Shown here: in pieces, positions 1 to 64,000 of the stretch
Numbering within the stretch: position 1 is the stretch's first letter
Layout of the letters: each line of letters starts with the position of its first letter
Origin: Glycomyces sp. TRM65418
GTDB lineage: Bacteria; Actinomycetota; Actinomycetes; Mycobacteriales; Micromonosporaceae
DNA length: 64,000 nucleotides
Reading direction: 5' to 3'
Assembly: GCF_019710475.1 (NCBI RefSeq)
Contig: NZ_JAJFAX010000007.1
Span: forward strand, 186,001-250,000
Notes under the pieces: generated by a model
Seen by the model: the letters and a program-made list of their open reading frames with translations, nothing else
Database searches by the model: none
Told to the model about the DNA's origin: nothing
Program-made: the position numbers and the translations under genes

Positions 1-112
1 GCGCGCGGCGCGGGACCGAGCGGAACGCTCGCCGGCGGGCGCGAGCGGGCAGTGCGGTGGCGGGCCGTTCGGCCGCAGGCCCTCACGGTCCGTGGCGCGT
101 GTCGCCGACCCT

Positions 113-118
113 CGCTAC
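113..118 (+). promoter_or_regulatory. Candidate -10 element TACAGT
   Basis: TACAGT fits the actinobacterial -10 pattern TANNNT and lies about 24 bases before the GTG start at 142, leaving a short leader that holds the GGAGGTG ribosome site at 131-137. No clear -35 is visible. Confidence 0.45.
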
Positions 119-141
119 AGTTGCGGATCGGGAGGTGAACC

Positions 142-735
142 GTGCGCAGAAGCTCGGAATGGATCGTCATCGAGCGCAGTTCACCCACCCGTCGGATCTC
201 GTCCCTGGTCCTCTACTCCCTCGCGTGCGCCGCGCTCGTCGGCGCGCTCTACGCGCTCGTCCGCACCGAGCCGGGCACCCTCGACTCCGGCGAGCCCAAC
301 CCCGTGGCCGCGCTCCCCTGGTTCTTCATGGTCATGGGCCTGCTCGGCGCGACCGCGTTCCTCGTGCCGCTCGTGCGCCCGCCGAAGCTCATGGTCAACC
401 ACTTCGGGCTGCGCGTGCGCCCCGGCTTCGGCAAGAGCCTGCTCATCCCCTGGAGCAACGTCGAGGAGCTCGCCGCGATCCACGTCGGCTCCCGCCGCCG
501 CGGGACCTCGTACCTGCTCTTCGCCGCCGACGTGTACCTCGGGCGCGGCGGCTCCGACCGGCCCGGGTTCATCGGCCGCTCGGTGCTGCGCGAGGCCAAC
601 CGCGCCACCGAGGGCCTGGTCGCCGGGTTCGACCTCGCCGTGCGCTGCAAGGACTTCGCGACCGAGCCGCAGCAGCTCCTGGCGCGCCTGGCCTCCTACG
701 CGCCGGGCCACGTCCAGGTCGTCGACCGGCTCTGA
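142..735 (+). CDS. Two-TM membrane protein with PH-like cytoplasmic domain, unknown function
   Basis: A 197-residue protein. Two hydrophobic segments (about residues 21-42 and 56-78) form a hairpin in the membrane. The remaining C-terminal part (about 80-197) contains a 'FGLRVRPGFG...IPWSNVEEL' stretch, the pattern of bacterial PH-like membrane proteins in which a beta-rich domain follows a membrane hairpin. I do not recognise a named family and infer the PH-like fold only from this pattern. The GTG start is supported by GGAGGTG 5 bases upstream. It lies upstream of disA on the same strand, separated by 240 bases with its own promoter candidate, so it is probably not co-transcribed with disA. 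Confidence 0.75.
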   Translation: MRRSSEWIVIERSSPTRRISSLVLYSLACAALVGALYALVRTEPGTLDSGEPNPVAALPWFFMVMGLLGATAFLVPLVRPPKLMVNHFGLRVRPGFGKSLLIPWSNVEELAAIHVGSRRRGTSYLLFAADVYLGRGGSDRPGFIGRSVLREANRATEGLVAGFDLAVRCKDFATEPQQLLARLASYAPGHVQVVDRL

Positions 736-879
736 GGCCCCGTCCGGGGCGCGCGCCGCCGGCGGAACCTCGGTCCCGCCGTCCGCTCCACGCACATCAG
801 GCGCCCCGCGGATCGACCTCACCTGGCGGGATGCGCGGCTCGCCCCAAATGCCGGTCCCTGCCGCGGCCCGGTGATCCG

Positions 880-885
880 TACACT
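880..885 (+). promoter_or_regulatory. Candidate disA -10 element TACACT
   Basis: TACACT matches TANNNT and would start a transcript near 892, giving disA a leader of roughly 85 bases. It is the only good -10 in the gap before disA. Confidence 0.45.
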
Positions 886-977
886 GGAGTCGACCCGACC
901 GCTCCACCCCTGAGCGAGAGGTCGCATCAACCGCCCGGCATCGAGCGCCGGCGGTCCATCCAGCATTGGGGGTACCC

Positions 978-2045
978 GTGGGGTCGATCCCGGACGAGGG
1001 CCTGCGCGCGACGCTGGCCACCATGGCACCAGGCACCGCGCTGCGCGACGGCCTGGAGCGCATCCTGCGGGGCCGCACCGGCGCGCTCATCGTCATCGGC
1101 TGCGACAGCCAGGTCGAGGAGCTCTGCACCGGCGGCTTCGAGCTCGACATCGAGTTCTCCGCGACCCGCCTGCGCGAACTGTGCAAGATGGACGGGGCGG
1201 TGGTGCTCACCACGGACGGCTCCCGGATCGTCCGCGCGGGCGTCCACCTCATGCCCGACCCGTCGATCCACTCCAACGAGTCGGGCACCAGGCACCGCAC
1301 CGCCGAGCGCGTCGCGATCCAGACCGGCCTGCCGGTCATCTCCGTGAGCCAGTCGATGCACACCATCGGCCTCTACATGGGGTACGTGCACCACCTGCTC
1401 GAACCGCCGACGCAGATCCTCTCGCGCGCCAATCAGGCCCTCGCGACGCTCGAGCGCTACAAGCAGCGCCTCGACGAGGTCGCCGGGACGCTCTCCAGCC
1501 TGGAGATCGAGGACCTCGTGACCGTGCGCGACGCGGTGACCGTCCTCCAGCGGCTCGAGATGGCGCGCCACATCGCCGACGAGGTCGAAGGCCACGTCAT
1601 CGAGCTCGGCACCGACGGGCGGCTCCTCGCGCTGCAGCTCGACGAGCTCATGGCCGGGGTGGACGCCGATCGCGAGCTCATCGTGCGCGACTACCTGCCC
1701 GACGGGGCCGACTACCGCAAGGCGCTGCAGAAGGTGGACGACATGGGTTCGCCCGAACTGCTCGACCTGACCGCGGTCGCGCGGTCGCTGGGCTACCCGA
1801 ACTCCCCGGACGTGCTCGACCGGCGCGTCAGCCCTCGCGGCTACCGGATGCTCGCCAAGGTGCCCCGGCTGCCCGAGGCCGTGATCGAGCGGGTCGTGGA
1901 GCGGTTCGGGGCGCTGCCGGAGCTGCTGGGGGTGACGGTGGAGGCGCTGCAGAGCGTCGACGGGATCGGGCCCGGACGGGCCCAGACCATCCGCGAGTCG
2001 CTGACCCGGCTGGCCGAGGTCTCGATCCTCGACCGATACATCTGA
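978..2045 (+). CDS. disA: DNA integrity scanning protein, diadenylate cyclase DisA
   Basis: DisA condenses two ATP into cyclic di-AMP and scans DNA for branched intermediates. The N-terminal DAC domain (about residues 10-145) has both signature motifs: DGA at about residue 72 (KMDGAVVLTTDG) and RHRT at about 105 (GTRHRTAERVA). A helical linker (about 145-290) and a C-terminal helix-hairpin-helix DNA-binding domain (VDGIGPGRAQTIRESL) follow, so the three-domain plan is complete at 355 residues. I place the start at GTG 978, which has GGGGG 5 bases upstream; a TTG at 966 in the same frame has no ribosome site. In many actinobacteria disA sits beside radA, which is not in this window but may lie just outside it. 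Confidence 0.96.
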   Translation: MGSIPDEGLRATLATMAPGTALRDGLERILRGRTGALIVIGCDSQVEELCTGGFELDIEFSATRLRELCKMDGAVVLTTDGSRIVRAGVHLMPDPSIHSNESGTRHRTAERVAIQTGLPVISVSQSMHTIGLYMGYVHHLLEPPTQILSRANQALATLERYKQRLDEVAGTLSSLEIEDLVTVRDAVTVLQRLEMARHIADEVEGHVIELGTDGRLLALQLDELMAGVDADRELIVRDYLPDGADYRKALQKVDDMGSPELLDLTAVARSLGYPNSPDVLDRRVSPRGYRMLAKVPRLPEAVIERVVERFGALPELLGVTVEALQSVDGIGPGRAQTIRESLTRLAEVSILDRYI

Positions 2046-2102
2046 CACCGGCCCGGCGCGCCGCCGGCCGGCCGTGGACCGGTCCGACTGACGGGCCGGA
2101 CG

Positions 2103-2765
2103 CTAGGTCAGGCGCAGCTTCGTCGGGGACGAGAGGGCCTCGCCCAGGCGGGCCCGCAGCTCGTACTCGCCCGCGGGAAGCTCCCGCCGCGCCCCCTGGC
2201 AGGCCTCGTCCGACGCCAGGCCGTCCACGGTGAACTCGACCGTCTGGCCCGCGCCGTCGCTCAGCTCGACCTCCTCGCCCTGCGGGGTCTCGCAGTGCGC
2301 GGTCGAGTAGACGACGTCCTCCCCGGCGGCCAGCTCGACGGCGACCTGGCGCAGATCGGCGGTGCACGGCGTGTCCGCACTGCTGGCGACCAGGACGCTC
2401 ACCGGCACCTCCGAGCCCGAGCGCACCTCGTCGAACGCGGCGACCACCTGCAGCATGAGGTCCTCGGCCGGGCACGCGACGACCGGCGGGGCGGTCGAGG
2501 TCGGCACTTCGCTCGGCTCGGCCGCCGTGGGCGTCTCGGGGACGTACGGCCGCTGCAAGGTCGCCGAAGGCGAGGGCGTCCGCCACTGGTTCCGGGCGGC
2601 GTCGGCCTCGACCGAGGAGCCGTCATCGCCGCCGCCGAGCGCGCTGAGGCCCAGCACCACCGCGAGGACGAGCACGAGCACGGCCCCGGCCACGATCGCC
2701 CGCCGCTTCCAGTAGACCGACTCGGGCTCCGAACCCTTCACGAACTTGCCCTTGAAACCCTGCAC
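2103..2765 (-). CDS. Single-pass membrane protein with extracytoplasmic domain, unknown function
   Basis: A 220-residue protein: a short basic N-terminus (residues 1-25), one membrane helix (about 26-47), a Ser/Thr/Pro-rich linker (about 50-95) and a C-terminal domain that carries four cysteines and probably folds outside the membrane. The domain has the beta-rich look of small actinobacterial cell-surface proteins, but I cannot assign a family. Transcription runs toward the 3' end of disA. The GTG start at 2765 is set by TAGCGT ending exactly 6 bases upstream, so the mRNA is probably leaderless. Confidence 0.75.
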   Translation of the reverse strand: MQGFKGKFVKGSEPESVYWKRRAIVAGAVLVLVLAVVLGLSALGGGDDGSSVEADAARNQWRTPSPSATLQRPYVPETPTAAEPSEVPTSTAPPVVACPAEDLMLQVVAAFDEVRSGSEVPVSVLVASSADTPCTADLRQVAVELAAGEDVVYSTAHCETPQGEEVELSDGAGQTVEFTVDGLASDEACQGARRELPAGEYELRARLGEALSSPTKLRLT

Positions 2766-2771
2766 GCCGGG

Positions 2772-2777
2772 ACGCTA
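2772..2777 (-). promoter_or_regulatory. -10 element TAGCGT of a leaderless transcript
   Basis: Read on the minus strand, TAGCGT is followed by six bases and then the GTG at 2765. No ribosome site is present. The same spacing recurs at eleven other genes in the window. Confidence 0.6.
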
Positions 2778-2902
2778 ACGCAAGGTGACGGCATGAGAGC
2801 GGAATTACACGCGTCGCCGCCGACTCAGGAGCCCGAATTGTCGTACCGCGAGCGTCGCGCCCCGCCCACCCCGCTCGGCCGGTCGTCGGACCCGCACCGA
2901 CA

Positions 2903-3889
2903 ATGGAAGGCATGCGCGCCGCCGAAACCGCCGCCGAACCCGTCACCGAGCCCGACCCCGCGCTCCCCGAGCCCGCCAGGGGCGCGGCCGAGCCCGCCGG
3001 CGCCCCTCACCCCCTCCCCGACCCCGGCGTGCTCGCCGAGCGGCTCCTCCCCTGGTTCGACGCCCACAACCGCACCGAACTCCCCTGGCGCCGGCCCGGC
3101 ACCACCGCCTGGGGCGTCCTCGTCTCCGAGGTCATGAGCCAGCAGACCCAGGTCGCCCGCGTCGCCCCCGTCTGGGAGGCCTGGATGGCGCGCTGGCCCG
3201 CCCCGGCCGACCTCGCCGACGCCCCGACCGCCGACGTCCTCCGCGCATGGGGCCGCATGGGCTACCCGAGGCGCGCCCTGCGCCTCCAGGAGTGCGCGCG
3301 GATCGTGGCGACCGAGCACGGCGGCGTCGTCCCCTCCGACCCGGCCGAGCTCGAACGGCTCCCCGGCATCGGCGTCTACACGGCCGCCGCCGTCGCGGTC
3401 TTCCACTACGGCGGGCGACACGCGGTCGTGGACACGAACGTGCGCCGCGTCGTCGCCCGGCTCGGCGGCCGCAGCGACGCCGGGAACGCCACCTCGAAGG
3501 CCGACCTGGCCGCCGCCGAGTCGCTCCTGCCCGGGGACGCCCCGACGGCGGCGCGGGTCTCCGTCGCGCTCATGGAGCTCGGCGCGCTGGTGTGCACGGC
3601 GCGCAAGCCCGAGTGCGGCGCCTGCCCCGTGAGCGACGTCTGCGGGTTCTCCGGCCAGGAGGTCCCGGCCGGGCCGAGCCGCAAGCGCCAGCGGTACAAG
3701 GGCACCAACCGGCACGTGCGCGGCGAGATCATGGCGCTGCTCAGGAACGCCGACGAACCGGTCGAGCGCGCCCGGATCGACGCCGTGTGGCCGGATGCGA
3801 GGATGCTCGACGAGGCCGTTTCGCAGCTCATCGCGGAAGGGCTGATCGGGACCGACGAATCGGGGCGATTCGAACTCCCGTCCCAGTGA
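2903..3889 (+). CDS. mutY: A/G-specific adenine glycosylase MutY
   Basis: Removes adenine mispaired with 8-oxoguanine in base excision repair. The catalytic domain has the expected glutamate (VSEVMSQQTQV, E about 76), the helix-hairpin-helix-GPD region (LERLPGIGVYTAAAV) and the catalytic aspartate in VVDTNVRR (about D177). The iron-sulfur cluster loop has the family spacing C-x6-C-x2-C-x5-C from about residue 231. The protein is 328 residues and lacks the long C-terminal 8-oxoG recognition domain of E. coli MutY, as is usual for the short actinobacterial form. The first 40 residues are Pro/Ala/Glu-rich, so the true start is uncertain: ATG 2903 and ATG 2912 are both possible and neither has a well-spaced ribosome site. 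Confidence 0.93.
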   Translation: MEGMRAAETAAEPVTEPDPALPEPARGAAEPAGAPHPLPDPGVLAERLLPWFDAHNRTELPWRRPGTTAWGVLVSEVMSQQTQVARVAPVWEAWMARWPAPADLADAPTADVLRAWGRMGYPRRALRLQECARIVATEHGGVVPSDPAELERLPGIGVYTAAAVAVFHYGGRHAVVDTNVRRVVARLGGRSDAGNATSKADLAAAESLLPGDAPTAARVSVALMELGALVCTARKPECGACPVSDVCGFSGQEVPAGPSRKRQRYKGTNRHVRGEIMALLRNADEPVERARIDAVWPDARMLDEAVSQLIAEGLIGTDESGRFELPSQ

Positions 3890-3890
3890 C

Positions 3891-3921
3891 AAATCCGCCG
3901 ACCGCTGGTAGCGTCGGATTT
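3891..3921 (+). terminator. Hairpin after mutY
   Basis: CAAATCCG at 3891-3898 pairs with CGGATTTG at 3914-3921 right after the mutY stop. There is no T-tract. A second small hairpin, CGCCGATT/AATCGGCG with loop CTCA, follows at 3948-3967. Confidence 0.5.
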
Positions 3922-4447
3922 GAGAGAACTTCACGATGCTCGGTCGGCGCCGATTCTCAAATCGGCGGCCCTGGGTCGAACCTCACTTCGTCAACAAGTG
4001 AGGCGCCGGAAGGACCGCGAGGTCCGACTCACCGCCGGTGCCAGGGCCGAAACGCCTACCGCAGGGCCGCCCCTGAGCGGCCGGCCAGGAACACGACGAC
4101 GCGGCTCGCGCCATCCACCGTCGCGTCGACCGCGGACCGGCCGCACGTCAAGCGGGCCATGCGGGAGCGGACGCCTTGAGCGACGGCCGCGACCGAGCAA
4201 CGGCAATGCCGTTCGGGTACCGCGCGCTCAGATCCGGGCGGCATTGCTACGCGTCTCCCCCCGGTTTCATCCGCACACCCCGACTGCACGGCCCCGTCGC
4301 CTGCCGGCCGCCTCCGAGTGGCACGGCCGCGGCGGGGCCCGTTTTCCGCCCCGCGCGAGCAGGTGGATCGCATCTACCGCGCCCGGTCGGGCGGGGTTCG
4401 GGACGGCATCCGCGAAGGCTGCGGACGAAGCGGGCGGGGAAGTCTTC
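3922..4447. other. Intergenic, no gene seen
   Basis: About 525 bases between mutY and the convergent PrsW gene. The open frames here are Arg/Pro/Gly-rich translations with no recognisable domain and no convincing ribosome site. Apart from the small hairpin at 3948-3967 I see nothing specific. Confidence 0.5.
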
Positions 4448-5314
4448 TCAAGCGGTCTCGGCGCTGCGGGCGACCGGGGCCTCTTCCCGCTTCGCCCAGC
4501 GGACCAGCCACCACACGATGAGCACCGCCGGCAGGCCCTTGATCATCACCCCGGCCAGCACGCCGAGCACCCCCAGCCCCAGGCCGTCCCGCAGCAGGGG
4601 CGAGTTCCACAGGGCGTGCAGGGCGATCACGCCCGCCAGGGATCCGGCCGCGATCCACACCGACCTGGCCGTCTTCCGCGTCGCCGCATACGCCACCCCG
4701 GCGCCGACGATCGCGGTGAAGACCGCGTGACTCCACAGTCCCGCGAGGACGCCGCGCACGATGAACACCGCGATCACCGGCTCGACCACGTCGCCGGCCC
4801 GGTTCACGACCGTGCTCGACATCGCGAAGGCGTAGCCCTCCACGATCTGGAAGCCCACCCCGCAGAACGCGCCCAGCACGATCCCGTCGAGCACGCCGTG
4901 GACGCGGCCCCACGCGATCGCGACCACCAGGACCACCCCGGCCGCCTTCACGACCTCCTCGACCACTGGGGCGGCCAGGACCGGCGACCAGCGCTCGGCC
5001 CACGCCGGCCCCCACATCGTGGCGAGCAGGCCGTGCAGGGCGCGGGAACCGAACAGGGAGGTCATCACCGCGACCGTCGCGCCCCAGAGGAGGCCGAGCG
5101 CGGGCGCGGCGGCGGGGAGCGCGAGCCGATCGGCGAGGCGGCGGCGCAGCCACCAGAACGGGAGGGCGAAGAGCGAGAACAGCACGAGCGCGGTCGTCCC
5201 GGCCCGGGGATAGGCGAGCGCGACGGGAAGCGTGTTGTACAGCAACAGGATCGCCGCGGCGCCGATGAGCAGCAGAGCCGTCCACTGCGTGGGCGACGCC
5301 GGGTCGGGGCGCAT
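4448..5314 (-). CDS. PrsW-family intramembrane metalloprotease
   Basis: A 288-residue, polytopic membrane protein with about eight hydrophobic segments. The PrsW signature residues are present: the paired glutamates in PVVEEVVKAAG (E119/E120), a further glutamate in GFQIVEGY (E159), a histidine in WSHAVFTAIVG (H196) and HALWN (H233). In Bacillus PrsW cleaves an anti-sigma factor within the membrane; many actinobacterial relatives have no known substrate. Its ATG overlaps the stop of the upstream gene (ATGA at 5312-5316), so the two are translationally coupled, and that small anchored protein could be a partner or substrate (inference). Confidence 0.88.
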   Translation of the reverse strand: MRPDPASPTQWTALLLIGAAAILLLYNTLPVALAYPRAGTTALVLFSLFALPFWWLRRRLADRLALPAAAPALGLLWGATVAVMTSLFGSRALHGLLATMWGPAWAERWSPVLAAPVVEEVVKAAGVVLVVAIAWGRVHGVLDGIVLGAFCGVGFQIVEGYAFAMSSTVVNRAGDVVEPVIAVFIVRGVLAGLWSHAVFTAIVGAGVAYAATRKTARSVWIAAGSLAGVIALHALWNSPLLRDGLGLGVLGVLAGVMIKGLPAVLIVWWLVRWAKREEAPVARSAETA

Positions 5315-5841
5315 CAGGCCGCCTCGAAGGACAACTGGGCTATGAGCGCGTCGATCCTGTCCACAGTGGCAGAGTCTAGCGAGGAACCCGTGGCGGTGAC
5401 CTCGGCACGGACGTCATCGTGGACGAAGGCGCACGCGAAGCCCGCCCCGGTCTCGGTGACGAAGCTGCGCCCCGCGCCTTGGACGCCGTCGGCGGCGCAG
5501 TCGCGCGGATCGGTGAGATGGACGCCCGGCTGGGCTTCGAGGAGGCGGGCCATCTCGTCGGCCAGGTACTCGGCGTCGAAGCCGTAGGGCCCGGCGACGA
5601 CGATGTCCACTTCGGCGTCGCCGACGAGGAACTCGACCCGCCCCGATTCGGGCTGGTAGTAGCCCGGGCGCATCCGGACCGCGGCAGGGGCGGTGAGGGT
5701 GACGCCTTGGAGCGTGAAGGTCTCGCCGCCGACGTCGACCGTGGGGGAGACGGCCTTGTTGAGGAGGGGGATGCCGAGCGCGAAGGCGAGCACCACTGCG
5801 GCGACCGCAATGGCGACGGTGAGGCTCCTCGTACGGGACAC
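5314..5841 (-). CDS. Membrane-anchored extracytoplasmic protein, coupled to PrsW gene
   Basis: A 175-residue protein with one N-terminal hydrophobic segment (about residues 8-26) that acts as a signal anchor, then a domain of about 145 residues with a single disulfide-sized pair of cysteines (DCAAD... and FACAF). No family recognised. The GTG start has only a weak GAAG upstream. Its stop overlaps the start of the PrsW-like gene by the ATGA arrangement, which implies joint expression. Confidence 0.75.
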   Translation of the reverse strand: MSRTRSLTVAIAVAAVVLAFALGIPLLNKAVSPTVDVGGETFTLQGVTLTAPAAVRMRPGYYQPESGRVEFLVGDAEVDIVVAGPYGFDAEYLADEMARLLEAQPGVHLTDPRDCAADGVQGAGRSFVTETGAGFACAFVHDDVRAEVTATGSSLDSATVDRIDALIAQLSFEAA

Positions 5842-6283
5842 GCTTCAAGCGTGGCACGTGATCTCCCGAGGCGCATCGGGAATGTCCGCCCATGGGACCT
5901 GCGCGGCAGTTTCGAGCATGCGGCGGCGGAGGGCGGCCGCTTCGCGGGTGCGCCGAAGGCGCTGCGGGGACGCGAAGCACCCCCGGTGCCCGTGGCGCCC
6001 GGGGGTTCGGCAAAGAACGCGGGAGAGGGGCGCTCGACCGGTGCGGACCCGGTGGCGCACTGCACCTTTGCGGGCTCGGCGGGGCGACGCCCTCGAAGGT
6101 TCGGGAGCGGGCCCCTGAGGGAGGGCCCGCTTCCGTCGTCGTCGGGCGGCCGCGGCGCCGACTTCCGCGGCTTCTTCGGGCATGAGGTCGGAAGGGTGGT
6201 CCGGCCTCGGTGGTTCTCGCGCTGAGTCACCCCAGCGATGTCGCGGTCAGCTTCGGCGGCGCCTGGTCGGTGGCGCCTCCGGG
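5842..6283. other. Intergenic, holds bldC terminator
   Basis: About 440 bases with no supported gene. It holds the bldC-side hairpin at 6103-6134 and the unmapped promoter of the 5841 gene. Confidence 0.5.
6103..6134 (-). terminator. 12-bp stem hairpin downstream of bldC
   Basis: Arms 6103-6114 and 6123-6134 pair with a single G-T wobble and an 8-base loop. It lies 150 bases beyond the bldC stop in the direction of transcription. Confidence 0.55.
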
Positions 6284-6505
6284 CTACTCCGCGGCTTCGC
6301 GCTGGGCCGGGATGTCGCCGTTGATCAGGGAGCGGATCTCGGACTCGCGGTAGCGGCGGTGGCCGCCGAGGGTCCTGATCGCCGAGATCTTTCCGGCCTT
6401 CGCCCAGCGGGTGACGGTCTTGGGGTCGACGCGGAACATCGCGGCGACCTCAGAAGGGGTCAGCAGGGCTTCGGATTCCACCGGAAGGTTCAGCTCTGTC
6501 GTCAT
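6284..6505 (-). CDS. bldC: MerR-like developmental regulator BldC
   Basis: A 73-residue single-domain DNA-binding protein. The sequence LTPSEVAAMFRVDPKTVTRWAKAG followed by RTLGGHRRYRESEIR is the hallmark of BldC: a winged helix-turn-helix of MerR type without an effector domain. In Streptomyces BldC binds direct repeats cooperatively and times the switch from vegetative growth to development. Two ATGs are adjacent; the second (6505) stands 6 bases from GGAGGAGA, the first only 3, so the second is preferred. The gene order bldC, hypothetical, valine dehydrogenase matches what I recall of S. coelicolor SCO4091-SCO4090-SCO4089. Confidence 0.95.
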   Translation of the reverse strand: MTTELNLPVESEALLTPSEVAAMFRVDPKTVTRWAKAGKISAIRTLGGHRRYRESEIRSLINGDIPAQREAAE

Positions 6506-6710
6506 CATTCTTCTCCTCCACAGACGGGCTGCGAATCACCGGCGCCGAGCCTTGATTCGTTCCTTCTCTAATCGTCCGGCCTGTCGTAGATGTCCGACAT
6601 AGGCCGAACGGCCGAATTTGCTTGGACTTTCCGCTCGTGCCACTCATCCGAGTGATCACTCCACAAGCGAACCGGCTGGCAGCGGGCCCGGCTCGTCCAC
6701 CCGGCGGCGA

Positions 6711-7547
6711 TCAGTTCAGGCGTTCGGCGAGACGACGATCACGCCATCGGTCGACAAGGCGGGCATAGCGATCCTGCGCCTCCTCGGTCTCACCGGCGCG
6801 GAGGTGGTCCAGGGCCTCCCAGGTGAGGTCGACCGAGTCCTCCTCGCGGAGCTCCTCGGCGTCCATGCGGGAGGCGAGGCCGCCGTAGTCGAGCTCCACG
6901 ATCGAATCGCGGTGGAAGCCTTCGAGCCACGCGGCCGTCTCGGCCAGGGCCTCGGCGAGTTCGGCGTCCTCGCTGAACTCGGCGCGCACCAGGTTCCGGG
7001 CGACCGCGAGTCCCGTGCGGGACCGGGCGATCGGGGTGCGGTAGCGCAGCTGCGCGGTTCCCGGCTGGACGAGCAGTTCGCGGTCTTCGGGCCGCACGCA
7101 TGCGAACCAGCGCAACGGGACCGACCAGGACGCGACGTGCTCGTGCGCGTCGGCCGGGGCGTCGTGCCGGTCGACGCCGTCGTCGAGGGCCACCACTTCC
7201 TCGGCCGAGGACAGGAACTCGGACGGGAACAGCGCCTCGGCGACGGCCTCGGGGGTCAGGCGGCGCACTTCCAGCGCGGACGCGGCGATCCGGTAGCGCA
7301 GGTTCCAGGGGCACACGAGCGGGTCGGCCTCGGGGCCGCGGTCGATGACGTACGCGTCGCGTCCGAACGAGGGCACGCCCCGCCACGGCCAGCCGATGCG
7401 CTCGTACAGGGCCTCGCGGCGCAGCCGCGGTCCTTCGAGCGGGTCCACGGCGCGTCCCGAAGCGGCGTACGCACGCCAGTAGTCGGCGTCGGCGAACGCG
7501 CCCGCCGGCTCGTAGACGCGCAGATAGGACGCGTTCGGTGCGTACAC
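6711..7547 (-). CDS. Conserved actinobacterial hypothetical between bldC and vdh
   Basis: A 278-residue soluble protein without signal peptide or membrane segment, rich in Glu, Arg, Trp and Tyr. I recognise no domain. Its position between bldC and the divergent vdh matches the uncharacterised SCO4090 slot of Streptomyces, which makes a conserved role likely, but no function can be read from the sequence. The GTG start (7547) gives an N-terminus MYAPNASYLRVYEP; no strong ribosome site precedes it. Confidence 0.75.
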   Translation of the reverse strand: MYAPNASYLRVYEPAGAFADADYWRAYAASGRAVDPLEGPRLRREALYERIGWPWRGVPSFGRDAYVIDRGPEADPLVCPWNLRYRIAASALEVRRLTPEAVAEALFPSEFLSSAEEVVALDDGVDRHDAPADAHEHVASWSVPLRWFACVRPEDRELLVQPGTAQLRYRTPIARSRTGLAVARNLVRAEFSEDAELAEALAETAAWLEGFHRDSIVELDYGGLASRMDAEELREEDSVDLTWEALDHLRAGETEEAQDRYARLVDRWRDRRLAERLN

Positions 7548-7569
7548 GAGGCAGATACTTCCACAGTCC

Positions 7570-7575
7570 TATGCT
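7570..7575 (+). promoter_or_regulatory. Candidate vdh -10 element TATGCT
   Basis: TATGCT fits TANNNT; a transcript starting near 7582 would have a leader of about 175 bases that contains the nested inverted repeats at 7650-7717. Confidence 0.35.
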
Positions 7576-7649
7576 GAAGGCGTAGGCATACCCGCGCTAC
7601 GAGACGAGTCGGCCGAGACCCGGCCGCCCCCTCGGGGCATGGTGGAGCG

Positions 7650-7717
7650 GCGGACTGCAGTGCGGCGGACCGTGAACGCGGAGCGTTCACCCGCCCGCCG
7701 ACGGACCCGCAGTCCGC
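7650..7717 (+). promoter_or_regulatory. Nested inverted repeats in the vdh leader
   Basis: An outer pair, GCGGACTGC (7650-7658) and GCAGTCCGC (7709-7717), encloses a compact palindrome GTGAACGC-GGA-GCGTTCAC (7672-7690). It could be an RNA leader structure, or the inner palindrome could be an operator for a dimeric regulator. It lies 40 bases before vdh. Confidence 0.5.
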
Positions 7718-7757
7718 AGCGCTACCGCGCCCCGCGAGAAGAACTGGAGAGCAAGCC

Positions 7758-8828
7758 ATGAGCATCTTCGACGGCAGCGGCCACGAGCAGGTGGTGTTCT
7801 GCCACGACCCCGATTCGGGATTGCGCGCGATCATCGCGATCTACTCCACCGCGCTCGGCCCGGCCCTCGGCGGCACCCGCTTCTACCCCTACGCCTCCGA
7901 AGAGGAGGCTCTCACCGACGTGCTGCACCTGTCGGAGGGCATGGCCTACAAGAACGCGATCGCCGGGCTCGACCACGGCGGCGGCAAGGCCGTCATCTGG
8001 GGCGACCCGAACGTCGACAAGAGCGAGCCGCTGCTGCGCGCCTACGGACGCTTCGTCGACTCGCTCGGGGGGCGCTACGTGACCGCCTGCGATGTCGGCA
8101 CCTACGTCGAGGACATGGACCACGTGGCCCGCGAGACCCGCCACGTGAGCGGCCGCAGCCCCGAGGCCGGCGGCGCCGGGGACTCCTCGATCCTGACCGC
8201 GTTCGGCGTGTTCCAGGCGATGCGGGCGGCGGCGCAGCACCGGTGGGGCGCGGTCGACCTCACCGGTCGGACCGTGGGCGTCGCCGGGCTCGGCAAGGTG
8301 GGTCGCCACCTCGTCCCCCACCTGCTCGAAGCCGGGGCCGAGGTCGTGGCGTGCGACGTCGACCCGGCCGCGGTCGGCTGGGCCGCCGGGAACTTCCCGC
8401 AGGTGCGCATCGTCGAGGGCACCGACGAGCTCATCGCCGCCGGCATCCACGTCTACGCGCCGTGCGCCATGGGCGGAGTCCTCAACGACCAGTCGCTCAA
8501 GGCCCTCGACGCCGAGATCATCTGCGGCGCGGCGAACAACCAGCTCGCCGAGCCGCACATCGCCGACGAGCTGGAGCGCGCGGGCATCCTGTACTGCCCG
8601 GACTACGTGGTGAACTCGGGCGGGGTCATCCAGGTCGCCGACGAGTACGACGGCGCGTTCGACTTCAAGCGGGCCGAGCGGCGCACCGCGGGCATCTTCG
8701 CGACGACCGCTCGCATCCTCGAACGGGCCAAGGGCGAGGGCATCACCCCGCTCGCGGCCGCCGACGCCATCGCCGAGGAGCGCATCGCCGCGGTCGGCCG
8801 CCTCCAACGCGTACGCCTGTTCCGCTGA
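7758..8828 (+). CDS. vdh: Valine (Glu/Leu/Phe/Val family) dehydrogenase
   Basis: Oxidatively deaminates branched-chain amino acids to 2-oxoacids with NAD+, the first step of their catabolism in actinomycetes. The N-terminal catalytic domain has the glycine-rich loop and catalytic lysine in [14 protein letters not shown]; the Rossmann domain has GLGKVGRHL (GxGxxG) followed by an acidic residue at the next strand end (ACDVDP), which favours NAD over NADP. At 356 residues it has the length of Streptomyces Vdh. ATG with GGAGAG upstream. The product feeds the BkdABC complex encoded at 20005-23478. A long leader with inverted repeats suggests regulated expression. Confidence 0.93.
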
Positions 8829-9187
8829 CGCGGGAGCACGGCTCCGCGTCCGCGGCGGCCGCTCTGAGGTGCCGATGCACGGCTCCGCAGGCGGCCGCCG
8901 CGGGTCGTTTCGCGGGGGCTCGAGCGGCGCGTCGCCGCCGCCGAGGCGTCCGTTCGTGCACCGACCGTCGTGAACCGACCTCACCGAGCGAGCGCGCCTC
9001 TCACGATTCGGTCGGCCGTTCGTCCCGGTCTGGCCCTCATCGCCGGTAATCTGTGGCATCCAACTCATGGGCCGGGATGCAGTGAGGCGCCACGAGGTTG
9101 TACCGTAGGAGCCACGAAGAGATTGCAAGCATTCCGGGGCGCCTTATCGGCTGCCCCGATGATTTCTGTGCGAGGGGGTCGAGCCAT
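8829..9187. other. Intergenic, vdh terminator and DUF3073 upstream region
   Basis: About 360 bases. It contains the vdh hairpin at 8851-8902 and two candidate -10 hexamers before the DUF3073 gene, TAATCT (9047-9052) and TACCGT (9101-9106). No other gene is supported. Confidence 0.5.
8851..8902 (+). terminator. 12-bp stem hairpin after vdh
   Basis: CGCGGCGGCCGC (8851-8862) pairs perfectly with GCGGCCGCCGCG (8891-8902); the loop is 28 bases and GGTCGTTTCG follows. Confidence 0.6.
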
Positions 9188-9466
9188 ATGGGGCGCGGCC
9201 GAGCTAAGGCAAAGCAGACCAAAGTGGCCCGGAAGCTCAAGTACCATGCTCCGAACACCGACCTGCGCGCTCTCGAGCGCGAGCTCTCGGGCGGTCGTGA
9301 GGATGCGATGGACATCGAGCCCGAGCCTCCAGAAGTGGAGGAGCCGGACCCGTATGACGCTTACGCCGACGATCGGTACGACGGAGACGATGACGATCTC
9401 CGTGAAGATGACTGGATCCCGCCTAAGAAGCAGTTAGCAGGCAGGCTCTTCGGTTCGCCGCCGTGA
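9188..9466 (+). CDS. DUF3073 family protein
   Basis: A 92-residue small soluble protein. The N-terminus MGRGRAKAKQTKVARKLKY is the invariant signature of DUF3073, widespread in actinobacteria and of unknown function. A basic N-terminal third precedes a very acidic, Asp/Tyr-rich C-terminal part (YADDRYDGDDDDLRED). I place the start at ATG 9188 because the signature begins there and AGGGGG lies 9 bases upstream; the upstream in-frame extension is not conserved in character. Confidence 0.9.
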   Translation: MGRGRAKAKQTKVARKLKYHAPNTDLRALERELSGGREDAMDIEPEPPEVEEPDPYDAYADDRYDGDDDDLREDDWIPPKKQLAGRLFGSPP

Positions 9467-9670
9467 GCCGGCCAGGCGGACCCGCCCGACCGTTACCCGC
9501 AATCTCCATATCCAGTGCGTGCAGGCGTCTTCACCGACCCCTGCACGAGCCCGTCTCCGCCACCGGCGCCCCTCCCCACGAAGGGCCTCGACCGGATCAG
9601 GCGCTGGACCAAAGACTTCGGATACCGGCGCGGACGCGAGTCTTTGGGGCACAACCGATAGACCTAACAC

Positions 9671-9707
9671 GAAGAGGCGGCGCGACCTGGGGTCGCGCCG
9701 CCTCTTC
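9671..9707. terminator. Bidirectional 16-bp perfect hairpin
   Basis: Arms 9671-9686 and 9692-9707 are perfectly complementary with a 5-base loop. It serves the convergent DUF3073 gene (+) and the gene at 9724-10431 (-). Confidence 0.85.
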
Positions 9708-9723
9708 GGCTGCTTGCGGGCGG

Positions 9724-10431
9724 TTACTGCTGCGGCGCCTGCGGCCACTGGTTCTGCTGGTTCGCCGGCGGCGCCTGCGGGTTCTGCGGCTGGACGGCCG
9801 GCTGCTGCCCGGTGGGGTAGCCCTGCCCGGCGGCCGGGGGCGCCTGCTGCGCGGAGGCCGAGCCGGGGACCATGAGCGCACCGGCCACGAACAGGCCGTA
9901 CGCGGCTACGAGCAGGAGCGCGCCGATCCAGGCCGAGGCGTCGGAGGCGGAGTTCCCGTCGCCGAGGGCCAGCATCGTGAACAGGAGCCGCGCCAGGAAG
10001 ATCGTCCCGCCGGCGATCGTCAGCACCTTCCACAGCGGCCGCAGCCGCTCACCGGTGAACAGCGTCAACGCGAACATGACGATGACGCCCACCAGGATCG
10101 AGAGGACGCCGCCGTTGAGCTCGTCGCGGACGAACCCCGAGAGCGTCGTCCCGTCGAGGCCCGCGAAGTCGGAGCCGCCGGAGCTGGTGCCGGCGATCAG
10201 GCCGGCCAGCGCCAGCGCGCCGAGGCCGGAGAGGCCGAGGATCGCGGGCATGGACGGCACACCGAGCTTGTCGAACAGCGACGGGGCCGGGGGAGCGTAG
10301 GCCGCGTACTGCTGCTGTGCCTGGTACTGCGCCTGCGGCGAGGCGTAGGGCGCCTGGGGGTACGCCTGCTGTTGGGGCTGGCCGGAGGTCGGCTGCTGCG
10401 GATACGCCGCACCTGATTGCTGTTCACTCAT
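9724..10431 (-). CDS. Gln/Pro-rich tetraspan membrane protein
   Basis: A 235-residue protein. The N-terminal 65 residues and the C-terminal 45 residues are Gln/Pro/Ala/Tyr-rich and probably disordered. The central part holds about four membrane helices (for example MPAILGLSGLGALALAGLIA and GGVLSILVGVIVMFALTLFT). This architecture is common for actinobacterial cell-envelope proteins of unknown function. The start at ATG 10431 is chosen because GAGGG precedes it and the upstream in-frame sequence has no such character. No function assigned. Confidence 0.75.
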   Translation of the reverse strand: MSEQQSGAAYPQQPTSGQPQQQAYPQAPYASPQAQYQAQQQYAAYAPPAPSLFDKLGVPSMPAILGLSGLGALALAGLIAGTSSGGSDFAGLDGTTLSGFVRDELNGGVLSILVGVIVMFALTLFTGERLRPLWKVLTIAGGTIFLARLLFTMLALGDGNSASDASAWIGALLLVAAYGLFVAGALMVPGSASAQQAPPAAGQGYPTGQQPAVQPQNPQAPPANQQNQWPQAPQQ

Positions 10432-10635
10432 GCCCTCATCATGCCTTGGGCGGGCAAGTGAACGCATCCGGGTTGTGCGACCTTTCCCAGTTTGGAGCGG
10501 GAGCGGCGGGCGGCGGGGCGCGGATCCGGCGGGCGATCCGCTTCCCGCCCTTCCGGTTCCGGAACAGGGCCGGAGCGGGGGCGTCTCGTTCGGATTCGCG
10601 GGCCGCAACCGCAGCGCCGCGGGCGTCCGAGCCCG

Positions 10636-10641
10636 TAGTCT
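10636..10641 (+). promoter_or_regulatory. -10 element TAGTCT, probably leaderless
   Basis: TAGTCT is followed by six bases and the ATG at 10648. The intervening GGAGCC could in principle act as a ribosome site but is too close to the start. Confidence 0.55.
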
Positions 10642-10647
10642 GGAGCC

Positions 10648-12093
<1,446 letters not shown>

Positions 12094-12270
12094 GCCGCGG
12101 ATTCGGTCGACGCGGCCGCGTCGGCCGCAAGCAGGCCTGAAGACGGCCGAGCGGTGCGTCACCGCGCATCCGTGACGTGCGGGCAGGTTCGGCCACAGTC
12201 GTCCCCGCTGACCTGCGATGCCGGCAACTGACGGCCCGCCCTGCCGCCGTCGCCGCTTGACAAGTCCCTA

Positions 12271-12276
12271 TAGCGT
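12271..12276 (+). promoter_or_regulatory. -10 element TAGCGT of a leaderless transcript
   Basis: TAGCGT ends 7 bases before the ATG at 12284 and no ribosome site is present. A TTGACA at 12257-12262 is only 8 bases upstream, too close to serve as its -35. Confidence 0.55.
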
Positions 12277-12283
12277 GGCGGAC

Positions 12284-13219
12284 ATGACTGTCCCTCCGAA
12301 TTACGGTCCTCCGCCGGAGCAGCCGCAGACCCCCGGCTACGGATACCAGTCGCCGTACAACGGCGGTCAGCCCTCCTACGGGAGCCGGCCGCCGCAGCCC
12401 TCGTACGGCGGCCAGCCGCCGTACGGACAGGAGCCGCCGGCGCCGTACGGCGGGCCGGTCCTCCCGCCGGGACCGCCCAAGCGGAACCTCGCGCTCATCG
12501 GCGGGGTCCTCGTGGGCATCACGGTGCTCGTGCTCGGCGCGGCCCTGCTCATCACGATGAACCTGCGCGACGACGGGACCGAGAGCGCCGCGGAGGACGC
12601 GACGAGCTCGGAGGAGGCCTCCGAAGAGGCCGCCTCGGCCGAGGAGCCCACGACCGAGGAGGCGCCGGCCTCCGAAGTGGGCCAGTGCCTCCCGTACGAG
12701 CCGGTCGTCGAAGGCGACGGCCTGGGGCTCGTCGACTGCGGGGACGCCGCCGCGTTCTGGGAGATCACCGGGCAGTCCTACGAGGTCACCGACGTGCCGG
12801 TGGACAGCGAGGGCAACCTGACCGACACCACCGCCGCCGTGGAACTCTGCGGAGAGGACTGGGGCGTCAACCACCTCGGCGAGACGTGGACCAACTGGCA
12901 CTACGTGTACTCCTCGGGCACACTCGACTCGCTCTACTGCATCAAGGCCACCGGCGCGCCCGACCCGAACGAGCCCGAGCATCTGCCGTACACCCCGGAC
13001 GTGGGCGACTGCTTCGACGAGGCCTCCGAGTGGTGGACCGTCGACTGCTCCTCCGACCTGGCGGTGTACAAGGTGGTCGACACCGTCGTCTACGACGAGC
13101 CGGTCGAGATGACCGAGGACGAGGCCCAAGAGGCCGCCACATGCGGCGGCGAGTGGTACTGGCAGATCACCGACACCCGCGGCAGGACCTCCGCGATCAT
13201 CTGCGCCAACGGGGTGTAG
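12284..13219 (+). CDS. LppU/SCO3897-like membrane-anchored surface protein with tandem domains
   Basis: A 311-residue protein: Pro/Gln/Tyr/Gly-rich cytoplasmic N-terminus (about 1-65), one membrane helix (about 68-90), a Glu/Ser/Ala-rich linker, then two tandem extracytoplasmic domains. Each domain opens with a VG(Q/D)C motif and has a VDC about 20 residues later (VGQC...LVDC, VGDC...TVDC), the pattern of the LppU/SCO3897 group of surface proteins. Function unknown. A related single-domain arrangement is encoded at 17936-19528. The ATG is set by the leaderless -10 spacing. Confidence 0.78.
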   Translation: MTVPPNYGPPPEQPQTPGYGYQSPYNGGQPSYGSRPPQPSYGGQPPYGQEPPAPYGGPVLPPGPPKRNLALIGGVLVGITVLVLGAALLITMNLRDDGTESAAEDATSSEEASEEAASAEEPTTEEAPASEVGQCLPYEPVVEGDGLGLVDCGDAAAFWEITGQSYEVTDVPVDSEGNLTDTTAAVELCGEDWGVNHLGETWTNWHYVYSSGTLDSLYCIKATGAPDPNEPEHLPYTPDVGDCFDEASEWWTVDCSSDLAVYKVVDTVVYDEPVEMTEDEAQEAATCGGEWYWQITDTRGRTSAIICANGV

Positions 13220-13228
13220 CCGACACGG

Positions 13229-13248
13229 CCCGGCGGCACGCCGCCGGG
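13229..13248 (+). terminator. Short GC-rich hairpin after 12284-13219
   Basis: CCCGGCGGC and GCCGCCGGG pair around a very short loop directly behind the stop codon. Confidence 0.5.
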
Positions 13249-13260
13249 TCCGCTGAGGCA

Positions 13261-13303
13261 CGACGAGAGCGGGGGCGGCCTGAGGCCGCCCCCGCTCTCG
13301 TCG
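13261..13303. terminator. Bidirectional 20-bp perfect hairpin
   Basis: Arms 13261-13280 and 13284-13303 are perfectly complementary with a TGA loop, the longest stem in the window. It ends both the gene at 12284 (+) and pstB (-), whose stop is 8 bases away. Confidence 0.88.
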
Positions 13304-13310
13304 CGTATGC

Positions 13311-14171
13311 CTAGCCGAAGCGGCCGGTGATGTAGTCCTCGGTGCGCGGGTCCGACGGGTTGGAGAACAGGCGCTGGGTCTCGTCGAACTCGACGAGGAA
13401 GCCGTAGCGCTCGCCCGACTCGTCGACCTCCGCCGAGTAGAACGCGGTCGAGTCCGAGACGCGCGCGGCCTGCTGCATGTTGTGGGTGACGATCACGATC
13501 GTGTAGTCGCGGACCAGCTCGTTCATGAGCTCCTCGATGCGCGCGGTGGCGATCGGGTCGAGCGCCGAGCACGGCTCGTCCATGAGCAGGACCTCCGGCT
13601 GCACCGCGATGGCGCGGGCGATGCACAGGCGCTGCTGCTGGCCGCCCGAGAGGGCCAGGGCGCTCTTCTTGAGATTGTCCTTGACCTCGTCCCACAGGGC
13701 CGCGCCGCGGAGCGCCTGCTCGACGCGGTCGGCGAGGTTGTCCTTCATGCCGTTGATGCGCAGGCCGTAGGCGACGTTGTCGAAGATCGACTTGGGGAAC
13801 GGGTTGGCCTTCTGGAAGACCATGCCGATGTGGCGGCGGACCGCGATCGGGTCGACGCCCGGCCCGTAGATGTCCTGGCCGTGGAAGGTGACCTCACCGG
13901 AGACCTTCGCGCCGGGGATGAGGTCGTTCATGCGGTTGATCGAGCGCAGGACCGTGGACTTGCCGCAGCCCGAGGGTCCGATCATCGCGGTGATCTGGTT
14001 GCGGGCGACCGGCAGCGAGACGTCGCGGACCGCGTGCGCCTTGCCGTAGTGGATGTTCACGCCCTTGAGTTCGATGACCGTCTCGGTCTCGACGTGCGCG
14101 CCGGCGCGGCCCTGCGGAGCGAGGCCTGCGAGGGGGGCTTTGGCACGAGTACCAATTTCGTTCACGGTCAC
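13311..14171 (-). CDS. pstB: Phosphate ABC transporter ATP-binding protein PstB
   Basis: The ATPase of the high-affinity phosphate transporter. Walker [11 protein letters not shown]-loop FQKANPFP, signature LSGGQQQR, Walker [13 protein letters not shown] and the switch histidine in VTHNMQQA are all intact; FQ(K)xNPFP and EPCSALDPI are typical of PstB. Three GTG codons compete: I choose 14171 because GGAG lies 5 bases upstream, giving 286 residues; GTG 14165 would also work. The other Pst subunits (PstS, PstC, PstA) are not adjacent, which is unusual. Confidence 0.93.
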
Positions 14172-14417
14172 GCGAACTCCAATCACCGAATGTCAACCGC
14201 CGTTAACGTGTCCTGTACTCATCAAACGCCATGCAGGTGCACGACGAACGACACCCAGGTGAACTGCGAGTGAATGGAGTGCGCGCAGCGTCACTCGCGG
14301 GAAGCACGTCGAGCGGGCGGCGACGATCGCGGACATGCGGCGGCCCCTTGGCGAGCCCTGCGGGCCGAATCGGCGCCCTCGGCGTCAGCGCCTACGACGA
14401 TCAACGCCGCCGCGCGT

Positions 14418-15269
14418 TCAGGCGTGCTCGGGCGGCAGGAGCTCGTCGTTCGGGTAGCCGCCGAGCAGGTCGTCGGAGGCGGTGAGCGCGAAGTCGTCCG
14501 CGATGCCGACCTCGCCGAGGTCGACCGAACCGGCCACGTCGCCGTCCTCGGCCAGCTCCATGAGCATCCCCCGGATCACCGGGGCCGGGACGCCCGCGTC
14601 CTCGGCGAGCGCCGCCAGGTTCACCGTCACGGTGGCCGACTTCGCCCCGCCGGGCAGCACGAAATGCCCCTCGTCGTCGAACTCGTACTCGACCCCGCCG
14701 ACCCGCCGGATCGCGATCGCCGTCAACTCCTCCAGGTCGCCGCGCTGGTCGGCGGCCTCCTCGATGGCCTCGAGCTTGTCGAACGCGAGCACGTCGAACG
14801 GGTTGATGTACAGCTGCGGGGCGACGAACAGCTTGCCCTCGCGCATCTCGGAGCGGTACAGCCCCAAGGCGAGCAGGAACTCCAGGAGGTCGCGGACCGT
14901 GTGCGGCACGGGCAGCCCCGCGCGCCTGCAGTGGGTGGTGAAGGTGTCGATGCGCTCGCTGCGCTCGGCGGTGGCCCGGTCGTACTCCTCGCGGGCCTCC
15001 TTCTCGATGACCTCGGGAGAGGCGCCCAGGTGGTGCTCGGAGGCCTCGGCGATCCAGTCGTCCACGTCGCCCGGGTCGCACCAGACCGGCTCGTTCCAGA
15101 TGTCGTCCTCGGGGAAGGCGTCGGCCCACCAGCTCGCCGGGAACGGGTTCACGGAGGGGACGGTGCGGAACAACTCGATGCTGCACGGCATGATGCGGAT
15201 CCACGCTGGGTGCATCGGGGCTTGGACGGGGCCGGACTCGTCGCCGAAGGGCCTCTCGAAAGATTCCAC
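14418..15269 (-). CDS. Conserved hypothetical protein, acidic, possible winged-helix segment
   Basis: A 283-residue soluble acidic protein. The middle (about 110-170) and C-terminal (about 205-245) parts look helical; VTVNLAALAEDAGVPAPVIRGMLMEL resembles a helix-turn-helix with the following acidic wing, but this is a pattern impression only. No family assigned. The GTG start at 15269 is supported by a leaderless -10 (TACCGT at 15276-15281); an internal ATG at 15191 has no ribosome site. Confidence 0.72.
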   Translation of the reverse strand: MESFERPFGDESGPVQAPMHPAWIRIMPCSIELFRTVPSVNPFPASWWADAFPEDDIWNEPVWCDPGDVDDWIAEASEHHLGASPEVIEKEAREEYDRATAERSERIDTFTTHCRRAGLPVPHTVRDLLEFLLALGLYRSEMREGKLFVAPQLYINPFDVLAFDKLEAIEEAADQRGDLEELTAIAIRRVGGVEYEFDDEGHFVLPGGAKSATVTVNLAALAEDAGVPAPVIRGMLMELAEDGDVAGSVDLGEVGIADDFALTASDDLLGGYPNDELLPPEHA

Positions 15270-15275
15270 CCATCG

Positions 15276-15281
15276 ACGGTA
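15276..15281 (-). promoter_or_regulatory. -10 element TACCGT of a leaderless transcript
   Basis: On the minus strand TACCGT is followed by six bases and the GTG at 15269. Confidence 0.55.
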
Positions 15282-15549
15282 TCAGCGAAGGACGACCGGT
15301 CAGCGCCGCTGTGCCGCGACTTCGCTTTCAGCGTAGCGGCGCGGAGGGAGCCGTCCCGACGTCCGCGGTACCAGGAGTTGCCCAGTGCCCGCCGAGTGCC
15401 CAATGGACGGCTCGCCTCCAAGGAGCGCTCCCGCCGGGACGGCCCCGTGCGCGTGTCGACGTGTCGGCCCCGCCGCGGGTGCGCACCCGCCGGTGGAGGG
15501 AAGCGCCTCTCGCGTCGGGGCCGACGGGCGCCCGTCCGGCCGGGCCGGG

Positions 15550-15744
15550 CTAGCCGTTCGAGCGGATGCCGGAGAGGTCCGGCTCGAACTCGGCCAGGCC
15601 CACGTAGTCGGGGGTGAGGTACTCGAGGGTGCGGACCTGCTGCTCCAGCAGCTTGCCCACGGTGACGATCTGATCGGCGGCGTTGAGCACCAGCCAGTGC
15701 TCGTACTCCGCGGAGCGTTCTTCGACCTGCGCCTCGGCGGTCAC
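15550..15744 (-). CDS. Small acidic protein, unknown function
   Basis: A 64-residue protein with GTG start preceded by a strong GGGAGGAAG ribosome site, which is the main reason to believe it. It is predicted helical, with no membrane segment and no cysteine. Nothing is recognisable beyond that. It stands alone, upstream (on the minus strand) of the gene at 14418-15269 but 280 bases away. Confidence 0.6.
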   Translation of the reverse strand: MTAEAQVEERSAEYEHWLVLNAADQIVTVGKLLEQQVRTLEYLTPDYVGLAEFEPDLSGIRSNG

Positions 15745-15885
15745 AGCGGCTTCCTCCCTGATAGGCCGTACTTCACGACATCGTGCGATCCGAACAACGT
15801 AATGCGCAGTGAGTCCTGCACGGATTCATGACACGCGCCCGGCGGGCGAAATACGCGCCCGCGCAGGAGATCACACCGGTCGCGT

Positions 15886-17739
15886 TCAGGATCGCAGCAC
15901 GAGCCGGAGCGTCGACACGCCGTCCTCGGCGATCTCGACGGGGACGCCCCAGTCCTGGCGGGTGAGGTGGCACGCCGGGTGCTCGGCCTCGGCGTCGCAC
16001 GTGGCCGCCTGGGCGACCACTTGGAGGACGCCCCGCTCGATGCCGTCCGCGAGCACGAGGTCGCGGCCGAGCTCCTCGCCCTTGCCCGCGCCTGCGGCGA
16101 GGAGCTGGGGCGGGTCGGCGGAGACGGTGACCTGGATCGGGGAGCCGAAACTGTAGTCGAGCTTCTGGCCCGCGGCCGGCTCGAAGAGCACTTCCAGCCG
16201 CAGCGCGCCGGGGGCGACCCTGGTGCGCTTGCGGGCGACCCGGTGGTGCTGCCCGGCGACCGCGGCCTCGCCCAGATCCGGGGCGGCCAGGCGGTGGGCG
16301 GCGGATTCGACGACGATCACGCGCTCCCCCAGGACGAGCACGTCGCTCGGCTCGGCGAGGCCGGAGGCGAGGGTGGTCATGTCGCCGGTGTCCGGGTCGA
16401 AGGCGCGCAGGGCTCCGTTGTAGGTGTCGGCCACGGCGATCCGCCCGTCGGGGAGGACGGCGAGGCCGAGCGGGTGCTGCATGAGGGCGTCGGCGGCGGG
16501 GCCGTCGACGTGCCCGAAGTCGAACAGGCCCTGGCCGACGGCCGTGCGCATCACGCCGGCCTCCACGAAGCGGAGGGCGGAGGTCTCGGAGTCGACCAGC
16601 CAGAGGCGGTCGCCGTCGGCGGCGAGGCCGGAGGGCTGGGCCATCCACACCTGGCCGAGGGGGCCGTCCTTGAGGCTCTCGACCGTGGTCCCGGCGTAGA
16701 CGCCCGCGGTGCCCGCGACCGGGTCGAAGTACCAGAGCTGGTGGATCCCGGCCATGGCGATCACGAGCCGGTCCTCGAACCAGGCGAGGTCCCACGGGGA
16801 GGAGAGGTCGACCTCGAGCGCGGCGGCGGCGCCGTCGTCCATGCGCCACTGCCGGCCGGTCCCGGCGACGGTGGTGACGTGGCCGTCGGCGAGGCGGACG
16901 CCGCGGAGCAGGTGGTTCACGGTGTCGGCGACGACGACGTCGTAGCCGACCCGCTCGGCGACCTCGGCGGGGAGCAGTGCGAGGCCCTGGGGCTCGTTGA
17001 ACTGCGCCTCGGCGCCGTCGGCGCGGCCGCGTTCGCCGGTGCCGACGACCGAGACGACCGTTTCGAGGTCGGGGGCGAGGCGCACGAGGCGGTGGCGGGC
17101 GGAGTCGGTGACGAGGACGTCGCCGCCGGGCAGCTCGATCGCCTTGCCGGGGAAGCGGAGCGCGGTCTCGGCGGGCGGCGCGGCCACGTACGGGCTGCCC
17201 TCGGGGTCGAGGGTGCCCTTGGCGGTGTGGGTCTCGACGAGGCCGCCGACGATCGCGTCGAGGGCTTCGAGGTGGCCTTCACCGGCCATGGTGGACACGA
17301 CGTAGCCCTCGGGGTCGATGACGACGAGGGTGGGCCAGGCGCGGGCGGCGTAGGCGTCCCAGGTCTTCAGGTCGGGGTCGTCGAGGACGGGGTGCTCGAC
17401 GCCGTAGCGCTCGACGGCGGCCGCGAGGGCCTCGGGGTCGCGCTCGTGCTCGAACTTCGGGGAGTGGACGCCGATGATGACGAGCGCGTCGCCGTAGCGC
17501 GCTTCGAGGGGGCGCAGCTCGTCGAGGACGTGGAGGCAGTTGATGCAGCAGAAGGTCCAGAAGTCGAGGACGACGACCTTGCCGCGGAGGCTCTCGAGGT
17601 CGAGCCGCTTGCCGCCGGTGTTGAGCCAGCCGCGGCCTTCGAGGGGGGCGGCGCGCACGCGGGACTGCGTGCGGGCGTCGGCCTCGGCCTGGGATCGAGG
17701 AGCACTCGGCGAGTCGGAGCGGTCGGAGGTCGGTGCCAT
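15886..17739 (-). CDS. Thioredoxin-like/NHL-repeat protein (NHLRC2-type)
   Basis: A 617-residue protein with a redox and a propeller domain. The N-terminal thioredoxin-like domain (about 30-170) has the active site in FWTFCCINCLHVL, a CxxC motif of the TlpA/ResA type, and the cis-proline region (AWPTLVVIDPEG). It is followed by about six NHL-type repeats (for example GLALLPAE, DLAWFEDRLVIA, GLAVLPDGRIAVADTYN) and a C-terminal beta domain with more cysteines. This is the layout of vertebrate NHLRC2 and its bacterial homologues. No signal peptide, so cytosolic. The ATG 17739 is chosen from TACGCT ending exactly 6 bases upstream. Confidence 0.9.
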   Translation of the reverse strand: MAPTSDRSDSPSAPRSQAEADARTQSRVRAAPLEGRGWLNTGGKRLDLESLRGKVVVLDFWTFCCINCLHVLDELRPLEARYGDALVIIGVHSPKFEHERDPEALAAAVERYGVEHPVLDDPDLKTWDAYAARAWPTLVVIDPEGYVVSTMAGEGHLEALDAIVGGLVETHTAKGTLDPEGSPYVAAPPAETALRFPGKAIELPGGDVLVTDSARHRLVRLAPDLETVVSVVGTGERGRADGAEAQFNEPQGLALLPAEVAERVGYDVVVADTVNHLLRGVRLADGHVTTVAGTGRQWRMDDGAAAALEVDLSSPWDLAWFEDRLVIAMAGIHQLWYFDPVAGTAGVYAGTTVESLKDGPLGQVWMAQPSGLAADGDRLWLVDSETSALRFVEAGVMRTAVGQGLFDFGHVDGPAADALMQHPLGLAVLPDGRIAVADTYNGALRAFDPDTGDMTTLASGLAEPSDVLVLGERVIVVESAAHRLAAPDLGEAAVAGQHHRVARKRTRVAPGALRLEVLFEPAAGQKLDYSFGSPIQVTVSADPPQLLAAGAGKGEELGRDLVLADGIERGVLQVVAQAATCDAEAEHPACHLTRQDWGVPVEIAEDGVSTLRLVLRS

Positions 17740-17745
17740 CGGGCG

Positions 17746-17751
17746 AGCGTA
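17746..17751 (-). promoter_or_regulatory. -10 element TACGCT of a leaderless transcript
   Basis: TACGCT, six bases, then ATG 17739 on the minus strand; no ribosome site. Confidence 0.6.
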
Positions 17752-17815
17752 GCGCGACGCCGGCCGCCGGGACCGGCGCGACGCCTGGAAATGAACCCGA
17801 CTCACATCACGGGAT

Positions 17816-17844
17816 GGGGCCGGCAGGCGCTGCCTGCCGGCCCC
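17816..17844 (-). terminator. 13-bp perfect hairpin
   Basis: Arms 17816-17828 and 17832-17844 pair perfectly with a GCT loop, downstream of the minus-strand gene that ends at 17936. Confidence 0.75.
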
Positions 17845-17935
17845 GGAGCCGTGTCGGACCCCCGGGATATTTTTGAACCAGGGGTCCCTTAGGGCGGGTT
17901 TATCGTGATTTATCAGCCCGTGAGATGGTTTGCCG

Positions 17936-19528
17936 CTACTCGGTGGCCTCTTCGGACGGGGCTTCGCCGCCGTCGCCCTCGGCGGGCGCGCCGAGCAGGC
18001 TCAGGCAGTACACGTCCTCGCCGACGGTGAGGGTCTCGCGGCCCGCGTCGGCGCATTCCTGGCCGTCGCCCACCTTCTGGACGATCTCGTAGTCCTCGCC
18101 GTCCTCGGCCTCGGCGCAGTCGATCGGCTCGGCCTGGTCGCCGCTGGTGTGGCGGACGCAGCCGCCCTCCTCGAACTTCGGGGCGGCGAACAGCAGGAAG
18201 TACACGGCGACACTCGCCCCGATGACGACCAGCGCGGCGACGGCGGCCAGGATCGGCACGAGCGCGCGCTTGCGGCCGCCGCCCGACGAGGCGGGAGCGG
18301 ACTGAGGCGGGTACTGGCCGGGCGAGACCGACCCGGGCGGCATGCCCGGCTGCGAGTACTGGCCGCCCATCGGCGGCTGCGACTGCCCGGCCTGCGACGA
18401 GTCGTAGCCGGGGACCATCGACGGCGGTTCGCTGTGCGGGTTGTGCGCGCCGATGATGAGCTTCTGCGTGTCGTCGGACTGGTTCGGCTGCTGCGCGGCC
18501 GGCGGCGGCGCCTGGTAGGCCGACTGGGGCTGCGCGTACGGGTCGCCGAACTGCTGGTTCGCGGGCGGCGCCATGGGCGGCGGGACCGCTCCGGGCGACT
18601 GGGCGTTCGGCGGCGGGACGGCCCCGGGCGACTGGACCGAGCCCGGGGACGTGAGCGGGTTCGGCGGCGGGGAGGGCCAGGCCGACGGGGAGGCGGCCTG
18701 CTGGCCGGCGCCCGACTGGTCGCCGTAGGGGGCGGGGGCGTTGAAGCCCGCGTTGCCCTGCGGCGGCAGCACCTGGGTGCGCTCCTCGTTCACGTCCGGC
18801 GCGGCCGGCGGCGACGTCGGCTGCGACGGGCCGAGGCGCAGGATCTGCGTGCCGTCCTCGGCGTACTGCGGCCCCGACTGCAGCGGTTCGGGCGCTTCCG
18901 GCTCGGCGGGCGCGATCTGCTCGGGCGCGCCGTCGGCGGCCGGACCGGTCGGGACGTCGATGTAGGCGGCGGCCGAGCCCGGCGCGGTCTGGGTGGAGCC
19001 GTCGCCGACCGTGGGCGCCGGAGGCGCGGCCGGGGATTCGGGAGCGGCTTGCGGCGCTTCGGGTTCCGGAGCGGCATCGGCGGCGGGCGCGGCCGGGACG
19101 TCGGCGTCGGTGGCGGCGGCGGGCGGCGTGGCCTCGCTGACGCCCGCATCGGCCGCAGGCGCGGCCTGCGGCTCGGCGGCGGCAGGCGCCTCAGGAGCGG
19201 CCGGGGCTTCGGGAGCGGCTTGCGGCGCTTCGGGTTCCGGAGCGGCATCGGCGGCGGGCGCGGGCGGGACGTCGGCGAGGGCCGAGCTCGGCATGGCCTC
19301 GGTGACGCCCTCGTCCACCGCGGCGGCGTCGGGGCGCGCGGGCTCCGGCTCGGCGCTCGGGGTCGAGCCCGCCTCGGCGGGGGCGTCGGTCTCGGAGGCC
19401 CGCTCGGCGGCGCCCTCTCGAACAGCGCCTCCTTCGGTGCCTTCCTCGACATTGCCTTGCTCGTCGGCGGTGCGCTTGTCGTCGGGGGCCTCGCCCTTTT
19501 CAGGCGGGTTGCCTTGCTCGGAGGTCAC
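17936..19528 (-). CDS. Large Ala/Pro-rich anchored protein with LppU-like C-terminal domain
   Basis: A 530-residue protein. Residues 1-420 are low-complexity Ala/Pro/Glu-rich, then Pro/Gln/Tyr-rich with scattered short motifs (TQILRLG, TQVLPPQ, TQKLIIGAHN) that look like phospho-threonine/FHA-type contact sites. One membrane helix follows (about 428-450). The C-terminal domain of about 60 residues has GGCVRH...IDCAE...QECAD...VYCLSL, the four-cysteine pattern also seen in the protein at 12284-13219. GTG start with GAGGAG 6 bases upstream. The coding DNA contains a 70-base direct repeat. Probably a signalling or envelope protein whose long tail lies in the cytoplasm; function unknown. Confidence 0.78.
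   Translation of the reverse strand: MTSEQGNPPEKGEAPDDKRTADEQGNVEEGTEGGAVREGAAERASETDAPAEAGSTPSAEPEPARPDAAAVDEGVTEAMPSSALADVPPAPAADAAPEPEAPQAAPEAPAAPEAPAAAEPQAAPAADAGVSEATPPAAATDADVPAAPAADAAPEPEAPQAAPESPAAPPAPTVGDGSTQTAPGSAAAYIDVPTGPAADGAPEQIAPAEPEAPEPLQSGPQYAEDGTQILRLGPSQPTSPPAAPDVNEERTQVLPPQGNAGFNAPAPYGDQSGAGQQAASPSAWPSPPPNPLTSPGSVQSPGAVPPPNAQSPGAVPPPMAPPANQQFGDPYAQPQSAYQAPPPAAQQPNQSDDTQKLIIGAHNPHSEPPSMVPGYDSSQAGQSQPPMGGQYSQPGMPPGSVSPGQYPPQSAPASSGGGRKRALVPILAAVAALVVIGASVAVYFLLFAAPKFEEGGCVRHTSGDQAEPIDCAEAEDGEDYEIVQKVGDGQECADAGRETLTVGEDVYCLSLLGAPAEGDGGEAPSEEATE
19037..19277. repeat. 70-bp direct repeat, two copies 171 bp apart
   Basis: 19037-19106 and 19208-19277 are identical except for one base. 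The offset of 171 equals 57 codons, so the frame is kept; both copies encode the Ala/Pro/Glu-rich segment APAADAAPEPEAPQAAPE of the 17936-19528 protein. Confidence 0.9.
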
Positions 19529-20004
19529 GGCTGCTCCTCAATGCTGCTTCCGGCCTGGCGTCTTGGGGGCACGCCAGACGCGTCACACGGTACCGCAGCG
19601 ACGCCAACGATCGCTCGACAGGGTTGCGGAGGCTGCGGCTCAGGACGCACTCGCGCGGCGCCTCGACGAGGAGCAACGGGCTGGTCACAGGCGCGTGAGC
19701 GGAAGGGGGCCGGTGCCTTGTGGAACGGTGCGGCGCAATCCGGGCATAAAGAGAGGCCGGGCGCCAGCGGTTGCCCACCCCTCATGGCAATCGCGGCGCC
19801 CGGCCGGTGTGAGAACCCCCTGGAGAGGGTCTCCGCGGTGCGTGGACTCGGCGCTGTCCGCCGCACCGTTGGGAGGAGATGAAGTTCGCGGTCTCGATCG
19901 CTCAAGACGGTCGGAGACTTCGAAGATATGTTTCCTCGTCGTTTCCGTGCCTCAATTACAACACCGGGGAACGAGATCCGCCAACGATTCGTCGGTGCCT
20001 TTGA
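19529..20004. other. Intergenic, holds bkd terminator
   Basis: About 475 bases. Contains the long hairpin at 19755-19805. Open frames here run through that hairpin and show no domain, so I see no gene. Confidence 0.5.
19755..19805 (-). terminator. Terminator of the bkd operon
   Basis: A two-part stem: GGCCGGGCGCC (19755-19765) with GGCGCCCGGCC (19795-19805), continued inside by GCGGTTGCC (19767-19775) with GGCAATCGC (19786-19794). On the minus strand CTCTCTTTAT follows, one of the few U-rich tails in the window. Confidence 0.8.
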
Positions 20005-21342
20005 TCACGTCCAGGCGAGCAGTGTTTCCCCAGGGTGCTGCAGGAACGCGCCCACGTCGGCGAGGAACTGCGAGCCGAGTTCCCCGTCGATGAGACGGTG
20101 GTCGAAGGACAGCCCGAGCGTGGTCACCTGGCGGACGGCGATCTCGCCCTCATGCACCCACGGCTGCGGCCGGACCGCGCCGAACACGAGGATCGCCGAC
20201 TCCCCCGGCGGGAGGATCGGCGTGCCCGTGTCCATGCCGAAGACCCCGACGTTGGTGATCGAGATCGTGCCCCCGGCCATGTCCGCCGGCGAGGTCTTCC
20301 CGTCGCGGGCCGTGCGGGCCAGCGACGTGAGGGCCTCGGCCAGCTCGACCAGGCTCAGGTCCTGAGCGGCCTTGACGTTCGGCACGACCAGGCCCCGCGG
20401 GGTGGCGGCGGCGATCCCGAGGTTGACGTCGTGCTTGACGACGATCTCCTGTGCCGCCTCGTCCCATTGGGCGTTGATCATCGGGTGGCGGCGGGCGGCC
20501 AGCAGGACCGCCTTGGCCACGAAGAGCAGCGGGGTCACCTTGACGTCGGCGAACTCCTTGCGGCCCTTGAACTCCTTGACCGTCTCCATCATGCCGGTGA
20601 CGTCGCAGGTGAGGAACACCGTGGCGTGGGGCGCGGTGAACGCCGAGGCCACCATGTTCTGCGCCGTCAGCTTGCGGACGCCCTTGATCGGGATGCGCTG
20701 GTCCTCCGCCGCGGCGACCGCGCGGGTCGGTGCGGCGGCCGCGGCGGGGGCGCTGGCGACCGCCTCGACGTCGGCGCGGGAGACCGTGCCGTTCGGCCCC
20801 GTGGGGGTGACCGACGCGAGGTCGACACCGAGGTCCTTGGCGAGCTTGCGGACCGGGGGCTTGGCGAGCACCGGTCCGGTCGGCGCGGCGGGGGCCGCCG
20901 GTGCGACCGGCGCGGCGGGCGCGGGCGGCGGAGCCGGGGCGGGCGACGTCGGCGCGACCGCGGGTGCGGCCTCGGGCGCGGCGGGCGCTTCAGCGCCGCC
21001 GCGGCGCTTGCGGCGCTTCGAACCGGCCTCCCGCGCGCCGTAGCCGACGAGGTTCGGCGTGCGCTTCTCCTCCTTCGGGGCCGCGGGCGCGTCGGCGCCC
21101 TCGACCTCGAAGCTCGCCAGCGGCGAGCCCACGTCGACGGTCTCGCCCGGCTCGGCGTGGTGCTCGGCGAGCACCCCGTCGTACGGGCTGGGCACCTCGA
21201 CGAGGGCCTTCGCGGTCTCGACCTCCACGAACGGCTGGTTGAGCTTGACCTCGCCGCCCGGCTCCACGAGCCATGCGGCGACCTCGCCCTCGGTGAGACC
21301 CTCACCGAGGTCGGGAAGGTTGAACGTGATCTTCTGACCCAT
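20005..21342 (-). CDS. bkdC: Branched-chain 2-oxoacid dehydrogenase E2 (dihydrolipoyl acyltransferase)
   Basis: The core acyltransferase of the branched-chain 2-oxoacid dehydrogenase complex. A single lipoyl domain (about 4-78) has the lipoylated lysine in VEVETAKALVEV (K45). A peripheral-subunit-binding domain (VRKLAKDLGVDLASVTPTG, about 190-225) is separated by Ala/Pro linkers, and the C-terminal catalytic domain ends with SFDHRLIDG (catalytic His about 414). 445 residues. ATG 21342 begins the lipoyl domain, with GAGCGGGAC before it; only 10 bases separate it from bkdB. The E3 (lipoamide dehydrogenase) gene is not in this operon. Confidence 0.95.
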   Translation of the reverse strand: MGQKITFNLPDLGEGLTEGEVAAWLVEPGGEVKLNQPFVEVETAKALVEVPSPYDGVLAEHHAEPGETVDVGSPLASFEVEGADAPAAPKEEKRTPNLVGYGAREAGSKRRKRRGGAEAPAAPEAAPAVAPTSPAPAPPPAPAAPVAPAAPAAPTGPVLAKPPVRKLAKDLGVDLASVTPTGPNGTVSRADVEAVASAPAAAAAPTRAVAAAEDQRIPIKGVRKLTAQNMVASAFTAPHATVFLTCDVTGMMETVKEFKGRKEFADVKVTPLLFVAKAVLLAARRHPMINAQWDEAAQEIVVKHDVNLGIAAATPRGLVVPNVKAAQDLSLVELAEALTSLARTARDGKTSPADMAGGTISITNVGVFGMDTGTPILPPGESAILVFGAVRPQPWVHEGEIAVRQVTTLGLSFDHRLIDGELGSQFLADVGAFLQHPGETLLAWT

Positions 21343-21352
21343 GTCCCGCTCC

Positions 21353-22327
21353 TCAGTACTCAAGGGACCGGTCGACGGCGTCGAGCACCCGGTCCAGGTT
21401 CGGAAGGTAGTCGTCTTCGAGGCGGCTCGCCGGATAAGGCACGTCATAACCGGTCACCCGCAGCACCGGCGCCTCCAGGGAGTAGAAGCACTCCTCGGAG
21501 ATCCGCGCGGCGACCTCGGCCCCCATGCCCACGTTCCCGGGGGCTTCGTGGACGACGACGGCGCGGCCGGTCTTGCGGACCGAGGCGAACAGCGGCGCCC
21601 AGTCGATCGGCGAGAGCGAGCGCAGGTCGATCACTTCGAGGTCCATGCCCTCCTCGGCGGCCGCCGCGGCGGCGTTCGCGGCCACGTCCACGGTGGGCCC
21701 GTAGGCGATCAGGGTCGCGGCGCGGCCTTCGCGGATCGTGCGGGCCCGGTACAGCTCCAGCTCGGGCGCGGCCGTGTCGACCTCGCCTTTCGCGTGGTAG
21801 CGGCGCTTGGGCTCGAAGAAGATCACCGGGTCGTCCCCGGCGGCGGCCTGCTGGATCATCCAGTAGGCGTCGGCCGGGTTCGCGCAGGTGACGACCTTGA
21901 GGCCGGCGGTGTGCGCGAAGTACGCCTCGGGGGACTCCGAGTGGTGCTCGATCGCGCCGATGCCGCCGCCGTAGGGGATGCGCACGACCACGGGCAGGCG
22001 CACGCGCCCGCCCGAGCGGTTCGGGATCTTCGCGAGCTGGGAGACCAGCTGGTCGAACGCGGGGTAGACGAAGCCGTCGAACTGGATCTCGCAGATCGGC
22101 CGGTAGCCGCGCAGGGCCAGGCCGATCGCGGTGCCGATGATGCCGGACTCCGCGAGGGGGGTGTCGATGATGCGTTCGGCGCCGAAGTCCTTCTGGAGGC
22201 CGTCGGTGACGCGGAAGACGCCGCCGAGCATGCCCACGTCCTCGCCCATGACCAGCGATTTCGGCTGGTCCTCCAGGACGCGGCGCAGGCCTTCGTTCAG
22301 GGCCTTGATCATGGTCATCGTCGTCAT
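21353..22327 (-). CDS. bkdB: Branched-chain 2-oxoacid dehydrogenase E1 component beta subunit
   Basis: Beta subunit of the thiamine-diphosphate E1. The 324-residue sequence starts MTTMTMIKALNEGLRRVLE and contains GEDVGMLGGVFRVTDGL and DTPLAESGIIGTAIG, both typical of E1-beta of the 2-oxoisovalerate type, and the transketolase C-terminal domain. Its ATG overlaps the bkdA stop (ATGA), so subunits are made in equal amounts by coupling. Confidence 0.95.
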   Translation of the reverse strand: MTTMTMIKALNEGLRRVLEDQPKSLVMGEDVGMLGGVFRVTDGLQKDFGAERIIDTPLAESGIIGTAIGLALRGYRPICEIQFDGFVYPAFDQLVSQLAKIPNRSGGRVRLPVVVRIPYGGGIGAIEHHSESPEAYFAHTAGLKVVTCANPADAYWMIQQAAAGDDPVIFFEPKRRYHAKGEVDTAAPELELYRARTIREGRAATLIAYGPTVDVAANAAAAAAEEGMDLEVIDLRSLSPIDWAPLFASVRKTGRAVVVHEAPGNVGMGAEVAARISEECFYSLEAPVLRVTGYDVPYPASRLEDDYLPNLDRVLDAVDRSLEY

Positions 22328-23478
22328 CGGACGTCGCTCCCTTCCTCGAGAGAAGCCTGGAAGTCGACCGCCTGGGCACGCTGTTCCGCGATGGTGGGCG
22401 GCATCTCGGCGTACACGTTGTCGAACATCTCGGTCAGTTCCGGGTCCGTCAGGGCCATGACCCGGGAGCGCAGCTCGCGGACGAGCTCGCCCGCCTCGGT
22501 GTCGATCGCGGCGAAGTAGGCCTCGTCGGCCAGGCCCTCGGCCGCCAGCCACTTGCGGTAGCGGACGATCGGGTCCTTCGCGCGCCAGAAGTCCAACTCG
22601 GCCTCGTCGCGGTAGCGCGTGGCGTCGTCGGAGGTGGTGTGCGGCTGCATCCGGTAGGTGTAGGCCTCGATCAGGCTCGGGCCCTCGCCGTGGCGGGCGC
22701 GGTCGAGCGCGGCCTGCGTGACCGCGTACGTCGCCAGGACGTCGTTGCCGTCGACGAGGACGCCGGGGACGCCGAAGCCCTCGGCGCGGCGGTACGGCGG
22801 CAGCCGGAACTGGCGGGCGTTGGTCTCGGAGATCGCGTACTGGTTGTTCTGGCAGAACAGCACGAGCGGGGAGTTGAAGACCCCGGCCCAGATGAGGGCC
22901 TCGTTGAAGTCGCCCTCGCTGGTCGCGCCGTCGCCGTGGTAGACCACGACGGCCTCGCCGTCGTCCGTGCCGACCGCGCCGTCCTTGGCCACGCCCATGG
23001 CGTAACCGGCGGCGTGGAGGGTCTGGGAGGCGATGACGATCGCGTACATGTTGAAGCGGTCGGCGGCCACGTCGCGCCCGCCGAGGTCGGTCCCGCGGAA
23101 GAGCGCGAACGACGAGATCAGGTCGATCCCCCGGCACCACTGGACGCCGAGCTCCCGGTAGGCGGGGAAGACCGTGTCCTGGGGTTGCAGGGCCCGGCCG
23201 GAGCCGACCTGGGCGGCCTCCTGGCCGAGGAGGCTCGGCCAGAGGCCGAGCTGGCCCTGGCGCTGCAGGGCGGTGCCCTGCGCGTCGAGCTCGCGGGTGA
23301 CGACGAGGTCGCGGTAGAGGCCGCGGTACTCGTCGTCGGTGAGGGTGAGGTCGTAGTCGGGATGCTTGACGCGCTGACCCTCCGGAGTCAGCAGTTGCAC
23401 GAACGCTGGTTCGTTCGTCGAGGCGGGTTTCGGACGGTTCTTGGCCGTCTTCTTGGCAGGACGCTGTTGGTCGCCCAT
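22324..23478 (-). CDS. bkdA: Branched-chain 2-oxoacid dehydrogenase E1 component alpha subunit
   Basis: Alpha subunit of E1, which decarboxylates 2-oxoisovalerate and related acids. The TPP-binding motif runs from GDG (182-184) to NN (211-212), and the regulatory-loop region YRMQPHTTSDD is present. 384 residues; ATG 23478 is preferred because GGAGG stands 5 bases upstream, while a more upstream in-frame start lacks one. The first 25 residues are Lys/Ala/Pro-rich, as in other actinobacterial E1-alpha chains. First gene of bkdABC. Confidence 0.95.
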   Translation of the reverse strand: MGDQQRPAKKTAKNRPKPASTNEPAFVQLLTPEGQRVKHPDYDLTLTDDEYRGLYRDLVVTRELDAQGTALQRQGQLGLWPSLLGQEAAQVGSGRALQPQDTVFPAYRELGVQWCRGIDLISSFALFRGTDLGGRDVAADRFNMYAIVIASQTLHAAGYAMGVAKDGAVGTDDGEAVVVYHGDGATSEGDFNEALIWAGVFNSPLVLFCQNNQYAISETNARQFRLPPYRRAEGFGVPGVLVDGNDVLATYAVTQAALDRARHGEGPSLIEAYTYRMQPHTTSDDATRYRDEAELDFWRAKDPIVRYRKWLAAEGLADEAYFAAIDTEAGELVRELRSRVMALTDPELTEMFDNVYAEMPPTIAEQRAQAVDFQASLEEGSDVR

Positions 23479-23735
23479 GTATGCCTCCAAGTATTCGTGT
23501 TCCGGTGTATCCAAGCATCCCAAAGTCTTGGGCGGTGCGCGTCACACCCGGCACCCGATTACTATTCGGGGCTGAAGTCTGACACTGAGTAGCCGACTAG
23601 GCCTGGGACGGCCCGCAGGCGTCGCCGCCGCGCCGAATCTCGGCCGGCCGACGGCGCCGAAGTCCGTCGAACCATCGACATCATCGGTCCTGAACGGCCG
23701 TTTCGCCGCACGGGGGTGGCGGGAAGGAGCGCGCG

Positions 23736-24404
23736 GTGCGTTGCAAAGGCAGCGACCAGGGAGGACGCTGGCCGGTCGGCATCTGGTTCGCGCTGGTGGG
23801 GATGAGCGCGGGGACCGTGGGGTCCTTCTCGCTGATCGGGTGGACCTTCGCCCAGGGCCTCTACGACGGCGAGAGCGGCGCCGAGCCGCTGGAGTTCGAC
23901 CCCGGGACGGTGGTCATCGAGGCCGAGGAGCCGCCCGTGGACGAACCGGAGGACGAGGGCCTCGCGGGCGGCGACGACGGCCTGGACGGCCTCACCGAGC
24001 CCGGGCGCGAACCGGACACCGCGGCGAGCCCGGCCGAGCCCCGGACCGGTCGCGTGGAAGAGACCGCCGAGGCCCCCGAGGAGGTCCCGGAAGCGCCCGT
24101 GGAGGAGTCCCGCGAGGAGCGCCACGAGGCCGAGGCGACCGAACCGCCGCACCTGGTCCCCGTGGACGAGGACGAGGACGACGGCGACTGCGGCCACGAC
24201 GAAGCGGAGCACGGCCCGGACGGCCGTCACGGCGACGGATCGACCGACGAGTCGGACGGCGGCCGAGGCGACGAACCGACCGAAGACCCGGACGGCGCCC
24301 CTGCCGGGGGTCACGTCCGGCACGAGGACCCGTACCTCAGCCGGCTGTTCGGGGAGATCGAGACGGAGATCGACATCGATCTGGATCTCGACCTCCTCGA
24401 CTGA
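23736..24404 (+). CDS. Highly acidic membrane-anchored protein, unknown function
   Basis: A 222-residue protein with one hydrophobic segment near the N-terminus (about residues 14-36) and an extremely Asp/Glu-rich remainder with many Gly, Pro and His. The C-terminus EIETEIDIDLDLDLLD alternates acidic and aliphatic residues. No domain recognised; the strand composition favours real coding and GGGAAGGAG precedes the GTG start. It may bind cations or basic partners (inference). Confidence 0.6.
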   Translation: MRCKGSDQGGRWPVGIWFALVGMSAGTVGSFSLIGWTFAQGLYDGESGAEPLEFDPGTVVIEAEEPPVDEPEDEGLAGGDDGLDGLTEPGREPDTAASPAEPRTGRVEETAEAPEEVPEAPVEESREERHEAEATEPPHLVPVDEDEDDGDCGHDEAEHGPDGRHGDGSTDESDGGRGDEPTEDPDGAPAGGHVRHEDPYLSRLFGEIETEIDIDLDLDLLD

Positions 24405-24561
24405 CCCGGCCGGGCCGTCGCCGCGCGGCTCGATCGCACCGCAGCTCAACGCCCACTCCGGGCTCGCCCGGGCCCCCGTTCGCCCCTGCGGGACAAGCCG
24501 ACAGGTACTCGCCCGAAGGGGTGAGTTGTGGGGAAGAGCACGTCGTAGCCGTAACCTGCAT

Positions 24562-25464
24562 ATGCGGATTGCCGTTACCCCTATCGAGAGCGCGTCGCAG
24601 AGTGACCAGCGCACACGGATTTCTGTGGGGTACAAGCACATGGTGGACCTTTTCTCCCGCACGATGCTCGCCTGTTCGGCCGAGGCGGGCCTGACCACGA
24701 CGGCCCTGTCCCGGCACGTTCCCCTGCTGCGCCGCAACATCGGCTCGGGAGACCAGGTGTCCCTGCTGAGCCGCTGCGTGGGCTCCGACGGACTCGGCAG
24801 CGGCGACCACATCCTCATGCTCACCGGGGAGCGCATGGTCGTCACGAGGCAGTCGCGTCTGCTCGGCCGCGTCCGCCTGTGCCTGGACGCCCCGGTGGCC
24901 GCGATCGAGAACCTCCGCTGGTCGGCCGACCCGGCCGGACCGGGCGTCGAACTGAACTTCACCGTCCTGGAGGGACCGGACGCGACCGAGCCGCGCCGCT
25001 GGCACTTCTGGCTCCCGGCCAGCCACGCCAAGCGGGTCTGGCGGATCGACGCGCTCCTGGCGCGGGCCTTCCGCCGCCCGCGAGCGGACTCCTGGGCGGC
25101 GGGCGAATCGGGCCGCTCGGCGGCTTCGTCCGTGATCGCGGACCCCGTTCCGACCGAGCACACCGTGAAGCTGGTGCGGCCCGCGTTGGCGGACGTGATG
25201 CTGGCGGAAGCGGCGCTCCCGGTGGGCACCGCCCACCCGGCGAGCCCGCTGCCCGCCCCGGACCCCAGGCTCCGGGCGACGGTGTCCTCAGCCGACGGCA
25301 CGGACCGCTCGGCGCCTTCGCCGAGCCCGTTCCCTTCGGCGGACCAGAAGGTCGCTGCGCCCGGTGCGGACTCGGCGATCAACGCCAACCGGCCGGGCCG
25401 CGTCCCGGTCCAGCCGACCGGTTTCCAGCCGACGGGTTTCGGAACGACGCTGGCCCCCGCCTGA
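24562..25464 (+). CDS. Conserved-looking hypothetical, soluble, basic N-terminal domain
   Basis: A 300-residue protein. Residues about 25-165 form a compact domain with a beta pattern (GDHILMLTGERMVVTRQSR, PVAAIENLRWSAD), reminiscent of small PH-like or GRAM-like domains, and residues 165-300 are Ala/Pro/Ser-rich and probably disordered. I do not recognise the family. Starts at 24562 and 24640 (MVDLFSRTML) are both open; neither has a good ribosome site, so the N-terminus is uncertain. Confidence 0.6.
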   Translation: MRIAVTPIESASQSDQRTRISVGYKHMVDLFSRTMLACSAEAGLTTTALSRHVPLLRRNIGSGDQVSLLSRCVGSDGLGSGDHILMLTGERMVVTRQSRLLGRVRLCLDAPVAAIENLRWSADPAGPGVELNFTVLEGPDATEPRRWHFWLPASHAKRVWRIDALLARAFRRPRADSWAAGESGRSAASSVIADPVPTEHTVKLVRPALADVMLAEAALPVGTAHPASPLPAPDPRLRATVSSADGTDRSAPSPSPFPSADQKVAAPGADSAINANRPGRVPVQPTGFQPTGFGTTLAPA

Positions 25465-25568
25465 GGCGGACGCCGACCGAGGTCCTCCAGCTCGACCGGA
25501 GGCGGTCCGCGAAGGCGGCACAGCGCCGCCGCGGCAGGGCGCGCTCCGTATGCACCGATGGTCGACGA

Positions 25569-25609
25569 GAGGGGCCGGTGCGCCAGCGAAGCTGGTGCAC
25601 CGGCCCCTC
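25569..25609. terminator. Bidirectional 19-bp hairpin
   Basis: Arms 25569-25587 and 25591-25609 pair with one G-T wobble around a GAA loop, between the convergent genes at 24562 (+) and 25657 (-). Confidence 0.85.
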
Positions 25610-25656
25610 GTTCGCCTTGCGCACCTTGAAGGTGCGGCGGTCTTATGGGTCGGCCG

Positions 25657-26505
25657 TCACCGGCGCAGTTCGGCGGTGCAGCACTTGACGGAGCCGCCGC
25701 CCTTCTTGAGTTCCGAGAGGTCGACGGGGACGGGTTCGTATCCCGCGTCGCGGAGCTTGCGGGCCATGCCGGTGGCTTCGGCGTTGATGACGACGTTGCG
25801 GCCGTCGGAGACGAAGTTGAGGCCGAAACCGGCCGCGTCCTCGGCGTCGGCGATCACGGCGTCGGGGAAGAGGCGCTCGAGCAGCAGGCGGGTGCCGGGG
25901 GCGAAGGCGCCGGGGTAGTAGGCGATGCGCTCGTCGTCGAGGGGCGCGAGCGCGGTGTCGAGGTGGTAGTAGCGGGGGTCGACCAGGCGCAGTGAAACGA
26001 CGGGGCGGCCGAACACGTCGGCGGCCTCGGCGTGGGCGCGGGCGTCGGTGCGGAAGCCCCAGCCGGCGAGGATGAGGCCGCGGCCGGGCAGGTAGGTGAA
26101 GTCGCCTTCGCCTTCGTTGATGTGCTCGGGCTTGGCGAAGGTCCAACCGGAGGTGCGGTACCACTTCTCGTGGGCGTCGGCCTCCGGGCGGCGTTCGGGG
26201 TGGCGGAAGCTCGCGCCGTAGGCGATGCCGTCGACGACGAAGGCGCCGTTGGCGGCGTAGACCATGTCGGGGAGGCCGGGTTCGGGCTCGATACGGATGA
26301 CGTCGTGGCCGAGGGCGGTGTAGACGTCGACCAGCTCGTCCCACTGGGCGCAGGCGAGTGCGGCGTCGACGGGCGCGGTCGTGTCCATCCAAGGGTTGAT
26401 GGCGTACTCGACCGCGTAGTAGGCGGGGCGGCACATGAGGTACGTGCGGCGGCCGGGCGACCGGGTCGCGGGCGCCGCGGCAGGTGAAGAACGGTGTTTC
26501 TCCAT
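25657..26505 (-). CDS. ddaH: Dimethylargininase / amidinotransferase-superfamily hydrolase
   Basis: Guanidino-modifying enzyme of the pentein fold, most like N-omega,N-omega-dimethylarginine dimethylaminohydrolase. The catalytic set is present: acidic residues in GEGD (132-135), histidine in YYHLD (H181) and the nucleophilic cysteine in KKGGGSVKCCTAE (C275, with C276 next to it). 282 residues is the expected size. An N-terminal RRTYLMCRPAYY strand matches the family. Arginine deiminase-like or related guanidine substrates cannot be excluded. ATG 26505 is fixed by TAAACT ending 6 bases upstream. Confidence 0.85.
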   Translation of the reverse strand: MEKHRSSPAAAPATRSPGRRTYLMCRPAYYAVEYAINPWMDTTAPVDAALACAQWDELVDVYTALGHDVIRIEPEPGLPDMVYAANGAFVVDGIAYGASFRHPERRPEADAHEKWYRTSGWTFAKPEHINEGEGDFTYLPGRGLILAGWGFRTDARAHAEAADVFGRPVVSLRLVDPRYYHLDTALAPLDDERIAYYPGAFAPGTRLLLERLFPDAVIADAEDAAGFGLNFVSDGRNVVINAEATGMARKLRDAGYEPVPVDLSELKKGGGSVKCCTAELRR

Positions 26506-26511
26506 GGCGCG

Positions 26512-26517
26512 AGTTTA
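26512..26517 (-). promoter_or_regulatory. -10 element TAAACT of a leaderless transcript
   Basis: TAAACT, six bases, then ATG 26505 on the minus strand. Confidence 0.55.
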
Positions 26518-26633
26518 GACACTCGGAGTCCCCTCAGCCGCATCCGCGGGCCCCCGACACCCGCGAGTGTGACCAACCCGCCTCACCAGCGGAGACGAAC
26601 GGGCGCCGGCCACGGACCGAAGGGCGGATCGGC

Positions 26634-26670
26634 GTGCTCAGCCGGGGGCGTTTCGCCCCCGGCTGAGCAC
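26634..26670 (-). terminator. 17-bp perfect hairpin ending the Tad operon
   Basis: Arms 26634-26650 and 26654-26670 are perfectly complementary with a TTT loop, 68 bases beyond the last Tad gene stop. Confidence 0.85.
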
Positions 26671-26737
26671 AGCGAACCGAAGCGGCCCGGCGGCTCGGCG
26701 GTGGCTCCCGGGCGGATCGGACCCGCCCGGGAGGCGC

Positions 26738-27130
26738 TCATTCGACCGCTACCGGGCCTGCCCTGGAGGCCGCTCGGGCCGGGCCGAAGACGGCCGGGAC
26801 CCCTGCGGGCGTCTCGTTCACGTGGACCGTCACCTCCAGACCGCTGACCTCGCATCCTTGGAACTCGGTCGACGAGCGCTCGGCCATCGCCTGCGCCGCC
26901 CCGCAAGCCGCCTCCTCGCCGAACAGGACCTTCGCGGCACCCGCCAGCGCGGCGGCGTCGGCCGCCCCTTGAGCCCGGTGCCGGGCGGCGCCGGCTTGAC
27001 CGACGGCGGTGAAGGCCACCGCCGACACCACCAACGCCGCCGCCACACCGGCCGCCAGGACCGTCGCCGATCCCCGTTCCTTCCCGTCCTTCGCGCAGCC
27101 GGTGACGCGATCGCCCTGCTGCGGTCGCAT
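26738..27130 (-). CDS. TadG/Rv3654c-like pilus-assembly protein
   Basis: A 130-residue protein with a membrane helix (about 22-46) followed by a short periplasmic-side domain containing two cysteines (EEAACGAAQ, FQGCEVSG). The segment RGSATVLAAGVAAALVV and the AQGAADAAALAGA stretch match the TadE/TadG-like proteins (Rv3654c type) that close actinobacterial tad loci. The ATG overlaps the preceding stop (ATGA). It is the last gene before a strong terminator. Confidence 0.82.
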   Translation of the reverse strand: MRPQQGDRVTGCAKDGKERGSATVLAAGVAAALVVSAVAFTAVGQAGAARHRAQGAADAAALAGAAKVLFGEEAACGAAQAMAERSSTEFQGCEVSGLEVTVHVNETPAGVPAVFGPARAASRAGPVAVE

Positions 27131-27756
27131 CAGGTCAGCCCCGGTTCCATCGGGGCGGCGGCCTCCGCGGAGACGGCCATCGGCGGCGTCAACGGGCCCA
27201 GCGGCCGCACCGGAGCGGTGACCACCGCCCGCACCACCGTGCCGTCGCCCGACACCGCGACCGACGCCCCGTCGGGCAGGTAGACGGCGGCGACCGCCTG
27301 CGGGTCCTCGCCTCTGGCCGCCGCGATCGCGGCGCTGTTGGCCGCGTCGATCGCGCGGACCTTCATCCCCACCGCCGACACCGCCCACAGACCGAGCGCC
27401 AGCACCGCCACTACGGCGGGCAGTGCCGCCGCCATCTCCGCGGTGACGAACCCGCTCTCGCGTCCCCTCCTCGCGCCGGCCGTGCTTCGGGCGCTTCGAG
27501 CAGGTGGCCCCGTCTCGGCGCACTCCTCGGATTCCCCGGATGCGGAGACTCGGGTCGTTCCGCCGCGACGGTCGGTTCGGGCGCCCGGTCTCGCCGGCCT
27601 CGGTGCTCCGGGTTTTCGGCCCCGATGTTTCGGGCGGCGACCTGGTGGCACCGCTGCGTTCGGTTCGGTTCCCCGATCGCGAGCCCGCGGTCCCACGCCG
27701 GAAGGCGGCGGGTCCGGCAGGGTCGGTCGGGGCGGCGCGCAGTTCGACGCCGTCAC
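27130..27756 (-). CDS. TadE-family minor pseudopilin with long Arg/Pro-rich N-terminal extension
   Basis: The recognisable part is the C-terminal 95 residues: a prepilin-type motif ESG-FVTAEM (cleavage after Gly, Glu at +5), a hydrophobic helix and a small domain with a DGASVAVSGDGTVVR stretch. In the frame that overlaps the upstream stop (GTGA) the protein is 208 residues, so about 113 Arg/Pro/Gly-rich residues come before the cleavage site, much longer than a usual leader. No better-placed start codon with a ribosome site exists inside this extension. Either the leader is truly long or translation starts inside; see findings. Confidence 0.75.
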   Translation of the reverse strand: MTASNCAPPRPTLPDPPPSGVGPRARDRGTEPNAAVPPGRRPKHRGRKPGAPRPARPGARTDRRGGTTRVSASGESEECAETGPPARSARSTAGARRGRESGFVTAEMAAALPAVVAVLALGLWAVSAVGMKVRAIDAANSAAIAAARGEDPQAVAAVYLPDGASVAVSGDGTVVRAVVTAPVRPLGPLTPPMAVSAEAAAPMEPGLT

Positions 27757-28379
27757 GACAGCGCCCGTTCGATCAGGGAGGACAGCGCGCTCTGGACCGG
27801 ACCCGAGGTGAGCACCTTCAGCAGCACGCCCGCGAAGGCGACGGCGGCGAGCGTGCCGACCGCATATTCCGCAGTGCTCATGCCGCTCTCGCCGCGCAGC
27901 TTCGCGGCGAACCGATCGCCCCAGCCGGGCTTGGTGACGCCCTGCATGCGGCCCGGGCTCCACTCGTCCTCGGCCCGGGAGCTCGGATTCGGGCGATGGT
28001 TCGTCGGCATCGGATCGTCGTCGACGACCGTCGGCGGGCCCGCGGTGATCGGGGTTCGGCTCCGGTTCGACCCGGGCGACCAGGGTTCGGCCGTTCGCGC
28101 TTCCCGAACGGCGTCGGTGCCTTCGGCTTCCCGCTCGGGGACCGGGCTGGTTCGGTTCGTCGACGTGCTGCGCTCGTCTTCGGGTGCGGGTGTGCGGCAC
28201 CGTTTGTCTTCGCATGCGGGTCGCGGGCATGCGCCGCCGGGTTCGCCAGTGGGCTTCCATCGGCTTTCGGGCCGGCAGGCGGCCTGATGCGGGCCGGGCC
28301 GGAAAGGCGCCGGGCGGGAGTCGCCGGTTCGGCCTCGCCGGGTCGGCGGTGCCGTGGCGGTGTGGGTGTTCGCGCTCAT
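27753..28379 (-). CDS. DUF4244 Flp-type major pilin candidate with long N-terminal extension
   Basis: The C-terminal 65 residues are the DUF4244 pilin: a basic stretch, then GESG-MSTAEYAVG, a class IVb prepilin cleavage site (Gly at -1, Glu at +5, Tyr at +6) and a hydrophobic helix. In actinobacterial tad loci this small protein is the probable Flp pilin. Here the only start with a good ribosome site (GAGAGGAC, 6 bases away) is ATG 28379, which adds about 165 Arg/Pro/Thr/Glu-rich residues before the cleavage site. Internal ATGs at 28010 and 27947 lack a ribosome site. Total 208 residues. Confidence 0.78.
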   Translation of the reverse strand: MSANTHTATAPPTRRGRTGDSRPAPFRPGPHQAACRPESRWKPTGEPGGACPRPACEDKRCRTPAPEDERSTSTNRTSPVPEREAEGTDAVREARTAEPWSPGSNRSRTPITAGPPTVVDDDPMPTNHRPNPSSRAEDEWSPGRMQGVTKPGWGDRFAAKLRGESGMSTAEYAVGTLAAVAFAGVLLKVLTSGPVQSALSSLIERALS

Positions 28380-28414
28380 CGCGGTGTCCTCTCTTCGGTT
28401 GTCGGGCAGTGCGG

Positions 28415-29017
28415 TCACATGCCGGAGGCCAGGGTGTCGGCGACGATGCCGAGCACGACCGGGCCGATGCCGGCGATCACGAACGCGGGCAGGAAGCACA
28501 GGCACAGCGGCCCGACCAGGGCCACCGCCGCGCGTCCGGCGCGTTCTTCGGTTCGAGTGCGGAGTTCGGTGCGGAGTGAGGCCGCGAGTTGTTCGAGCCC
28601 TCCGGCGATGGCGGCCCCGGAATCGCCGGAGCGATCGAGCTGGCGGGCCAGCCGCTCGGCTCCGGGAAGCCGCCCCAGTTCCGGCAGCGCCTCCGAGGCA
28701 TTCGCACCCAGGTGGATCGCTCCGGCGAAGCGGTTCAGGCGTTCGCCGATCTCCGGGTCGTCTGCCGCGGCCACGGCGAACGCCGCTTGGGTGAACGGCG
28801 CTCCGGCTCGCATGCAGGCGGCGAGCAGGTCGAGCGTCCAGGGCCAGGCCGGACCCAGGCGCTCGGCGGCAGCCCGTTCGACGCGGTCCGGATCGGACCG
28901 CAGGAGTCGCGCCACCAGCCACCAGGCGCCGAAGCCGGCCACGATGCCGATCACACCGCCGATGGCGACGGTGGTCGCGACACCCGCGAGCGGGCCGATG
29001 AGTTTGCGCAGCATCAT
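28415..29017 (-). CDS. tadC: TadC-like inner-membrane pilus assembly protein (T2SS-F family)
   Basis: A 200-residue polytopic protein of the GspF/T2SS-F family: one helix near the N-terminus (about 9-33), a cytoplasmic helical bundle (about 45-150, AACMRAGAPFTQA and LARQLDRSGDSGAAI) and two further helices at the end (VALVGPLCLCFLPAFVIAGIGPVVLGIVADTL). Two adjacent ATGs; the first overlaps the tadB stop (ATGA), the second is better spaced from GGGGAG. The platform protein pairs with TadB. Confidence 0.85.
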   Translation of the reverse strand: MMLRKLIGPLAGVATTVAIGGVIGIVAGFGAWWLVARLLRSDPDRVERAAAERLGPAWPWTLDLLAACMRAGAPFTQAAFAVAAADDPEIGERLNRFAGAIHLGANASEALPELGRLPGAERLARQLDRSGDSGAAIAGGLEQLAASLRTELRTRTEERAGRAAVALVGPLCLCFLPAFVIAGIGPVVLGIVADTLASGM

Positions 29018-29685
29018 GAGCTCCCCGCTGCGACGGACTGAATCAGCGCGCCGGTCCAGGCGAGCCCCGCGGCTTGGAGGCCCATCGCGGCCGCGGCCGC
29101 GGCGATCCCGGTCGGGCTTGCGAGCAGGAACGCGACGGCGTCCACACCGAGCGCTTCGCCGAGTGCGACTCCGGCGGCGGGCAGGGCGATGAGCAGTGCC
29201 GCCGTGGCCCGGATCGACGCAGTCTGCGCTTGCGCGCGGGAGGCGCACTGGTCGTCCTCGCGAAGGTGGTCGGCGAGCTTGCGGCAGAGGTCCGCGGCGG
29301 GTGCGCCGAGTTCGGCGGCGATCTTCAACGCGGCGCGGAGCCGTCGGGCGGTGGCGGTGGCTTCGGCCGGCCAGTCCGGGTCGGCCGCGGCGACGGCGCG
29401 GGCCGGGTCGGTGCCGGCGGCGAGATCCGCCGCGAGGTAGGCGACCGTGTCGGCGGCGGCCCGCCGGGCTTCGCGCCCGCGTTTGCGGCGCAGCGCGAGA
29501 TGCCAGGCGGCGACCGCGGCGGCCGTGTAGACGGCGGCGAGGGCCGCGGCGGTGATCGCGCTGAGAGGCCCGAGCCCTCGGTGATGCCCGGCGAGCCAGG
29601 CCGCGAACGACGCGGTGACGAGCGCGGCGAGGGCTCCAGCAGCTTTGGGCCGGTGCGCGATGCAGGCGAGGACTATGGCGTTCAT
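29014..29685 (-). CDS. tadB: TadB-like inner-membrane pilus assembly protein (T2SS-F family)
   Basis: A 223-residue T2SS-F protein: helices at about 12-30 and 38-58, a cytoplasmic bundle with AAADTVAYLAADLAAGTDPARAV and ELGAPAADLCRKLADHL, and two C-terminal helices. ATG 29685 is preceded by AAAGGCGG and overlaps the stop of the small frame at 29682-29927. Shorter than Gram-negative TadB, as is usual in actinobacteria. Confidence 0.85.
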   Translation of the reverse strand: MNAIVLACIAHRPKAAGALAALVTASFAAWLAGHHRGLGPLSAITAAALAAVYTAAAVAAWHLALRRKRGREARRAAADTVAYLAADLAAGTDPARAVAAADPDWPAEATATARRLRAALKIAAELGAPAADLCRKLADHLREDDQCASRAQAQTASIRATAALLIALPAAGVALGEALGVDAVAFLLASPTGIAAAAAAMGLQAAGLAWTGALIQSVAAGSS

Positions 29686-29927
29686 GCGGTGCCGCCTTTC
29701 GGTGGCCGGTCGGGATGGCGATGCAGCTGCGGCGGGAAGGACGGCTCGACGGCGAAGTCGATCCGCATCCGGACCGACGGCGGGCGGTCGTGCGCATTGG
29801 CGGCGGTGCGACTCGGCGGTCGGTCGGACGCCGAGCGAGCGAGGCGGGGACGGCGGACAGTGCGGAAGGTCCGGCCACAGCGGCGGCGCTCGGGCGGCGG
29901 GGCGAAGGTCGTGGCGGCGGTGGTCAT
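29682..29927 (-). CDS. Small Arg/Pro-rich frame within the Tad operon, doubtful
   Basis: An 81-codon frame starting MTTAATTFAPPPERRR. For it: GAGGGAG precedes the ATG at about 9 bases, and its stop overlaps the tadB start in the ATGA manner used throughout this operon. Against it: composition is Arg/Pro-rich, third-position GC is only about that of random GC-rich DNA, and no domain is seen. It may exist mainly to couple translation into tadB. Confidence 0.35.
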   Translation of the reverse strand: MTTAATTFAPPPERRRCGRTFRTVRRPRLARSASDRPPSRTAANAHDRPPSVRMRIDFAVEPSFPPQLHRHPDRPPKGGTA

Positions 29928-29950
29928 GCGCGGTGCTCCCTCGATGGCGA

Positions 29951-30358
29951 TCAGGCGATGGGCGGAATGGCGGGCGGCCGTCGGGCTCCTGACAGGTGTG
30001 GCCCGGCCGGCGGTATTCGGGTCGATTGCGGCTCGCCGCCATGCCAGGCGGCGGTTGCCGTACGGCGGTGACGGCCTCGACGGGACTGCTCGGTTCGGCC
30101 GCCGCGGCAAGCGGGCCGCGGCGGTCGCGGCGAGGCGGGCGATCGTGTCAGTGGAGGCCGCAGCGGGTCCGTCCATGCCGCCGGCGGCTGCGGATGGAGC
30201 CGATCAGCGCGAATGCCGTCCACAGTGGGTCTCTGGGACACGGTCGCCCCTGCGGACTCGGTGTCGTGGGCTCGGGCCTTGCTGCTCGCGTCGCGGCCGG
30301 AGTGCGGGTCGGAGGAGGAATTCGTGCTCGGCGCCGGGCCGGGCCGGTTGCGGTTCAT
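29951..30358 (-). CDS. Pro/Arg/Ser-rich frame after tadA, doubtful
   Basis: A 135-codon frame starting MNRNRPGPAPSTNSSSDP, whose ATG overlaps the tadA stop (ATGA). The first 40 or so codons have the high third-position GC expected for coding sequence here; the rest does not. No domain or membrane segment. It may be a short real protein, a decayed gene or a translational relay in the 670-base gap between tadA and tadB. Confidence 0.35.
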   Translation of the reverse strand: MNRNRPGPAPSTNSSSDPHSGRDASSKARAHDTESAGATVSQRPTVDGIRADRLHPQPPAAWTDPLRPPLTRSPASPRPPRPACRGGRTEQSRRGRHRRTATAAWHGGEPQSTRIPPAGPHLSGARRPPAIPPIA

Positions 30359-31527
30359 GCGGTGCGCTCCCTGAGGAGGCGTTCCAGGATTCCCGCGCTC
30401 GGGCCCGGGCCGTGGCGGGTCCAGGCGGTCGAGACGGTGAGTCCTTCGGCGCGGGTCCGGCCCGTCTCGATGAGGGCGATCTCGGCGACCTGCCGGCCGG
30501 CGCCGGTTCGTCGCAAGTGGATGATGACCCGCAGCGCCGCGACCAGTTGGGCGTGGAGCCCGTCCCTCGGCAGGCCGTGCGGCAGCGCGAGGGCCTCGAG
30601 CCTCGCCGGGGCGTCGGCTGCGGCGTTGCAGTGCAGGGTGCCCGCGCCGCCCTCGTGGCCGGTGTTCAGGGCGCCGAGCAGTTCGATCACCTCCGCGCCG
30701 CGGCATTCCCCCACGACGATCCGGTCGGGTCGCATCCGCAGGGACTGCCGCACCAGTGCGGCCAGGTCGACCGCGCCCGCGCCTTCGATGTTCGCCGGGC
30801 GTGATTCGAGGGTGAGCGTGTGCGGATGGTCCGGTGCGAGTTCGGCCGCGTCCTCGACGATGACGATGCGTTCTTCCTTGGGCGCGTGCGAGAGCAGACT
30901 CGCCAGCAGCGTGGTCTTGCCGGTGCCGGTTCCGCCTGTCACGACGAAGGCCAGACGTGCTTTGACGATGCGCAGCAGCAGGTCCGCCATGTCCGCGGTG
31001 AGCGTGTCGGCTTCGACCAGCTGCGTGAGCGTGAACGCCCGGGACCGGTGGGTCCGGAAGGACAGGTACGGTCCCGAGGCGGCGATCGGCGACAGTACGG
31101 CGTGGAACCTGGTGCCGTCGGGCAGGCGCACGTCGGCGTACGGGCTGCCCGCGTCGAGGCGCCGTCCGGCCGCGGCGGCGAGCCTGCACGCGAGGGACCG
31201 GATCGCCTCGGCGTGTCCGATGCGGACCTCGCTCGGGCGCAGGCCTGCTCCGCGGTCGACCCAGACGCCTCCGGCGCCGTTGACGACCACGTCGGTGACC
31301 CGGGGGTCGTCCAGCAGCGGCTGGAGCGGGCCGGCCCCGATGAGGTCGTCGCTCAAGGCCGCCGAGAGCTGCAGGAGCGAGGACTGGTCGGGCGGGGCGG
31401 CTCCGGCCGCGCGCAGAGCCCGGACGATGTCCGCTTTGGCGGAGCCGCGCGCCCTGCCGCGCGCCGCGCCCGGCTTGGTCTGGGCGGCGAGTTGGCGACG
31501 GACCCTGTGGAGCAGATCGAGGTTCAT
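30355..31527 (-). CDS. tadA: TadA/CpaF secretion ATPase
   Basis: The motor ATPase for Flp pilus assembly, of the type II/IV secretion superfamily. Walker A is GGTGTGKTT (198-206), the Asp box IVIVEDAAEL (221-230), Walker B RIVVGECRG (from 269) and the His box GHEGGAGTLHC (290-300). 390 residues, with a helical N-terminal domain. ATG 31527 overlaps the stop of the upstream ssd/cpaE-like gene. Confidence 0.93.
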   Translation of the reverse strand: MNLDLLHRVRRQLAAQTKPGAARGRARGSAKADIVRALRAAGAAPPDQSSLLQLSAALSDDLIGAGPLQPLLDDPRVTDVVVNGAGGVWVDRGAGLRPSEVRIGHAEAIRSLACRLAAAAGRRLDAGSPYADVRLPDGTRFHAVLSPIAASGPYLSFRTHRSRAFTLTQLVEADTLTADMADLLLRIVKARLAFVVTGGTGTGKTTLLASLLSHAPKEERIVIVEDAAELAPDHPHTLTLESRPANIEGAGAVDLAALVRQSLRMRPDRIVVGECRGAEVIELLGALNTGHEGGAGTLHCNAAADAPARLEALALPHGLPRDGLHAQLVAALRVIIHLRRTGAGRQVAEIALIETGRTRAEGLTVSTAWTRHGPGPSAGILERLLRERTA

Positions 31528-32702
31528 CGCGCGGCGCCGGTCTGCTCGCGGCCGTCGCCGGTGCCGGTCAAGGCGAGGTCGCCCCGAGACCGGGGACGGC
31601 TGAGTTCGGTGGTCAGTTCGCGGATGCCGCGCCCGACCCGGCCCCGGGGGACTCGGCCTTGGCGCAGGAGGACCGGCAGTCGGCGGTCGCTGGGCACCGT
31701 GCCCCACACGGGTGGCTCGAACCAGTCGGCTTCGCGCGGGCCGTCCCAGCCGACGCCCGCCGGACGCGGGTCGGCCTCGCCGCGCAGGACCACGCCCAGG
31801 TGGGCGTTGTGGAGGCCGTAGGCGGCGGTGACGCTGCGTGCGGCTTCCCAGGAGCGCGTGCCGGGGCCGAGTGCGACCGCGATCGAGCGGGCGGCCGCGG
31901 CGGCCCGGACGGCCGCTTTGGTGCTGGTGCGCGGCAGGTCGACGACGACGAGATCGGCCGCGAGGCGGGCGGCGCGCAGGATCCGCTCGAACGCGTCCGC
32001 GTCCACTTCGGCCGGATTGCGCGGGTCCGGGCCGAGCACGTGCAGCCCGCTTCGCTGCGGGAGCCCGGCGAGCAGCCGTTCGGGCTCGAGCGTGCCGGTG
32101 GCGTTCGCGAGCGAGGGCCAGCGCCAGCCCGCCTGCGCGGCGAGGCCGGCGGCGGTGTCGATGCCGCCGCCGGTGTGGTCGAGGTCGATGAGGACGGTTG
32201 CGCGGCCGTCGCGGGCGGCGTCCGTGGCCGCGGCGAGGGCCAGTGTGGAGGCGCCCGCGCCGCCGTGCCCGGCGACGGTGGCGAGGACCGGTGCGGGCTC
32301 GGTGTCGCGGGCGGTGCGGGTGAACAGGTCGGCGAGGAAGTCGTCCGCGTCGGGCAGGGCGATCACGCCGGTGGCCTGCATTTGAATGGCCATGGGCCAC
32401 AGCAGCGACGTGTCGTCGGCGTCGGTGCCGAGCCACGACATGGTGGTGCACAGGAGCAGGTGTGCTCGGGTGGGGAAGTCGCAGGCGATGCACTCGGGTG
32501 CGAGGTCGGGTCCGACGAGGACGAGGGGCGCGGTCTGCCAGCGGCCGGCGGCGTCGAGGGGGTGGCGGACGCGGCGCAGCGGATGGTCGGCCGCGGCGGC
32601 GAGCGGGGTGATCATCTCGGCGAGGCGGTCGTCGGCGGTGACGAGGAGGGATTCGGCCGCGGCGGCGGCGGTGATCGTGGTGCGGTCGAGGGTCGCGGCC
32701 AT
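31524..32702 (-). CDS. ssd: CpaE/Ssd-like septum-site or pilus-localisation ATPase
   Basis: First gene of the Tad operon. A 392-residue protein with an N-terminal receiver-like half (about 1-135) and a ParA/MinD-like C-terminal half: a Walker A-like GHGGAGASTLA (where the lysine of KGGxGKT is replaced), then VLIDLDHTGGGIDTAAGL and LVVVDLPRT. This is the actinobacterial Ssd / CpaE group placed upstream of tadA, known as a septum-site-determining protein in mycobacteria. The altered Walker A suggests weak or no ATP hydrolysis. ATG with AGGAG 6 bases upstream. Confidence 0.85.
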   Translation of the reverse strand: MAATLDRTTITAAAAAESLLVTADDRLAEMITPLAAAADHPLRRVRHPLDAAGRWQTAPLVLVGPDLAPECIACDFPTRAHLLLCTTMSWLGTDADDTSLLWPMAIQMQATGVIALPDADDFLADLFTRTARDTEPAPVLATVAGHGGAGASTLALAAATDAARDGRATVLIDLDHTGGGIDTAAGLAAQAGWRWPSLANATGTLEPERLLAGLPQRSGLHVLGPDPRNPAEVDADAFERILRAARLAADLVVVDLPRTSTKAAVRAAAAARSIAVALGPGTRSWEAARSVTAAYGLHNAHLGVVLRGEADPRPAGVGWDGPREADWFEPPVWGTVPSDRRLPVLLRQGRVPRGRVGRGIRELTTELSRPRSRGDLALTGTGDGREQTGAAR

Positions 32703-32910
32703 TGCTGCTCCTACGTTCAGTCAGGTTCACGTGTCTTTCTGTAACCATGACCGGTGGCCGAGGAGGTCGGCAAGGGCTGATTTTCCGCCTGTGGATAACT
32801 TCCGGATGATCCGGTGATTTCGGACAGCGTCACGAGGCGAGGCGTCTCGCGCTCGCGTCGGCATTGTGGACGACTCGGCGCGCCGTCTGCGAGTGCCGCT
32901 CGTACACGAC

Positions 32911-32938
32911 GAGGGACCGTCCCCTCGGGACGATCCCT
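32911..32938 (-). terminator. Hairpin after the aldose epimerase gene
   Basis: GAGGGACCGTCCC pairs with GGGACGATCCCTC with one mismatch and a CTC loop, 18 bases past the stop at 32957. Confidence 0.7.
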
Positions 32939-32956
32939 CTGCCAGGTCGCTTCGCG

Positions 32957-33853
32957 CTATTCGGGGCGGATGCCCCAGACGCCGAACCAGGCTTCGCTGG
33001 GCGCCAGTTCGATCAGGTCCTCGCCGGTGGCGAGGGCGTTCGGCGGGCAGGTGGTCGGCTCGATCGCGACCGAACCGCGCTTGCGGTCGCCTTCGAGGCC
33101 GTCCGCGGTGTAGATGTGGACCCAGCCGAAGGACTCGTCCATCCACACGGTCACGGCCTGGCCCGAGACCGGGTCGGCCAGCCGCACTTCGGCCGTCCCG
33201 TCGGAGCCGCGCTTGAGGCCGCCGTAGCAGTCGTCGATGATCTGGTCCTTGAGCACGGTGGGCTCGTCGAAGTCGGCCGGGCCGGAGCCGACCGGGATGC
33301 TCTGCTTGTCGAGCTTGAGCTTCTTGGCGGCCGGGACGTGGAGGGTGGCCTCGTCGATCCGCTCGAGGGAACCGGGGAGGAGGTAGGAGTGGGAGCCCAT
33401 CCCGAACGGGGCGGTCTTCCTGCCGAGGTTGGACACGGTGTGGGCCGCTCGCAGGCCTCCCGGCCCGATCGACCAGCGGGTGCGCAGTTGCAGCGTCCAG
33501 GGGTAGCCCAGGCGCGCGGGCAGGCGGCATTCGAGGGTGACGGAGGTGTCGGTCTGGTCGACGGCGGTCCACTCGGCCCAGGCGACGAAGCCGTGGAGCG
33601 CGGTGTTGGTCTCGATCTCGTTGACCGGGAGCTGGTACTCGACGCCGTCGTACGCGTACTTGCCGTCGCGGGTGCGGTTCGGCCAGGGTGCCAGCACGTG
33701 GCCGGACCAGCCGGGCGCGAGCTCCTCGTCCCCGTAGGACATCACGACCGGACGGCCGCGGTAGGAGTAGGAGCGCACGCCACCGCCGACAGCGACGATG
33801 GTGGCCTCGTGGTCGTTGTAGGCGATCACCCATTGCTCGCCGGACAGCGCCAT
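32957..33853 (-). CDS. Aldose 1-epimerase family protein
   Basis: Interconverts the anomers of an aldose or sugar phosphate. The galactose-mutarotase-like fold is indicated by NTALHGFVAW (substrate-binding His), GMGSHSYLLPG (catalytic His) and the late glutamate in VAIEPTTCPPNA. 298 residues. ATG 33853 is preferred to the more upstream ATG 33868 because GGAGGT stands 8 bases from it. The exact sugar cannot be told. Confidence 0.87.
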   Translation of the reverse strand: MALSGEQWVIAYNDHEATIVAVGGGVRSYSYRGRPVVMSYGDEELAPGWSGHVLAPWPNRTRDGKYAYDGVEYQLPVNEIETNTALHGFVAWAEWTAVDQTDTSVTLECRLPARLGYPWTLQLRTRWSIGPGGLRAAHTVSNLGRKTAPFGMGSHSYLLPGSLERIDEATLHVPAAKKLKLDKQSIPVGSGPADFDEPTVLKDQIIDDCYGGLKRGSDGTAEVRLADPVSGQAVTVWMDESFGWVHIYTADGLEGDRKRGSVAIEPTTCPPNALATGEDLIELAPSEAWFGVWGIRPE

Positions 33854-34209
33854 AGGGGTTACCTCCATGTCGTTATCGATGGGCGGGATGTGCTTTGACG
33901 TTAGCTCATGTCTCATGACCTGCGGCACGCGTATGGATGTGGGCGAGATCGCAGGAAACCGTCGAAACCCACAAGATCCGTTATCGAAACCCTCCCATAG
34001 AAAGCGTCAAAGCGGGGCAAATACCTATGCTCACGTTGCTTGTCTCATATTTTGCGCCGCATCCGTACCGCTATTCAGGATCACCCTCGCCCCGTGGCCA
34101 CTTCCGCCGGGGACCGGCGTGAGGCACCATTTCCAGATAGCTACGAACCGTCGCCTCCCGGAAGCCCCCGGTCGGCAACCACAGGGACAACACACTCAGG
34201 AGTACAACG
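33854..34209. other. Divergent promoter region, no gene
   Basis: About 355 bases between the divergent epimerase and citrate synthase genes; noticeably lower in GC than the surroundings around 33900-34080, as expected for promoters. I see no clear operator or gene. Confidence 0.5.
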
Positions 34210-35298
34210 ATGTCTGAGTTCAAGCCCGGCCTCGAAGGCGTCATCGCCTTCGAAACCGAGATCGCCGAGCCTGACAAAGAGGGTGGATCGCTCCGCTACC
34301 GCGGGGTCGATATCCAGGACCTGGTCGGCCAGAGCACCTACGGCGACGTATGGGGCCTCCTCGTCGACGGGAAGTTCGGGAACGGCCTGCCGGCCGCCGA
34401 GCCCGTGCCCGTGCCCGTCTCCTCCGGCGACACCCGCGTCGACGCCCAGGCCGCGGTCGCCATGCTCGCCCCCTACTGGGGCCTACGGCCGCTGCTCGAC
34501 ATCGACGACGAGACCGCCCGGGACGATCTCGCCCGCGTCTCGGTCACCACGCTGTCGTTCATCGCCCAGTCCGCCCGCGGTTCCGGCCGGCCCGCCGTGC
34601 CGCAGGCGGAGATCGACAAGGCCACCACCATCACCGAGCGCTTCATGCGCCGCTGGCGGGGCGAGCCCGACCCCGCCCACGTCAAGGCCGTCGACACGTA
34701 CCTCATGTCGGCCGCCGAGCACGGCATGAACGCCTCCACCTTCACCTCCCGCGTGGTCGCCTCCACCGGCGCCGACGCCGCCGCCGCGATCTCCTCCGGC
34801 ATCGGCGCGCTCTCCGGCCCGCTCCACGGCGGCGCCCCCTCGCGCGTGCTCCACATGATCGAGGGCGTCGAGAAGTCCGGCGACGCCGAGGGCTACGTCA
34901 AGAACCTCCTCGACTCCGGTGAGCGCCTCATGGGCTTCGGCCACCGCGTCTACCGGGCCGAGGACCCGCGCTCGCGCGTGCTCCGCGCGGCCGCCAAGGA
35001 GCTGGGCGCCCCCCGCTACGAGGTCGCCGAGGCCCTGGAGACGGCCGCCCTGGCCGAGCTCAAGGCCCGCAAGCCCGACCGCGTGCTCGCCACCAACGTC
35101 GAGTTCTGGTCCGCGGTGCTCCTCGACTTCGCCGAGGTCCCCGCCGACCTGTTCACCCCGATCTTCACCTGCGCCCGCGTGGCCGGCTGGAGCGCCCACA
35201 TCCTCGAGCAGAAGAAGCTCGGCCGGATCGTGCGCCCCTCCGCCACGTACGTGGGCCCGGGCCCTCGCAAGCCCGAAGAGGTCGAGGGCTGGCGCTAG
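34210..35298 (+). CDS. Citrate synthase 2-type protein
   Basis: A 362-residue member of the citrate synthase family, the short actinobacterial type usually called citrate synthase 2. Conserved catalytic histidines: SGPLHGGAPSRV (H206) and GFGHRVYR (H245). At the place of the catalytic aspartate the sequence reads TNVEFWSAVLL, so E298 stands where canonical enzymes have Asp. Whether this subfamily makes citrate, 2-methylcitrate or another product cannot be read from sequence. ATG with CAGGAG 8 bases upstream; it starts a single-gene unit. Confidence 0.87.
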   Translation: MSEFKPGLEGVIAFETEIAEPDKEGGSLRYRGVDIQDLVGQSTYGDVWGLLVDGKFGNGLPAAEPVPVPVSSGDTRVDAQAAVAMLAPYWGLRPLLDIDDETARDDLARVSVTTLSFIAQSARGSGRPAVPQAEIDKATTITERFMRRWRGEPDPAHVKAVDTYLMSAAEHGMNASTFTSRVVASTGADAAAAISSGIGALSGPLHGGAPSRVLHMIEGVEKSGDAEGYVKNLLDSGERLMGFGHRVYRAEDPRSRVLRAAAKELGAPRYEVAEALETAALAELKARKPDRVLATNVEFWSAVLLDFAEVPADLFTPIFTCARVAGWSAHILEQKKLGRIVRPSATYVGPGPRKPEEVEGWR

Positions 35299-35322
35299 CG
35301 CCGCCCGCCACCGAGCCGTCGC

Positions 35323-35360
35323 AGCGGCCCGCGCCGCCCTACGGGGTGATGCGGGCCGCT
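35323..35360 (+). terminator. 10-bp stem hairpin after citrate synthase
   Basis: AGCGGCCCGC and GCGGGCCGCT pair perfectly around an 18-base loop, 25 bases past the stop. Confidence 0.65.
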
Positions 35361-35393
35361 TCGCGTGTCGGCCTCGCATAGGCGCGTACGGGA

Positions 35394-35399
35394 TAGGAT
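35394..35399 (+). promoter_or_regulatory. Candidate -10 element TAGGAT
   Basis: TAGGAT would start a transcript near 35406, with a leader of about 30 bases before the PIG-L gene. Confidence 0.4.
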
Positions 35400-35435
35400 C
35401 GAACGGCACCCACACCACCCGAACGGGACACCTCC

Positions 35436-37484
35436 ATGCCTTCCCCCCGGCCTGCCCTGCGCCGCCGCGACCTCCTGGTCGGCGGCATGGCCGGGCTGGC
35501 CGTCACCGCCGGGGCCGCCGAATGCGCCTGGTCGCTGCGCGAAGCCTCCGGTGACAGCGCCTTCCCCGAGCCCGCCCGCACCGGCCCGGTCCACATGCAG
35601 ATCGTCGCCCACCCCGACGACTGCCTCTACTTCATCAACCCGCGCGTCGCCCGCGTCCTCGGCGAGGGCGCCGGCGTCTGCACGGTCGTCCTCACCGCCG
35701 GGGAGGCCGACGGGCGCAACACCTGGGACAGGGCCGCGCCCACCGACTTCGCCGGGTACGCCGCCGCCCGCGACAACGGCCTGCGCCGCGCCTACGCCCA
35801 GATCGCCCTCGGCGACCCCGACGCCCCCTGGGACCGGCACCTCGCGCCGCTGGAGTCGGGCCAGGAGGTCGAACTCTGCGTCCTGCGCGACAAGCCCGAG
35901 GTGCACCTCGTGTTCTGCTCGCTGTGGACGAACCTCGGACGCCTCACCGGCCAGTTCACGCGCCTCCTGGCCCTGTGGGAAGGCCGTCTCGACGTCTCGC
36001 TGGTCCTGCCGCCGACCGGCTCGCCGCTCTCGCCGGAGTCGACCGTGGACCGCGCCACGGTCCAGGCGACGCTCCTCGAACTCCTCGACCGCTACCGCCC
36101 CGTCGTGGTCAACACCCTCGACCCCGACCCGGACCCGGTCGTCGGCGCGCGGCTGGGCGCCGAGCAGACCGGCTACTCCGACCACATCGACCACACCGCC
36201 GCCGCGCTCTTCGCGTGGGAGGCCGTCCAGGCCTGGGGCGGGGCCCGCACCGTCGAGGCCTGGCGCGGCTACTACAACCGCCGCTGGCCCGCCAATCTCG
36301 GCGAGGCCGACCTCCACGCCAAGGGCCGGGCCATGGACGTCTACTCCTGGTCCGACGGCGCCGACTGCGGCCGTTCGAGCGACTGCGGCGACCGCCTCAT
36401 CTCCGGTCCCGGCGCCGGGACCACCTACGGCCGCGCCACGCACCCGCGCTACACCGAGGCCGTCGTGACCGCCGAGGTCGACGACCGGATCCGGCCGATC
36501 GCGGTGCGCAGCAGCAAGGTCCGCGTGCTCGGCGACGACGGCTGGCACGACCTCGGCGGGCCCGAAGTCCTGCCGTCCCTCGCCCGCGCGGGGACCCGGT
36601 TGTACGCGTTCAGCGCCCTGCACGCCCACGACCCGGCCGCTCATGTCCGCGACCTCCACTGCTACGACCTGGTCTCCGGCCAGTGGCAGCTGCTGGGCAA
36701 CCCCGCCGGGATCGGCGAGGGCGCCCGCACGGTCGGCCAGGCCGCCGCCGCCGACGACGGCCGCCTCTCGCTGGCGTGCGTCCGCGATCCCGACGGCGGC
36801 CTCGCGGTGCGGGTCCGGCCCCACGGCGGCCGGTGGACCGACTGGACCCGCCTCGAAGGCCCGCCCGTCCACGAGGCTCCCGCCGCGCTCGCCGCGGACG
36901 GGGCCTTCACGATCGTGGCCGCCACCCCTGACAACGTGGCGGCCTGGGAAGGCGACGGCAGCGTCTGGGCCCACCGCAGCCTCGACCTGCCCGGACCCGA
37001 GGACCAGCCGTATCTGCCCGCCGGAGCGGTGACGGCGGTGCGGGCCCCGGACGGGCGGATCGTGATCGCCTCCCGCGCGGCGGGCGGCAGCGACGTGGTG
37101 ATCCACTTCGGACTCGGTGAGACGTGGACGGGCACGCGCGTGCCGCTCGAGGGCGGCCTGCTCGCGCCGACGCTCGCGATCGGCCCCGCGGCCGGGACCG
37201 AGGCGGGCGGCGCGCTCGCCGTGGTCTGCGACGACGGCACCGGCGCCCCGGCGATGCTCGTGCTCGACCTGGCCGAATTGGACCACGCGGCCGAGAGCGG
37301 CGGCTTCGCGCTGCTGTCGCGGCCGTGGACGCGCGGCGACATCACCGTGGTCAAGCGCCCGGCGGCCGCGTTCGACCCCGACGGGACCCTGCGGCTGTGG
37401 GCCGTCGCGGCCGACGGTGAACTGTGGACGGCTACTGCGGAACCGGGCGGCGATCCGCCCGCGGGCTGGGAGCCCGCGGCCTAG
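35436..37484 (+). CDS. Secreted PIG-L family deacetylase with C-terminal beta-propeller-like domain
   Basis: A 682-residue protein. The N-terminus has RRRDLLVGG followed by a hydrophobic stretch, a Tat-type signal. The zinc-binding PIG-L/LmbE motif AHPDD is at 58-62 and the partner histidines are in YSDHIDHT (250-253), so it should remove an acetyl group from an amino sugar or similar substrate. Residues about 360-682 consist of repeated blades (for example WTDWTRLEGPPVHEAPAALA, GDGSVWAHRS), a propeller or PLL-like lectin domain that may hold carbohydrate. The target is probably cell-surface or environmental glycans (inference). Confidence 0.87.
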   Translation: MPSPRPALRRRDLLVGGMAGLAVTAGAAECAWSLREASGDSAFPEPARTGPVHMQIVAHPDDCLYFINPRVARVLGEGAGVCTVVLTAGEADGRNTWDRAAPTDFAGYAAARDNGLRRAYAQIALGDPDAPWDRHLAPLESGQEVELCVLRDKPEVHLVFCSLWTNLGRLTGQFTRLLALWEGRLDVSLVLPPTGSPLSPESTVDRATVQATLLELLDRYRPVVVNTLDPDPDPVVGARLGAEQTGYSDHIDHTAAALFAWEAVQAWGGARTVEAWRGYYNRRWPANLGEADLHAKGRAMDVYSWSDGADCGRSSDCGDRLISGPGAGTTYGRATHPRYTEAVVTAEVDDRIRPIAVRSSKVRVLGDDGWHDLGGPEVLPSLARAGTRLYAFSALHAHDPAAHVRDLHCYDLVSGQWQLLGNPAGIGEGARTVGQAAAADDGRLSLACVRDPDGGLAVRVRPHGGRWTDWTRLEGPPVHEAPAALAADGAFTIVAATPDNVAAWEGDGSVWAHRSLDLPGPEDQPYLPAGAVTAVRAPDGRIVIASRAAGGSDVVIHFGLGETWTGTRVPLEGGLLAPTLAIGPAAGTEAGGALAVVCDDGTGAPAMLVLDLAELDHAAESGGFALLSRPWTRGDITVVKRPAAAFDPDGTLRLWAVAADGELWTATAEPGGDPPAGWEPAA

Positions 37485-37489
37485 ACCGT

Positions 37490-37701
37490 GTTTGAGAATC
37501 GAGGAAGCCTCCGGTTGAATCTGTTGTGCTGCAACAAGGTTCACCCGGAGGCTTCAATTGTCGAGCGTAACAGCACGTAAAGACCTCACCGATGGTCAGT
37601 GGGCGCGGCTGCGACGCTGGTTTCCGTCGCCGGCCGGCTCGGCGGACCAGCCACCCGAGGCGGCGCTCGAAGCGGTCGAGCTTTTTCGCGTTTCGAATTG
37701 A
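37490..37701 (+). mobile_element. 5' remnant of an IS5-type insertion sequence
   Basis: The segment begins near GTGTTTGAGAATCGAGGAAG, resembling the end of IS5-type elements, contains an imperfect inverted repeat GAAGCCTCCGG (37504-37514) / CCGGAGGCTTC (37545-37555) and the start of a transposase, then breaks off into unrelated sequence after about 140 coding bases. No right end, second inverted terminal repeat or target-site duplication can be seen. Confidence 0.7.
37558..37701 (+). pseudogene. Truncated IS5-family transposase N-terminus
   Basis: From TTG 37558 the frame reads LSSVTARKDLTDGQWARLRRWFP, the standard opening of IS5-type transposases (LTDxQWxxLxPLLP), and stops after 47 codons. 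The catalytic DDE part is absent, so no active enzyme is made. Confidence 0.75.
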
Positions 37702-37711
37702 ACGGAACCTC

Positions 37712-37778
37712 CGCCCCGCCTTGTCCGGGTCCGCCCTGCGCGGCAGGCCGGACGAGACGGGGCGAAGCGTTATTTTTT
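37712..37778. terminator. Hairpin with T-tract between IS remnant and RibD-like gene
   Basis: Stem 37712-37728 with 37748-37764, imperfect in the middle, followed on the plus strand by TTATTTTTT (37770-37778). It is the only feature here with a true T-tract and overlaps the 3' end of the minus-strand gene. Confidence 0.6.
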
Positions 37779-38348
37779 CACTCGGTAGGTGAGGCAGGCG
37801 AACTGGCCGATCGCCTTGGTCTCGACCAGCTCGAGGCGGTCGGCGAGGAGGCGGCGGGGGAGCAGCGGCGCCCCCGCGCCGAGGAAGACCGGCGCCAGTG
37901 AGAGCACGATCTCGTCCAGGAGCCCGGCGTCGGCGAACTTGCCGACCAGTTCACCGCCGCCCATGATCCACCGGTTGCGTTCGCCCGCGGCGGCGGCCAT
38001 CTCGGCGTGGACCGATGCGACGTCGCCCGACGCGAAGCGGATGTCGGCCCCGGGCACCGCCGGCAGGTCCCGGCTCGTGAAGACCCAGGTCGGCATCGTG
38101 TACTCCCACTTCTCGGGGTGCTCGAGCGCCTGCTCGTGTTCGAGGATCCACTCGTAGGTCGTGGATCCCATGCACAGGGCCCCCACGCCGGCGAAGAACT
38201 CGCCCATCTCGTCCAGGGGCGTCTCCTCGCCTTCACCGACCTCCTCAGGGTGTCCTCCGGGAACGGCGAACAGCCATTCCAGCGAGTTGCCGGGGTCCGC
38301 GATGAACCCGTCGATGCTGGTCGCGGTGTTGTATACGGTTTTCGCCAT
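37770..38348 (-). CDS. RibD-C/dihydrofolate reductase-family protein
   Basis: A 192-residue NADPH-binding protein of the RibD C-terminal/DHFR fold. TATSIDGFIAD at the start, MGSTTYEWI in the middle and WIMGGGELVGKFADAGLLDEIVLSLAPVFLGAG at the end are the family marks. These small stand-alone reductases are common in actinobacteria and their substrates are usually unknown. ATG 38348 is chosen over a TTG four codons upstream; no strong ribosome site is present. Confidence 0.85.
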   Translation of the reverse strand: MAKTVYNTATSIDGFIADPGNSLEWLFAVPGGHPEEVGEGEETPLDEMGEFFAGVGALCMGSTTYEWILEHEQALEHPEKWEYTMPTWVFTSRDLPAVPGADIRFASGDVASVHAEMAAAAGERNRWIMGGGELVGKFADAGLLDEIVLSLAPVFLGAGAPLLPRRLLADRLELVETKAIGQFACLTYRVKK

Positions 38349-38746
38349 CCGGACAGCCAATCACGGGCCTCCGACACTCCGCGCCGCATTGCCCGCCACC
38401 GCTGTTCGAAAGCTCGCCGCACTCCGGCCGCCCGCCCGCCTCGTAGGCCGCCGGCGCCCGGGAAGTCCAGGATCGGGAACACGGCGCCGGACACCGCGAC
38501 CGCGCCGCGCACCTGCCGCGCCCGGTTCGCCGAAGGCGTCAACCACCGGATCGCGGGCGTGTCCCGGCGGGTCTTCGCAAATCGGGCATTGTGAGCGCCC
38601 CCCGATTCGATCGTGCCCGAGCGGTATGACATCGCCTCGCACGACCGCGCGGCGTCCCAGTCGGCGGCCGGGCCGGACCCGCGCGGTGACCGGCCACCTG
38701 CGCGGGTTTACAGTGTCGCGCAGGACCGACGAGAACGGAGCCGACA
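38349..38746. other. Intergenic, serC promoter region
   Basis: About 400 bases between two divergent genes. I see no gene; a -10 for serC lies at 38709-38714. Confidence 0.45.
38709..38714 (+). promoter_or_regulatory. Candidate serC -10 element TACAGT
   Basis: TACAGT would give a leader of about 26 bases with ACGGAG as ribosome site. Confidence 0.45.
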
Positions 38747-39862
38747 GTGACCGACCCGATCACCATCCCCGCAGAGCTGCTGCCCGCCGACGGGCGCTTC
38801 GGCGCCGGCCCCTCCAAGGTGCCGTCCGCGGCGATGAGCGCACTGGCCGGTCTGGGCGGGTCCGTCATGGGCACCTCCCACCGCCAGAAGGCGGTCAAGT
38901 CCCAGGTCGGGCGCCTGCGGGCCGGTCTGGCCGAGTTCTTCGGCCTGCCCGACGGCTACGAGGTCGTCCTCGGCGTCGGCGGCGCCACCGCGTTCTGGGA
39001 GGTCGCCGTGTTCGGCCTCATCGAGGACCGGGCGCAGGCCGCCAGCTTCGGCGAGTTCGGCTCGAAGTTCGCCAAGGCGATCAAGATCGCTCCGCACCTG
39101 GGCGAGCCGACCATCGTCACCGCCGAACCGGGCACGGCCGCGCACCTGTCCCGCGAGGAGGGCGTGGACGCCTACGCCACCCCGCACAACGAGACCTCCA
39201 CCGGCGTGGCCGTCGAGGTCAAGCGGGTCGCCCACGAGGGCGCGCTCATGCTCCACGACGCGACCTCCGCCGCCGCGGGCCTCGCGGTCGACCTCAACGA
39301 GACCGACTGCTACTACTTCGCGCCGCAGAAGGGCCTGGCCTCCGACGGCGGGCTGTGGATCGCGATCATGAGCCCCGCCGCGATCGAGCGGGCCGAGCGG
39401 ATCGCCGCCTCCGGCCGCTACATCCCGGCGTTCCTGGATCTGAAGACCGCGATCGACAACTCGCGCAAGGAACAGACGTACAACACCCCCGCGGTGGCGA
39501 CCGTGGTGCTCGCGGCCGAGCAGGTGGACGCGCTCAACGCCGCGGGCGGCCTGGACGCCGCGGCCAAGCGCTGCGCCGAGTCGGCCGGGGCCCTGTACTC
39601 CTGGGCCGAGTCGCGCGACTTCGCCGTCCCGTTCGTGACCGACCCGGCCCTGCGCTCGAACGTGGTCGCCACGATCGACTTCGAGGGCGTGGACGCCGCC
39701 GAGATCGCGAAGGCGCTGCGCGCCAACGGGGTCGTCGACACCGAGCCGTACCGCAAGCTGGGCCGCAACCAGCTGCGCATCGCCACGTACCCGGCGGTGG
39801 ACCCCTCGGACGCGGCCAAGCTGACCGAGGCGATCGACTTCGTGGTCGAACGCCTGCGGTAG
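38747..39862 (+). CDS. serC: Phosphoserine transaminase SerC
   Basis: Transfers an amino group from glutamate to 3-phosphohydroxypyruvate in serine synthesis (and can act in pyridoxine synthesis). A fold-type-I PLP enzyme of 371 residues with RFGAGPSKVP at the start and the PLP lysine in YYFAPQKGLASDGG (K195). The sequence is of the actinobacterial/mycobacterial SerC type. GTG start with ACGGAG 6 bases upstream. Confidence 0.95.
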   Translation: MTDPITIPAELLPADGRFGAGPSKVPSAAMSALAGLGGSVMGTSHRQKAVKSQVGRLRAGLAEFFGLPDGYEVVLGVGGATAFWEVAVFGLIEDRAQAASFGEFGSKFAKAIKIAPHLGEPTIVTAEPGTAAHLSREEGVDAYATPHNETSTGVAVEVKRVAHEGALMLHDATSAAAGLAVDLNETDCYYFAPQKGLASDGGLWIAIMSPAAIERAERIAASGRYIPAFLDLKTAIDNSRKEQTYNTPAVATVVLAAEQVDALNAAGGLDAAAKRCAESAGALYSWAESRDFAVPFVTDPALRSNVVATIDFEGVDAAEIAKALRANGVVDTEPYRKLGRNQLRIATYPAVDPSDAAKLTEAIDFVVERLR

Positions 39863-39973
39863 CCCGCCTCCTTCCGGGGTTCGGCCGCCGGGCGATGCGC
39901 TACCCGCATACCGCACCGCCCAGCTGGAGGAACCGTACCGGCGACCACCGACAGTTTCCGCGCTGAACGTCGA

Positions 39974-40003
39974 AAGGGCCGGACCCCACCGGGTCCGGCC
40001 CTT
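39974..40003. terminator. Bidirectional 13-bp perfect hairpin
   Basis: Arms 39974-39986 and 39991-40003 with a CACC loop, between the convergent serC (+) and sulfotransferase (-) genes. Confidence 0.82.
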
Positions 40004-40020
40004 CGCCGCGTCCGCCGTCC

Positions 40021-41214
40021 TCAGAAGCCGAGGCGGCCGTAGTCCCCGAAGGCCTTCTCGACGTCGTCGAGCTCGACGCCGTAGCGGGACAGGTGGTATT
40101 CGTGGCTGCGGCGCATTCCCGGCCGGGCCAGGACCTGTTCGAGGTTGGCCGCCTCCTTCGCGGTCCACTCCATGCCGAGCCGTGCGAACAGCTTCGGCAG
40201 GTAGCCGGACGGATCGGCCGTCAGCGAGTGGTACGGCACGTCGACGAACCGCTCGCGCAGCGCGGTGGCCCGCACGGCGCGCGCCTTCGCGACGCCCTTC
40301 CCGAAGATGTCGAGCCACTCCGGGCCGATCTTCGACGCGTCGTAGGTGCGGTGGTGCAGGGCCCGCCCGGTCTCCACAAGGGAGCACCATGAGCCCATGA
40401 CGGTGGCCGGGTCGCGATGCATCCACACGATCGTCGCGTCCGGGAACACCTTGAGCAGCACGTCGAGGTTGAACAGGTGGAAGGGCGTCTTGAGAACCCA
40501 GCGCTTCTGCGGCTGCCGCCACTGCAGCACCTGGAGGACGCGCTTGAGGTGGCCGTAGTCCTCGGTGTAGTCGCGCTCGTCGACCCAGCGGCGGTAGGCC
40601 GGCATGGTCGCGCGGGTGATGAACTGGTAGCCGTGCGGCAGCGCGAACACGCACTCCTCCGGCTGCAGGGCGTTCATCGGGTGGATGAGGTCCCACACCG
40701 GGGAGGCCTTGCTGGCGAGGCTCGCCATCTGCTGGGCGTCCTTGATGAGCTTGCCGCGCAGCTTCGGGTCGATGTCGCCGCGGTGGGTGTTCATGAGCTC
40801 CCACATCAGCGGGGCCCGGTTGCCCTCGGGCTGGATGAGGATCTTGTGGGTGAGGGTCGTGGCCGTGCGCGGGAGGCCGATGACGACGATCGGGCGGTCG
40901 ATCGGCTGCTGCGCGATCTCCGGATTCTCGCGGATGAGGTTCTCGACGCGCAGGTGGTTGGTCATGCGACGGGTCAGGTCGTCGATGAACCCCTGCCAGC
41001 CGACCATCGAGAGCGTGCCCTGCTTGGCCACCTGGCGGAGCAGGAATCGGTAGGAGTCGACGAACTCGGCGGCGATGGAGGCGTCGGCTTCGGCCGCCCG
41101 TTCGGCACGGCGGACCATCTTGTCGAAGACCTGGTCGACCCGGGCGCGTTGGGCGTTGACCCGTGGAGCGCTGATGGTGTTGACGGCGGTGAGCCAACGG
41201 GCGGTGCGGCGCAT
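40021..41214 (-). CDS. Sulfotransferase family protein
   Basis: Transfers a sulfo group from PAPS. A 397-residue protein with the 5'-phosphosulfate-binding loop VIGLPRTATTLTHKIL and the 3'-phosphate region IVWMHRDPATVMGS. It belongs to the large group of bacterial sulfotransferases that act on small molecules, lipids or glycans; the acceptor is unknown. ATG 41214 with GGAGGT 4 bases upstream. It is divergent from the kinase-like gene at 41296. Confidence 0.85.
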   Translation of the reverse strand: MRRTARWLTAVNTISAPRVNAQRARVDQVFDKMVRRAERAAEADASIAAEFVDSYRFLLRQVAKQGTLSMVGWQGFIDDLTRRMTNHLRVENLIRENPEIAQQPIDRPIVVIGLPRTATTLTHKILIQPEGNRAPLMWELMNTHRGDIDPKLRGKLIKDAQQMASLASKASPVWDLIHPMNALQPEECVFALPHGYQFITRATMPAYRRWVDERDYTEDYGHLKRVLQVLQWRQPQKRWVLKTPFHLFNLDVLLKVFPDATIVWMHRDPATVMGSWCSLVETGRALHHRTYDASKIGPEWLDIFGKGVAKARAVRATALRERFVDVPYHSLTADPSGYLPKLFARLGMEWTAKEAANLEQVLARPGMRRSHEYHLSRYGVELDDVEKAFGDYGRLGF

Positions 41215-41283
41215 GGGACCTCCAGAACGGACGGGCATCGACGTGAAGAGTTTTTCATGCCGGGGGTTTCGATCGTCTTCCGC

Positions 41284-41289
41284 TACATT
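41284..41289 (+). promoter_or_regulatory. -10 element TACATT of a leaderless transcript
   Basis: TACATT, six bases, then GTG 41296. Confidence 0.55.
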
Positions 41290-41295
41290 GAATCC

Positions 41296-42207
41296 GTGGA
41301 ACCGGCCCCCGACCCCGAGCGGCTGCGGCTGCTGCCCGAGCTCATCGAGCACCAGCGCGTGCGCACCACGCCCGTCAAGGCGAGCGACTTCGCGATGCCA
41401 CTCGCCTCGCCGAGCGCGGGCTCGGCGACCGCGCAGCGCCTCACCTTCGACGACGGCACGAGCCTGTTCGCGAAGCTCGCCGAGCAGGCCCCGCCCGGGT
41501 ACCTCGAAGCCGAGGCGCACGGGCTGCGCTGGCTGCGCGAGGCGAACGAGGCGGTGGTCGAGCCGCTGTACGCGGACGAGCGGCTGCTGGTCGAACCGTG
41601 GATCGAGCCCGCCGAGCCGACCCGGGGGCACGCCGCCGAGCTGGGCCGCCGGCTCGCGCGCATGCACGCCGCCGGGGCCGACCGCTTCGGCGCGCCCTGG
41701 CGCGGCTACATCGGCGAGACCTTCATGGACAACGGCCCGGCCGGGGACACGTGGGCGGAGTGGTACGCCGCCAAGCGGATCGAGCCGTACCTCAAGCCCT
41801 CCCGCGACAACGGGGCGCTCGACGCCGCCGACGTCGCCGCCGTCGAGGCCCTGGCCGCGAAGCTCCCCGACCTCGCCGGCCCCGAGGAGCCGCCCGCGCG
41901 CACCCACGGCGACCTGTGGTGGGGCAACGTGCACTGGGGCGAGGACCGGGCCTGGCTGATCGACCCGGCCGCGCACGGCGGCCACCGCGAGACCGACCTG
42001 GCGAACCTGCGCCTGTGGGGGGGCCTGCCGATGCTCGAAGCGGTCCTCGCCGGGTACGCCGAGGTGAGCGCGCTCGCCGACGGCTGGGAGGAGCGCATCG
42101 GGCTCCACCACCTGTTCCCGCTGCTGGTGCACACCACGCTCTTCGGCCGCGCCTACCGTGACCAGTTGATGGGAACCGTATCTCACTTTACGAAACTGTC
42201 ATATTGA
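41296..42207 (+). CDS. Fructosamine kinase-like protein
   Basis: Member of the aminoglycoside-phosphotransferase fold closest to fructosamine kinase, which phosphorylates sugar-amine adducts so that they fall off proteins or amino acids. The catalytic loop is ARTHGDLWWGNVHW (Asp base) and the metal-binding DFG-like site is LIDPAAHGGHRE. 303 residues from GTG 41296, chosen because TACATT ends 6 bases upstream; ATG 41257 with GAAGAG before it is an alternative that would add 13 residues. Confidence 0.85.
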   Translation: MEPAPDPERLRLLPELIEHQRVRTTPVKASDFAMPLASPSAGSATAQRLTFDDGTSLFAKLAEQAPPGYLEAEAHGLRWLREANEAVVEPLYADERLLVEPWIEPAEPTRGHAAELGRRLARMHAAGADRFGAPWRGYIGETFMDNGPAGDTWAEWYAAKRIEPYLKPSRDNGALDAADVAAVEALAAKLPDLAGPEEPPARTHGDLWWGNVHWGEDRAWLIDPAAHGGHRETDLANLRLWGGLPMLEAVLAGYAEVSALADGWEERIGLHHLFPLLVHTTLFGRAYRDQLMGTVSHFTKLSY

Positions 42208-42212
42208 CGAAC

Positions 42213-42218
42213 TAGGCT
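42213..42218 (+). promoter_or_regulatory. -10 element TAGGCT of a leaderless moaA transcript
   Basis: TAGGCT, six bases, then ATG 42225; it lies in the 17 bases between the kinase stop and moaA, so moaA has its own promoter. Confidence 0.55.
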
Positions 42219-42224
42219 CGATGC

Positions 42225-43265
42225 ATGTCAGCACCGACCTCGACCCCCGGCGGGGCGGCGGACGCGCCCGGCCCCGCAGGACTGCGCGACCGCCACGGCC
42301 GTACCGCGACCGACCTGCGCGTCTCCCTCACCGACCGGTGCAACCTGCGCTGCACCTACTGCATGCCCGAGGCCGGCCTGCCATGGCTGCCGAAACCGGA
42401 GCTGCTCACCGACGACGAGGTCTCGCGCCTCGTCCGGATCGCCGTCCGCGACCTCGGCGTCCGGGAAGTGCGGTTCACCGGCGGCGAGCCGCTCCTGCGC
42501 CCCGGCCTCGTCGACATCGTCGCCGCCGCCGCGGTCCTGGCACCGCGGCCCGAGATCTCCCTGACCACGAACGCGATCGGCCTCGAACGCCTCGCCGGGC
42601 CGCTCGTCGAGGCCGGGCTCGACCGCGTCAACGTCTCCCTGGACACCCTCGACCCCGGGACGTTCAAGGACCTCGCCAAGCGCGACCGCCTCGAAGCGAC
42701 CCTGCGGGGCATCGACGGCGCCGCCGCGGCCGGGCTCGCGCCCGTCAAGATCAACACCGTGCTCATGCGCGGCGTCAACGACGGCGAGGCGCCCGCGCTG
42801 CTGCGCTTCGCCCTCAGCCACGGCTACCAGCTGCGGTTCATCGAGCAGATGCCGCTCGACGCGGCGGGCGTGTGGCGGCGCGACGAGATGGTCACCGCGG
42901 CCGAGATCCTCGAGGCCCTCAAAGCCGAATTCGACCTGCAGCCCGACCCCGCGCACCGCGGCTCGGCCCCGGCCGAGACCTGGCTGGTGAACGGCGGCCC
43001 CGCGAAGGTCGGCGTCATCGGCTCGGTCACCCGCCCGTTCTGCGGCGACTGCGACCGGACCCGGCTCACCGCCGACGGGCAGGTGCGCAACTGCCTGTTC
43101 GCGCGCGGCGAGACGGACCTGCGGGGCCTCGCGCGGTCGGGCGCGTCGGACGCGGCGATCGCCGAGCGCTGGCGCGAGGCGATGTGGGGCAAGCTTCCCG
43201 GGCACGGGATCGACGACCCGTCGTTCCTGCAGCCGGCCCGGCCGATGTCGGCGATCGGGGGCTGA
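42225..43265 (+). CDS. moaA: GTP 3',8-cyclase MoaA
   Basis: Radical-SAM enzyme of the first step of molybdenum-cofactor synthesis. The N-terminal 4Fe-4S/SAM motif is DRCNLRCTYC (C39, C43, C46), the second cluster is bound by C273, C276 and C290 (FCGDCDRTR...NCLF), and the protein ends in the conserved Gly-Gly. 346 residues. Its partner MoaC is not in the window; MoaD follows at once. Confidence 0.96.
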   Translation: MSAPTSTPGGAADAPGPAGLRDRHGRTATDLRVSLTDRCNLRCTYCMPEAGLPWLPKPELLTDDEVSRLVRIAVRDLGVREVRFTGGEPLLRPGLVDIVAAAAVLAPRPEISLTTNAIGLERLAGPLVEAGLDRVNVSLDTLDPGTFKDLAKRDRLEATLRGIDGAAAAGLAPVKINTVLMRGVNDGEAPALLRFALSHGYQLRFIEQMPLDAAGVWRRDEMVTAAEILEALKAEFDLQPDPAHRGSAPAETWLVNGGPAKVGVIGSVTRPFCGDCDRTRLTADGQVRNCLFARGETDLRGLARSGASDAAIAERWREAMWGKLPGHGIDDPSFLQPARPMSAIGG

Positions 43266-43267
43266 CG

Positions 43268-43516
43268 GTGAGCGCGCAGGTGACGGTGCGGTACTTCGCG
43301 GGCGCGAAGGCGGCCGCGGGGCTCGGCGAGGAGCAGGTGAGCGCCGCGGACGTGGCCGAGCTGAAAGCGGTGCTGGGGCGGCGGCACGGTCCGGCGCTCG
43401 ACAAGGTGCTCGCCGTCTCGACCCTGCTCGTGGACGGCCTGGCCGCGAAGGACCCGTCGACCGCGCTCCCGGCGGGCGTCACGGTCGAGGTGCTGCCGCC
43501 GTTCGCGGGCGGCTGA
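43268..43516 (+). CDS. moaD: MoaD-family sulfur carrier (molybdopterin synthase small subunit)
   Basis: Ubiquitin-like sulfur carrier of 82 residues ending in the essential FAGG. GTG start 2 bases after the moaA stop, so it is in the same operon. The larger MoaE subunit is not nearby. Confidence 0.9.
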   Translation: MSAQVTVRYFAGAKAAAGLGEEQVSAADVAELKAVLGRRHGPALDKVLAVSTLLVDGLAAKDPSTALPAGVTVEVLPPFAGG

Positions 43517-43940
43517 CACGATCGCGGGGACGTGCGACGGGACAGGGAAGCCGCCGTTCGCGGACGCCCCGGCCGGCGGCTCGGCGACCCCGAGGCGGAT
43601 CGCACCCGGCCCGGCGAGGCGCTCACACCCGATCGCGGACAACCGTGACGAGGCCGGGCGCGACCGCGCTCGGCGACGCGGGCGTTCGGCGGTCGCACGA
43701 CGGCGGGGACGGCGGGGGCGGCGTGGTCCGGAAACGTGAAACGGGAAATTTCAGGATTCGTCCCAGCGCAGGCCCCTGTCCATGACCGTACGCTTCGGGT
43801 CCGACACGGTTCGCGGTCGACTCGTCGAGCCGCTCGGCGACCGCGCCCCGGGGCGGCGTGCGGGACCTCACATGAATGCCGGCCCCGGACAACCGGGAGC
43901 CGCTGGCTCGGGCACGGGGTCTGTCTGCGAGGATGCATAG
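43517..43940. other. Intergenic, no gene seen
   Basis: About 425 bases between moaD and the UvrD-like gene. The long minus-strand frame through it is a shadow of the next gene. No operator or hairpin stands out. Confidence 0.45.
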
Positions 43941-45140
43941 GTGCGCCGTCCTGATGAACGCAAGCAACCGCAGGTGGCGTCCCCGCTGTTCGAGCTCTCC
44001 GCCGACATGCGGACCACCGCCGAGCGGCGTCGCCGTTCGCACCGGTCCCACCACTCCAGGTACGTCCGCGAAGCCGTGCCCATGCCCGAACCGGCGCTGA
44101 CGACCCGGACCCCTGACCCGTGGCTGGAGTCCGCACCGCTCCTCACCGGCATGGACGAGGTCGGCGCGGGACTGCTCGACTCCCTGGACGCGATGCAGCG
44201 CGTCGCCGCCTCCGCCGGTCGCGGCCCCCTGCTCATCAACGCGTCCCCGGGCACCGGGAAGACGCATCTGCTCATCCGCCGGGTCGCCTACCTCGTGCAG
44301 GAACTGGGCGTGCCCGCACGCCAGTGCCTGGTCCTGGCGGCCTCCGCGCCCGGCGCGGCCCGCATCCGCCGCGAACTCGGTGCACTGATCGGCGGCGAGG
44401 CCGCCTCGATCACCGTCGCCGAATTCGACGACTTCGCCGCCGCCGCCCCGCCCGAACTGGGCCACGTCTTCGTCGACGACCTCCCGCGCATGCCGATGCG
44501 CCTGTTCCGCCAGGTCACCGAGCACCGCGGACCCGAAGCCGACATCACCGCCACCGGCGACCCCGACTCGGCGCTGTGCACGGGCGAGCCGGCGGCGTTC
44601 AGCGCGTTCAGCGAACAGTTCCCGCAGGCCCACGTCATGCGCCTCTCCCGCAACCACCGCAGCCCCGCCGCGGTCCTCGTGGCCGCCTCGCAGGTCATCG
44701 AGCCCATCAGCCGCGTCCCCGGGCGACTCGTCCAGCCCGAGCGCCCGGCCCTGGAGGGTTCGGGCATCGGGCGGTACTTCGCGGTGGACGCCGACGACGA
44801 GAAGCGCTTCGTCGAAGACCTCACCGATCGGCTCACCGACATGGGGGTCGCGTCGGAGGAGCTCGCGGTCATCGGACCCGACGGCATGTCCGTCGCCGAA
44901 GCCGCCGACGGCGAGTTCCGCGTGGTGTGCATCACCGGGATGACCGCCGAGGGCTGGCCGAACACGGCCGCCGCCCGCCGCGAGCTGTACGTGGCGCTCG
45001 GCCGCACCCGGGACCTGGTGTACGTGAGCCACACCGGCGCGGGCTCGCCCCTGCTGGCCGATGTGGACCAGGGGTTGTTCAGTCCTTTCGGGATGGTTCC
45101 GCAGGACCGTTCGGGTCCTGAGCAGCCGCGACTGCTGTAG
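43941..45140 (+). CDS. Reduced UvrD/PcrA-like helicase-fold protein
   Basis: A 399-residue SF1-helicase-like protein. Walker A is NASPGTGKTH (100-109); motif II region reads VFVDDLPRM (D179/D180), where canonical UvrD has DExQ; a GDPDSAL stretch follows as motif III; LSRNHRS (236-241) is motif IV-like; and YVALGRTRDLVYV near the end is motif VI with its arginine finger. Only about 280 residues separate the first and last motif, so most of the 1B and 2B subdomains are absent. ATP binding seems possible; DNA unwinding is doubtful. The N-terminal 60 residues are basic. GTG start with GAGG at about 9 bases. Confidence 0.75.
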   Translation: MRRPDERKQPQVASPLFELSADMRTTAERRRRSHRSHHSRYVREAVPMPEPALTTRTPDPWLESAPLLTGMDEVGAGLLDSLDAMQRVAASAGRGPLLINASPGTGKTHLLIRRVAYLVQELGVPARQCLVLAASAPGAARIRRELGALIGGEAASITVAEFDDFAAAAPPELGHVFVDDLPRMPMRLFRQVTEHRGPEADITATGDPDSALCTGEPAAFSAFSEQFPQAHVMRLSRNHRSPAAVLVAASQVIEPISRVPGRLVQPERPALEGSGIGRYFAVDADDEKRFVEDLTDRLTDMGVASEELAVIGPDGMSVAEAADGEFRVVCITGMTAEGWPNTAAARRELYVALGRTRDLVYVSHTGAGSPLLADVDQGLFSPFGMVPQDRSGPEQPRLL

Positions 45141-45251
45141 CGGGGAAACCGGCAGCCGCGCGGAGTTCCCACGCGATCACAACGGGATGCGCCACAATAG
45201 GCGGGTAACCGCACTCTGACGCTGAGCGCACCCGCGCGCTGGGAGGCCCCG

Positions 45252-46736
45252 ATGGAGCACACCGAAGAGGACACTGTGCCTCTGCACCGGACGGAGGCTT
45301 CAGGGTGGTCGCCGTTCGCGCCGCCAGGCGCGAACCACGAGCGCAGCGCGCCACCGGAAGTGAACGCCCAGTACAGCACCCCGGCGGACGCGGACCATGA
45401 GTCCGGCTCGCCCGAGGTGAACCGGCGGCACGGCGCCGCACCGGATGCGGACGCGCGGTTCGGCGCGCCCTCCGAGGCGAACCGGCGGCGCCACGCGCCT
45501 TCGGCAGTGCACCAGCAGCACAGCGCCCCTGAGGACGTGATGAACCAGCAGTACGGCCCCGGCGCCGATTCGATCCGCAACCCGCGCCAGGGCGACCACG
45601 TGCCGAGCACGCCGCCGCCGGTGGCGACGCCGATGCCGGGCTCCGAGCCCGCGCAGGAAGCGCCGACCTCCCGGTTCGAGACCCGCCCCGGCGGCGACGG
45701 CTGGCCCGTCCCGCCCGAGACCGCCCCGGCGGGCCGCCAGGTCGCCGTGCCCTCCCGCGTCCCGGTGCCGGTGTTCCCCGATCACGCCGGGGCGCTCGAG
45801 CGCATCGGCGTCACCGCCGACGACTTCTCCTCCCGCCGCGTCGTGCCGCCCCGCCCGCCCGTGGCCGAGACCGGCCTGCGCGGCGCGCTCCACCGCCTGA
45901 GCTTCGGCCTGGTCGCCCTGCCGCCCGGTCCACGCGAGCAGGCCCGGCAGCGCGCGGTGGAGACCGTGCGCCGCAACTTCGGCGGCCTGCGGCAGATCAC
46001 CGTCGTCAACCCCAAGGGCGGCGCGGGCAAGACCGTCGCGGTGCTCATGCTCGCCATGACCTTCGGCCGCCACCGCGGCGGCTACGTCCTCGCGTGGGAC
46101 AACAACGAGACGCAGGGGACCCTGGGGATGCGGGCCCAGCAGGACTTCCACGTGCGCACCGTGCGCGATCTGCTGCGGGACCTCGACCACTTCAAGGGCC
46201 CGACGGGTCGCATCGGGGACCTGTCGCAGTACGTGCGCGCGCAGGGCGGGGCGATGTTCGACGTGCTCGCCTCGGACGAGTCGGCCACGGCCGGGGAGAT
46301 GCTCACCTCGCAGGCGTTCGGCGACCTGCGGGAGGCCGTGTCCCGCTTCTACAAGCTCATCGTGGTCGACACGGGCAACAACGTGCGGGCGGCGAACTGG
46401 CAGGCGGCGATCGACGCGACCGACCAGCTGGTGGTGACGATGTCGGCCCGGAACGACTCGGCCGAGACGGCCGCGAGGATGCTCGACCACCTCGAGCAGA
46501 CCGGCAGGCGCGACCTGGTGCGCGGGGCGGTGTCGGTGGTGTCGATGCCCGCTCACCGCAAGGACGTGGACCTGCCCGCGGTGCAGCGGCACTTCGCGGC
46601 GCGCACGAGGGCGGTGCTGCTGGCGCCGTACGAGAAGCTGCTCGACTCGGGGGAGCCGATCCGCTACGACTCGTTGAGCAAGGCCTCGTCGGGGGCCTGG
46701 CTGCGGATCGCATCGGCGGTCGCCGAGGGCCTGTGA
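45252..46736 (+). CDS. ParA/MinD-like ATPase of the EspI group
   Basis: A 494-residue protein with a disordered N-terminal half and a ParA-like ATPase domain (about 245-494). Deviant Walker A NPKGGAGKT (253-261), VLAWDNNETQGTLG at the A' site and LIVVDTGNNVRAAN as Walker B. Residues about 25-100 are a degenerate tandem repeat of 11-16 residues around PxxNxxxxAP. This is the layout of EspI-like, ESX-associated ATPases of actinobacteria. ATG with GGGAGG 5 bases upstream. The last 73 bases overlap the 3' end of the TetR gene on the other strand. Confidence 0.82.
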   Translation: MEHTEEDTVPLHRTEASGWSPFAPPGANHERSAPPEVNAQYSTPADADHESGSPEVNRRHGAAPDADARFGAPSEANRRRHAPSAVHQQHSAPEDVMNQQYGPGADSIRNPRQGDHVPSTPPPVATPMPGSEPAQEAPTSRFETRPGGDGWPVPPETAPAGRQVAVPSRVPVPVFPDHAGALERIGVTADDFSSRRVVPPRPPVAETGLRGALHRLSFGLVALPPGPREQARQRAVETVRRNFGGLRQITVVNPKGGAGKTVAVLMLAMTFGRHRGGYVLAWDNNETQGTLGMRAQQDFHVRTVRDLLRDLDHFKGPTGRIGDLSQYVRAQGGAMFDVLASDESATAGEMLTSQAFGDLREAVSRFYKLIVVDTGNNVRAANWQAAIDATDQLVVTMSARNDSAETAARMLDHLEQTGRRDLVRGAVSVVSMPAHRKDVDLPAVQRHFAARTRAVLLAPYEKLLDSGEPIRYDSLSKASSGAWLRIASAVAEGL

Positions 46737-47332
46737 GCGGCGAGGAGCTCGACCAGGCCGGTCGCGGCGTCGGCCAGGCGGCGGTCGTCCTCGTCGGCGT
46801 GGCCGACGACGAGCGCGCCCTGGACGAACACGAGGGCGGTGCGGGCGAGCCGCTCGGGGTCGGCGGCGGCGTCCATCTCGCCGCGCTCGACCGCCCGTGC
46901 CAGGATCGCGGCGAGGTCGCGTTCGAGTTCGGTCCAGGCCTCCTGGACGCGGCGCATCGTGGCGGGGTCGTCGGCGAGCTCGACGGCGGCGCGCACGAGG
47001 AAGCCGCCCTCCTTCGAGTGGCGGATCACGACGTCGAGGAGGTCGCCCACCGCCCGGGGCGCGTCGAGGCGCTCGGCGGCGCCGTCGCCGCCCCGGTCGA
47101 GCGCGCGGTGCGCGATCGCACGCAGCTCGGGCTCGGTGTCCTCTCGGTAGCGGCCCAATGCCGTGATGTAGAGCTGGTGCTTGGAGCCGAATGCGGCGTA
47201 GAGCCCGGCGCGGTTCATGCCGGTGGCCGCGACGAGGTCCGACATGGAGGTCGCGGAGAACCCGCGCTCCAGGAAGACCCGTGTGGCGGCGCGCAGAACT
47301 CTGTCCAAATCGGCGTTCTTATTTCTGCTCAC
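46664..47332 (-). CDS. TetR-family transcriptional regulator
   Basis: A 222-residue TetR regulator. The N-terminal helix-turn-helix (about residues 12-52) reads LRAATRVFLERGFSATSMSDLVAATGMNRAGLYAAFGSK, shortened here to its ends: LRAATRVFLERGF and GLYAAFGSKHQLY. The ligand-binding half has the TetR_C pattern of regulators with LAALFAVERGEM-type helices (AILARAVERGEMD). It is divergent from the riboswitch-controlled B12 locus, so it may control it or itself. Start GTG 47332 is set by TACGGT 7 bases upstream with TTGACC 18 bases further up; a GTG at 47341 lies inside this promoter. Confidence 0.88.
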   Translation of the reverse strand: MSRNKNADLDRVLRAATRVFLERGFSATSMSDLVAATGMNRAGLYAAFGSKHQLYITALGRYREDTEPELRAIAHRALDRGGDGAAERLDAPRAVGDLLDVVIRHSKEGGFLVRAAVELADDPATMRRVQEAWTELERDLAAILARAVERGEMDAAADPERLARTALVFVQGALVVGHADEDDRRLADAATGLVELLAAHRPSATADAIRSQAPDEALLNES

Positions 47333-47339
47333 GTTGTGC

Positions 47340-47369
47340 ACCGTATCGACACCCGGCGCTACGGGTCAA
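47340..47369 (-). promoter_or_regulatory. tetR promoter, TTGACC-18-TACGGT
   Basis: On the minus strand TTGACC (47369-47364) and TACGGT (47345-47340) are separated by 18 bases. The -10 ends 7 bases before GTG 47332, so the mRNA is probably leaderless. Confidence 0.7.
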
Positions 47370-47385
47370 TAACCGGAAGGCGAGA

Positions 47386-47410
47386 GTTCACTCGCGAGAC
47401 GCGAGTGAAC
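47386..47410. promoter_or_regulatory. 25-bp palindrome, candidate TetR operator
   Basis: GTTCACTCGCG-AGA-CGCGAGTGAAC: 11-base perfect arms with a 3-base spacer. It lies 17 bases above the tetR -35 and 24 bases above the -35 of the B12 locus, so one dimer could influence both promoters. Confidence 0.75.
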
Positions 47411-47434
47411 GGCTGCACTGCGCGAGCGACCAGC

Positions 47435-47464
47435 TTGACACTCGGCGAAACCACCCGCGAGAAT
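47435..47464 (+). promoter_or_regulatory. Promoter of the B12 locus, TTGACA-18-GAGAAT
   Basis: TTGACA (47435-47440) and GAGAAT (47459-47464) with an 18-base spacer, directly before the cobalamin riboswitch. Confidence 0.65.
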
Positions 47465-47479
47465 GGGCCCAAACTGAAC

Positions 47480-47613
47480 AGGCGCCAGGCGGGGGAAGTC
47501 CGGTGAAAGGCCGGCGCTGACCCGCAACGGTAGTCGCGGTCGTCTCCGAACGACAGCCGAGCACCCTTCACGAGCTCGGTCCCCCGCGTGAGCCCGAATG
47601 CCCGCCGGTGCCG
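47480..47613 (+). ncRNA. Cobalamin riboswitch
   Basis: The conserved core is plain: GGGGAAGTCCGGTGAAAGG, then CCGGCGCTGACCCGCAACGGTA (47512-47532), the AGCCGAGCACCC region and the B12-box-like GAGCCCGAATGCCCGCC (about 47590-47606). Ends are estimated from flanking complementary GGCGCC/GGTGCC. A hairpin CGCCTGT/ACAGGCG at 47626-47647 follows and may be part of the expression platform; the mechanism (terminator or ribosome-site masking) is not clear. It should lower expression of the downstream locus when adenosylcobalamin or related forms are abundant. Confidence 0.92.
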
Positions 47614-47701
47614 CCCATCTGTCAACGCCTGTCGTGGTCTACAGGCGCTTGCGGCGCCGCCGCCTGCCCGAAGACCCACTCGCTCTAGGAAAGGTCAGGC
47701 A

Positions 47702-48919
47702 ATGCGCCACCTGTCCGGTCGACTGCTGGCCGCCGCCGCGGTCGTGCCCGTCACCGTCTTCGCCTCCGCCGCCCCTGCCGAGGCGCAGGACCCCTTCGCC
47801 CAGCCCGCCCACGCCGCGGCGTCCTGGCTCGTCGCCCAGTCCGACGGCACCTCGTGGAACGACGGGGACGTCTCGACCTCGCTGGAGGCGGTCATCGCGC
47901 TGGAGGCCGCCCGTGTCGGCGGCGACCACGTCCAGGCCACCCTCGAGTGGCTCAACGACACCGCCACCCTCACCCCGTACCTGTACCCGACGACGGAGGG
48001 CGCCGAGCCGACGCTCAGCGTGGGCGCGGCCGGGAAGGTCATGTTCACCGTCGCGACCGCCGGAGGCGACCCGACGAACTTCGGCGGGATCAAGCTCGCC
48101 GACGAGGTCACGGCCGCGCAGGCCGCGAACGGCACCTACGGCGACGGGACGGCCCTGTCCACTGCGTGGGCGGTGCTGGGCCTCTCGCGCACCGACCGCC
48201 CGGCGGGCGAGGAGGCCGCGTCCGGGTTCGCCGCGATCCAGTGCCCCGACGGCGGGTTCAACTTCATGGACGTCGACGGCGGCGACGACTGCGTCTCCGA
48301 CCCCGACACGACCGGGCTGGCCGCCTCGGCGCTGGCGACGCTCGACGGCGACGCCGCCGCGGCCTCGCTGACGGCGGCGGCGGACTGGCTGGAGTCGGCG
48401 CAGTCCGAGGACGGCGGCGTCGGCGGCGAGTACGGCGTCAACGCGAACTCGACGGCGATGGCCGCGCAGGCGTTCCTGGCCGCCGGCCGGGTCGACGCGG
48501 CCGAGCGCGCCGTGGCGTTCCTCCTCACGCTCCAGTTCGACTGCACCGGTGAAGTGCCGGGCGCGTTCAGGTACACCGACCCCGAGGGCGGGGACTTCGT
48601 GGAGGTCTCGCGCCTGCTGGCGACCGCGCAGGCGATGGTGCCGGTCGCGGGCCAGAACCTGGCGGAGTTGGACGCCACCGGCATCGAGGCCGGCGTGCCC
48701 GACAACGGCTGCGAGAGCGCCGTCGCCGGTGACGAGACCGCCGATGCTGTCGAGGACGACGGTTCGGCCGCGTGGCTGCCGTGGGTGATCGGCGCCGCCG
48801 TGGTGCTGCTGGCCGCGCTCATCATCGGCTTCGCGATGAAGCACCGCCGCAACGGCGGACCGTCCGCTGCGGACGGGTCCGGCGACGGCCGCGCGGACGA
48901 CGGCGCCGAGAAGCCGTAG
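47702..48919 (+). CDS. Surface alpha/alpha-barrel protein, intrinsic factor/transcobalamin alpha-domain-like
   Basis: A 405-residue protein: signal peptide (about 1-28, ending AEAQD), an extracytoplasmic domain of about 300 residues built from repeated helical hairpins (LSTAWAVLGL, DPDTTGLAASALATL, NANSTAMAAQAFLAAG) and a C-terminal membrane helix (WVIGAAVVLLAALIIGFAM) with a basic tail. Helical repeats of this kind occur in squalene-cyclase/prenyltransferase-fold proteins; the NxxSTxxAxQAL and DTTxLAxxAL patterns are also those of the alpha6/alpha6 barrel of intrinsic factor and transcobalamin. The riboswitch directly upstream makes cobalamin binding the best guess. ATG 47702 with AGGAAAGG upstream. 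Confidence 0.85.
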   Translation: MRHLSGRLLAAAAVVPVTVFASAAPAEAQDPFAQPAHAAASWLVAQSDGTSWNDGDVSTSLEAVIALEAARVGGDHVQATLEWLNDTATLTPYLYPTTEGAEPTLSVGAAGKVMFTVATAGGDPTNFGGIKLADEVTAAQAANGTYGDGTALSTAWAVLGLSRTDRPAGEEAASGFAAIQCPDGGFNFMDVDGGDDCVSDPDTTGLAASALATLDGDAAAASLTAAADWLESAQSEDGGVGGEYGVNANSTAMAAQAFLAAGRVDAAERAVAFLLTLQFDCTGEVPGAFRYTDPEGGDFVEVSRLLATAQAMVPVAGQNLAELDATGIEAGVPDNGCESAVAGDETADAVEDDGSAAWLPWVIGAAVVLLAALIIGFAMKHRRNGGPSAADGSGDGRADDGAEKP

Positions 48920-48960
48920 CGGCACGAGCAGCGAGCACGTGTTCCGCAGTGAACGAAGCG

Positions 48961-48995
48961 CAGGCGGCGCCCGCCCCACCGGCGGGCGCCGCCTG
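48961..48995 (+). other. Intercistronic 15-bp perfect hairpin
   Basis: CAGGCGGCGCCCGCC (48961-48975) and GGCGGGCGCCGCCTG (48981-48995) pair perfectly with a CCACC loop, 42 bases after the stop at 48919. It has no T-tract. It may reduce read-through into the downstream transporter genes or protect the upstream message. Confidence 0.8.
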
Positions 48996-49004
48996 CGCGC
49001 TGCC

Positions 49005-49631
49005 GTGCCCGGCTCCGGGGCGCGGCGTTCGGCGCTCGCCGCGGCCCGGTCGGCCCTGCTCGGGGGCCGCGCCGCCTGGACGGCGCTCCTGGTCGCCGCG
49101 CTCGCGGCGTTCGCGCCCGTCGCGCCCGCCGCCGCGAAGGACCCCTGCACCGGCGTCACCGTCGTGGTCGACTTCGGGACGCTCGCCGCCGAGCCCGCCA
49201 CCGGATGCGCCGCCGATCCCGAGAACGGCCTCGACGCGCTCGTGCAGGCCGGATTCTCCGTGACCGAGGTGGTCTCCATCCGCGGCATGGTCTGCCGGAT
49301 CGACGAGCTCCCCGAGATCGAGTGCGGCACCGCGCCGCCCGCCCTGAATTACTGGTCGTACTGGCGCGCCGACGCCGACGACGCCGAATGGACCTACTCC
49401 GCGGTCGGCGGCGGCGACGCCCGCCCCGAGGCGGGCGACGTCGAGGGCTGGGCCCTCGGCGACGGCTCGAGCCCGCCCGCGCTCACGCCGGCCGAAGCCG
49501 CCGCCTCCTCCAGTGCCGCCGAACCCGAAGCGGCGCAAGAGCGCTCCTTCACCTGGCTCATCGCCGTCGCCGCGCTCCTCGTCATCGCCGTGCTCGTGGT
49601 CTGGCGGCTCCGGCGCGACCGGCGCGCGTGA
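49005..49631 (+). CDS. DUF4430 membrane-anchored protein, transcobalamin beta-domain-like
   Basis: A 208-residue protein: signal peptide (hydrophobic about 24-44, ending APAAAKD), a domain of about 110 residues with NGLDALVQAGFSV and then YWSYWRAD...EWTYSAVGGG...GDVEGWALG, the mark of DUF4430, the domain that forms the C-terminal beta part of transcobalamin and intrinsic factor, and a C-terminal membrane helix. The start is uncertain: GTG 48939 would place the strong hairpin inside the coding sequence and give a very long n-region, so GTG 49005 is preferred; neither has a clear ribosome site. The stop overlaps the next start (GTGA). Confidence 0.85.
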   Translation: MPGSGARRSALAAARSALLGGRAAWTALLVAALAAFAPVAPAAAKDPCTGVTVVVDFGTLAAEPATGCAADPENGLDALVQAGFSVTEVVSIRGMVCRIDELPEIECGTAPPALNYWSYWRADADDAEWTYSAVGGGDARPEAGDVEGWALGDGSSPPALTPAEAAASSSAAEPEAAQERSFTWLIAVAALLVIAVLVVWRLRRDRRA

Positions 49632-50764
49632 CCGGGCGCGCCGCGATGCGAACGACGAAGCCGCCGCCCGAGGCCCGGGCCGCCGCGAACCGGCGCGCCG
49701 CCGCCCACCCGGTGGCCTGGTGGGGCTGGGCGCTGCTCCTCGCCACCGCCGCCGGCGGCACCGGGAACCCCTGGGTCCTCCTGCTCATCGTCGCCGTCGC
49801 CGGGCTCGTGGTCACGTGGTGCCGCGGCGACGAACCCTGGTCCGGCGCCTACCGGGTCTTCCTCTACATCGGACTCGGCGCGGTCGCCGTCCGCATGGCC
49901 TTCTACATCGTCTTCGGCGGAGCCGACGGCCCCACCGTCCTCCTCACCCTGCCCTCGGTCACGCTCCCGGACTGGGCGGCGGGCTTCCGGCTCGGCGGGA
50001 ACGTCACCGCCGAGGGCACGCTCGCCGCCGCCTACGACGGCCTGCGCCTGGCGACCCTCCTGGTCTGCATCGGCGCGGCCAACGCGCTCGCGAGCCCGCG
50101 CCGGCTGCTGCGCTCGGTCCCGGCCGCGCTCTACGAAGTGAGCGTCGCGGTCGTCGTCGCCCTGTCCGTCGCCCCCCAGCTGGTCGAGAGCGTCGGGCGG
50201 GTCCGCCGGGCGCGGGCGCTGCGTGGCAACACGAGCCGCAGCCCCGCGAACCTCATGCGCACGGTCGTCTCACCGGTCCTCCACGACGCGCTCGAACGCT
50301 CCCTCGCGCTCGCCGCGGCCATGGCCTCCCGCGGGTACGGCCGCGCCGCCGACGTCCCCGCCCCGGCCCGTCGCGCCACCAACGCGTTCCTCCTCACCGG
50401 ACTGGTCGGGCTGTGCGCGGGCGCGTACGCGCTCCTCGGCGCCGCCACCCCCGCGCCGCTCGCGTGGACCGTGGTCGCCTGCGGGGCCGCCGCCGCCGTC
50501 TTCGGGATCACCTTCGCCTCCAAGCGGGTCCCGCACACCCGCTACCGGCCCGACCGCTTCGGCCCGCGGGACTGGGCGGTGGTCGCCGCCGGTGCGGCGG
50601 CCGTCGCCGGGACCGTCCTCAGCGGCGTCTTCGAGCCGTCCGCGCTGTGGCCGGCCACGAACCCGCTGTCCGTCCCCGACCTGCCGCTGTGGGCCGCGGC
50701 CGGCGTGGTCATCGCCGCCGCCCCGGCCCTGCTCGCGCCGTCCTCACGAGGGGGAACACCATGA
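49628..50764 (+). CDS. ECF transporter transmembrane subunit EcfT
   Basis: A 378-residue membrane protein with about six to eight hydrophobic segments. The two coupling helices with Ala-Arg-Gly type motifs are visible: RRARALRGN and AAAMASRGYGRA. These contact the ATPases in all ECF transporters. The long N-terminal stretch (about 1-25) is basic. GTG start overlaps the stop of the DUF4430 gene; an ATG at 49646 is possible. Confidence 0.88.
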   Translation: MTGRAAMRTTKPPPEARAAANRRAAAHPVAWWGWALLLATAAGGTGNPWVLLLIVAVAGLVVTWCRGDEPWSGAYRVFLYIGLGAVAVRMAFYIVFGGADGPTVLLTLPSVTLPDWAAGFRLGGNVTAEGTLAAAYDGLRLATLLVCIGAANALASPRRLLRSVPAALYEVSVAVVVALSVAPQLVESVGRVRRARALRGNTSRSPANLMRTVVSPVLHDALERSLALAAAMASRGYGRAADVPAPARRATNAFLLTGLVGLCAGAYALLGAATPAPLAWTVVACGAAAAVFGITFASKRVPHTRYRPDRFGPRDWAVVAAGAAAVAGTVLSGVFEPSALWPATNPLSVPDLPLWAAAGVVIAAAPALLAPSSRGGTP

Positions 50765-52431
50765 CCGGGATCGTCTTCGACCGCGTCGCCTTCGCCTACG
50801 AGGGCACGCCGGTCCTCGACGACGTGTCCTTCGACCTGCCCGAAGGGGAGTTCTGCCTGCTCGTGGGCCCGACGGGCGCGGGCAAGTCGACGCTCCTCAA
50901 ATCGGTCAACGGCCTCGTCCCCCACTTCACCGGCGGCACGATGCGCGGGCGCATCGCCGTGGCCGGGCGCGAGGTGCGCGGGTCCACGCCCGCCGACCTG
51001 GCCGACGTCGTCGGCTACGTCGGCCAGGACCCGCTCGCGGGGTTCGTCACCGACGAGGTCGAGCGCGAACTCGCCTACACCGCCGAGCAGCTCGGCGTCG
51101 ACCCCGCCGCGATGCGCAAGCGCGTCAGTGAGATCGTGGACCTCCTCGGCCTCGCCGACGTGCGCGACCGCGACCTCGCCGCGCTCTCCTCGGGCCAGCG
51201 CCAGCGGGTCGCCATCGGCGCGGCCCTCGTCGCCGGGCCCGCCGCGCTCGTCCTCGACGAGCCGACCTCCGCGCTCGACCCGACCGCCGCCGACGAGGTG
51301 CTCTCGGCGCTGCACCGCCTCGTCCACGATCTCGGCGTCACGGTCCTGCTCGCGGAGCACCGGCTCGAACGCGTCGCGCAGTACGCCGATTCGGCGCTGC
51401 TGCTCCACGGCGGCACGGTGACCGCCGGACCGGTCGGCGAGGTCCTGGCCGCGTCGCCGATCGCCCCGCCGGTGGTCGAGCTGGGCCGCCTGGCCGGATG
51501 GCCGGGCCCGCCGGTGACGATCCGCGAGGCGCGACGCCACGCGGCCGGGCTGCGCGAAGCGCTGGCCGGGCGCCGCCCGGAACCGCCGCCCGCCCACGGT
51601 GCGGCGGTCACCGCACCGGGCCGCCGCAAGCGCGCGACCGCCGACGCCGAGCCGCCGCTGCTCGACGCCCGGGACGTCCACGTCCGCTATCCCGGCGGCG
51701 TGCGGGCCGTGAACGGCGTCGACCTGGTCGCCGCCCGGTGCGAACGCATCGCCCTCATGGGCCGCAACGGGTCCGGCAAGTCGAGCCTGCTGTGGGCCTT
51801 GCAGGGCACCGGGAAGCGCTCGAGCGGGCAGGTCGCGATCGGCGGCGCCGACCCCGCGGCGCGCAAGCCGGCCGAGCGCCGCCAGCTCGCCGGCCTCGTC
51901 CCGGCCGAGCCGGCCGATCTGCTGTACGCCGAGACCGTCGCAGACGAGTGCGAGGGCGCGGACGACGACGGGCGCGCGCCGCGGGGCACCTGCGCGAAGA
52001 TCCTCGCCGACCTGGTGGAGGGGGTCGACGGGTCGGCGCACCCGCGCGACCTCTCCGAGGGTCAGCGGCTGGCGTTGGCGCTGGCCGTGACCCTCACGGC
52101 CGCACCCCCGCTGCTGCTGCTCGACGAGCCGACGCGGGGCCTGGACTATCCGGCGAAGGCGGCGCTCGCGGCGCGGCTGGGCAGGCTCGCCGAGGCCGGG
52201 CACTGCGTGGTCGTGTCGACCCATGACGTGGAGTTCTGCGCCGAGTTCGCGACCCGGGTGGTGGTCCTCTCCGACGGCGAGGTGGTCGCGGACGGCCCGG
52301 CCCGGCAGATCGTCGCGGCGTCGCCGATGTTCGCCCCGCAGGTCGAGAAGGTCCTGCCGGGCTGGCTCACCGTCGGGGAAGTGGCGGCGGCCTTGAACGG
52401 GAACGGAACCGGCGATGACCCGGACGACTGA
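50761..52431 (+). CDS. ECF transporter fused ATPase EcfA-EcfA'
   Basis: A 556-residue tandem ABC ATPase. First domain: Walker A GPTGAGKST (36-44), Q-loop VGQDP, signature LSSGQRQRV, Walker B LVLDEPTSALDP, switch LAEHRLE. Second domain: Walker A GRNGSGKSS (about 335-343), signature LSEGQRLAL, Walker B LLLDEPTRGLD, switch STHDVEF. The loop GLVPAEPADLLYAETV is degenerate compared with the first half. Two-in-one EcfA is normal for actinobacterial ECF systems. ATG overlaps the ecfT stop (ATGA). Confidence 0.92.
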   Translation: MTGIVFDRVAFAYEGTPVLDDVSFDLPEGEFCLLVGPTGAGKSTLLKSVNGLVPHFTGGTMRGRIAVAGREVRGSTPADLADVVGYVGQDPLAGFVTDEVERELAYTAEQLGVDPAAMRKRVSEIVDLLGLADVRDRDLAALSSGQRQRVAIGAALVAGPAALVLDEPTSALDPTAADEVLSALHRLVHDLGVTVLLAEHRLERVAQYADSALLLHGGTVTAGPVGEVLAASPIAPPVVELGRLAGWPGPPVTIREARRHAAGLREALAGRRPEPPPAHGAAVTAPGRRKRATADAEPPLLDARDVHVRYPGGVRAVNGVDLVAARCERIALMGRNGSGKSSLLWALQGTGKRSSGQVAIGGADPAARKPAERRQLAGLVPAEPADLLYAETVADECEGADDDGRAPRGTCAKILADLVEGVDGSAHPRDLSEGQRLALALAVTLTAAPPLLLLDEPTRGLDYPAKAALAARLGRLAEAGHCVVVSTHDVEFCAEFATRVVVLSDGEVVADGPARQIVAASPMFAPQVEKVLPGWLTVGEVAAALNGNGTGDDPDD

Positions 52432-53254
52432 GCCGCGATCGACCGGGCCGGAGCCGGTCGAGGCGGTCGCGTCGGCGCCGCGACCGGCCGTGCGCTGGAG
52501 GGCCGCGGTGGCGCTCGCGCTGGCCGCGGGGTTCGGGCTCGTCGCGATGTCCTGGCCGCTGCTGGCGGCGCCGGGCGGGGCGCTGACCGAGACCACTTCG
52601 GGCCCTTGGCTGTTCGCGCTGCTGCTGCCGCTGGTGACGGCGACGGCGGTCATCCAGCTCACCGAGGGCGGGCTGGACGCGCGGGCGGTCGCGATGCTCG
52701 GCGTCCTGTCGGCGGTGGTGGCGGCGGTCCGCCCGTTCGGCGCGGGCGCGGCGGGCGTGGAGACGGTGTTCTTCCTGATCATCCTGGCGGGCCGGGTGTT
52801 CGGGCCGGGATTCGGGTTCATCCTGGGCTGCACGGGCCTGTTCGCCTCGGCGCTGCTGACGGGCGGAGTCGGCCCGTGGCTGCCGTACCAGATGCTCGCG
52901 TCGGCGTTCGTGGGCCTGGGCGCGGGGCTCCTGCCGGGGACCGCCGCGGGCACCCGCGCGGGCCGGGCCGGAGAGCTGGCGTTGCTCGCGGTCTACGCGG
53001 CCTGCTCGTCGATCCTGTACGGGCTGCTGATGAACCTGTCGTTCTGGCCGTTCGCGTTCACGCAGGGGAACCTCGCCTATGTGCCGGGCGGCGGGCTGGA
53101 GGAGAACCTGTCGCGGCTGCTCGCCTACTCGTTCGTGACCTCGCTGGGTTGGGACGTCGGCCGGGCGGTGACCACCGTGGTGCTGGTCCTGCTCACGGGT
53201 CCGCTGCTGCTGCGGGTGCTGCGGCGGGCCGCGAGGAAGGCGAACTGGGTCTGA
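52415..53254 (+). CDS. ECF transporter substrate-binding S component, probable cobalamin type
   Basis: A 279-residue membrane protein with about six helices, the size of S components of the CbrT class. Conserved features include the PFGAGAAGVETVFFLIILAGR stretch split here into PFGAGAAG and FFLIILAGRVFGPGFGF, with helices and loops consistent with the fold. No ligand residue can be read off; the cobalamin assignment rests on the riboswitch and the transcobalamin-like proteins in the same operon. Overlaps the end of the ATPase gene by 17 bases. Confidence 0.8.
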   Translation: MTRTTEPRSTGPEPVEAVASAPRPAVRWRAAVALALAAGFGLVAMSWPLLAAPGGALTETTSGPWLFALLLPLVTATAVIQLTEGGLDARAVAMLGVLSAVVAAVRPFGAGAAGVETVFFLIILAGRVFGPGFGFILGCTGLFASALLTGGVGPWLPYQMLASAFVGLGAGLLPGTAAGTRAGRAGELALLAVYAACSSILYGLLMNLSFWPFAFTQGNLAYVPGGGLEENLSRLLAYSFVTSLGWDVGRAVTTVVLVLLTGPLLLRVLRRAARKANWV

Positions 53255-53257
53255 GCC

Positions 53258-53509
53258 TCAGGCGCCGGCCTCGGCGGCGAGCTGCTCGAATTCGGCGGCG
53301 ATGTCGGCGTCCGCCTGGGCGTAGGTCGCCGCGCATCGGCGCAGGCCGTCGGCGTGGCGGCCGATCGACGCACCGAGCCGGCCGGTGAGATCCGACAGTT
53401 CCGCGCAGCCCTCGGCGTACGCTTCGGCGAAGCAGAGGCCGGGCAGGCCCCAGGTCGTCTCGGCCGCGCCCGCTTCGGAGGCGACCGCGGCGATCGCCGC
53501 CGCGTTCAC
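53258..53509 (-). CDS. EspC-like ESX-associated small helical protein
   Basis: An 83-residue protein predicted as two helices. The C-terminal half IGRHADGLRRCAATYAQADADIAAEFEQL has, in part, the HA-x2-L-x3-A-x2-Y-x3-D spacing of EspC/DUF2580 proteins, which accompany type VII secretion; the N-terminal half has the alternating pattern of the same family. Its GTG overlaps the stop of the upstream gene (GTGA), so the two are co-translated. No ESX core gene is nearby. Confidence 0.65.
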   Translation of the reverse strand: MNAAAIAAVASEAGAAETTWGLPGLCFAEAYAEGCAELSDLTGRLGASIGRHADGLRRCAATYAQADADIAAEFEQLAAEAGA

Positions 53510-54165
53510 GCGTTGCGCGCCACCCGGAAGCCGAGGTCGTCGATCTGGAGGGTCGGCATGGTGCGCCGCCGCACGCCGGCCCGGCAGGACCAGTGCTCGT
53601 CGGCCCAGCCGCCGCCCTTGATGACCCGGTAGTCGCCGTAGACCTCGGCGTCGTAGACGTCCCAGCACCATTCCCAGACGTTGCCGAGCATGTCGTGCAG
53701 GCCCCAGGCGTTCGGCGTCTTCCCGCCGCCCCGGTGCGGGCGTGCGTCGGCGTTGCCGCGGTACCAGGCGATCTCGTCGAGTTCGCCGTACCGCGGCCCG
53801 GTGGTGCCGGCCCGGCAGGCGTACTCCCATTCGGCCTCGGTGGGCAGCCGGTACCCGTCGGCCGACCGGTCCCATGCCACGCGGTCGGCGTCGCCCTCGC
53901 CCTCGGCCATCCGGTAGGCGGGCCGCAGGCCTTCGCGTTCGGAGCGGGCGTTGCACCACTCGACGGCGTCGAACCACGACATCATGGTCGCCGGCAGCAG
54001 GTCGTCACCGCCGAACTCGAACCCGTAGGTCTCCCCGATCGCCCGGCGCGTGACCTGCAGGGGCGACATGAGGAACGGCTCGACCGCGACGGTCCATCGC
54101 CGCTCCGTGCGCCGATCGTGCAGCGTCACGGTCCCGGCCTCGATCGCCACCATTCCCGCATCCAT
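53506..54165 (-). CDS. Formylglycine-generating-enzyme (SUMF1) domain protein
   Basis: A 219-residue single-domain protein of the FGE-sulfatase fold: YRLPTEAEWEYACRAG, NAWGLHDMLGNVWEWCWDVY and VIKGGGWADEHWSCRAGVRRR...LGFRVARN. In true FGE two cysteines near GGS.MC and SYC bind copper; here the first position is not Cys (GGGWAD) and only WSC remains. It may therefore lack formylglycine activity and use the fold for something else, as many SUMF1-domain proteins do. ATG 54165 is placed by TAGGAT 6 bases upstream; GTG-coupled to the EspC-like gene. Confidence 0.85.
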   Translation of the reverse strand: MDAGMVAIEAGTVTLHDRRTERRWTVAVEPFLMSPLQVTRRAIGETYGFEFGGDDLLPATMMSWFDAVEWCNARSEREGLRPAYRMAEGEGDADRVAWDRSADGYRLPTEAEWEYACRAGTTGPRYGELDEIAWYRGNADARPHRGGGKTPNAWGLHDMLGNVWEWCWDVYDAEVYGDYRVIKGGGWADEHWSCRAGVRRRTMPTLQIDDLGFRVARNA

Positions 54166-54171
54166 CGCCGA

Positions 54172-54177
54172 ATCCTA
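54172..54177 (-). promoter_or_regulatory. -10 element TAGGAT of a leaderless transcript
   Basis: TAGGAT, six bases, then ATG 54165 on the minus strand. Confidence 0.55.
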
Positions 54178-54304
54178 GACGGCGCCGCCCGAACACCGGC
54201 AGTTCGGTGATGCCCGACACATTGTTCCGTTCGCGGTCACGTTCGCGGCGGTTGCGGTTTCAACCCGGTGCAAGCGTCCTCGCGAACCGAAACGGAGCAC
54301 TCCC

Positions 54305-54652
54305 ATGCACACCGCCTACATCATCGTCACCGTCGCCGCCGGCCTCTGGGTGGCCTTCTCGGCCTACTCGATCGTCGCCAAGGCCGCGTTCGTGGTCGAG
54401 CCGCTGGTCGAGTACGGCGTGCCGCGATCGTGGTGGCCGTGGCTCGGCGCGGCGAAGGCCGCCGGGGCGCTCGGCCTCCTCGCCGGTCCGTTCTGGCCCG
54501 CCCTCGGGATCGCCGCCGCGATCGGCCTGGTTCTGTATTTCCTCGGCGCGGTCGTCACCGTGCTGCGGGCCCGTTCCTACGGGACGCTGTTCGCACCGCT
54601 CATGTACCTGGTCCCGGTCACCGCGGCGCTCGTGCTCGGCGTCCTCGCCTGA
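54305..54652 (+). CDS. DoxX-like small membrane protein
   Basis: A 115-residue protein with four predicted membrane helices and the charged/polar pattern of the DoxX/DoxD-like group (FSAYSIVAKAAFVVEPLVEYGVP and WPWLGAAKAAGALGLL). These proteins are thought to sit in the envelope and interact with redox partners, but the function of this one is unknown. ATG with CGGAG upstream; it precedes a bidirectional terminator and the CMD-like gene. Confidence 0.78.
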   Translation: MHTAYIIVTVAAGLWVAFSAYSIVAKAAFVVEPLVEYGVPRSWWPWLGAAKAAGALGLLAGPFWPALGIAAAIGLVLYFLGAVVTVLRARSYGTLFAPLMYLVPVTAALVLGVLA

Positions 54653-54662
54653 ACCGCGCACG

Positions 54663-54698
54663 CGACGGGGCCCGCGCCTTCCGGCGCGGGCCCCGTCG
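54663..54698. terminator. Bidirectional 16-bp perfect hairpin
   Basis: Arms 54663-54678 and 54683-54698 with a TTCC loop, between convergent genes. Confidence 0.85.
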
Positions 54699-54707
54699 CC
54701 GCACCGG

Positions 54708-55178
54708 CTACTTCGTCCACTGCTCGGCGAGGGGGACGCCCACCTTCGGGCTGCCGATCAGCGCCAGAGGGAGGAAGTAGCCGATCTGGCCGAGGACGCC
54801 GGTGAGGACCACCAGCTCCCGGTCGCTGAGGTGCTGCCTGGCCTCCTCGAACAGCTCGTCGCTGACGCGGGGCCCCGTGGGGTTCGGGGTGTGCACCGCT
54901 TCGGCGAGGGCGAGCGCGGCCCGCTCGGCGTCGGTGAAGTAGGGCGCGGTCCGCCAGGTGGCGACGGCCCCGAGGCGCTCGGGGGTGTCCTCGGCCTCCT
55001 GGATCTGGCGGGCGGTCACGTAGGAGCTCCCGACGAGCTGACCGACGCGCAGCTGCACGAGCGTGACGAGGGCCTGCGGGAGGACGCCTTCGGCGTTGAC
55101 CTTGTTGACGGCGGCGGCGATCTCGCCGACGACGGGCAGGTGCTGGGCGGGGTTCTCGATGCGGGGCGTGGTGATCAT
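54708..55178 (-). CDS. Carboxymuconolactone decarboxylase-family protein without CxxC
   Basis: A 156-residue helical protein of the CMD/AhpD fold: AAAVNKVNAEGVLPQALVTLVQLRVGQ, AERAALALAEAVHTPNPTG, LSDRELVVLTGVLGQIGYF. In AhpD-type members a CxxC follows the first helix pair; here the place reads GSSYVTARQ, so no redox pair. It is therefore unlikely to be a peroxidase/disulfide enzyme and may be a decarboxylase or a fold relative. ATG 55178 with GAAGGGA 7 bases upstream. Confidence 0.8.
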   Translation of the reverse strand: MITTPRIENPAQHLPVVGEIAAAVNKVNAEGVLPQALVTLVQLRVGQLVGSSYVTARQIQEAEDTPERLGAVATWRTAPYFTDAERAALALAEAVHTPNPTGPRVSDELFEEARQHLSDRELVVLTGVLGQIGYFLPLALIGSPKVGVPLAEQWTK

Positions 55179-55273
55179 GGCGGTTCCCTTCGTCGATCCG
55201 GTACACCCCCATGACGGACGCCGGGCCGCGGACGTGACCGCTCCCGATCGCCCATCATAGGAGACCTCGGTCA

Positions 55274-55438
55274 CATGGGTTCGCGGACGACGGCGGCGAA
55301 CCCGCGCCCGAGCGGGGTCTCGGCGTCGGCCCGCCGGGCCAGGACGACGCGCAGCGGTTCGACGTCGGCGAGCGGCGCCCCCACCAGGTCGGGCCAGGGG
55401 TAGGAGGCGGCCGTGCTCTGCGGCGCGAAGCAGATCGC
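55274..55438 (-). pseudogene. C-terminal fragment of a LysR-type regulator
   Basis: The minus-strand reading ICFAPQSTAASYPWPDLV then PLADVEPLRVVLARRAD and GRGFAAVVREPM is the end of a LysR ligand-binding domain, including the usual GV.fvP and v.ep.rv.LA.R motifs. All of the N-terminal DNA-binding part is missing. Confidence 0.6.
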
Positions 55439-55445
55439 CGCGCCC

Positions 55446-55631
55446 GCGGCGGACGGGAACCCGGCCAAGGCGGCCGCGGCGATCCTGGAGGCGCTGGCGG
55501 CCGATCCGGTCCCCCTGCGGCTCGCGCTCGGCGACACCGCGGTCGACGCGATCAGCGCCGACCTCAAGGCCCCGACCGAGGAACTGGCGGCGTGGGAGCA
55601 CGTCTCCCGGGCGATGAACTTCGACGACTGA
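55446..55631 (+). pseudogene. C-terminal fragment of a short-chain dehydrogenase
   Basis: The plus-strand reading NPAKAAAAILEALAAD, LRLALGDTAVDAI and ELAAWEHVSRAMNFDD is the C-terminal end of a classical SDR. The Rossmann core and active site are absent. It is open up to 55413, but that extension has no SDR character. Confidence 0.6.
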
Positions 55632-55637
55632 CCGCTT

Positions 55638-55669
55638 CAGGGCCCGCCGACCGTCACCGGCGGGCCCTG
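55638..55669. terminator. 12-bp perfect hairpin
   Basis: Arms 55638-55649 and 55658-55669, loop 8 bases. It lies between the SDR remnant and the convergent gene at 55654-56040 and overlaps the 3' end of the latter. Confidence 0.7.
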
Positions 55670-56040
55670 AGGAGCCGGCGCCAGCGCGGCAGCTCCGCGA
55701 CGACGCTCGCCGACGTCAAGACGCTCAACGCCGTTGCGGCCCACCACGGCCAGGCGATCCAGGCGGCGACGATCCCACCGGCCATGGTCGCGGCGAGGAT
55801 CGCGAGGGTCACCCGCCCGGGAACGGGGATGAAGACGTGCGGTTTGTCGCCGGGGGTCGCGTACACGGCGGGGATCGCGATCGCGGCGAGCACCACGGCG
55901 ACCGCCAACGGCAGCGAGACGTGGGCGACGGCCGTGCCGACGGCGGCCCACGCGCCCAGTTCGGTGAGGAACCGCAGCGCGGCGGCCTTCCGACGCGTCG
56001 GGGAGGCCGCGCCCATGTCGTGGACGGAAGCAGGCGTCAT
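55654..56040 (-). CDS. Small polytopic membrane protein (DUF2568-like)
   Basis: A 128-residue protein with about four membrane helices and the sequence ELGAWAAVGTAVAHVSLPLAV, IPAVYATPGDKPHVFIPVPG. The PGDK motif and length recall the DUF2568 group of actinobacterial membrane proteins, but I state that with caution. ATG 56040 with GAGGATGG upstream. Confidence 0.65.
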   Translation of the reverse strand: MTPASVHDMGAASPTRRKAAALRFLTELGAWAAVGTAVAHVSLPLAVAVVLAAIAIPAVYATPGDKPHVFIPVPGRVTLAILAATMAGGIVAAWIAWPWWAATALSVLTSASVVAELPRWRRLLRARR

Positions 56041-56154
56041 CCCGCCATCCTCGCAGGCGGGCAACGCGTGCCGCAGCGGCCGCAGTATCAGCCGGGGCAC
56101 CGCAATCCACCCCCGAGGGAGACTTGCTGCGCACCGCCGCGGCAGCGGCATGGG

Positions 56155-56190
56155 CCGGGCCCGTCGCTCCGCGTGGAGCGACGGGCCCGG
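56155..56190 (-). terminator. 16-bp perfect hairpin ending dnaE
   Basis: Arms 56155-56170 and 56175-56190 with a GCGT loop, just past the dnaE stop at 56207. Confidence 0.82.
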
Positions 56191-56206
56191 CCGGTGCCCG
56201 CGAGGG

Positions 56207-59200
56207 CTATCCGACGACGGCTCCGGCGCCCAGGAGCGCCTTGAGGTCGGCCGACAGCTCGACCGAGGGCCGCACCCGCCAGGCGTCGCCCAGCGCCAGC
56301 ACGGTGGTCTTCGGGCCGTTCGCCAGCTGCACCCGCACCTGCGCTTCGCCGCGGTGGGTCTTGAACGTGTCCGAGAGCTTCTCGATGAGGTCCTGGTTCA
56401 CCGCGGAGGCCCGCAGCGCCAACGTGATCGGCGCCGAGTTCGCCTCCGGGCCCGTGGAGGTGTCGAGGACGGCGAGGTCCTGGGCGATGAGCTGCGCGGT
56501 CCCGTCGCGGCGGTCCAGCTTGCCCTTGACGCAGCACACGAGGTCGTCGGCGAGCGAGTCGGACACGAGCTCGTAGGTGTTGGGGAAGAACCGGACCTCG
56601 ATCGAACCGGCGAGGTCCTCGAGCGTGGCCGACGCCCACAGCTTGCCCTGCTTGGTGACGCGCTTGGCGACGTTCTGCAGGATCCCGGCGACGCGCACGT
56701 TCGCGCCGTCGGGGAGCTCCTCGCCGTGCAGCGCCGCGATCGGTCGGTCCGCATTGGACGACAGGAGCCGCTCGAAGCCGTTGAGCGGGTGGTCGGAGAC
56801 GTACAGGCCGAGCATCTCCCGTTCGAACGCGAGCTTGTCGCGCCGCTCCCATTCGTCGTCGGCGATGGTCAGGTCGACGCCGAGGGTCTCGGTCGTGTCG
56901 GCCATCATGCCGCCGAACAGGTCGAACTGGCCGCGCGCCTCCTCCTTCTTGATGGAGACCATCGCGTCGATCGCCTTCTCGTGCACCTCCGCCAGGCCGC
57001 GCCGGGCGTGCCCGAGCGAGTCGAACGCGCCCGCCTTGATGAGCGACTCGACGGTGCGCTTGTTGCACACCGCCGCGGGCACCTTCTGCAGGAAGTCCTT
57101 GAAGTCGGTGTAGGCGCCCTTCTCCTCGCGGGCCTCGATGATCCCGGCGACGACGTTCGCGCCCACGTTCCGGACCGCGCCCAGGCCGTAGCGGATGTCC
57201 TTGCCGACCGGGTGGAACATGTGCCGGGACTCGTTGACGTCCGGGGGCATGACGGTGATGCCCATGCGGCGGCACTCCGAGAGGTACACCGCCGCCTTGT
57301 CCTTCGAGTCGCCCACCGAGGTCAGCAGCGCCGACATGTACTCCGCGGGGTAGTTCGCCTTCAGGTAGGCCGTCCAGTACCCGACGAGCGCGTACCCGGC
57401 CGCGTGCGACTTGTTGAACGCGTACCCGGCGAACGGGAGCATGATGTCCCACAGGGTCTTGATGGACTCCTTGGAGTAGCCGTTGGCGAGCATGCCCGCC
57501 TCGTAGTCGGCGTACATCTTCTCCAGGACGTCGACCTTCTTCTTGCCCATGGCCTTGCGGAGCATGTCCGCCTGGCCCATCGTGAAGCCCGCGAGCTTCT
57601 GGGCGATGCGCATGATCTGCTCTTGGTAGACGATGAGGCCGTACGTCTCGGACAGGATCTCGTCCAGCGCCTCCCCGAGCTCGGGGTGCAGCGGCACGAC
57701 CTCCTGGCGCTTGTTCTTGCGGTCGGCGTAGTTGTTGTGCGAGTTCGCGGCCATCGGACCGGGCCGGTACAGGGCGTTCACGGCGATGATGTCGTTGAAC
57801 TCGGTGGGCTGCATGCGCTTGAGCAGCTCGCGCATGGCCCCGCCGTCGAGTTGGAACACGCCGAGGCTGTCGCCGCGCGCCAGCAGCTCGTACGCCTTCG
57901 GGTCGTCCGTCGGCAGCGTGTCGAGGTCGATCTCGACGCCCCGGTTGAGCTTGATCGCCTCGATCGCGTCGCCGATGACGGTGAGGTTCCGCAGCCCCAG
58001 GAAGTCCATCTTCAGCAGGCCGATGTCCTCACAGGACGGATAGTCCCAGCCGGTGATGATCGACCCGTCCGGCCTGGCCCACATCGGGATGCAGTCGATC
58101 AGCGGCTGCGAGGAGAGGATCACCGCGCAGGCGTGGACGCCCGCGTTCCGGATCAGGCCCTCCAGGCCGAGCGCGGTGTCGAAGATCTGACGGACCTCGG
58201 AGTCGTTCTCGATCAGGCTCCGGACCTCCCCCGCCTCCTTGTAGCGCGGGTGCTCCGGGTCCATGATCCCCGCGAGCGGGATGTCCGTGGCCGCCACGGG
58301 CGGCGGCAGCGCCTTGGTGATGCGCTCGGCGATCGAGAAGCCGGGCTGGCCGTGGTGGACGCGCGCGGCGTCCTTGATCGCGGCCTTGGTCTTGATGGTG
58401 CCGAACGTGATGACCTGGGCGACGAACTCCTTGCCGTACTTCTCGGTCGCGTACGTGATCATCTCGCCGCGGCGGCGGTCGTCGAAGTCGATGTCGATGT
58501 CGGGCATCGAGACGCGCTCGGGGTTGAGGAACCGCTCGAACAGCAGGCCGTGCTCGATCGGGTCGATGTTCGTGATCTTCATGGCGTACGCGACCAGGGA
58601 GCCCGCGGCCGAACCGCGGCCCGGGCCGACGTAGATCCCGATCGACCGGGCGTGGTTGATGAGGTCGGCAACGACGAGGAAGTACGACGGGTACCCGGCG
58701 TTGATGATGACGTTCAGCTCGAGCTCGGCCCGCTCCAGGTACTCGGCCGGGACGTCCCGGCCCGGGAAGCGCTCCTTGAGCCCCGTCGCCACCTGCTCGC
58801 GCAGCCACGTGCCCTGGTCGTGACCCTCCGGGACCTCGATGATCGGCATCCGGTCCTGGACGGCGAAGATCTCGTCGTACGGCTCGACCATGTCCGCGAC
58901 CAGGAGCGTGTTCGCGCAGCCCTCCTGCCACAGGTCGTCGGACTTGATCCCGTACATCTCCTGCGCCGAGCGCAGGTAGTAGCCCTCGCCGTCGAACTTG
59001 AACCGCTTCGGGTCGTCCAGCGTGGTCCCCGACTGAACGCACAGCAGCGCCGCGTGCGTGCTCTTCTGGTCCTCGGTCACGAAGTGGGAGTCGTTCGTGA
59101 CCAGCGGCGGGATGCCCATCTTGCGGCCCATCTCGTACAGCTCGTCCTTGACGCGCATGTCGATCTGGTTGTCGTGGTCCATGATCTCGAGGAAGAAGTT

Positions 59201-59749
59201 CTCGGGCCCGAAGATGTCCCGGTAGTCCGAGGCCGCCTGGTAGGCCTCCTTCAACTGGCCCAACCGCATCCGGGTCTGGACCTCGCCGGAGGGGCAGCCG
59301 GTGGTCGCGACGATCCCCGAGCCGTACTGCGCGATGAGCTCCCGGTCCATGCGCGGCTTGTAGTAGTAGCCCTCGAACGAGGCCATGCTGGAGAGCCGGA
59401 ACAGGTTCCGCAGACCCTCCGAGTTCTTCGCGACCATCGTCATGTGCGTGTACGAGCCGCCACCGGAGAGGTCGTCGCCGCGCTGGCTCGGCTCACCCCA
59501 GAAGACGGGCTTCTTGTGGAAGCGGCTCTGCGGCGCGATGTACGCCTCGATCCCGAGGATCGGCTTCACGCCGGCCTTCTTCGCCTCCTGGTAGAACGCG
59601 TAGCCGCCGTACATGTTGCCGTGGTCGGTCATCGCGAGCGCGGGCTGTCCCAGGCGCTGCGCCTCCGCGAACAGGGGTTTGAGTTTCGCGGCCCCGTCGA
59701 GCATCGAGTACTCGGTGTGCACATGCAGGTGGACGTACTGGTTCGACAC
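56207..59749 (-). CDS. dnaE: DNA polymerase III subunit alpha
   Basis: The replicative polymerase, 1180 residues, the usual actinobacterial DnaE length. The N-terminal PHP domain begins [13 protein letters not shown] (7-19); the palm carries [19 protein letters not shown] and the catalytic aspartates in [14 protein letters not shown] (about 413-418); the tau-binding/OB part at the C-terminus ([15 protein letters not shown]) is intact. GTG start with GGGAGC 5 bases upstream. Confidence 0.97.
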
Positions 59750-59847
59750 GCTTCGCTCCCGCTTTGACCTCTGGTTTCACCCCCGGGAGGCCCTCGCGCG
59801 ATGTCCTCGGAACACCGGCGGGGGCGGCCCGGTTCAGACCTTCAAGC

Positions 59848-60720
59848 CTATCCCCCCGCGCCTCGCGGCCGCGCCGACTCCGGACCCCCGATGCCCTCCG
59901 CCTCACCCTCCCGGGCCGCCGCCGCGAAGGCCGCCGCGGTGGCCTCGTCGAGGGGGAAGAACAGCTCGACGGCCAGCTCCGAGACCGTGATGTCGCGGGG
60001 CGCGCCGAAGGTGGCGATCGTGGTGAACATCGACAGCTCGCCCCGGGCCGAGCGCACCCGCAGCGGCAGCGCGAACGGGCTCGGCGCCGCGCCGTCCCAC
60101 CCGCCGTCGTCCTCGGCGACCGGCTCGCGGTGGCGGACCTCCTCGATCAGCTCGGCCACCACCGGGTCGTCGTCGATCGCCGCCTGGGCCCGCAACCGGT
60201 CCAGGAAGTACTGCCGGACCTCCGCGAAGTTCCGCAGCCTCGGCGCGAGCCCCCGCGGGTGCAGCGCGACCCGCGACAGGTTCACGCGGCCGCTGAGCAG
60301 GTCCGGGTCGACCTCTTCCATGAGGACCCCGGCGCCCGCGTTGAAGTCGAGCAGGTTCCCGTACCGGTCGACGACCACCGCGGGGAGCGGGTCGTGGTGC
60401 TCCAGGATCATCCCGATCGCCTGCCGGGCCGCGGCCAGCCGCTCGTCCCAGTAGTCGGTCTCGGCCCACGCGGGCGCGTAGCCGGCCGCTACCAGCAGCG
60501 CATTGCGATCGCGCAGCGGCACGTCCAGGGCCTCGGCCAACCGGAGCACCATCTGGCGGCTGGGCTCGGCCCGGCCGGTCTCGATGCGCGAGAGATGCCG
60601 CGCGGACACTCCCGTCTGGACGGACAGGTCGAACTGGCTGACGCGGCGGCGCCCGCGCCACTGGCGCAGCAGCGCGCCGAACGCGGTGAGGTCCGCGGCG
60701 GGAGAAGTCTGGGTGGTCAC
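59848..60720 (-). CDS. XRE-family regulator with MmyB-like ligand domain
   Basis: A 290-residue transcription factor. The N-terminal helix-turn-helix (about 12-70) reads ALLRQWRGRRRVSQFDLSVQ and GVSARHLSRIETGRAEPSR. Residues about 85-275 are the MmyB-type domain (YWDERLAAARQAIGMILEHHDPLPAVVVDRYGNLLDFN, in parts; SPFALPLRVRSARGELSMFTTIATFGAPRDITVSEL, in parts), known in actinobacterial repressors that sense small ligands, often lipid-like. Start GTG 60720 is taken from TATCAT 7 bases upstream; ATG 60738 is the alternative. Divergent from the membrane protein at 60853. Confidence 0.87.
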   Translation of the reverse strand: MTTQTSPAADLTAFGALLRQWRGRRRVSQFDLSVQTGVSARHLSRIETGRAEPSRQMVLRLAEALDVPLRDRNALLVAAGYAPAWAETDYWDERLAAARQAIGMILEHHDPLPAVVVDRYGNLLDFNAGAGVLMEEVDPDLLSGRVNLSRVALHPRGLAPRLRNFAEVRQYFLDRLRAQAAIDDDPVVAELIEEVRHREPVAEDDGGWDGAAPSPFALPLRVRSARGELSMFTTIATFGAPRDITVSELAVELFFPLDEATAAAFAAAAREGEAEGIGGPESARPRGAGG

Positions 60721-60727
60721 CGGCGCA

Positions 60728-60733
60728 ATGATA
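60728..60733 (-). promoter_or_regulatory. -10 element TATCAT of a leaderless transcript
   Basis: TATCAT on the minus strand ends 7 bases before GTG 60720. Confidence 0.5.
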
Positions 60734-60755
60734 GCCATCGCGGGGACCGGGGACC

Positions 60756-60772
60756 ATGACCTCTGAGGTCAT
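60756..60772. promoter_or_regulatory. 17-bp palindrome, candidate XRE operator
   Basis: ATGACCTC-T-GAGGTCAT: perfect 8-base arms with a 1-base centre. It lies 23 bases above the XRE -10, about over its -35, and upstream of the divergent gene at 60853. Confidence 0.78.
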
Positions 60773-60852
60773 TGCGGACCGGACCGGACGGGCCCAGGAT
60801 TGGCCGAAAGCGGGACGCCCCGAGCCCCGCCCGACGACTGGGAGGCAACCCC

Positions 60853-61260
60853 ATGACCACGATGACCGCCGACGCCACCGACGCTCAGACCCGACTCCGC
60901 GGCGTCCTCCGCCTGGACGCCGCCGCCTGCGCCGCGTTCGGCGTCCTCATGACCGCCGGTGCGCCCCTGGTCGACCGGCTCTTCGGACTGGCACCGGCCT
61001 GGGCCGTGCCGTTCGGCGTCTACCTACTGGGCTGCGCGGTCGCGCTGGCCCTGGTGGCCGGATATCCGGACCTGGTGCGCGGCCAGGTGATCGGCGTGGT
61101 GGCGAACAACGTCGTCGCCGCGGCGGCGATGGCGGCGCTGCCGTTCACCGGGCTGGTCGACCTGACGGCGGCCGGCTACGCGCTGATGCTCGCCGGGGCG
61201 GCGCTGGTGGCGCTGTTCGCCGTGATGGAGGAAGCGGGCGTGCGGCGGCTGGCCGCCTGA
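60853..61260 (+). CDS. Small tetraspan membrane protein, likely XRE target
   Basis: A 135-residue protein with four membrane helices (AACAAFGVLMTAGAPLVDRLF, AVPFGVYLLGCAVALALVAG, VIGVVANNVVAAAAMAALPF, GYALMLAGAALVALFAVMEE). No family named with certainty. ATG with GGAGGC 6 bases upstream. Shares an upstream region with the XRE gene, so it is the obvious regulated partner. Confidence 0.78.
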   Translation: MTTMTADATDAQTRLRGVLRLDAAACAAFGVLMTAGAPLVDRLFGLAPAWAVPFGVYLLGCAVALALVAGYPDLVRGQVIGVVANNVVAAAAMAALPFTGLVDLTAAGYALMLAGAALVALFAVMEEAGVRRLAA

Positions 61261-61273
61261 TGAAGCGGAGGTC

Positions 61274-61299
61274 CGGGAGCGGCGGCGACGCCGCTCCCG
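61274..61299 (+). terminator. 11-bp perfect hairpin
   Basis: CGGGAGCGGCG/CGCCGCTCCCG with loop GCGA, followed by TCCTGCTTTTA. Confidence 0.82.
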
Positions 61300-61415
61300 T
61301 CCTGCTTTTACCACTCCGGACAGCCCGCACCGAACAATCCACAGGCCCCATTGAGTTATCCACAGGCCGAAAAATACTTCTTGCCGGTAGTCGTCATGTC
61401 ACGGACAGTTGATCT

Positions 61416-62396
61416 ATGAACATGACACAGGCGAGAATCCGGCTCAACGGCCCCACCGACCTCCTCAGCACCATCCCGCTGCTGCTGGGCTTTCATCCCC
61501 AGCACAGCCTGGTCGTGGTCGGTCTCATCGGCGGCGAGCTCCAGTGCACGTTCCGGGCGGACCTCCCCGGCTCGGCCGATCATCTGGAGCATCTGCCGGA
61601 CCTCACCGCGCAGCTCAGCCTCAACGAATGCGACGGCTGCGTGGTCATCGCCTACGGCGAGGCCGACCTCGCGCAGGCGGCGGTCGAGCGGGCGGCCGCC
61701 CGGCTCGACGCCGCCGGGATCGAACCGCTCGACCAACTGCGCGTGTCCGACGGCCGCTGGGCCAGCCTCACCTGCGAGAAACCCTGCTGCCCGCCCGAGG
61801 GCTCGCCGGTCCCGGAGACCACGGCGGCCTCCTGCGAGGTCGCGGTGGCCGGCGGGTACGCGGCCGCGGACCGCAGCGCGATCGCCGCCCAACTCGCCCC
61901 GGCCGCGCCGGGCCCACGAGCCACGGTGGCGCAGGCGGTGACCGAGACGCTCAACGCCGAGGCGGAACTGGACTGGCCCACCCAACGGTCGGTCGACCTC
62001 CACGCGATCGACCACTGGATGAGCGCGAGCGCCCTGCCCGGCCCCGACGACATCGCCGCGGTCGGCCTCGCCCTCGGCGACCTGGACATCCGCGATTACG
62101 CGCTGCGGCGCATCAACACCGGCACATTCGAAGGCAACCGGGTGGATCTGTGGATCTGGGTGGCCCGGCACATGGAGGACGACCTGGTCGCCCCGGCGGC
62201 GACGGTGGCGGGCTTCGCCGCCTACCGCCTCGGCAACGGCGTGCTGGCGCTGGAGGCCCTCGAACTGGCCCTGCGCTCGAGCCCGCACTACCGGCTCGCG
62301 CAGATGCTCATGGCGGCGCTGCAGGCGGGCATACCGCCCGGCGCGCTGTCGCGGATCGGCTGCGGCGACCGAGAAGCAGCAGAGGTCAACGAATAG
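61416..62396 (+). CDS. DUF4192 domain protein
   Basis: A 326-residue soluble protein. PLLLGFHPQHSLVVVGL near the N-terminus and later VAGFAAYRLGNGVLALEALE...YRLAQMLMAALQAGIPP are the marks of DUF4192, an actinobacterial family of unknown function often found near DNA metabolism genes. Three cysteine pairs occur in the middle (LTCEKPCCPPEG), unusual for a cytosolic protein. Two ATGs (61416, 61422) are possible. Confidence 0.9.
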   Translation: MNMTQARIRLNGPTDLLSTIPLLLGFHPQHSLVVVGLIGGELQCTFRADLPGSADHLEHLPDLTAQLSLNECDGCVVIAYGEADLAQAAVERAAARLDAAGIEPLDQLRVSDGRWASLTCEKPCCPPEGSPVPETTAASCEVAVAGGYAAADRSAIAAQLAPAAPGPRATVAQAVTETLNAEAELDWPTQRSVDLHAIDHWMSASALPGPDDIAAVGLALGDLDIRDYALRRINTGTFEGNRVDLWIWVARHMEDDLVAPAATVAGFAAYRLGNGVLALEALELALRSSPHYRLAQMLMAALQAGIPPGALSRIGCGDREAAEVNE

Positions 62397-62586
62397 GCAC
62401 GCTGCCGCCGATCCCGCAGCAATAACAGTCCGTGAATCCCTCGTGAACCGGCATCGAGATCGATACCCCGGTGAAGTCCCCGATCCAATGCAGAGGCGGC
62501 GAAAGGCAGGAGATGACCAATCGAATCAGGCGGAGACAAGGCGTCGGTGAAGGCACCACGGCACCCCGCGAGCGCGGAGTGATCGC

Positions 62587-62592
62587 TACGCT
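62587..62592 (+). promoter_or_regulatory. -10 element TACGCT of a leaderless mobA transcript
   Basis: TACGCT, six bases, then ATG 62599; no ribosome site. Confidence 0.6.
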
Positions 62593-62598
62593 GGGGTC

Positions 62599-63213
62599 AT
62601 GGCTGAGCACGCGAACCGTTTCGCAGCGATCGTTCTGGTGGGCGGCAGGGCCCGGCGGTTCGCCGGATGCGCGAAGAGCGAACTGGTCGTCGGCGGTGCG
62701 ACGATCCTGGAACGGATGCTGGCGGCGACCGAGGAGGCGACGCCACGGGTGGTGGTGGGCGCGCGGCCCGCCGACGCCCGGCCCCTGCCGGAGGGGGCGC
62801 TCCAGCTCGTGGAGAACCCGCCGCGCTCCGGCCCGGCCCGGGCGGTGCAGGCCGGTCTGGCGAAGGTGCCGGACGACTGCGAGCGAGTGGCGATCCTCGG
62901 CGGTGACCTGCCGTTCCTGTGCTCCGGCGCGCTGCGGCTGCTCAACGAGCAGGCGAACGCGGCGGGTCCGAAGAGCGGTGCGGTGTTCTGCGACAACGCG
63001 GGCCGCCGGCAGTGGCTGTGCGGCCTGTGGCCGACCGCCCTGGTCCGGCAGAACGCGGCCGGCATCGAGCCGGGCGCTCCGGCGAGGCTCCTGTTCACCG
63101 GGATCGACGTCGAGACCGTCACGTGGGAGGACCCGACTCCGCCCCCGTGGTTCGACTGCGACACCCCGGACGACCTCACCCAGGCCCGAACCTGGGCGGA
63201 GACACTGAGCTAG
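62599..63213 (+). CDS. mobA: MobA-like molybdenum cofactor guanylyltransferase
   Basis: Attaches GMP to molybdopterin. The 204-residue NTP-transferase fold begins with AIVLVGGRARRFAGCAKSEL, which has the glycine-rich loop and lysine (K26) of the family, although the usual D before the lysine is replaced by Ala. Later GGDLPFL and DCDTPDDL match the metal/nucleotide regions. Fits with moaA-moaD elsewhere in the window, but it is 19 kb away. Confidence 0.88.
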   Translation: MAEHANRFAAIVLVGGRARRFAGCAKSELVVGGATILERMLAATEEATPRVVVGARPADARPLPEGALQLVENPPRSGPARAVQAGLAKVPDDCERVAILGGDLPFLCSGALRLLNEQANAAGPKSGAVFCDNAGRRQWLCGLWPTALVRQNAAGIEPGAPARLLFTGIDVETVTWEDPTPPPWFDCDTPDDLTQARTWAETLS

Positions 63214-63326
63214 CGCTTCGACCCGAACCGTGACGGACGGCTCCGGCCCGGACCCCAGGCCGAATCCGGTCCCAGGTCCAACTCCGGCTCCTGGATCGGT
63301 ACTGGTCCCGCCCTCGGCTCCAGTCT

Positions 63327-63396
<70 letters not shown>

Positions 63397-63507
63397 AGAA
63401 TCTACCAACAACGGTCCGACCTCGGCCGGACCGTGAGGACGGTCAACGACGACCGTCGGCCGATCGCCCGAGGCGTCGGCCCGACACATGCTGCACGTCA
63501 ACAACAT

Positions 63508-63545
63508 CGGGGTGGGTGGGCGAGGGGGGCGGGGGGGAGGGGCCC
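63508..63545 (+). other. G-tract cluster, possible G-quadruplex
   Basis: Four or more runs of three to seven G in under 40 bases (GGGGTGGGTGGGCGAGGGGG region). This is the right density for a quadruplex in single-stranded DNA, downstream of the rhomboid gene. Confidence 0.5.
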
Positions 63546-63592
63546 CCAAAGAGGCAGAGGTCGAAGCCGAGCCGCCTCGCGGCGGCCCGGCC

Positions 63593-64000
63593 TCAGACGA
63601 CGTCGAACCGGTTGTCGAGCACGCCGGTCTGGAAGAACGTGATGACCGCCAGCACCACCAGCAGCGCCCCGAAACCGACCCAGTGCAGCTGCCGCCGCTC
63701 CCGCGGCGTGAAGGTCAGGATCGCACCGCAGATCAGCCCGCCGACGAGACCGCCGACGTGGCCGGCGAGGCTGAAGCCCCAGACGATCGTCAGCACCAGG
63801 TTCAACCCCAGGAGCACATAGATGCCCTGGTTGTCGCGCCGGAGCTTGCGGTTGATCATGATCATCAGGCCGAACAGCCCGTACACCGCGCCCGAGGCGC
63901 CCGCGGTCACCGACCCGAACGAGAACAGGTAGACCGCGACCGATCCCGCCAAGCCCGACAGCATGTAGGCCGTGAGGAACCGCGCGGGGCCGAGGTCGCG
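63593..64000 (-). CDS. Rhomboid-family intramembrane serine protease, 5' end outside window
   Basis: At least 135 residues of the C-terminal part of a rhomboid: RDLGPARFLTAYMLSGLAGS at the edge, the catalytic serine in TAGASGAVYGLFG and the catalytic histidine in SLAGHVGGLVGGL, with three to four membrane helices. The frame runs off the window end, so the N-terminal helices and start are not seen. It cleaves membrane proteins inside the bilayer; the substrate is unknown. Confidence 0.88.
   Translation of the reverse strand, partial: RDLGPARFLTAYMLSGLAGSVAVYLFSFGSVTAGASGAVYGLFGLMIMINRKLRRDNQGIYVLLGLNLVLTIVWGFSLAGHVGGLVGGLICGAILTFTPRERRQLHWVGFGALLVVLAVITFFQTGVLDNRFDVV

Follow-up and report, generated by a model that had tools for sequence, protein, structure and literature searches.

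Two long predicted prepilin leaders encoded in a Glycomyces tad operon

Class III signal peptides combine a hydrophilic leader ending in Gly, a hydrophobic helix and a Glu at +5, a layout shared by the two pilins described below. Their leaders are regarded as short tags, and the finders for them look near the N-terminus, the motif usually lying within 35 residues of it, which is a usual range and not a strict rule (PMC3244431). Pilins with long leaders would consequently be missed, or given a wrong start, in annotation. The major pilins of S. sanguinis have ‘very long’ leaders in the words of one review (PMC10191384), and the five S. sanguinis leaders given in another paper span 8–18 residues (PMC6497953). 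In the Mycobacterium tad/flp gene set, Rv3656c is named Flp and Rv3655c TadE, and the Rv3656c polypeptide, at 68 residues in total as given there (PMC9531140), is shorter than either leader reported here. The same review places the prepilin leader in the cytoplasm (PMC10191384), so a leader can be long without having to cross the membrane, and its length should be no bar to insertion. Our literature search of open-licence papers turned up no description of prepilin leaders this large.

The window analysed here, a 64,000-nucleotide stretch of the 5.09-Mb genome of Glycomyces sp. TRM65418, carries a tad operon on its minus strand, in which profile matches give the order TadA, TadB, TadC, DUF4244, TadE, Rv3654c-like. 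TadC (28415–29017, PF00482) is followed by a DUF4244 (Flp-type) prepilin gene (27753–28379; 208 amino acids in its long form) and a gene for a TadE-like minor pilin (27130–27756; also 208 amino acids). PF14029 matched the DUF4244 protein over residues 156–208 (E 2.4e-24) with 84.9 bits, the Pfam gathering score being 27. Read in its correct frame, the TadE protein scored 67 bits with NF041390 (TadE_Rv3655c; curated NCBIfam cut-off 40), a model that matched all 20 aligned Glycomyces TadE members (E up to 0.01); the general Pfam TadE model did not match the TadE-like pilin. The Rv3654c-like pilin (26738–27130; TIGR03816, E 1.9e-24), a control from the same operon, has a leader of ordinary length, 20 residues as counted by eye. 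A strong, terminator-like inverted repeat (26625–26679; 26-nt arms, 3-nt loop) lies ~60 bases downstream of the operon’s last stop.

The first-pass annotation had proposed that these consecutive prepilins carry oversized leaders ahead of the cleavage sites G-MSTAEY and G-FVTAEM. Both sites held up, as did the lengths: we count 166 residues in DUF4244 and 102 in TadE, the latter a little under the ~110 first given. Gly at −1 (G166, G102) and Glu at +5 (E171, E107) are invariant in the respective alignments, and a hydrophobic helix is modelled in each protein, so both have the features of prepilins. The leaders lie far outside the usual range of up to 35 residues (PMC3244431). Mature DUF4244 pilin and stop occupy 27753–27881, the mature protein opening with MSTAEY (E5, Y6) and having AlphaFold-modelled helices at residues 169–190 and 193–207. 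A single A24 prepilin peptidase was found in the genome (L152:2427-3038), with WID and GFGD motifs. Its gene is on a different contig from both tad loci of this genome and adjoins an ORF that looks UvrA-like by eye.

DUF4244 translation can start at ATG 28379, 35 bases past the TadC stop, behind a Shine-Dalgarno sequence read as GAGAGG (28388–28393); the relatives displayed have a similar purine-rich element in the same place. The resulting leader spans 166 codons (27882–28379). TadE can start at GTG 27756, within the GTGA overlap with the DUF4244 stop, giving a leader of 102 codons (27451–27756). Among internal in-frame starts, ATG 28010 of DUF4244 and GTG 27696 and GTG 27651 of TadE (leaders of 82 and 67 residues) have no evident Shine-Dalgarno sequence, and ATG 27947 of DUF4244 has GGAG ten bases upstream. 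The claim that only starts far upstream are well supported thus holds for 28379 and the GTGA overlap but is slightly too strong about 27947. Codon-position GC in the window, 0.68/0.73/0.81 across the DUF4244 extension (weak bias) and 0.75/0.81/0.71 across the TadE extension (no third-position excess), was too weak a test of translation for a decision, so the window alone would not settle the matter; comparison across the genus does.

A DUF4244 locus is present in 21 of 22 Glycomyces genomes; the remaining one (G007) matches neither DUF4244 nor TadA and is uninformative either way. TadE comparisons cover 20 loci, one locus (L021) ending ahead of TadE. When the ATG with the best Shine-Dalgarno sequence 10–160 bases past tadC was picked blind to frame, it fell in the DUF4244 frame in 21/21 loci, at 20 different distances. 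The TadE frame is open from the ATGA/GTGA overlap to the mature start in 20/20 loci, with 19 distinct lengths, and its distance from the DUF4244 stop is 2 mod 3 in every one. DUF4244 leaders contain no in-frame stop in 2758 codons from 21 genomes (the five alternative frames have 19, 5, 9, 11 and 33), and TadE leaders none in 1278 codons from 20 genomes (30, 9, 6, 7 and 4). Both extensions are therefore kept in frame in all loci compared (21/21 and 20/20), free of the frameshifts and stops that the first-pass annotation had named as refuting evidence.

Substitution patterns point the same way. We compared 8 of 210 possible pairs (7 for the TadE leader), chosen by closeness before a tree was built; in the later tree, read by eye, the eight share no branch. 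In its own frame the DUF4244 leader had a pooled pN/pS of 0.64, with per-pair dN/dS of 0.43–0.85; the remaining forward frames gave 1.09 and 1.32, and the antisense frames 1.05, 0.74 and 1.35. For the TadE leader the in-frame value was 0.75, the remaining forward frames had 1.09 and 1.05, and the antisense frames 1.04, 0.80 and 1.11; the antisense frame at 0.80 makes the case for its translation weaker. The mature genes, too, have one antisense frame with lowish pN/pS, and their in-frame values are 0.19 (DUF4244 from residue 145 on) and 0.26 (mature TadE). Synonymous change dominated in 8/8 DUF4244 and 6/7 TadE pairs, as had been anticipated for translated extensions. GC at four-fold sites of TadE was 0.77 in the leader versus 0.93 in the mature part. 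In aggregate, translation of both long leaders is well supported by these comparisons, and the TadE leader looks like a translated segment under little constraint.

Both leaders are Arg/Pro-rich and, as suspected at first pass, apparently disordered: AlphaFold models of the two preproteins gave them low confidence (pLDDT ~50 in DUF4244) and no fold, and a Pfam search with six of the leaders found nothing at E up to 1. Tandem repeats in the window’s leaders were limited to two short, weak rows, one of them within the mature part of TadE. The lengths of the two leaders correlate at rho 0.41 (p 0.07), a link on which we do not rely.

The DUF4244 leader ranges from 89 to 238 residues over the 21 Glycomyces loci and contains recurring stretches: a TTxALPTRR-type N-terminal stretch, a Cys cluster, WSPGxNRxRTPITAGP (core WSPGxNRxRTPI), DEWSPGRM and KPSWGGKFASKMRGESG. 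The TTxALPTRR-type stretch and WSPGxNRxRTPITAGP are missing from some species. In the window, the alignment places the first W motif, WSPGSNRSRTPITAGP, at residues 100–115 (28035–28082), the second, DEWSPGRM, at residues 138–145 (27945–27968), and the membrane-proximal end, KPGWGDRFAAKLRGESG, with its Gly at −1, at 27882–27932. Ten residues are invariant in 21/21 loci (E139, W140, G143, M145, P151, W153, F157, R162, G163 and G166), and D138, E139, W140 and G143 are conserved residues that lie ahead of the internal Met at 27947, in support of translation from the long start. Two WSPG-type copies occur only in one well supported clade of 14 rows in the tree. A profile of the leader matched 21 of 22 Glycomyces genomes and had no convincing match in 79 others; one hit (G025, E 0.0095) lay ~63 kb from that genome’s DUF4244 match and was taken as chance. 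The conserved leader is thus a trait of Glycomyces, and its genus-wide motifs probably signify some function.

In Glycomyces the TadE leader (23% Arg pooled) has 10 to 161 residues and changes length in frame in 20/20 loci; its alignment shows no conserved motif, and ahead of the cleavage Gly the start is the only invariant column. At one locus (L011) it has 16 residues, and in the sister loci 61–63. Judged by their alignments, the two leaders differ in kind, DUF4244 with conserved modules and TadE with variable length. The earlier suggestion that such leaders act as anchors or binding sites accordingly fits the genus-wide modules of DUF4244 but not a TadE leader that is motif-free and can be as short as 16 residues beside sisters with 61–63.

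Outside Glycomyces we collected 124 distinct loci, of which 117 were used for DUF4244 leader length, the other 7 having no TadC call or no start; they are mostly best matches, rich in Micromonospora, and their counts are no fair sample of genera. By best start the DUF4244 leader has at most 35 residues in 105/117 (median 13), and in 78/117 it cannot exceed 35 residues at any start. Long DUF4244 leaders recur in a few other lineages, with unrelated sequence and no common motif, and great length by itself is therefore not necessarily a sign of function. One such leader (L056) contains repeats, another long one occurs at L145, and those of two Catellatospora loci (L144, L148) look acidic. At L056, L145 and L144, unrelated repeat-built leaders sit on DUF4244 or TadE, pointing to recurrent in-frame expansion.

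TadE outside the genus is in frame with an xTGA overlap start in 101/106 loci, its leader there having between 6 and 196 residues (mode 12). Counting against this reading of the start, 18 further loci have no such overlap, and TadE is out of the overlap frame in 5/106 loci (L106, L122, L123, L150 and L157), by a frameshift, an assembly error or use of another start. The longest TadE leader found, 196 residues with Gly/Ala-rich repeats, belongs to Catenuloplanes japonicus (L142). Growth of the TadE leader is thus common among relatives.

The reading we favour, with a probability of roughly 0.6, is that both leaders are translated, the DUF4244 leader being a disordered cytoplasmic pro-segment with binding modules and the TadE leader a product of tolerated length drift. 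The DUF4244 pro-segment would stay inside the cell as the hydrophobic helix inserts, N-in and C-out. Its modules would be the four-Cys cluster in its early part, the WSPGxxR motif in one or two copies, and the membrane-proximal KPSWGGKFASKMRGESG; conserved Trp and Cys modules in a drifting chain look like short binding motifs. Most likely, the still uncleaved segment would bind a metal or a partner in the cytoplasm and so control pilin delivery or assembly. The TadV-like A24 peptidase would then cut after Gly166, freeing the disordered 166-residue peptide whole. In TadE, in-frame insertion behind the stop/start overlap would lengthen the leader, and the drift may be tolerated since the leader lies in the cytoplasm and would be removed.

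A possible, if doubtful, alternative is that both leaders are translated but idle: weakly constrained tails that are cut off and grow by in-frame repeats, the DUF4244 motifs being slow-changing remnants. The long, unrelated and partly repeat-like leaders of other genera (L056, L144, L148, L145) agree with this, as do the broad TadE leader lengths both within and outside Glycomyces and the faster evolution of the DUF4244 leader than of its mature part (pooled pN/pS 0.64 versus 0.19). Idle tails would not, however, be expected to keep E139, W140, G143, P151 and W153 invariant over 21 species, or never to fall below 89 residues in DUF4244. Nor would their Cys count be expected to stay nearly constant over a 2.7-fold range of leader length (89 to 238): 4 in 13/21, 5 in 5/21, and 2, 6 and 7 in one each (mean 4.4, variance 0.95). 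The count is under-dispersed for leader length (P 0.0014, with kinship ignored), and Trp behaves alike.

Dual initiation is unlikely. Here one gene would yield two products, the long one initiated at 28379 and the short one, with an ordinary leader of 22 residues, at 27947, and their ratio would set the amount of export-ready pilin. The internal start, named in the first-pass annotation, is the Met of DEWSPGRM; an ATG occupies its position in 21/21 loci, and GGAG, a weak Shine-Dalgarno sequence, precedes it in the window and most relatives. Yet M145 is conserved no better than its neighbours, and GGAG is a by-product of Trp-Ser codons that is lost where Arg (L010, L017, L018, L019) or Ala (L021) is encoded.

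More improbable is that the DUF4244 leader forms a regulatory pro-domain of the metal- or redox-binding kind, whose four Cys and WSPG motifs would hold the prepilin back or dock it on a partner in the cytoplasm, and which, set free intact at ~18 kDa by each cleavage, would report pilin processing to the cell. The four clustered Cys of the window (Cys 35, 51, 56 and 61; 28197–28277) have counterparts in 18/21 Glycomyces loci, with at least four Cys within ~33 residues, and the cluster is missing in three (L003, L016, L019). C4 zinc knuckles and ribbons have two CxxC-like pairs at constant spacing; here the spacings vary (9-10-3, 9-4-4, 9-5-4, 3-5-9 and others), and we rejected that assignment. 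The inconstant spacing and the three loci without a cluster argue against a strict metal site. It is very improbable that the leaders are retained and the proteins are membrane-anchored cytoplasmic adaptors instead of pilins: cleavage of both is a prediction from sequence, which leaves room for the idea, but Gly −1 and Glu +5 are invariant in DUF4244 and TadE, and the genome encodes a TadV-like peptidase. Least credible of all is an untranslated DUF4244 extension that serves as leader RNA, with initiation only at 27947, an idea that draws on how weakly GC is biased by codon position from 28379 to 28100 of the window but conflicts with a frame kept in 21/21 loci across 20 different lengths, with 2758 codons free of stops and with a pN/pS lowest in frame.

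A conserved DUF4244 leader that is longer than its mature pilin, and genus-wide, makes regulation by a leader testable, and TadE leaders of 6 to 196 residues offer a natural length series for the tolerance of prepilin peptidase.

A second tad locus in this genome (L151:3552-8948) resembles the one in the window in having a Tad ATPase, a platform protein and small pilin-like genes in its ORF list, but there the leaders are short, ~15–27 residues by eye from Gly cleavage motifs; a large regulator-like ORF follows. DUF4244 loci of Micromonospora and other relatives have the same order, tadC, DUF4244, tadE, with TadE at an xTGA overlap, and a DUF4244 leader typically of 13 residues (for example, MRKLIARLRGDAG) in place of the window’s 166. 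The actinobacterial tad/flp locus of the Rv3654c-Rv3660c type shares PF14029, NF041390, TIGR03816, TIGR03819 and the cleavage motif with the window, and differs from it in that the window’s leaders reach 166 and 102 residues.

Follow-up and report, generated by a model that had tools for sequence, protein, structure and literature searches.

A cobalamin-riboswitch operon in Glycomyces joins predicted anchored toroid and beta-grasp proteins to an ECF transporter and probably serves B12 uptake

We analyzed a 64,000-nucleotide stretch of DNA (the window) from the soil bacterium Glycomyces sp. TRM65418 and confirmed that positions 47463-53254 form a cobalamin-riboswitch operon, in which a toroid protein (TOR) and a predicted beta-grasp protein (SLBB) are encoded together with the EcfT, fused EcfA-EcfA' (EcfAA') and S components of an ECF transporter (Table 1). 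Probably, this operon encodes a cobalamin-repressed uptake system for B12 or corrinoids. Low cellular AdoCbl levels would allow the riboswitch to permit operon expression, and TOR and SLBB would be exported and stay anchored on the outer face of the membrane. From their likeness to the two domains of transcobalamin and intrinsic factor we infer that TOR and SLBB may pair and close around B12, which would be held between them and handed to the S component, with EcfT and EcfAA' powering import. Sequence comparisons establish the riboswitch, the predicted secretion and anchoring features, a very strong association of TOR, SLBB and the S component, and the fusion of TOR to SLBB in relatives.

Table 1. 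Features of the operon (window coordinates)
Feature	Position	Strand	Properties
Cobalamin (AdoCbl) riboswitch aptamer, RF00174	47463..47623	+	29.2 bits, E 9.7e-6
Nearly invariant element of ~50 nt between aptamer and start codon	47621..47671	+	hairpin CGCCTGT...ACAGGCG, then GC-rich stem
TOR, secreted alpha/alpha toroid protein, 405 aa	47702..48919	+	signal peptide, C-terminal membrane anchor
TOR repeats	47702..48919	+	terpene cyclase/prenyltransferase-type, as in transcobalamin and intrinsic factor
SLBB, predicted secreted anchored beta-grasp protein	48939..49631	+	alternative in-frame start GTG 49005; signal peptide, C-terminal anchor
EcfT, CbiQ-type transmembrane coupling subunit	49628..50764	+	PF02361 (CbiQ) 34.7 bits, cutoff 25
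EcfAA', fused EcfA-EcfA' double ATPase	50761..52431	+	two ABC domains
ECF S component, substrate-binding membrane subunit	52415..53254	+	PF12822 (ECF_trnsprt) 28.7 bits, cutoff 30.7; not CbrT-like by sequence

The riboswitch in the window scores slightly below the RF00174 gathering score of 31.5 bits. Consequently, an Rfam scan of the window at the gathering threshold returned zero matches, and the element was detected in E-value mode instead. We found RF00174 at the equivalent position in all 16 relatives tested, 10 of which exceed the gathering score, and the window element contains the conserved core GGGAAGTCCGGTGAAAGGCCGGCGCTGACCCGCAACGGTA at 47493-47532. Despite its score we take it to be a genuine RF00174 member, in line with the original prediction that a cobalamin riboswitch heads the operon. 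The downstream element, nearly invariant across seven members of the genus, is a candidate expression platform; the free folding energy of the leader shows nothing unusual.

The genes behind the riboswitch are tightly packed, with the GTGA, ATGA and 17-base overlaps noted earlier all present. Their order is conserved in all genus members examined and in other families, and the layout is thus not due to chance. The parts of an ECF transporter are complete in the window: EcfT matches CbiQ above the cutoff, EcfAA' contains two ABC domains, and the S component matches ECF_trnsprt below the cutoff, bearing out the transporter composition proposed earlier. The expectation that the S component would be of the CbrT kind is not borne out by its sequence, which matches neither CbrT (6FNP) nor other solved S components. 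An S-component profile (A2) searched against solved structures returned no S component at E values up to 1, and the protein weakly resembles FolT models.

TOR carries hydrophobic stretches at residues 4-26 and 354-381, the latter corresponding to an anchor helix at 359-382 in our AF2 model, and SLBB has hydrophobic segments at 39-67 and 201-226. Both proteins thus have the N- and C-terminal segments consistent with the predicted arrangement of two halves encoded by separate genes, each with an outside anchor. The AF2 model of the window TOR (pLDDT 85) is an alpha/alpha toroid, with structural matches to bovine transcobalamin (2bb6) at E 1.9e-4 and to haptocorrin (4kki) at E 3.2e-4. In this test for the alpha6/alpha6 toroid of the transcobalamin/intrinsic factor family the model also matches 8ixt, and the match is not exclusive: its fold likeness to terpene cyclases and AprG equals or exceeds that to transcobalamin and haptocorrin. 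The proposed resemblance to the intrinsic factor barrel therefore holds for the toroid itself but does not set TOR apart from terpene cyclases, which are at least as close. A first iteration of our toroid HMM was contaminated by fused proteins, and the HMM was rebuilt from trimmed domains.

SLBB had been described as a DUF4430 protein. We found no match to Pfam DUF4430 (PF14478, gathering score 23.8 bits) in the window SLBB or in 48 relatives, and one of 14 compared with it reached an E value of 0.0087. An hhalign comparison of the SLBB profile with DUF4430 scored 33.8, whereas 40 column-shuffled controls scored no higher than 20.8 and the reversed profile 13.9. SLBB is thus homologous to DUF4430, a remote relationship visible by profile-profile comparison only; the assignment stands as homology and not as a Pfam match. 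Other actinobacterial groups have corresponding loci in the order DUF4430-EcfT-EcfA-S-TOR, where the domain is canonical DUF4430. The window SLBB partially matches the NCBIfam SCO2322 family (NF040672) at 31.4 bits, below the 85-bit threshold, and PDB profile searches with SLBB returned noise alone. An AF2 model was obtained for an SLBB homologue (L084) rather than for the window protein, and has the order strand-strand-helix-hairpin-strands; the beta-grasp domain of the transcobalamin/intrinsic factor family likewise carries a hairpin insert behind its helix. The fusion alignment of the two domains was built on an SLBB-TOR fusion (A5); a 113-row alignment on the TOR-SLBB fusion of relative L060 was dropped, as toroid fragments were mis-aligned onto SLBB.

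We investigated the linkage of these genes in Actinomycetota, using 65 loci that were retrieved solely through their S component and had sufficient DNA upstream. SLBB is present in 62, TOR in 57 and a cobalamin riboswitch in 61 of them, and all three co-occur in 54. Among 297 Actinomycetota genomes, the S component is found in all 44 that encode SLBB (within 10 kb in 39) and in 71 of the 83 that encode TOR. Where the operon contains no TOR, the gene mostly lies elsewhere in the genome, for the most part under its own cobalamin riboswitch (four copies); in a few cases (L076, L093) the operon has SLBB and the genome shows no clear TOR. The two domains are also naturally fused in either order, as TOR-SLBB in L060 and as SLBB-TOR and SLBB-TOR-TOR in Streptomyces and Crossiella. 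Only L060 has the toroid first in a single chain, as in transcobalamin and intrinsic factor, whereas the window has separate genes. One clade has circularly permuted versions of both halves, and Streptomyces sp. JH14 carries a permuted pair. Gene pairing, fusions and co-regulation of unlinked copies together support the original view of the toroid and its DUF4430-type partner as one unit with a link to the ECF transporter. Among the neighboring genes are metE and nrdA under riboswitch control, and one for a periplasmic binding protein. The Glycomyces genome itself encodes the cobalamin biosynthesis protein CbiC (E 1.6e-54), with CobQ- and CobD-like ORFs recognized by eye nearby. Because the host has CbiC, B12 uptake would be a supplement. 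This gene, the likeness of the toroid to terpene cyclases and AprG, the weak FolT resemblance of the S component and the few operons with SLBB in genomes with no clear TOR count against the uptake reading.

The same surface pair and transporter could carry cobalt or, in place of B12 itself, one of its precursors or relatives (cobinamide, other cobamides or a lower-ligand base), an alternative that we consider doubtful. EcfT scores as CbiQ, a cobalt-transport family, the host has a corrin-ring synthesis gene, cobalamin riboswitches also govern cobalt and precursor transporters (PMC3766115), and CbrT also takes up cobinamide (PMC5997447). However, in animals the toroid and beta-grasp pair binds intact cobalamin. 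CbiM and CbiN are absent from the operon, and cobalt ECF systems use these proteins and are not known to use the S family found here. It is quite unlikely that TOR and SLBB bind B12 at the surface but work apart from this ECF transporter, for instance by storing B12 at the cell wall or supplying it to BtuFCD. TOR/SLBB pairs located away from the transporter (L097/L160), extra copies of either gene, and a Peripla_BP_2 protein behind a cobalamin riboswitch near the L086 operon would fit such a role, but the tight gene overlaps, the near-universal linkage to EcfT-EcfAA'-S and the S component in every SLBB genome argue against it.

Least probable of all is that TOR acts as an extracytoplasmic enzyme of the terpene cyclase/prenyltransferase type, with SLBB as an accessory and a purely regulatory link to B12. 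The TOR profile does match squalene-hopene and drimenyl diphosphate cyclases at E values of ~1e-40, with no transcobalamin among the 60 matches listed. However, the cyclase DxDD motif is reduced to DxD[T/S/A/G] in TOR, and we rejected an enzyme on this ground. The signal peptide and anchor also place TOR outside the cell, the cobalamin riboswitch accompanies it even away from the transporter, and its fusions with the DUF4430-type domain have TOR on either side. Returning to B12 capture as the preferred reading, we tentatively suggest, with somewhat less than even confidence, that Actinomycetota possess a two-chain tethered transcobalamin, whose halves would come together only when B12 lies between them and would then bind a dedicated S component. 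ECF import would in that case depend on an extracellular binding pair, with the system kept in the clade where both halves are permuted.

We compared the operon to known systems. Transcobalamin, intrinsic factor and haptocorrin likewise combine a secreted alpha/alpha toroid, matched by the TOR fold, with a beta-grasp partner in a predicted B12 sandwich, but they are one soluble chain, whereas the window encodes two separate membrane-anchored proteins, which resemble them only remotely in sequence. The SCO2322 family occurs in the same operon in Streptomyces, next to proteins annotated 'prenyltransferase/squalene oxidase repeat', and is annotated without function or a stated B12 role; our literature search on SCO2321-2324 returned no paper tying them to B12. 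Our reading would assign a function to this pair of families, whose members in Streptomyces and numerous further Actinomycetota bear only these names or are called 'hypothetical'. BtuG is a beta-propeller lipoprotein. Bacteroides BtuG resembles the proposed system in capturing B12 at the surface to feed an importer, but belongs to an unrelated family, resides at the outer membrane and feeds BtuB (PMC6143338). ECF-CbrT (CbrUVT) shares the ECF import module and the cargo proposed here, and CbrT by itself has nanomolar affinity for B12 (PMC5997447); the window S component is not detectably CbrT by sequence, and two surface proteins are added, which would show how ECF importers gain a surface capture step. 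B12 capture by SLBB and toroid proteins is not a new concept. Burroughs et al. (2007) predicted B12 scavenging by such proteins, with signal peptides and anchors and with the toroid before or after SLBB, in operons with a CbiO-like ATPase and a CbiQ-like permease, mainly in Firmicutes, low-GC Gram positives usually without key B12 biosynthesis enzymes (PMC1796856). The window encodes the same two domain types with the same ECF-type partners, and differs in its Actinomycetota host, the B12-synthesis gene, the separate genes, an SLBB below Pfam DUF4430 detection and an explicit cobalamin riboswitch. New are the two-gene, riboswitch-controlled Actinomycetota form, widespread in the phylum and, as far as we could find, without prior description, its unlinked versions and the clade with both halves circularly permuted. 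With these proteins, the 2007 proposal that animal B12 carriers derive from Gram-positive bacteria could be tested on tractable bacterial counterparts.

The predicted cobalamin riboswitch ahead of the operon is borne out by RF00174, the Rfam cobalamin riboswitch family, which matches an element at this position in the window and in 16 of 16 relatives, other genera included (10 of the 16 above the gathering score). Its core is invariant among the relatives compared. Among 65 loci that extend at least 5 kb upstream of the ECF substrate-binding (S) component, 61 have a match ahead of the operon to R1, a covariance model of this core; some of these loci served to train R1, so the independent evidence is the Rfam result. 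In the same Glycomyces genome, RF00174 elements also precede metE and mark the cobalamin-synthesis region. About 50 nt between aptamer and start codon are nearly invariant in the genus and form a candidate expression platform; the start codon behind them varies between ATG and TTG among members. Elsewhere, riboswitch-like matches precede a gene that by eye resembles methylmalonate-semialdehyde dehydrogenase, an arrangement reported from S. griseus (PMC8914203).

Features of the operon and of related loci (L, loci from relatives' genomes)
Feature	Locus	Coordinates	Remark
TetR gene, divergent	window	46664-47341 (-)	closes upstream neighbourhood
Cobalamin riboswitch	window	47463-47623	RF00174, 29.2 bits, E 9.7e-6, slightly below Rfam gathering score
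Candidate expression platform	window	47621-47671	
TOR (toroid)	window	47702-48919	
SLBB (beta-grasp)	window	48939-49631	
EcfT	window	49628-50764	
EcfAA'	window	50761-52431	
S	window	52415-53254	
Permuted TOR+SLBB	L096	3974-5701	
Permuted TOR+SLBB	L112	3939-5758	
Permuted TOR+SLBB	L113	4081-5813	
Permuted TOR+SLBB	L122	3852-5794	
Permuted TOR+SLBB	L126	about 3549-5700	
Permuted TOR+SLBB	L127	about 3264-5640	
metE or nrdA-type neighbour	L158	9834-12146	
metE or nrdA-type neighbour	L101	11744-14059	
metE or nrdA-type neighbour	L107	9375-11921	
metE or nrdA-type neighbour	L121	9898-12297	
metE or nrdA-type neighbour	L085	1-1032	
metE or nrdA-type neighbour	L109	10857-13472	
Riboswitch-like match	L098	9421-9481	
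Riboswitch-like match	L121	12649-12709	
Divergent gene, distant TOR domain	L062	2-1621 (-)	

SLBB, EcfT, EcfAA' and S are linked by GTGA, ATGA and 17-base overlaps, and both TOR and SLBB have a hydrophobic N-terminal stretch and, towards the C-terminus, a transmembrane segment with a basic tail behind it, in line with the overlaps, signal peptides and anchors originally described. The intrinsic factor-like barrel proposed for TOR finds partial support. Its AF2 model (pLDDT 85, pTM 0.77) has transcobalamin/haptocorrin among its Foldseek matches in the PDB (2bb6, E 1.9e-4; 8ixt, 2.4e-4; 4kki, 3.2e-4; TM ~0.45), together with class II terpene cyclases, squalene-hopene cyclase among them, and AprG. 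At the sequence level its profile agrees best with squalene-hopene and drimenyl diphosphate cyclases, although their DxDD motif is cut down to DxD[T/S/A/G] in TOR. Similarly, Pfam does not call SLBB a DUF4430 protein, as it had been labelled, but a profile-profile comparison with canonical actinobacterial DUF4430 yields a co-linear alignment (score 33.8, E ~8e-5; at most 20.8 in 40 column shuffles, 13.9 reversed). In an AF2 model of a Crossiella SLBB-TOR fusion (pLDDT 81, pTM 0.68), the SLBB part has the strand-strand-helix-hairpin-strand-strand order of the transcobalamin-like clade (PMC1796856). Human transcobalamin is among the matches of this model (2v3n, E 2.9e-5), and the toroid presumably accounts for that, as the domain order differs.

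Using the S component alone, we collected at least 546 relatives and kept 80, all Actinomycetota. The expected association was recovered: 65 loci had enough upstream DNA, with SLBB in 62, TOR in 57 and both plus the riboswitch in 54. Among 297 genomes spread evenly over the phylum, 95 contain S; SLBB occurs in 44, all with S (within 10 kb in 39), and TOR, counting stronger matches only, in 83, 71 with S (within 10 kb in 60); Fisher tests of these associations give p < 1e-25, relatedness uncorrected. Whole-genome searches in eight genomes whose operon had no clear TOR located a strong TOR elsewhere in six. Four of these copies, outside the fetched operon, carry a cobalamin riboswitch of their own (L160, L161, L163 and L164, from the genomes of L097, L079, L058 and L080), and TOR thus keeps B12 regulation even when unlinked. 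The metE (cobalamin-independent methionine synthase) or nrdA-type ribonucleotide reductase genes adjoining the operon mostly lie behind cobalamin riboswitches. A divergent Streptomyces gene with a distant TOR domain (L062), similarly placed in other Streptomyces loci, has no Pfam match and adjoins a weak cobalamin riboswitch match of its own.

TOR and SLBB are separate genes in Glycomyces, Lentzea and Janibacter, and single chains as TOR-SLBB (L060), SLBB-TOR (L091, L104, L069, L114), SLBB-TOR-TOR plus a second SLBB (Streptomyces, Kitasatospora, Crossiella) or SLBB-TOR-TOR-TOR (L064); the occurrence of either fusion order speaks for domains that act together. More distant actinobacterial groups encode a canonical DUF4430 protein ahead of EcfT-EcfA-S and TOR after S, tying the system to DUF4430 proteins. 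Near ECF genes of distant actinobacteria, L149 (G067) and L151 (G094) hold ORFs above 1500 aa with several DUF4430 domains.

In one S-component clade of six loci, both domains are circularly permuted (toroid columns ~105-290 then 2-106; beta-grasp ~66-107 then 13-66). For four of the six toroids, back-rotation makes the profile match continuous again (104.6 to 142.0, 116.0 to 172.1, 102.3 to 165.9 and 116.2 to 181.5 bits), whereas rotation breaks up the match of canonical toroids. For the beta-grasp domain, two or three loci show the rotation clearly, and in the others it can be seen by eye. The clade retains the transporter; five of its six loci also keep the riboswitch.

Control element, topology signals, association and fusions are evident at the sequence level. 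The most likely scheme, computational in its functional statements, is that low AdoCbl would relieve the riboswitch and that TOR and SLBB would be displayed on the outer membrane face. We infer that B12 is their ligand, clamped between toroid mouth and beta-grasp hairpin and handed to S, with EcfT/EcfAA' carrying out import. The genome has at least one corrin-ring synthesis gene, so the host is a likely prototroph, for which uptake would be salvage.

New are the unlinked yet co-regulated copies, the doubly permuted clade and, widespread in Actinomycetota, the form in which TOR and SLBB have separate genes behind a cobalamin riboswitch. RegPrecise/SEED annotations include CbrTUV and an additional lipoprotein component of a predicted cobalamin ECF transporter, and genes of this kind may already be grouped there. 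Our literature search, confined to papers outside subscription, found none tying SCO2322-type proteins to B12. The S component had been likened to CbrT, the characterised B12 S component of ECF-CbrT (PMC5997447); its sequence does not bear this out, as its family matches neither CbrT nor any other solved S component at that level. The transcobalamin-like SLBB clade was defined in a 2007 study by Burroughs, Balaji, Iyer and Aravind (PMC1796856), who noted its signal peptides and anchors and the fusion of toroids to either end of SLBB, predicted that these proteins scavenge B12, and proposed that they were transferred to animals; the central idea of the original prediction is thus an independent rediscovery. 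The same study noted that these proteins are encoded together with a CbiO-like ATPase and a CbiQ-like permease, the same ECF-type partners as in the Glycomyces operon.
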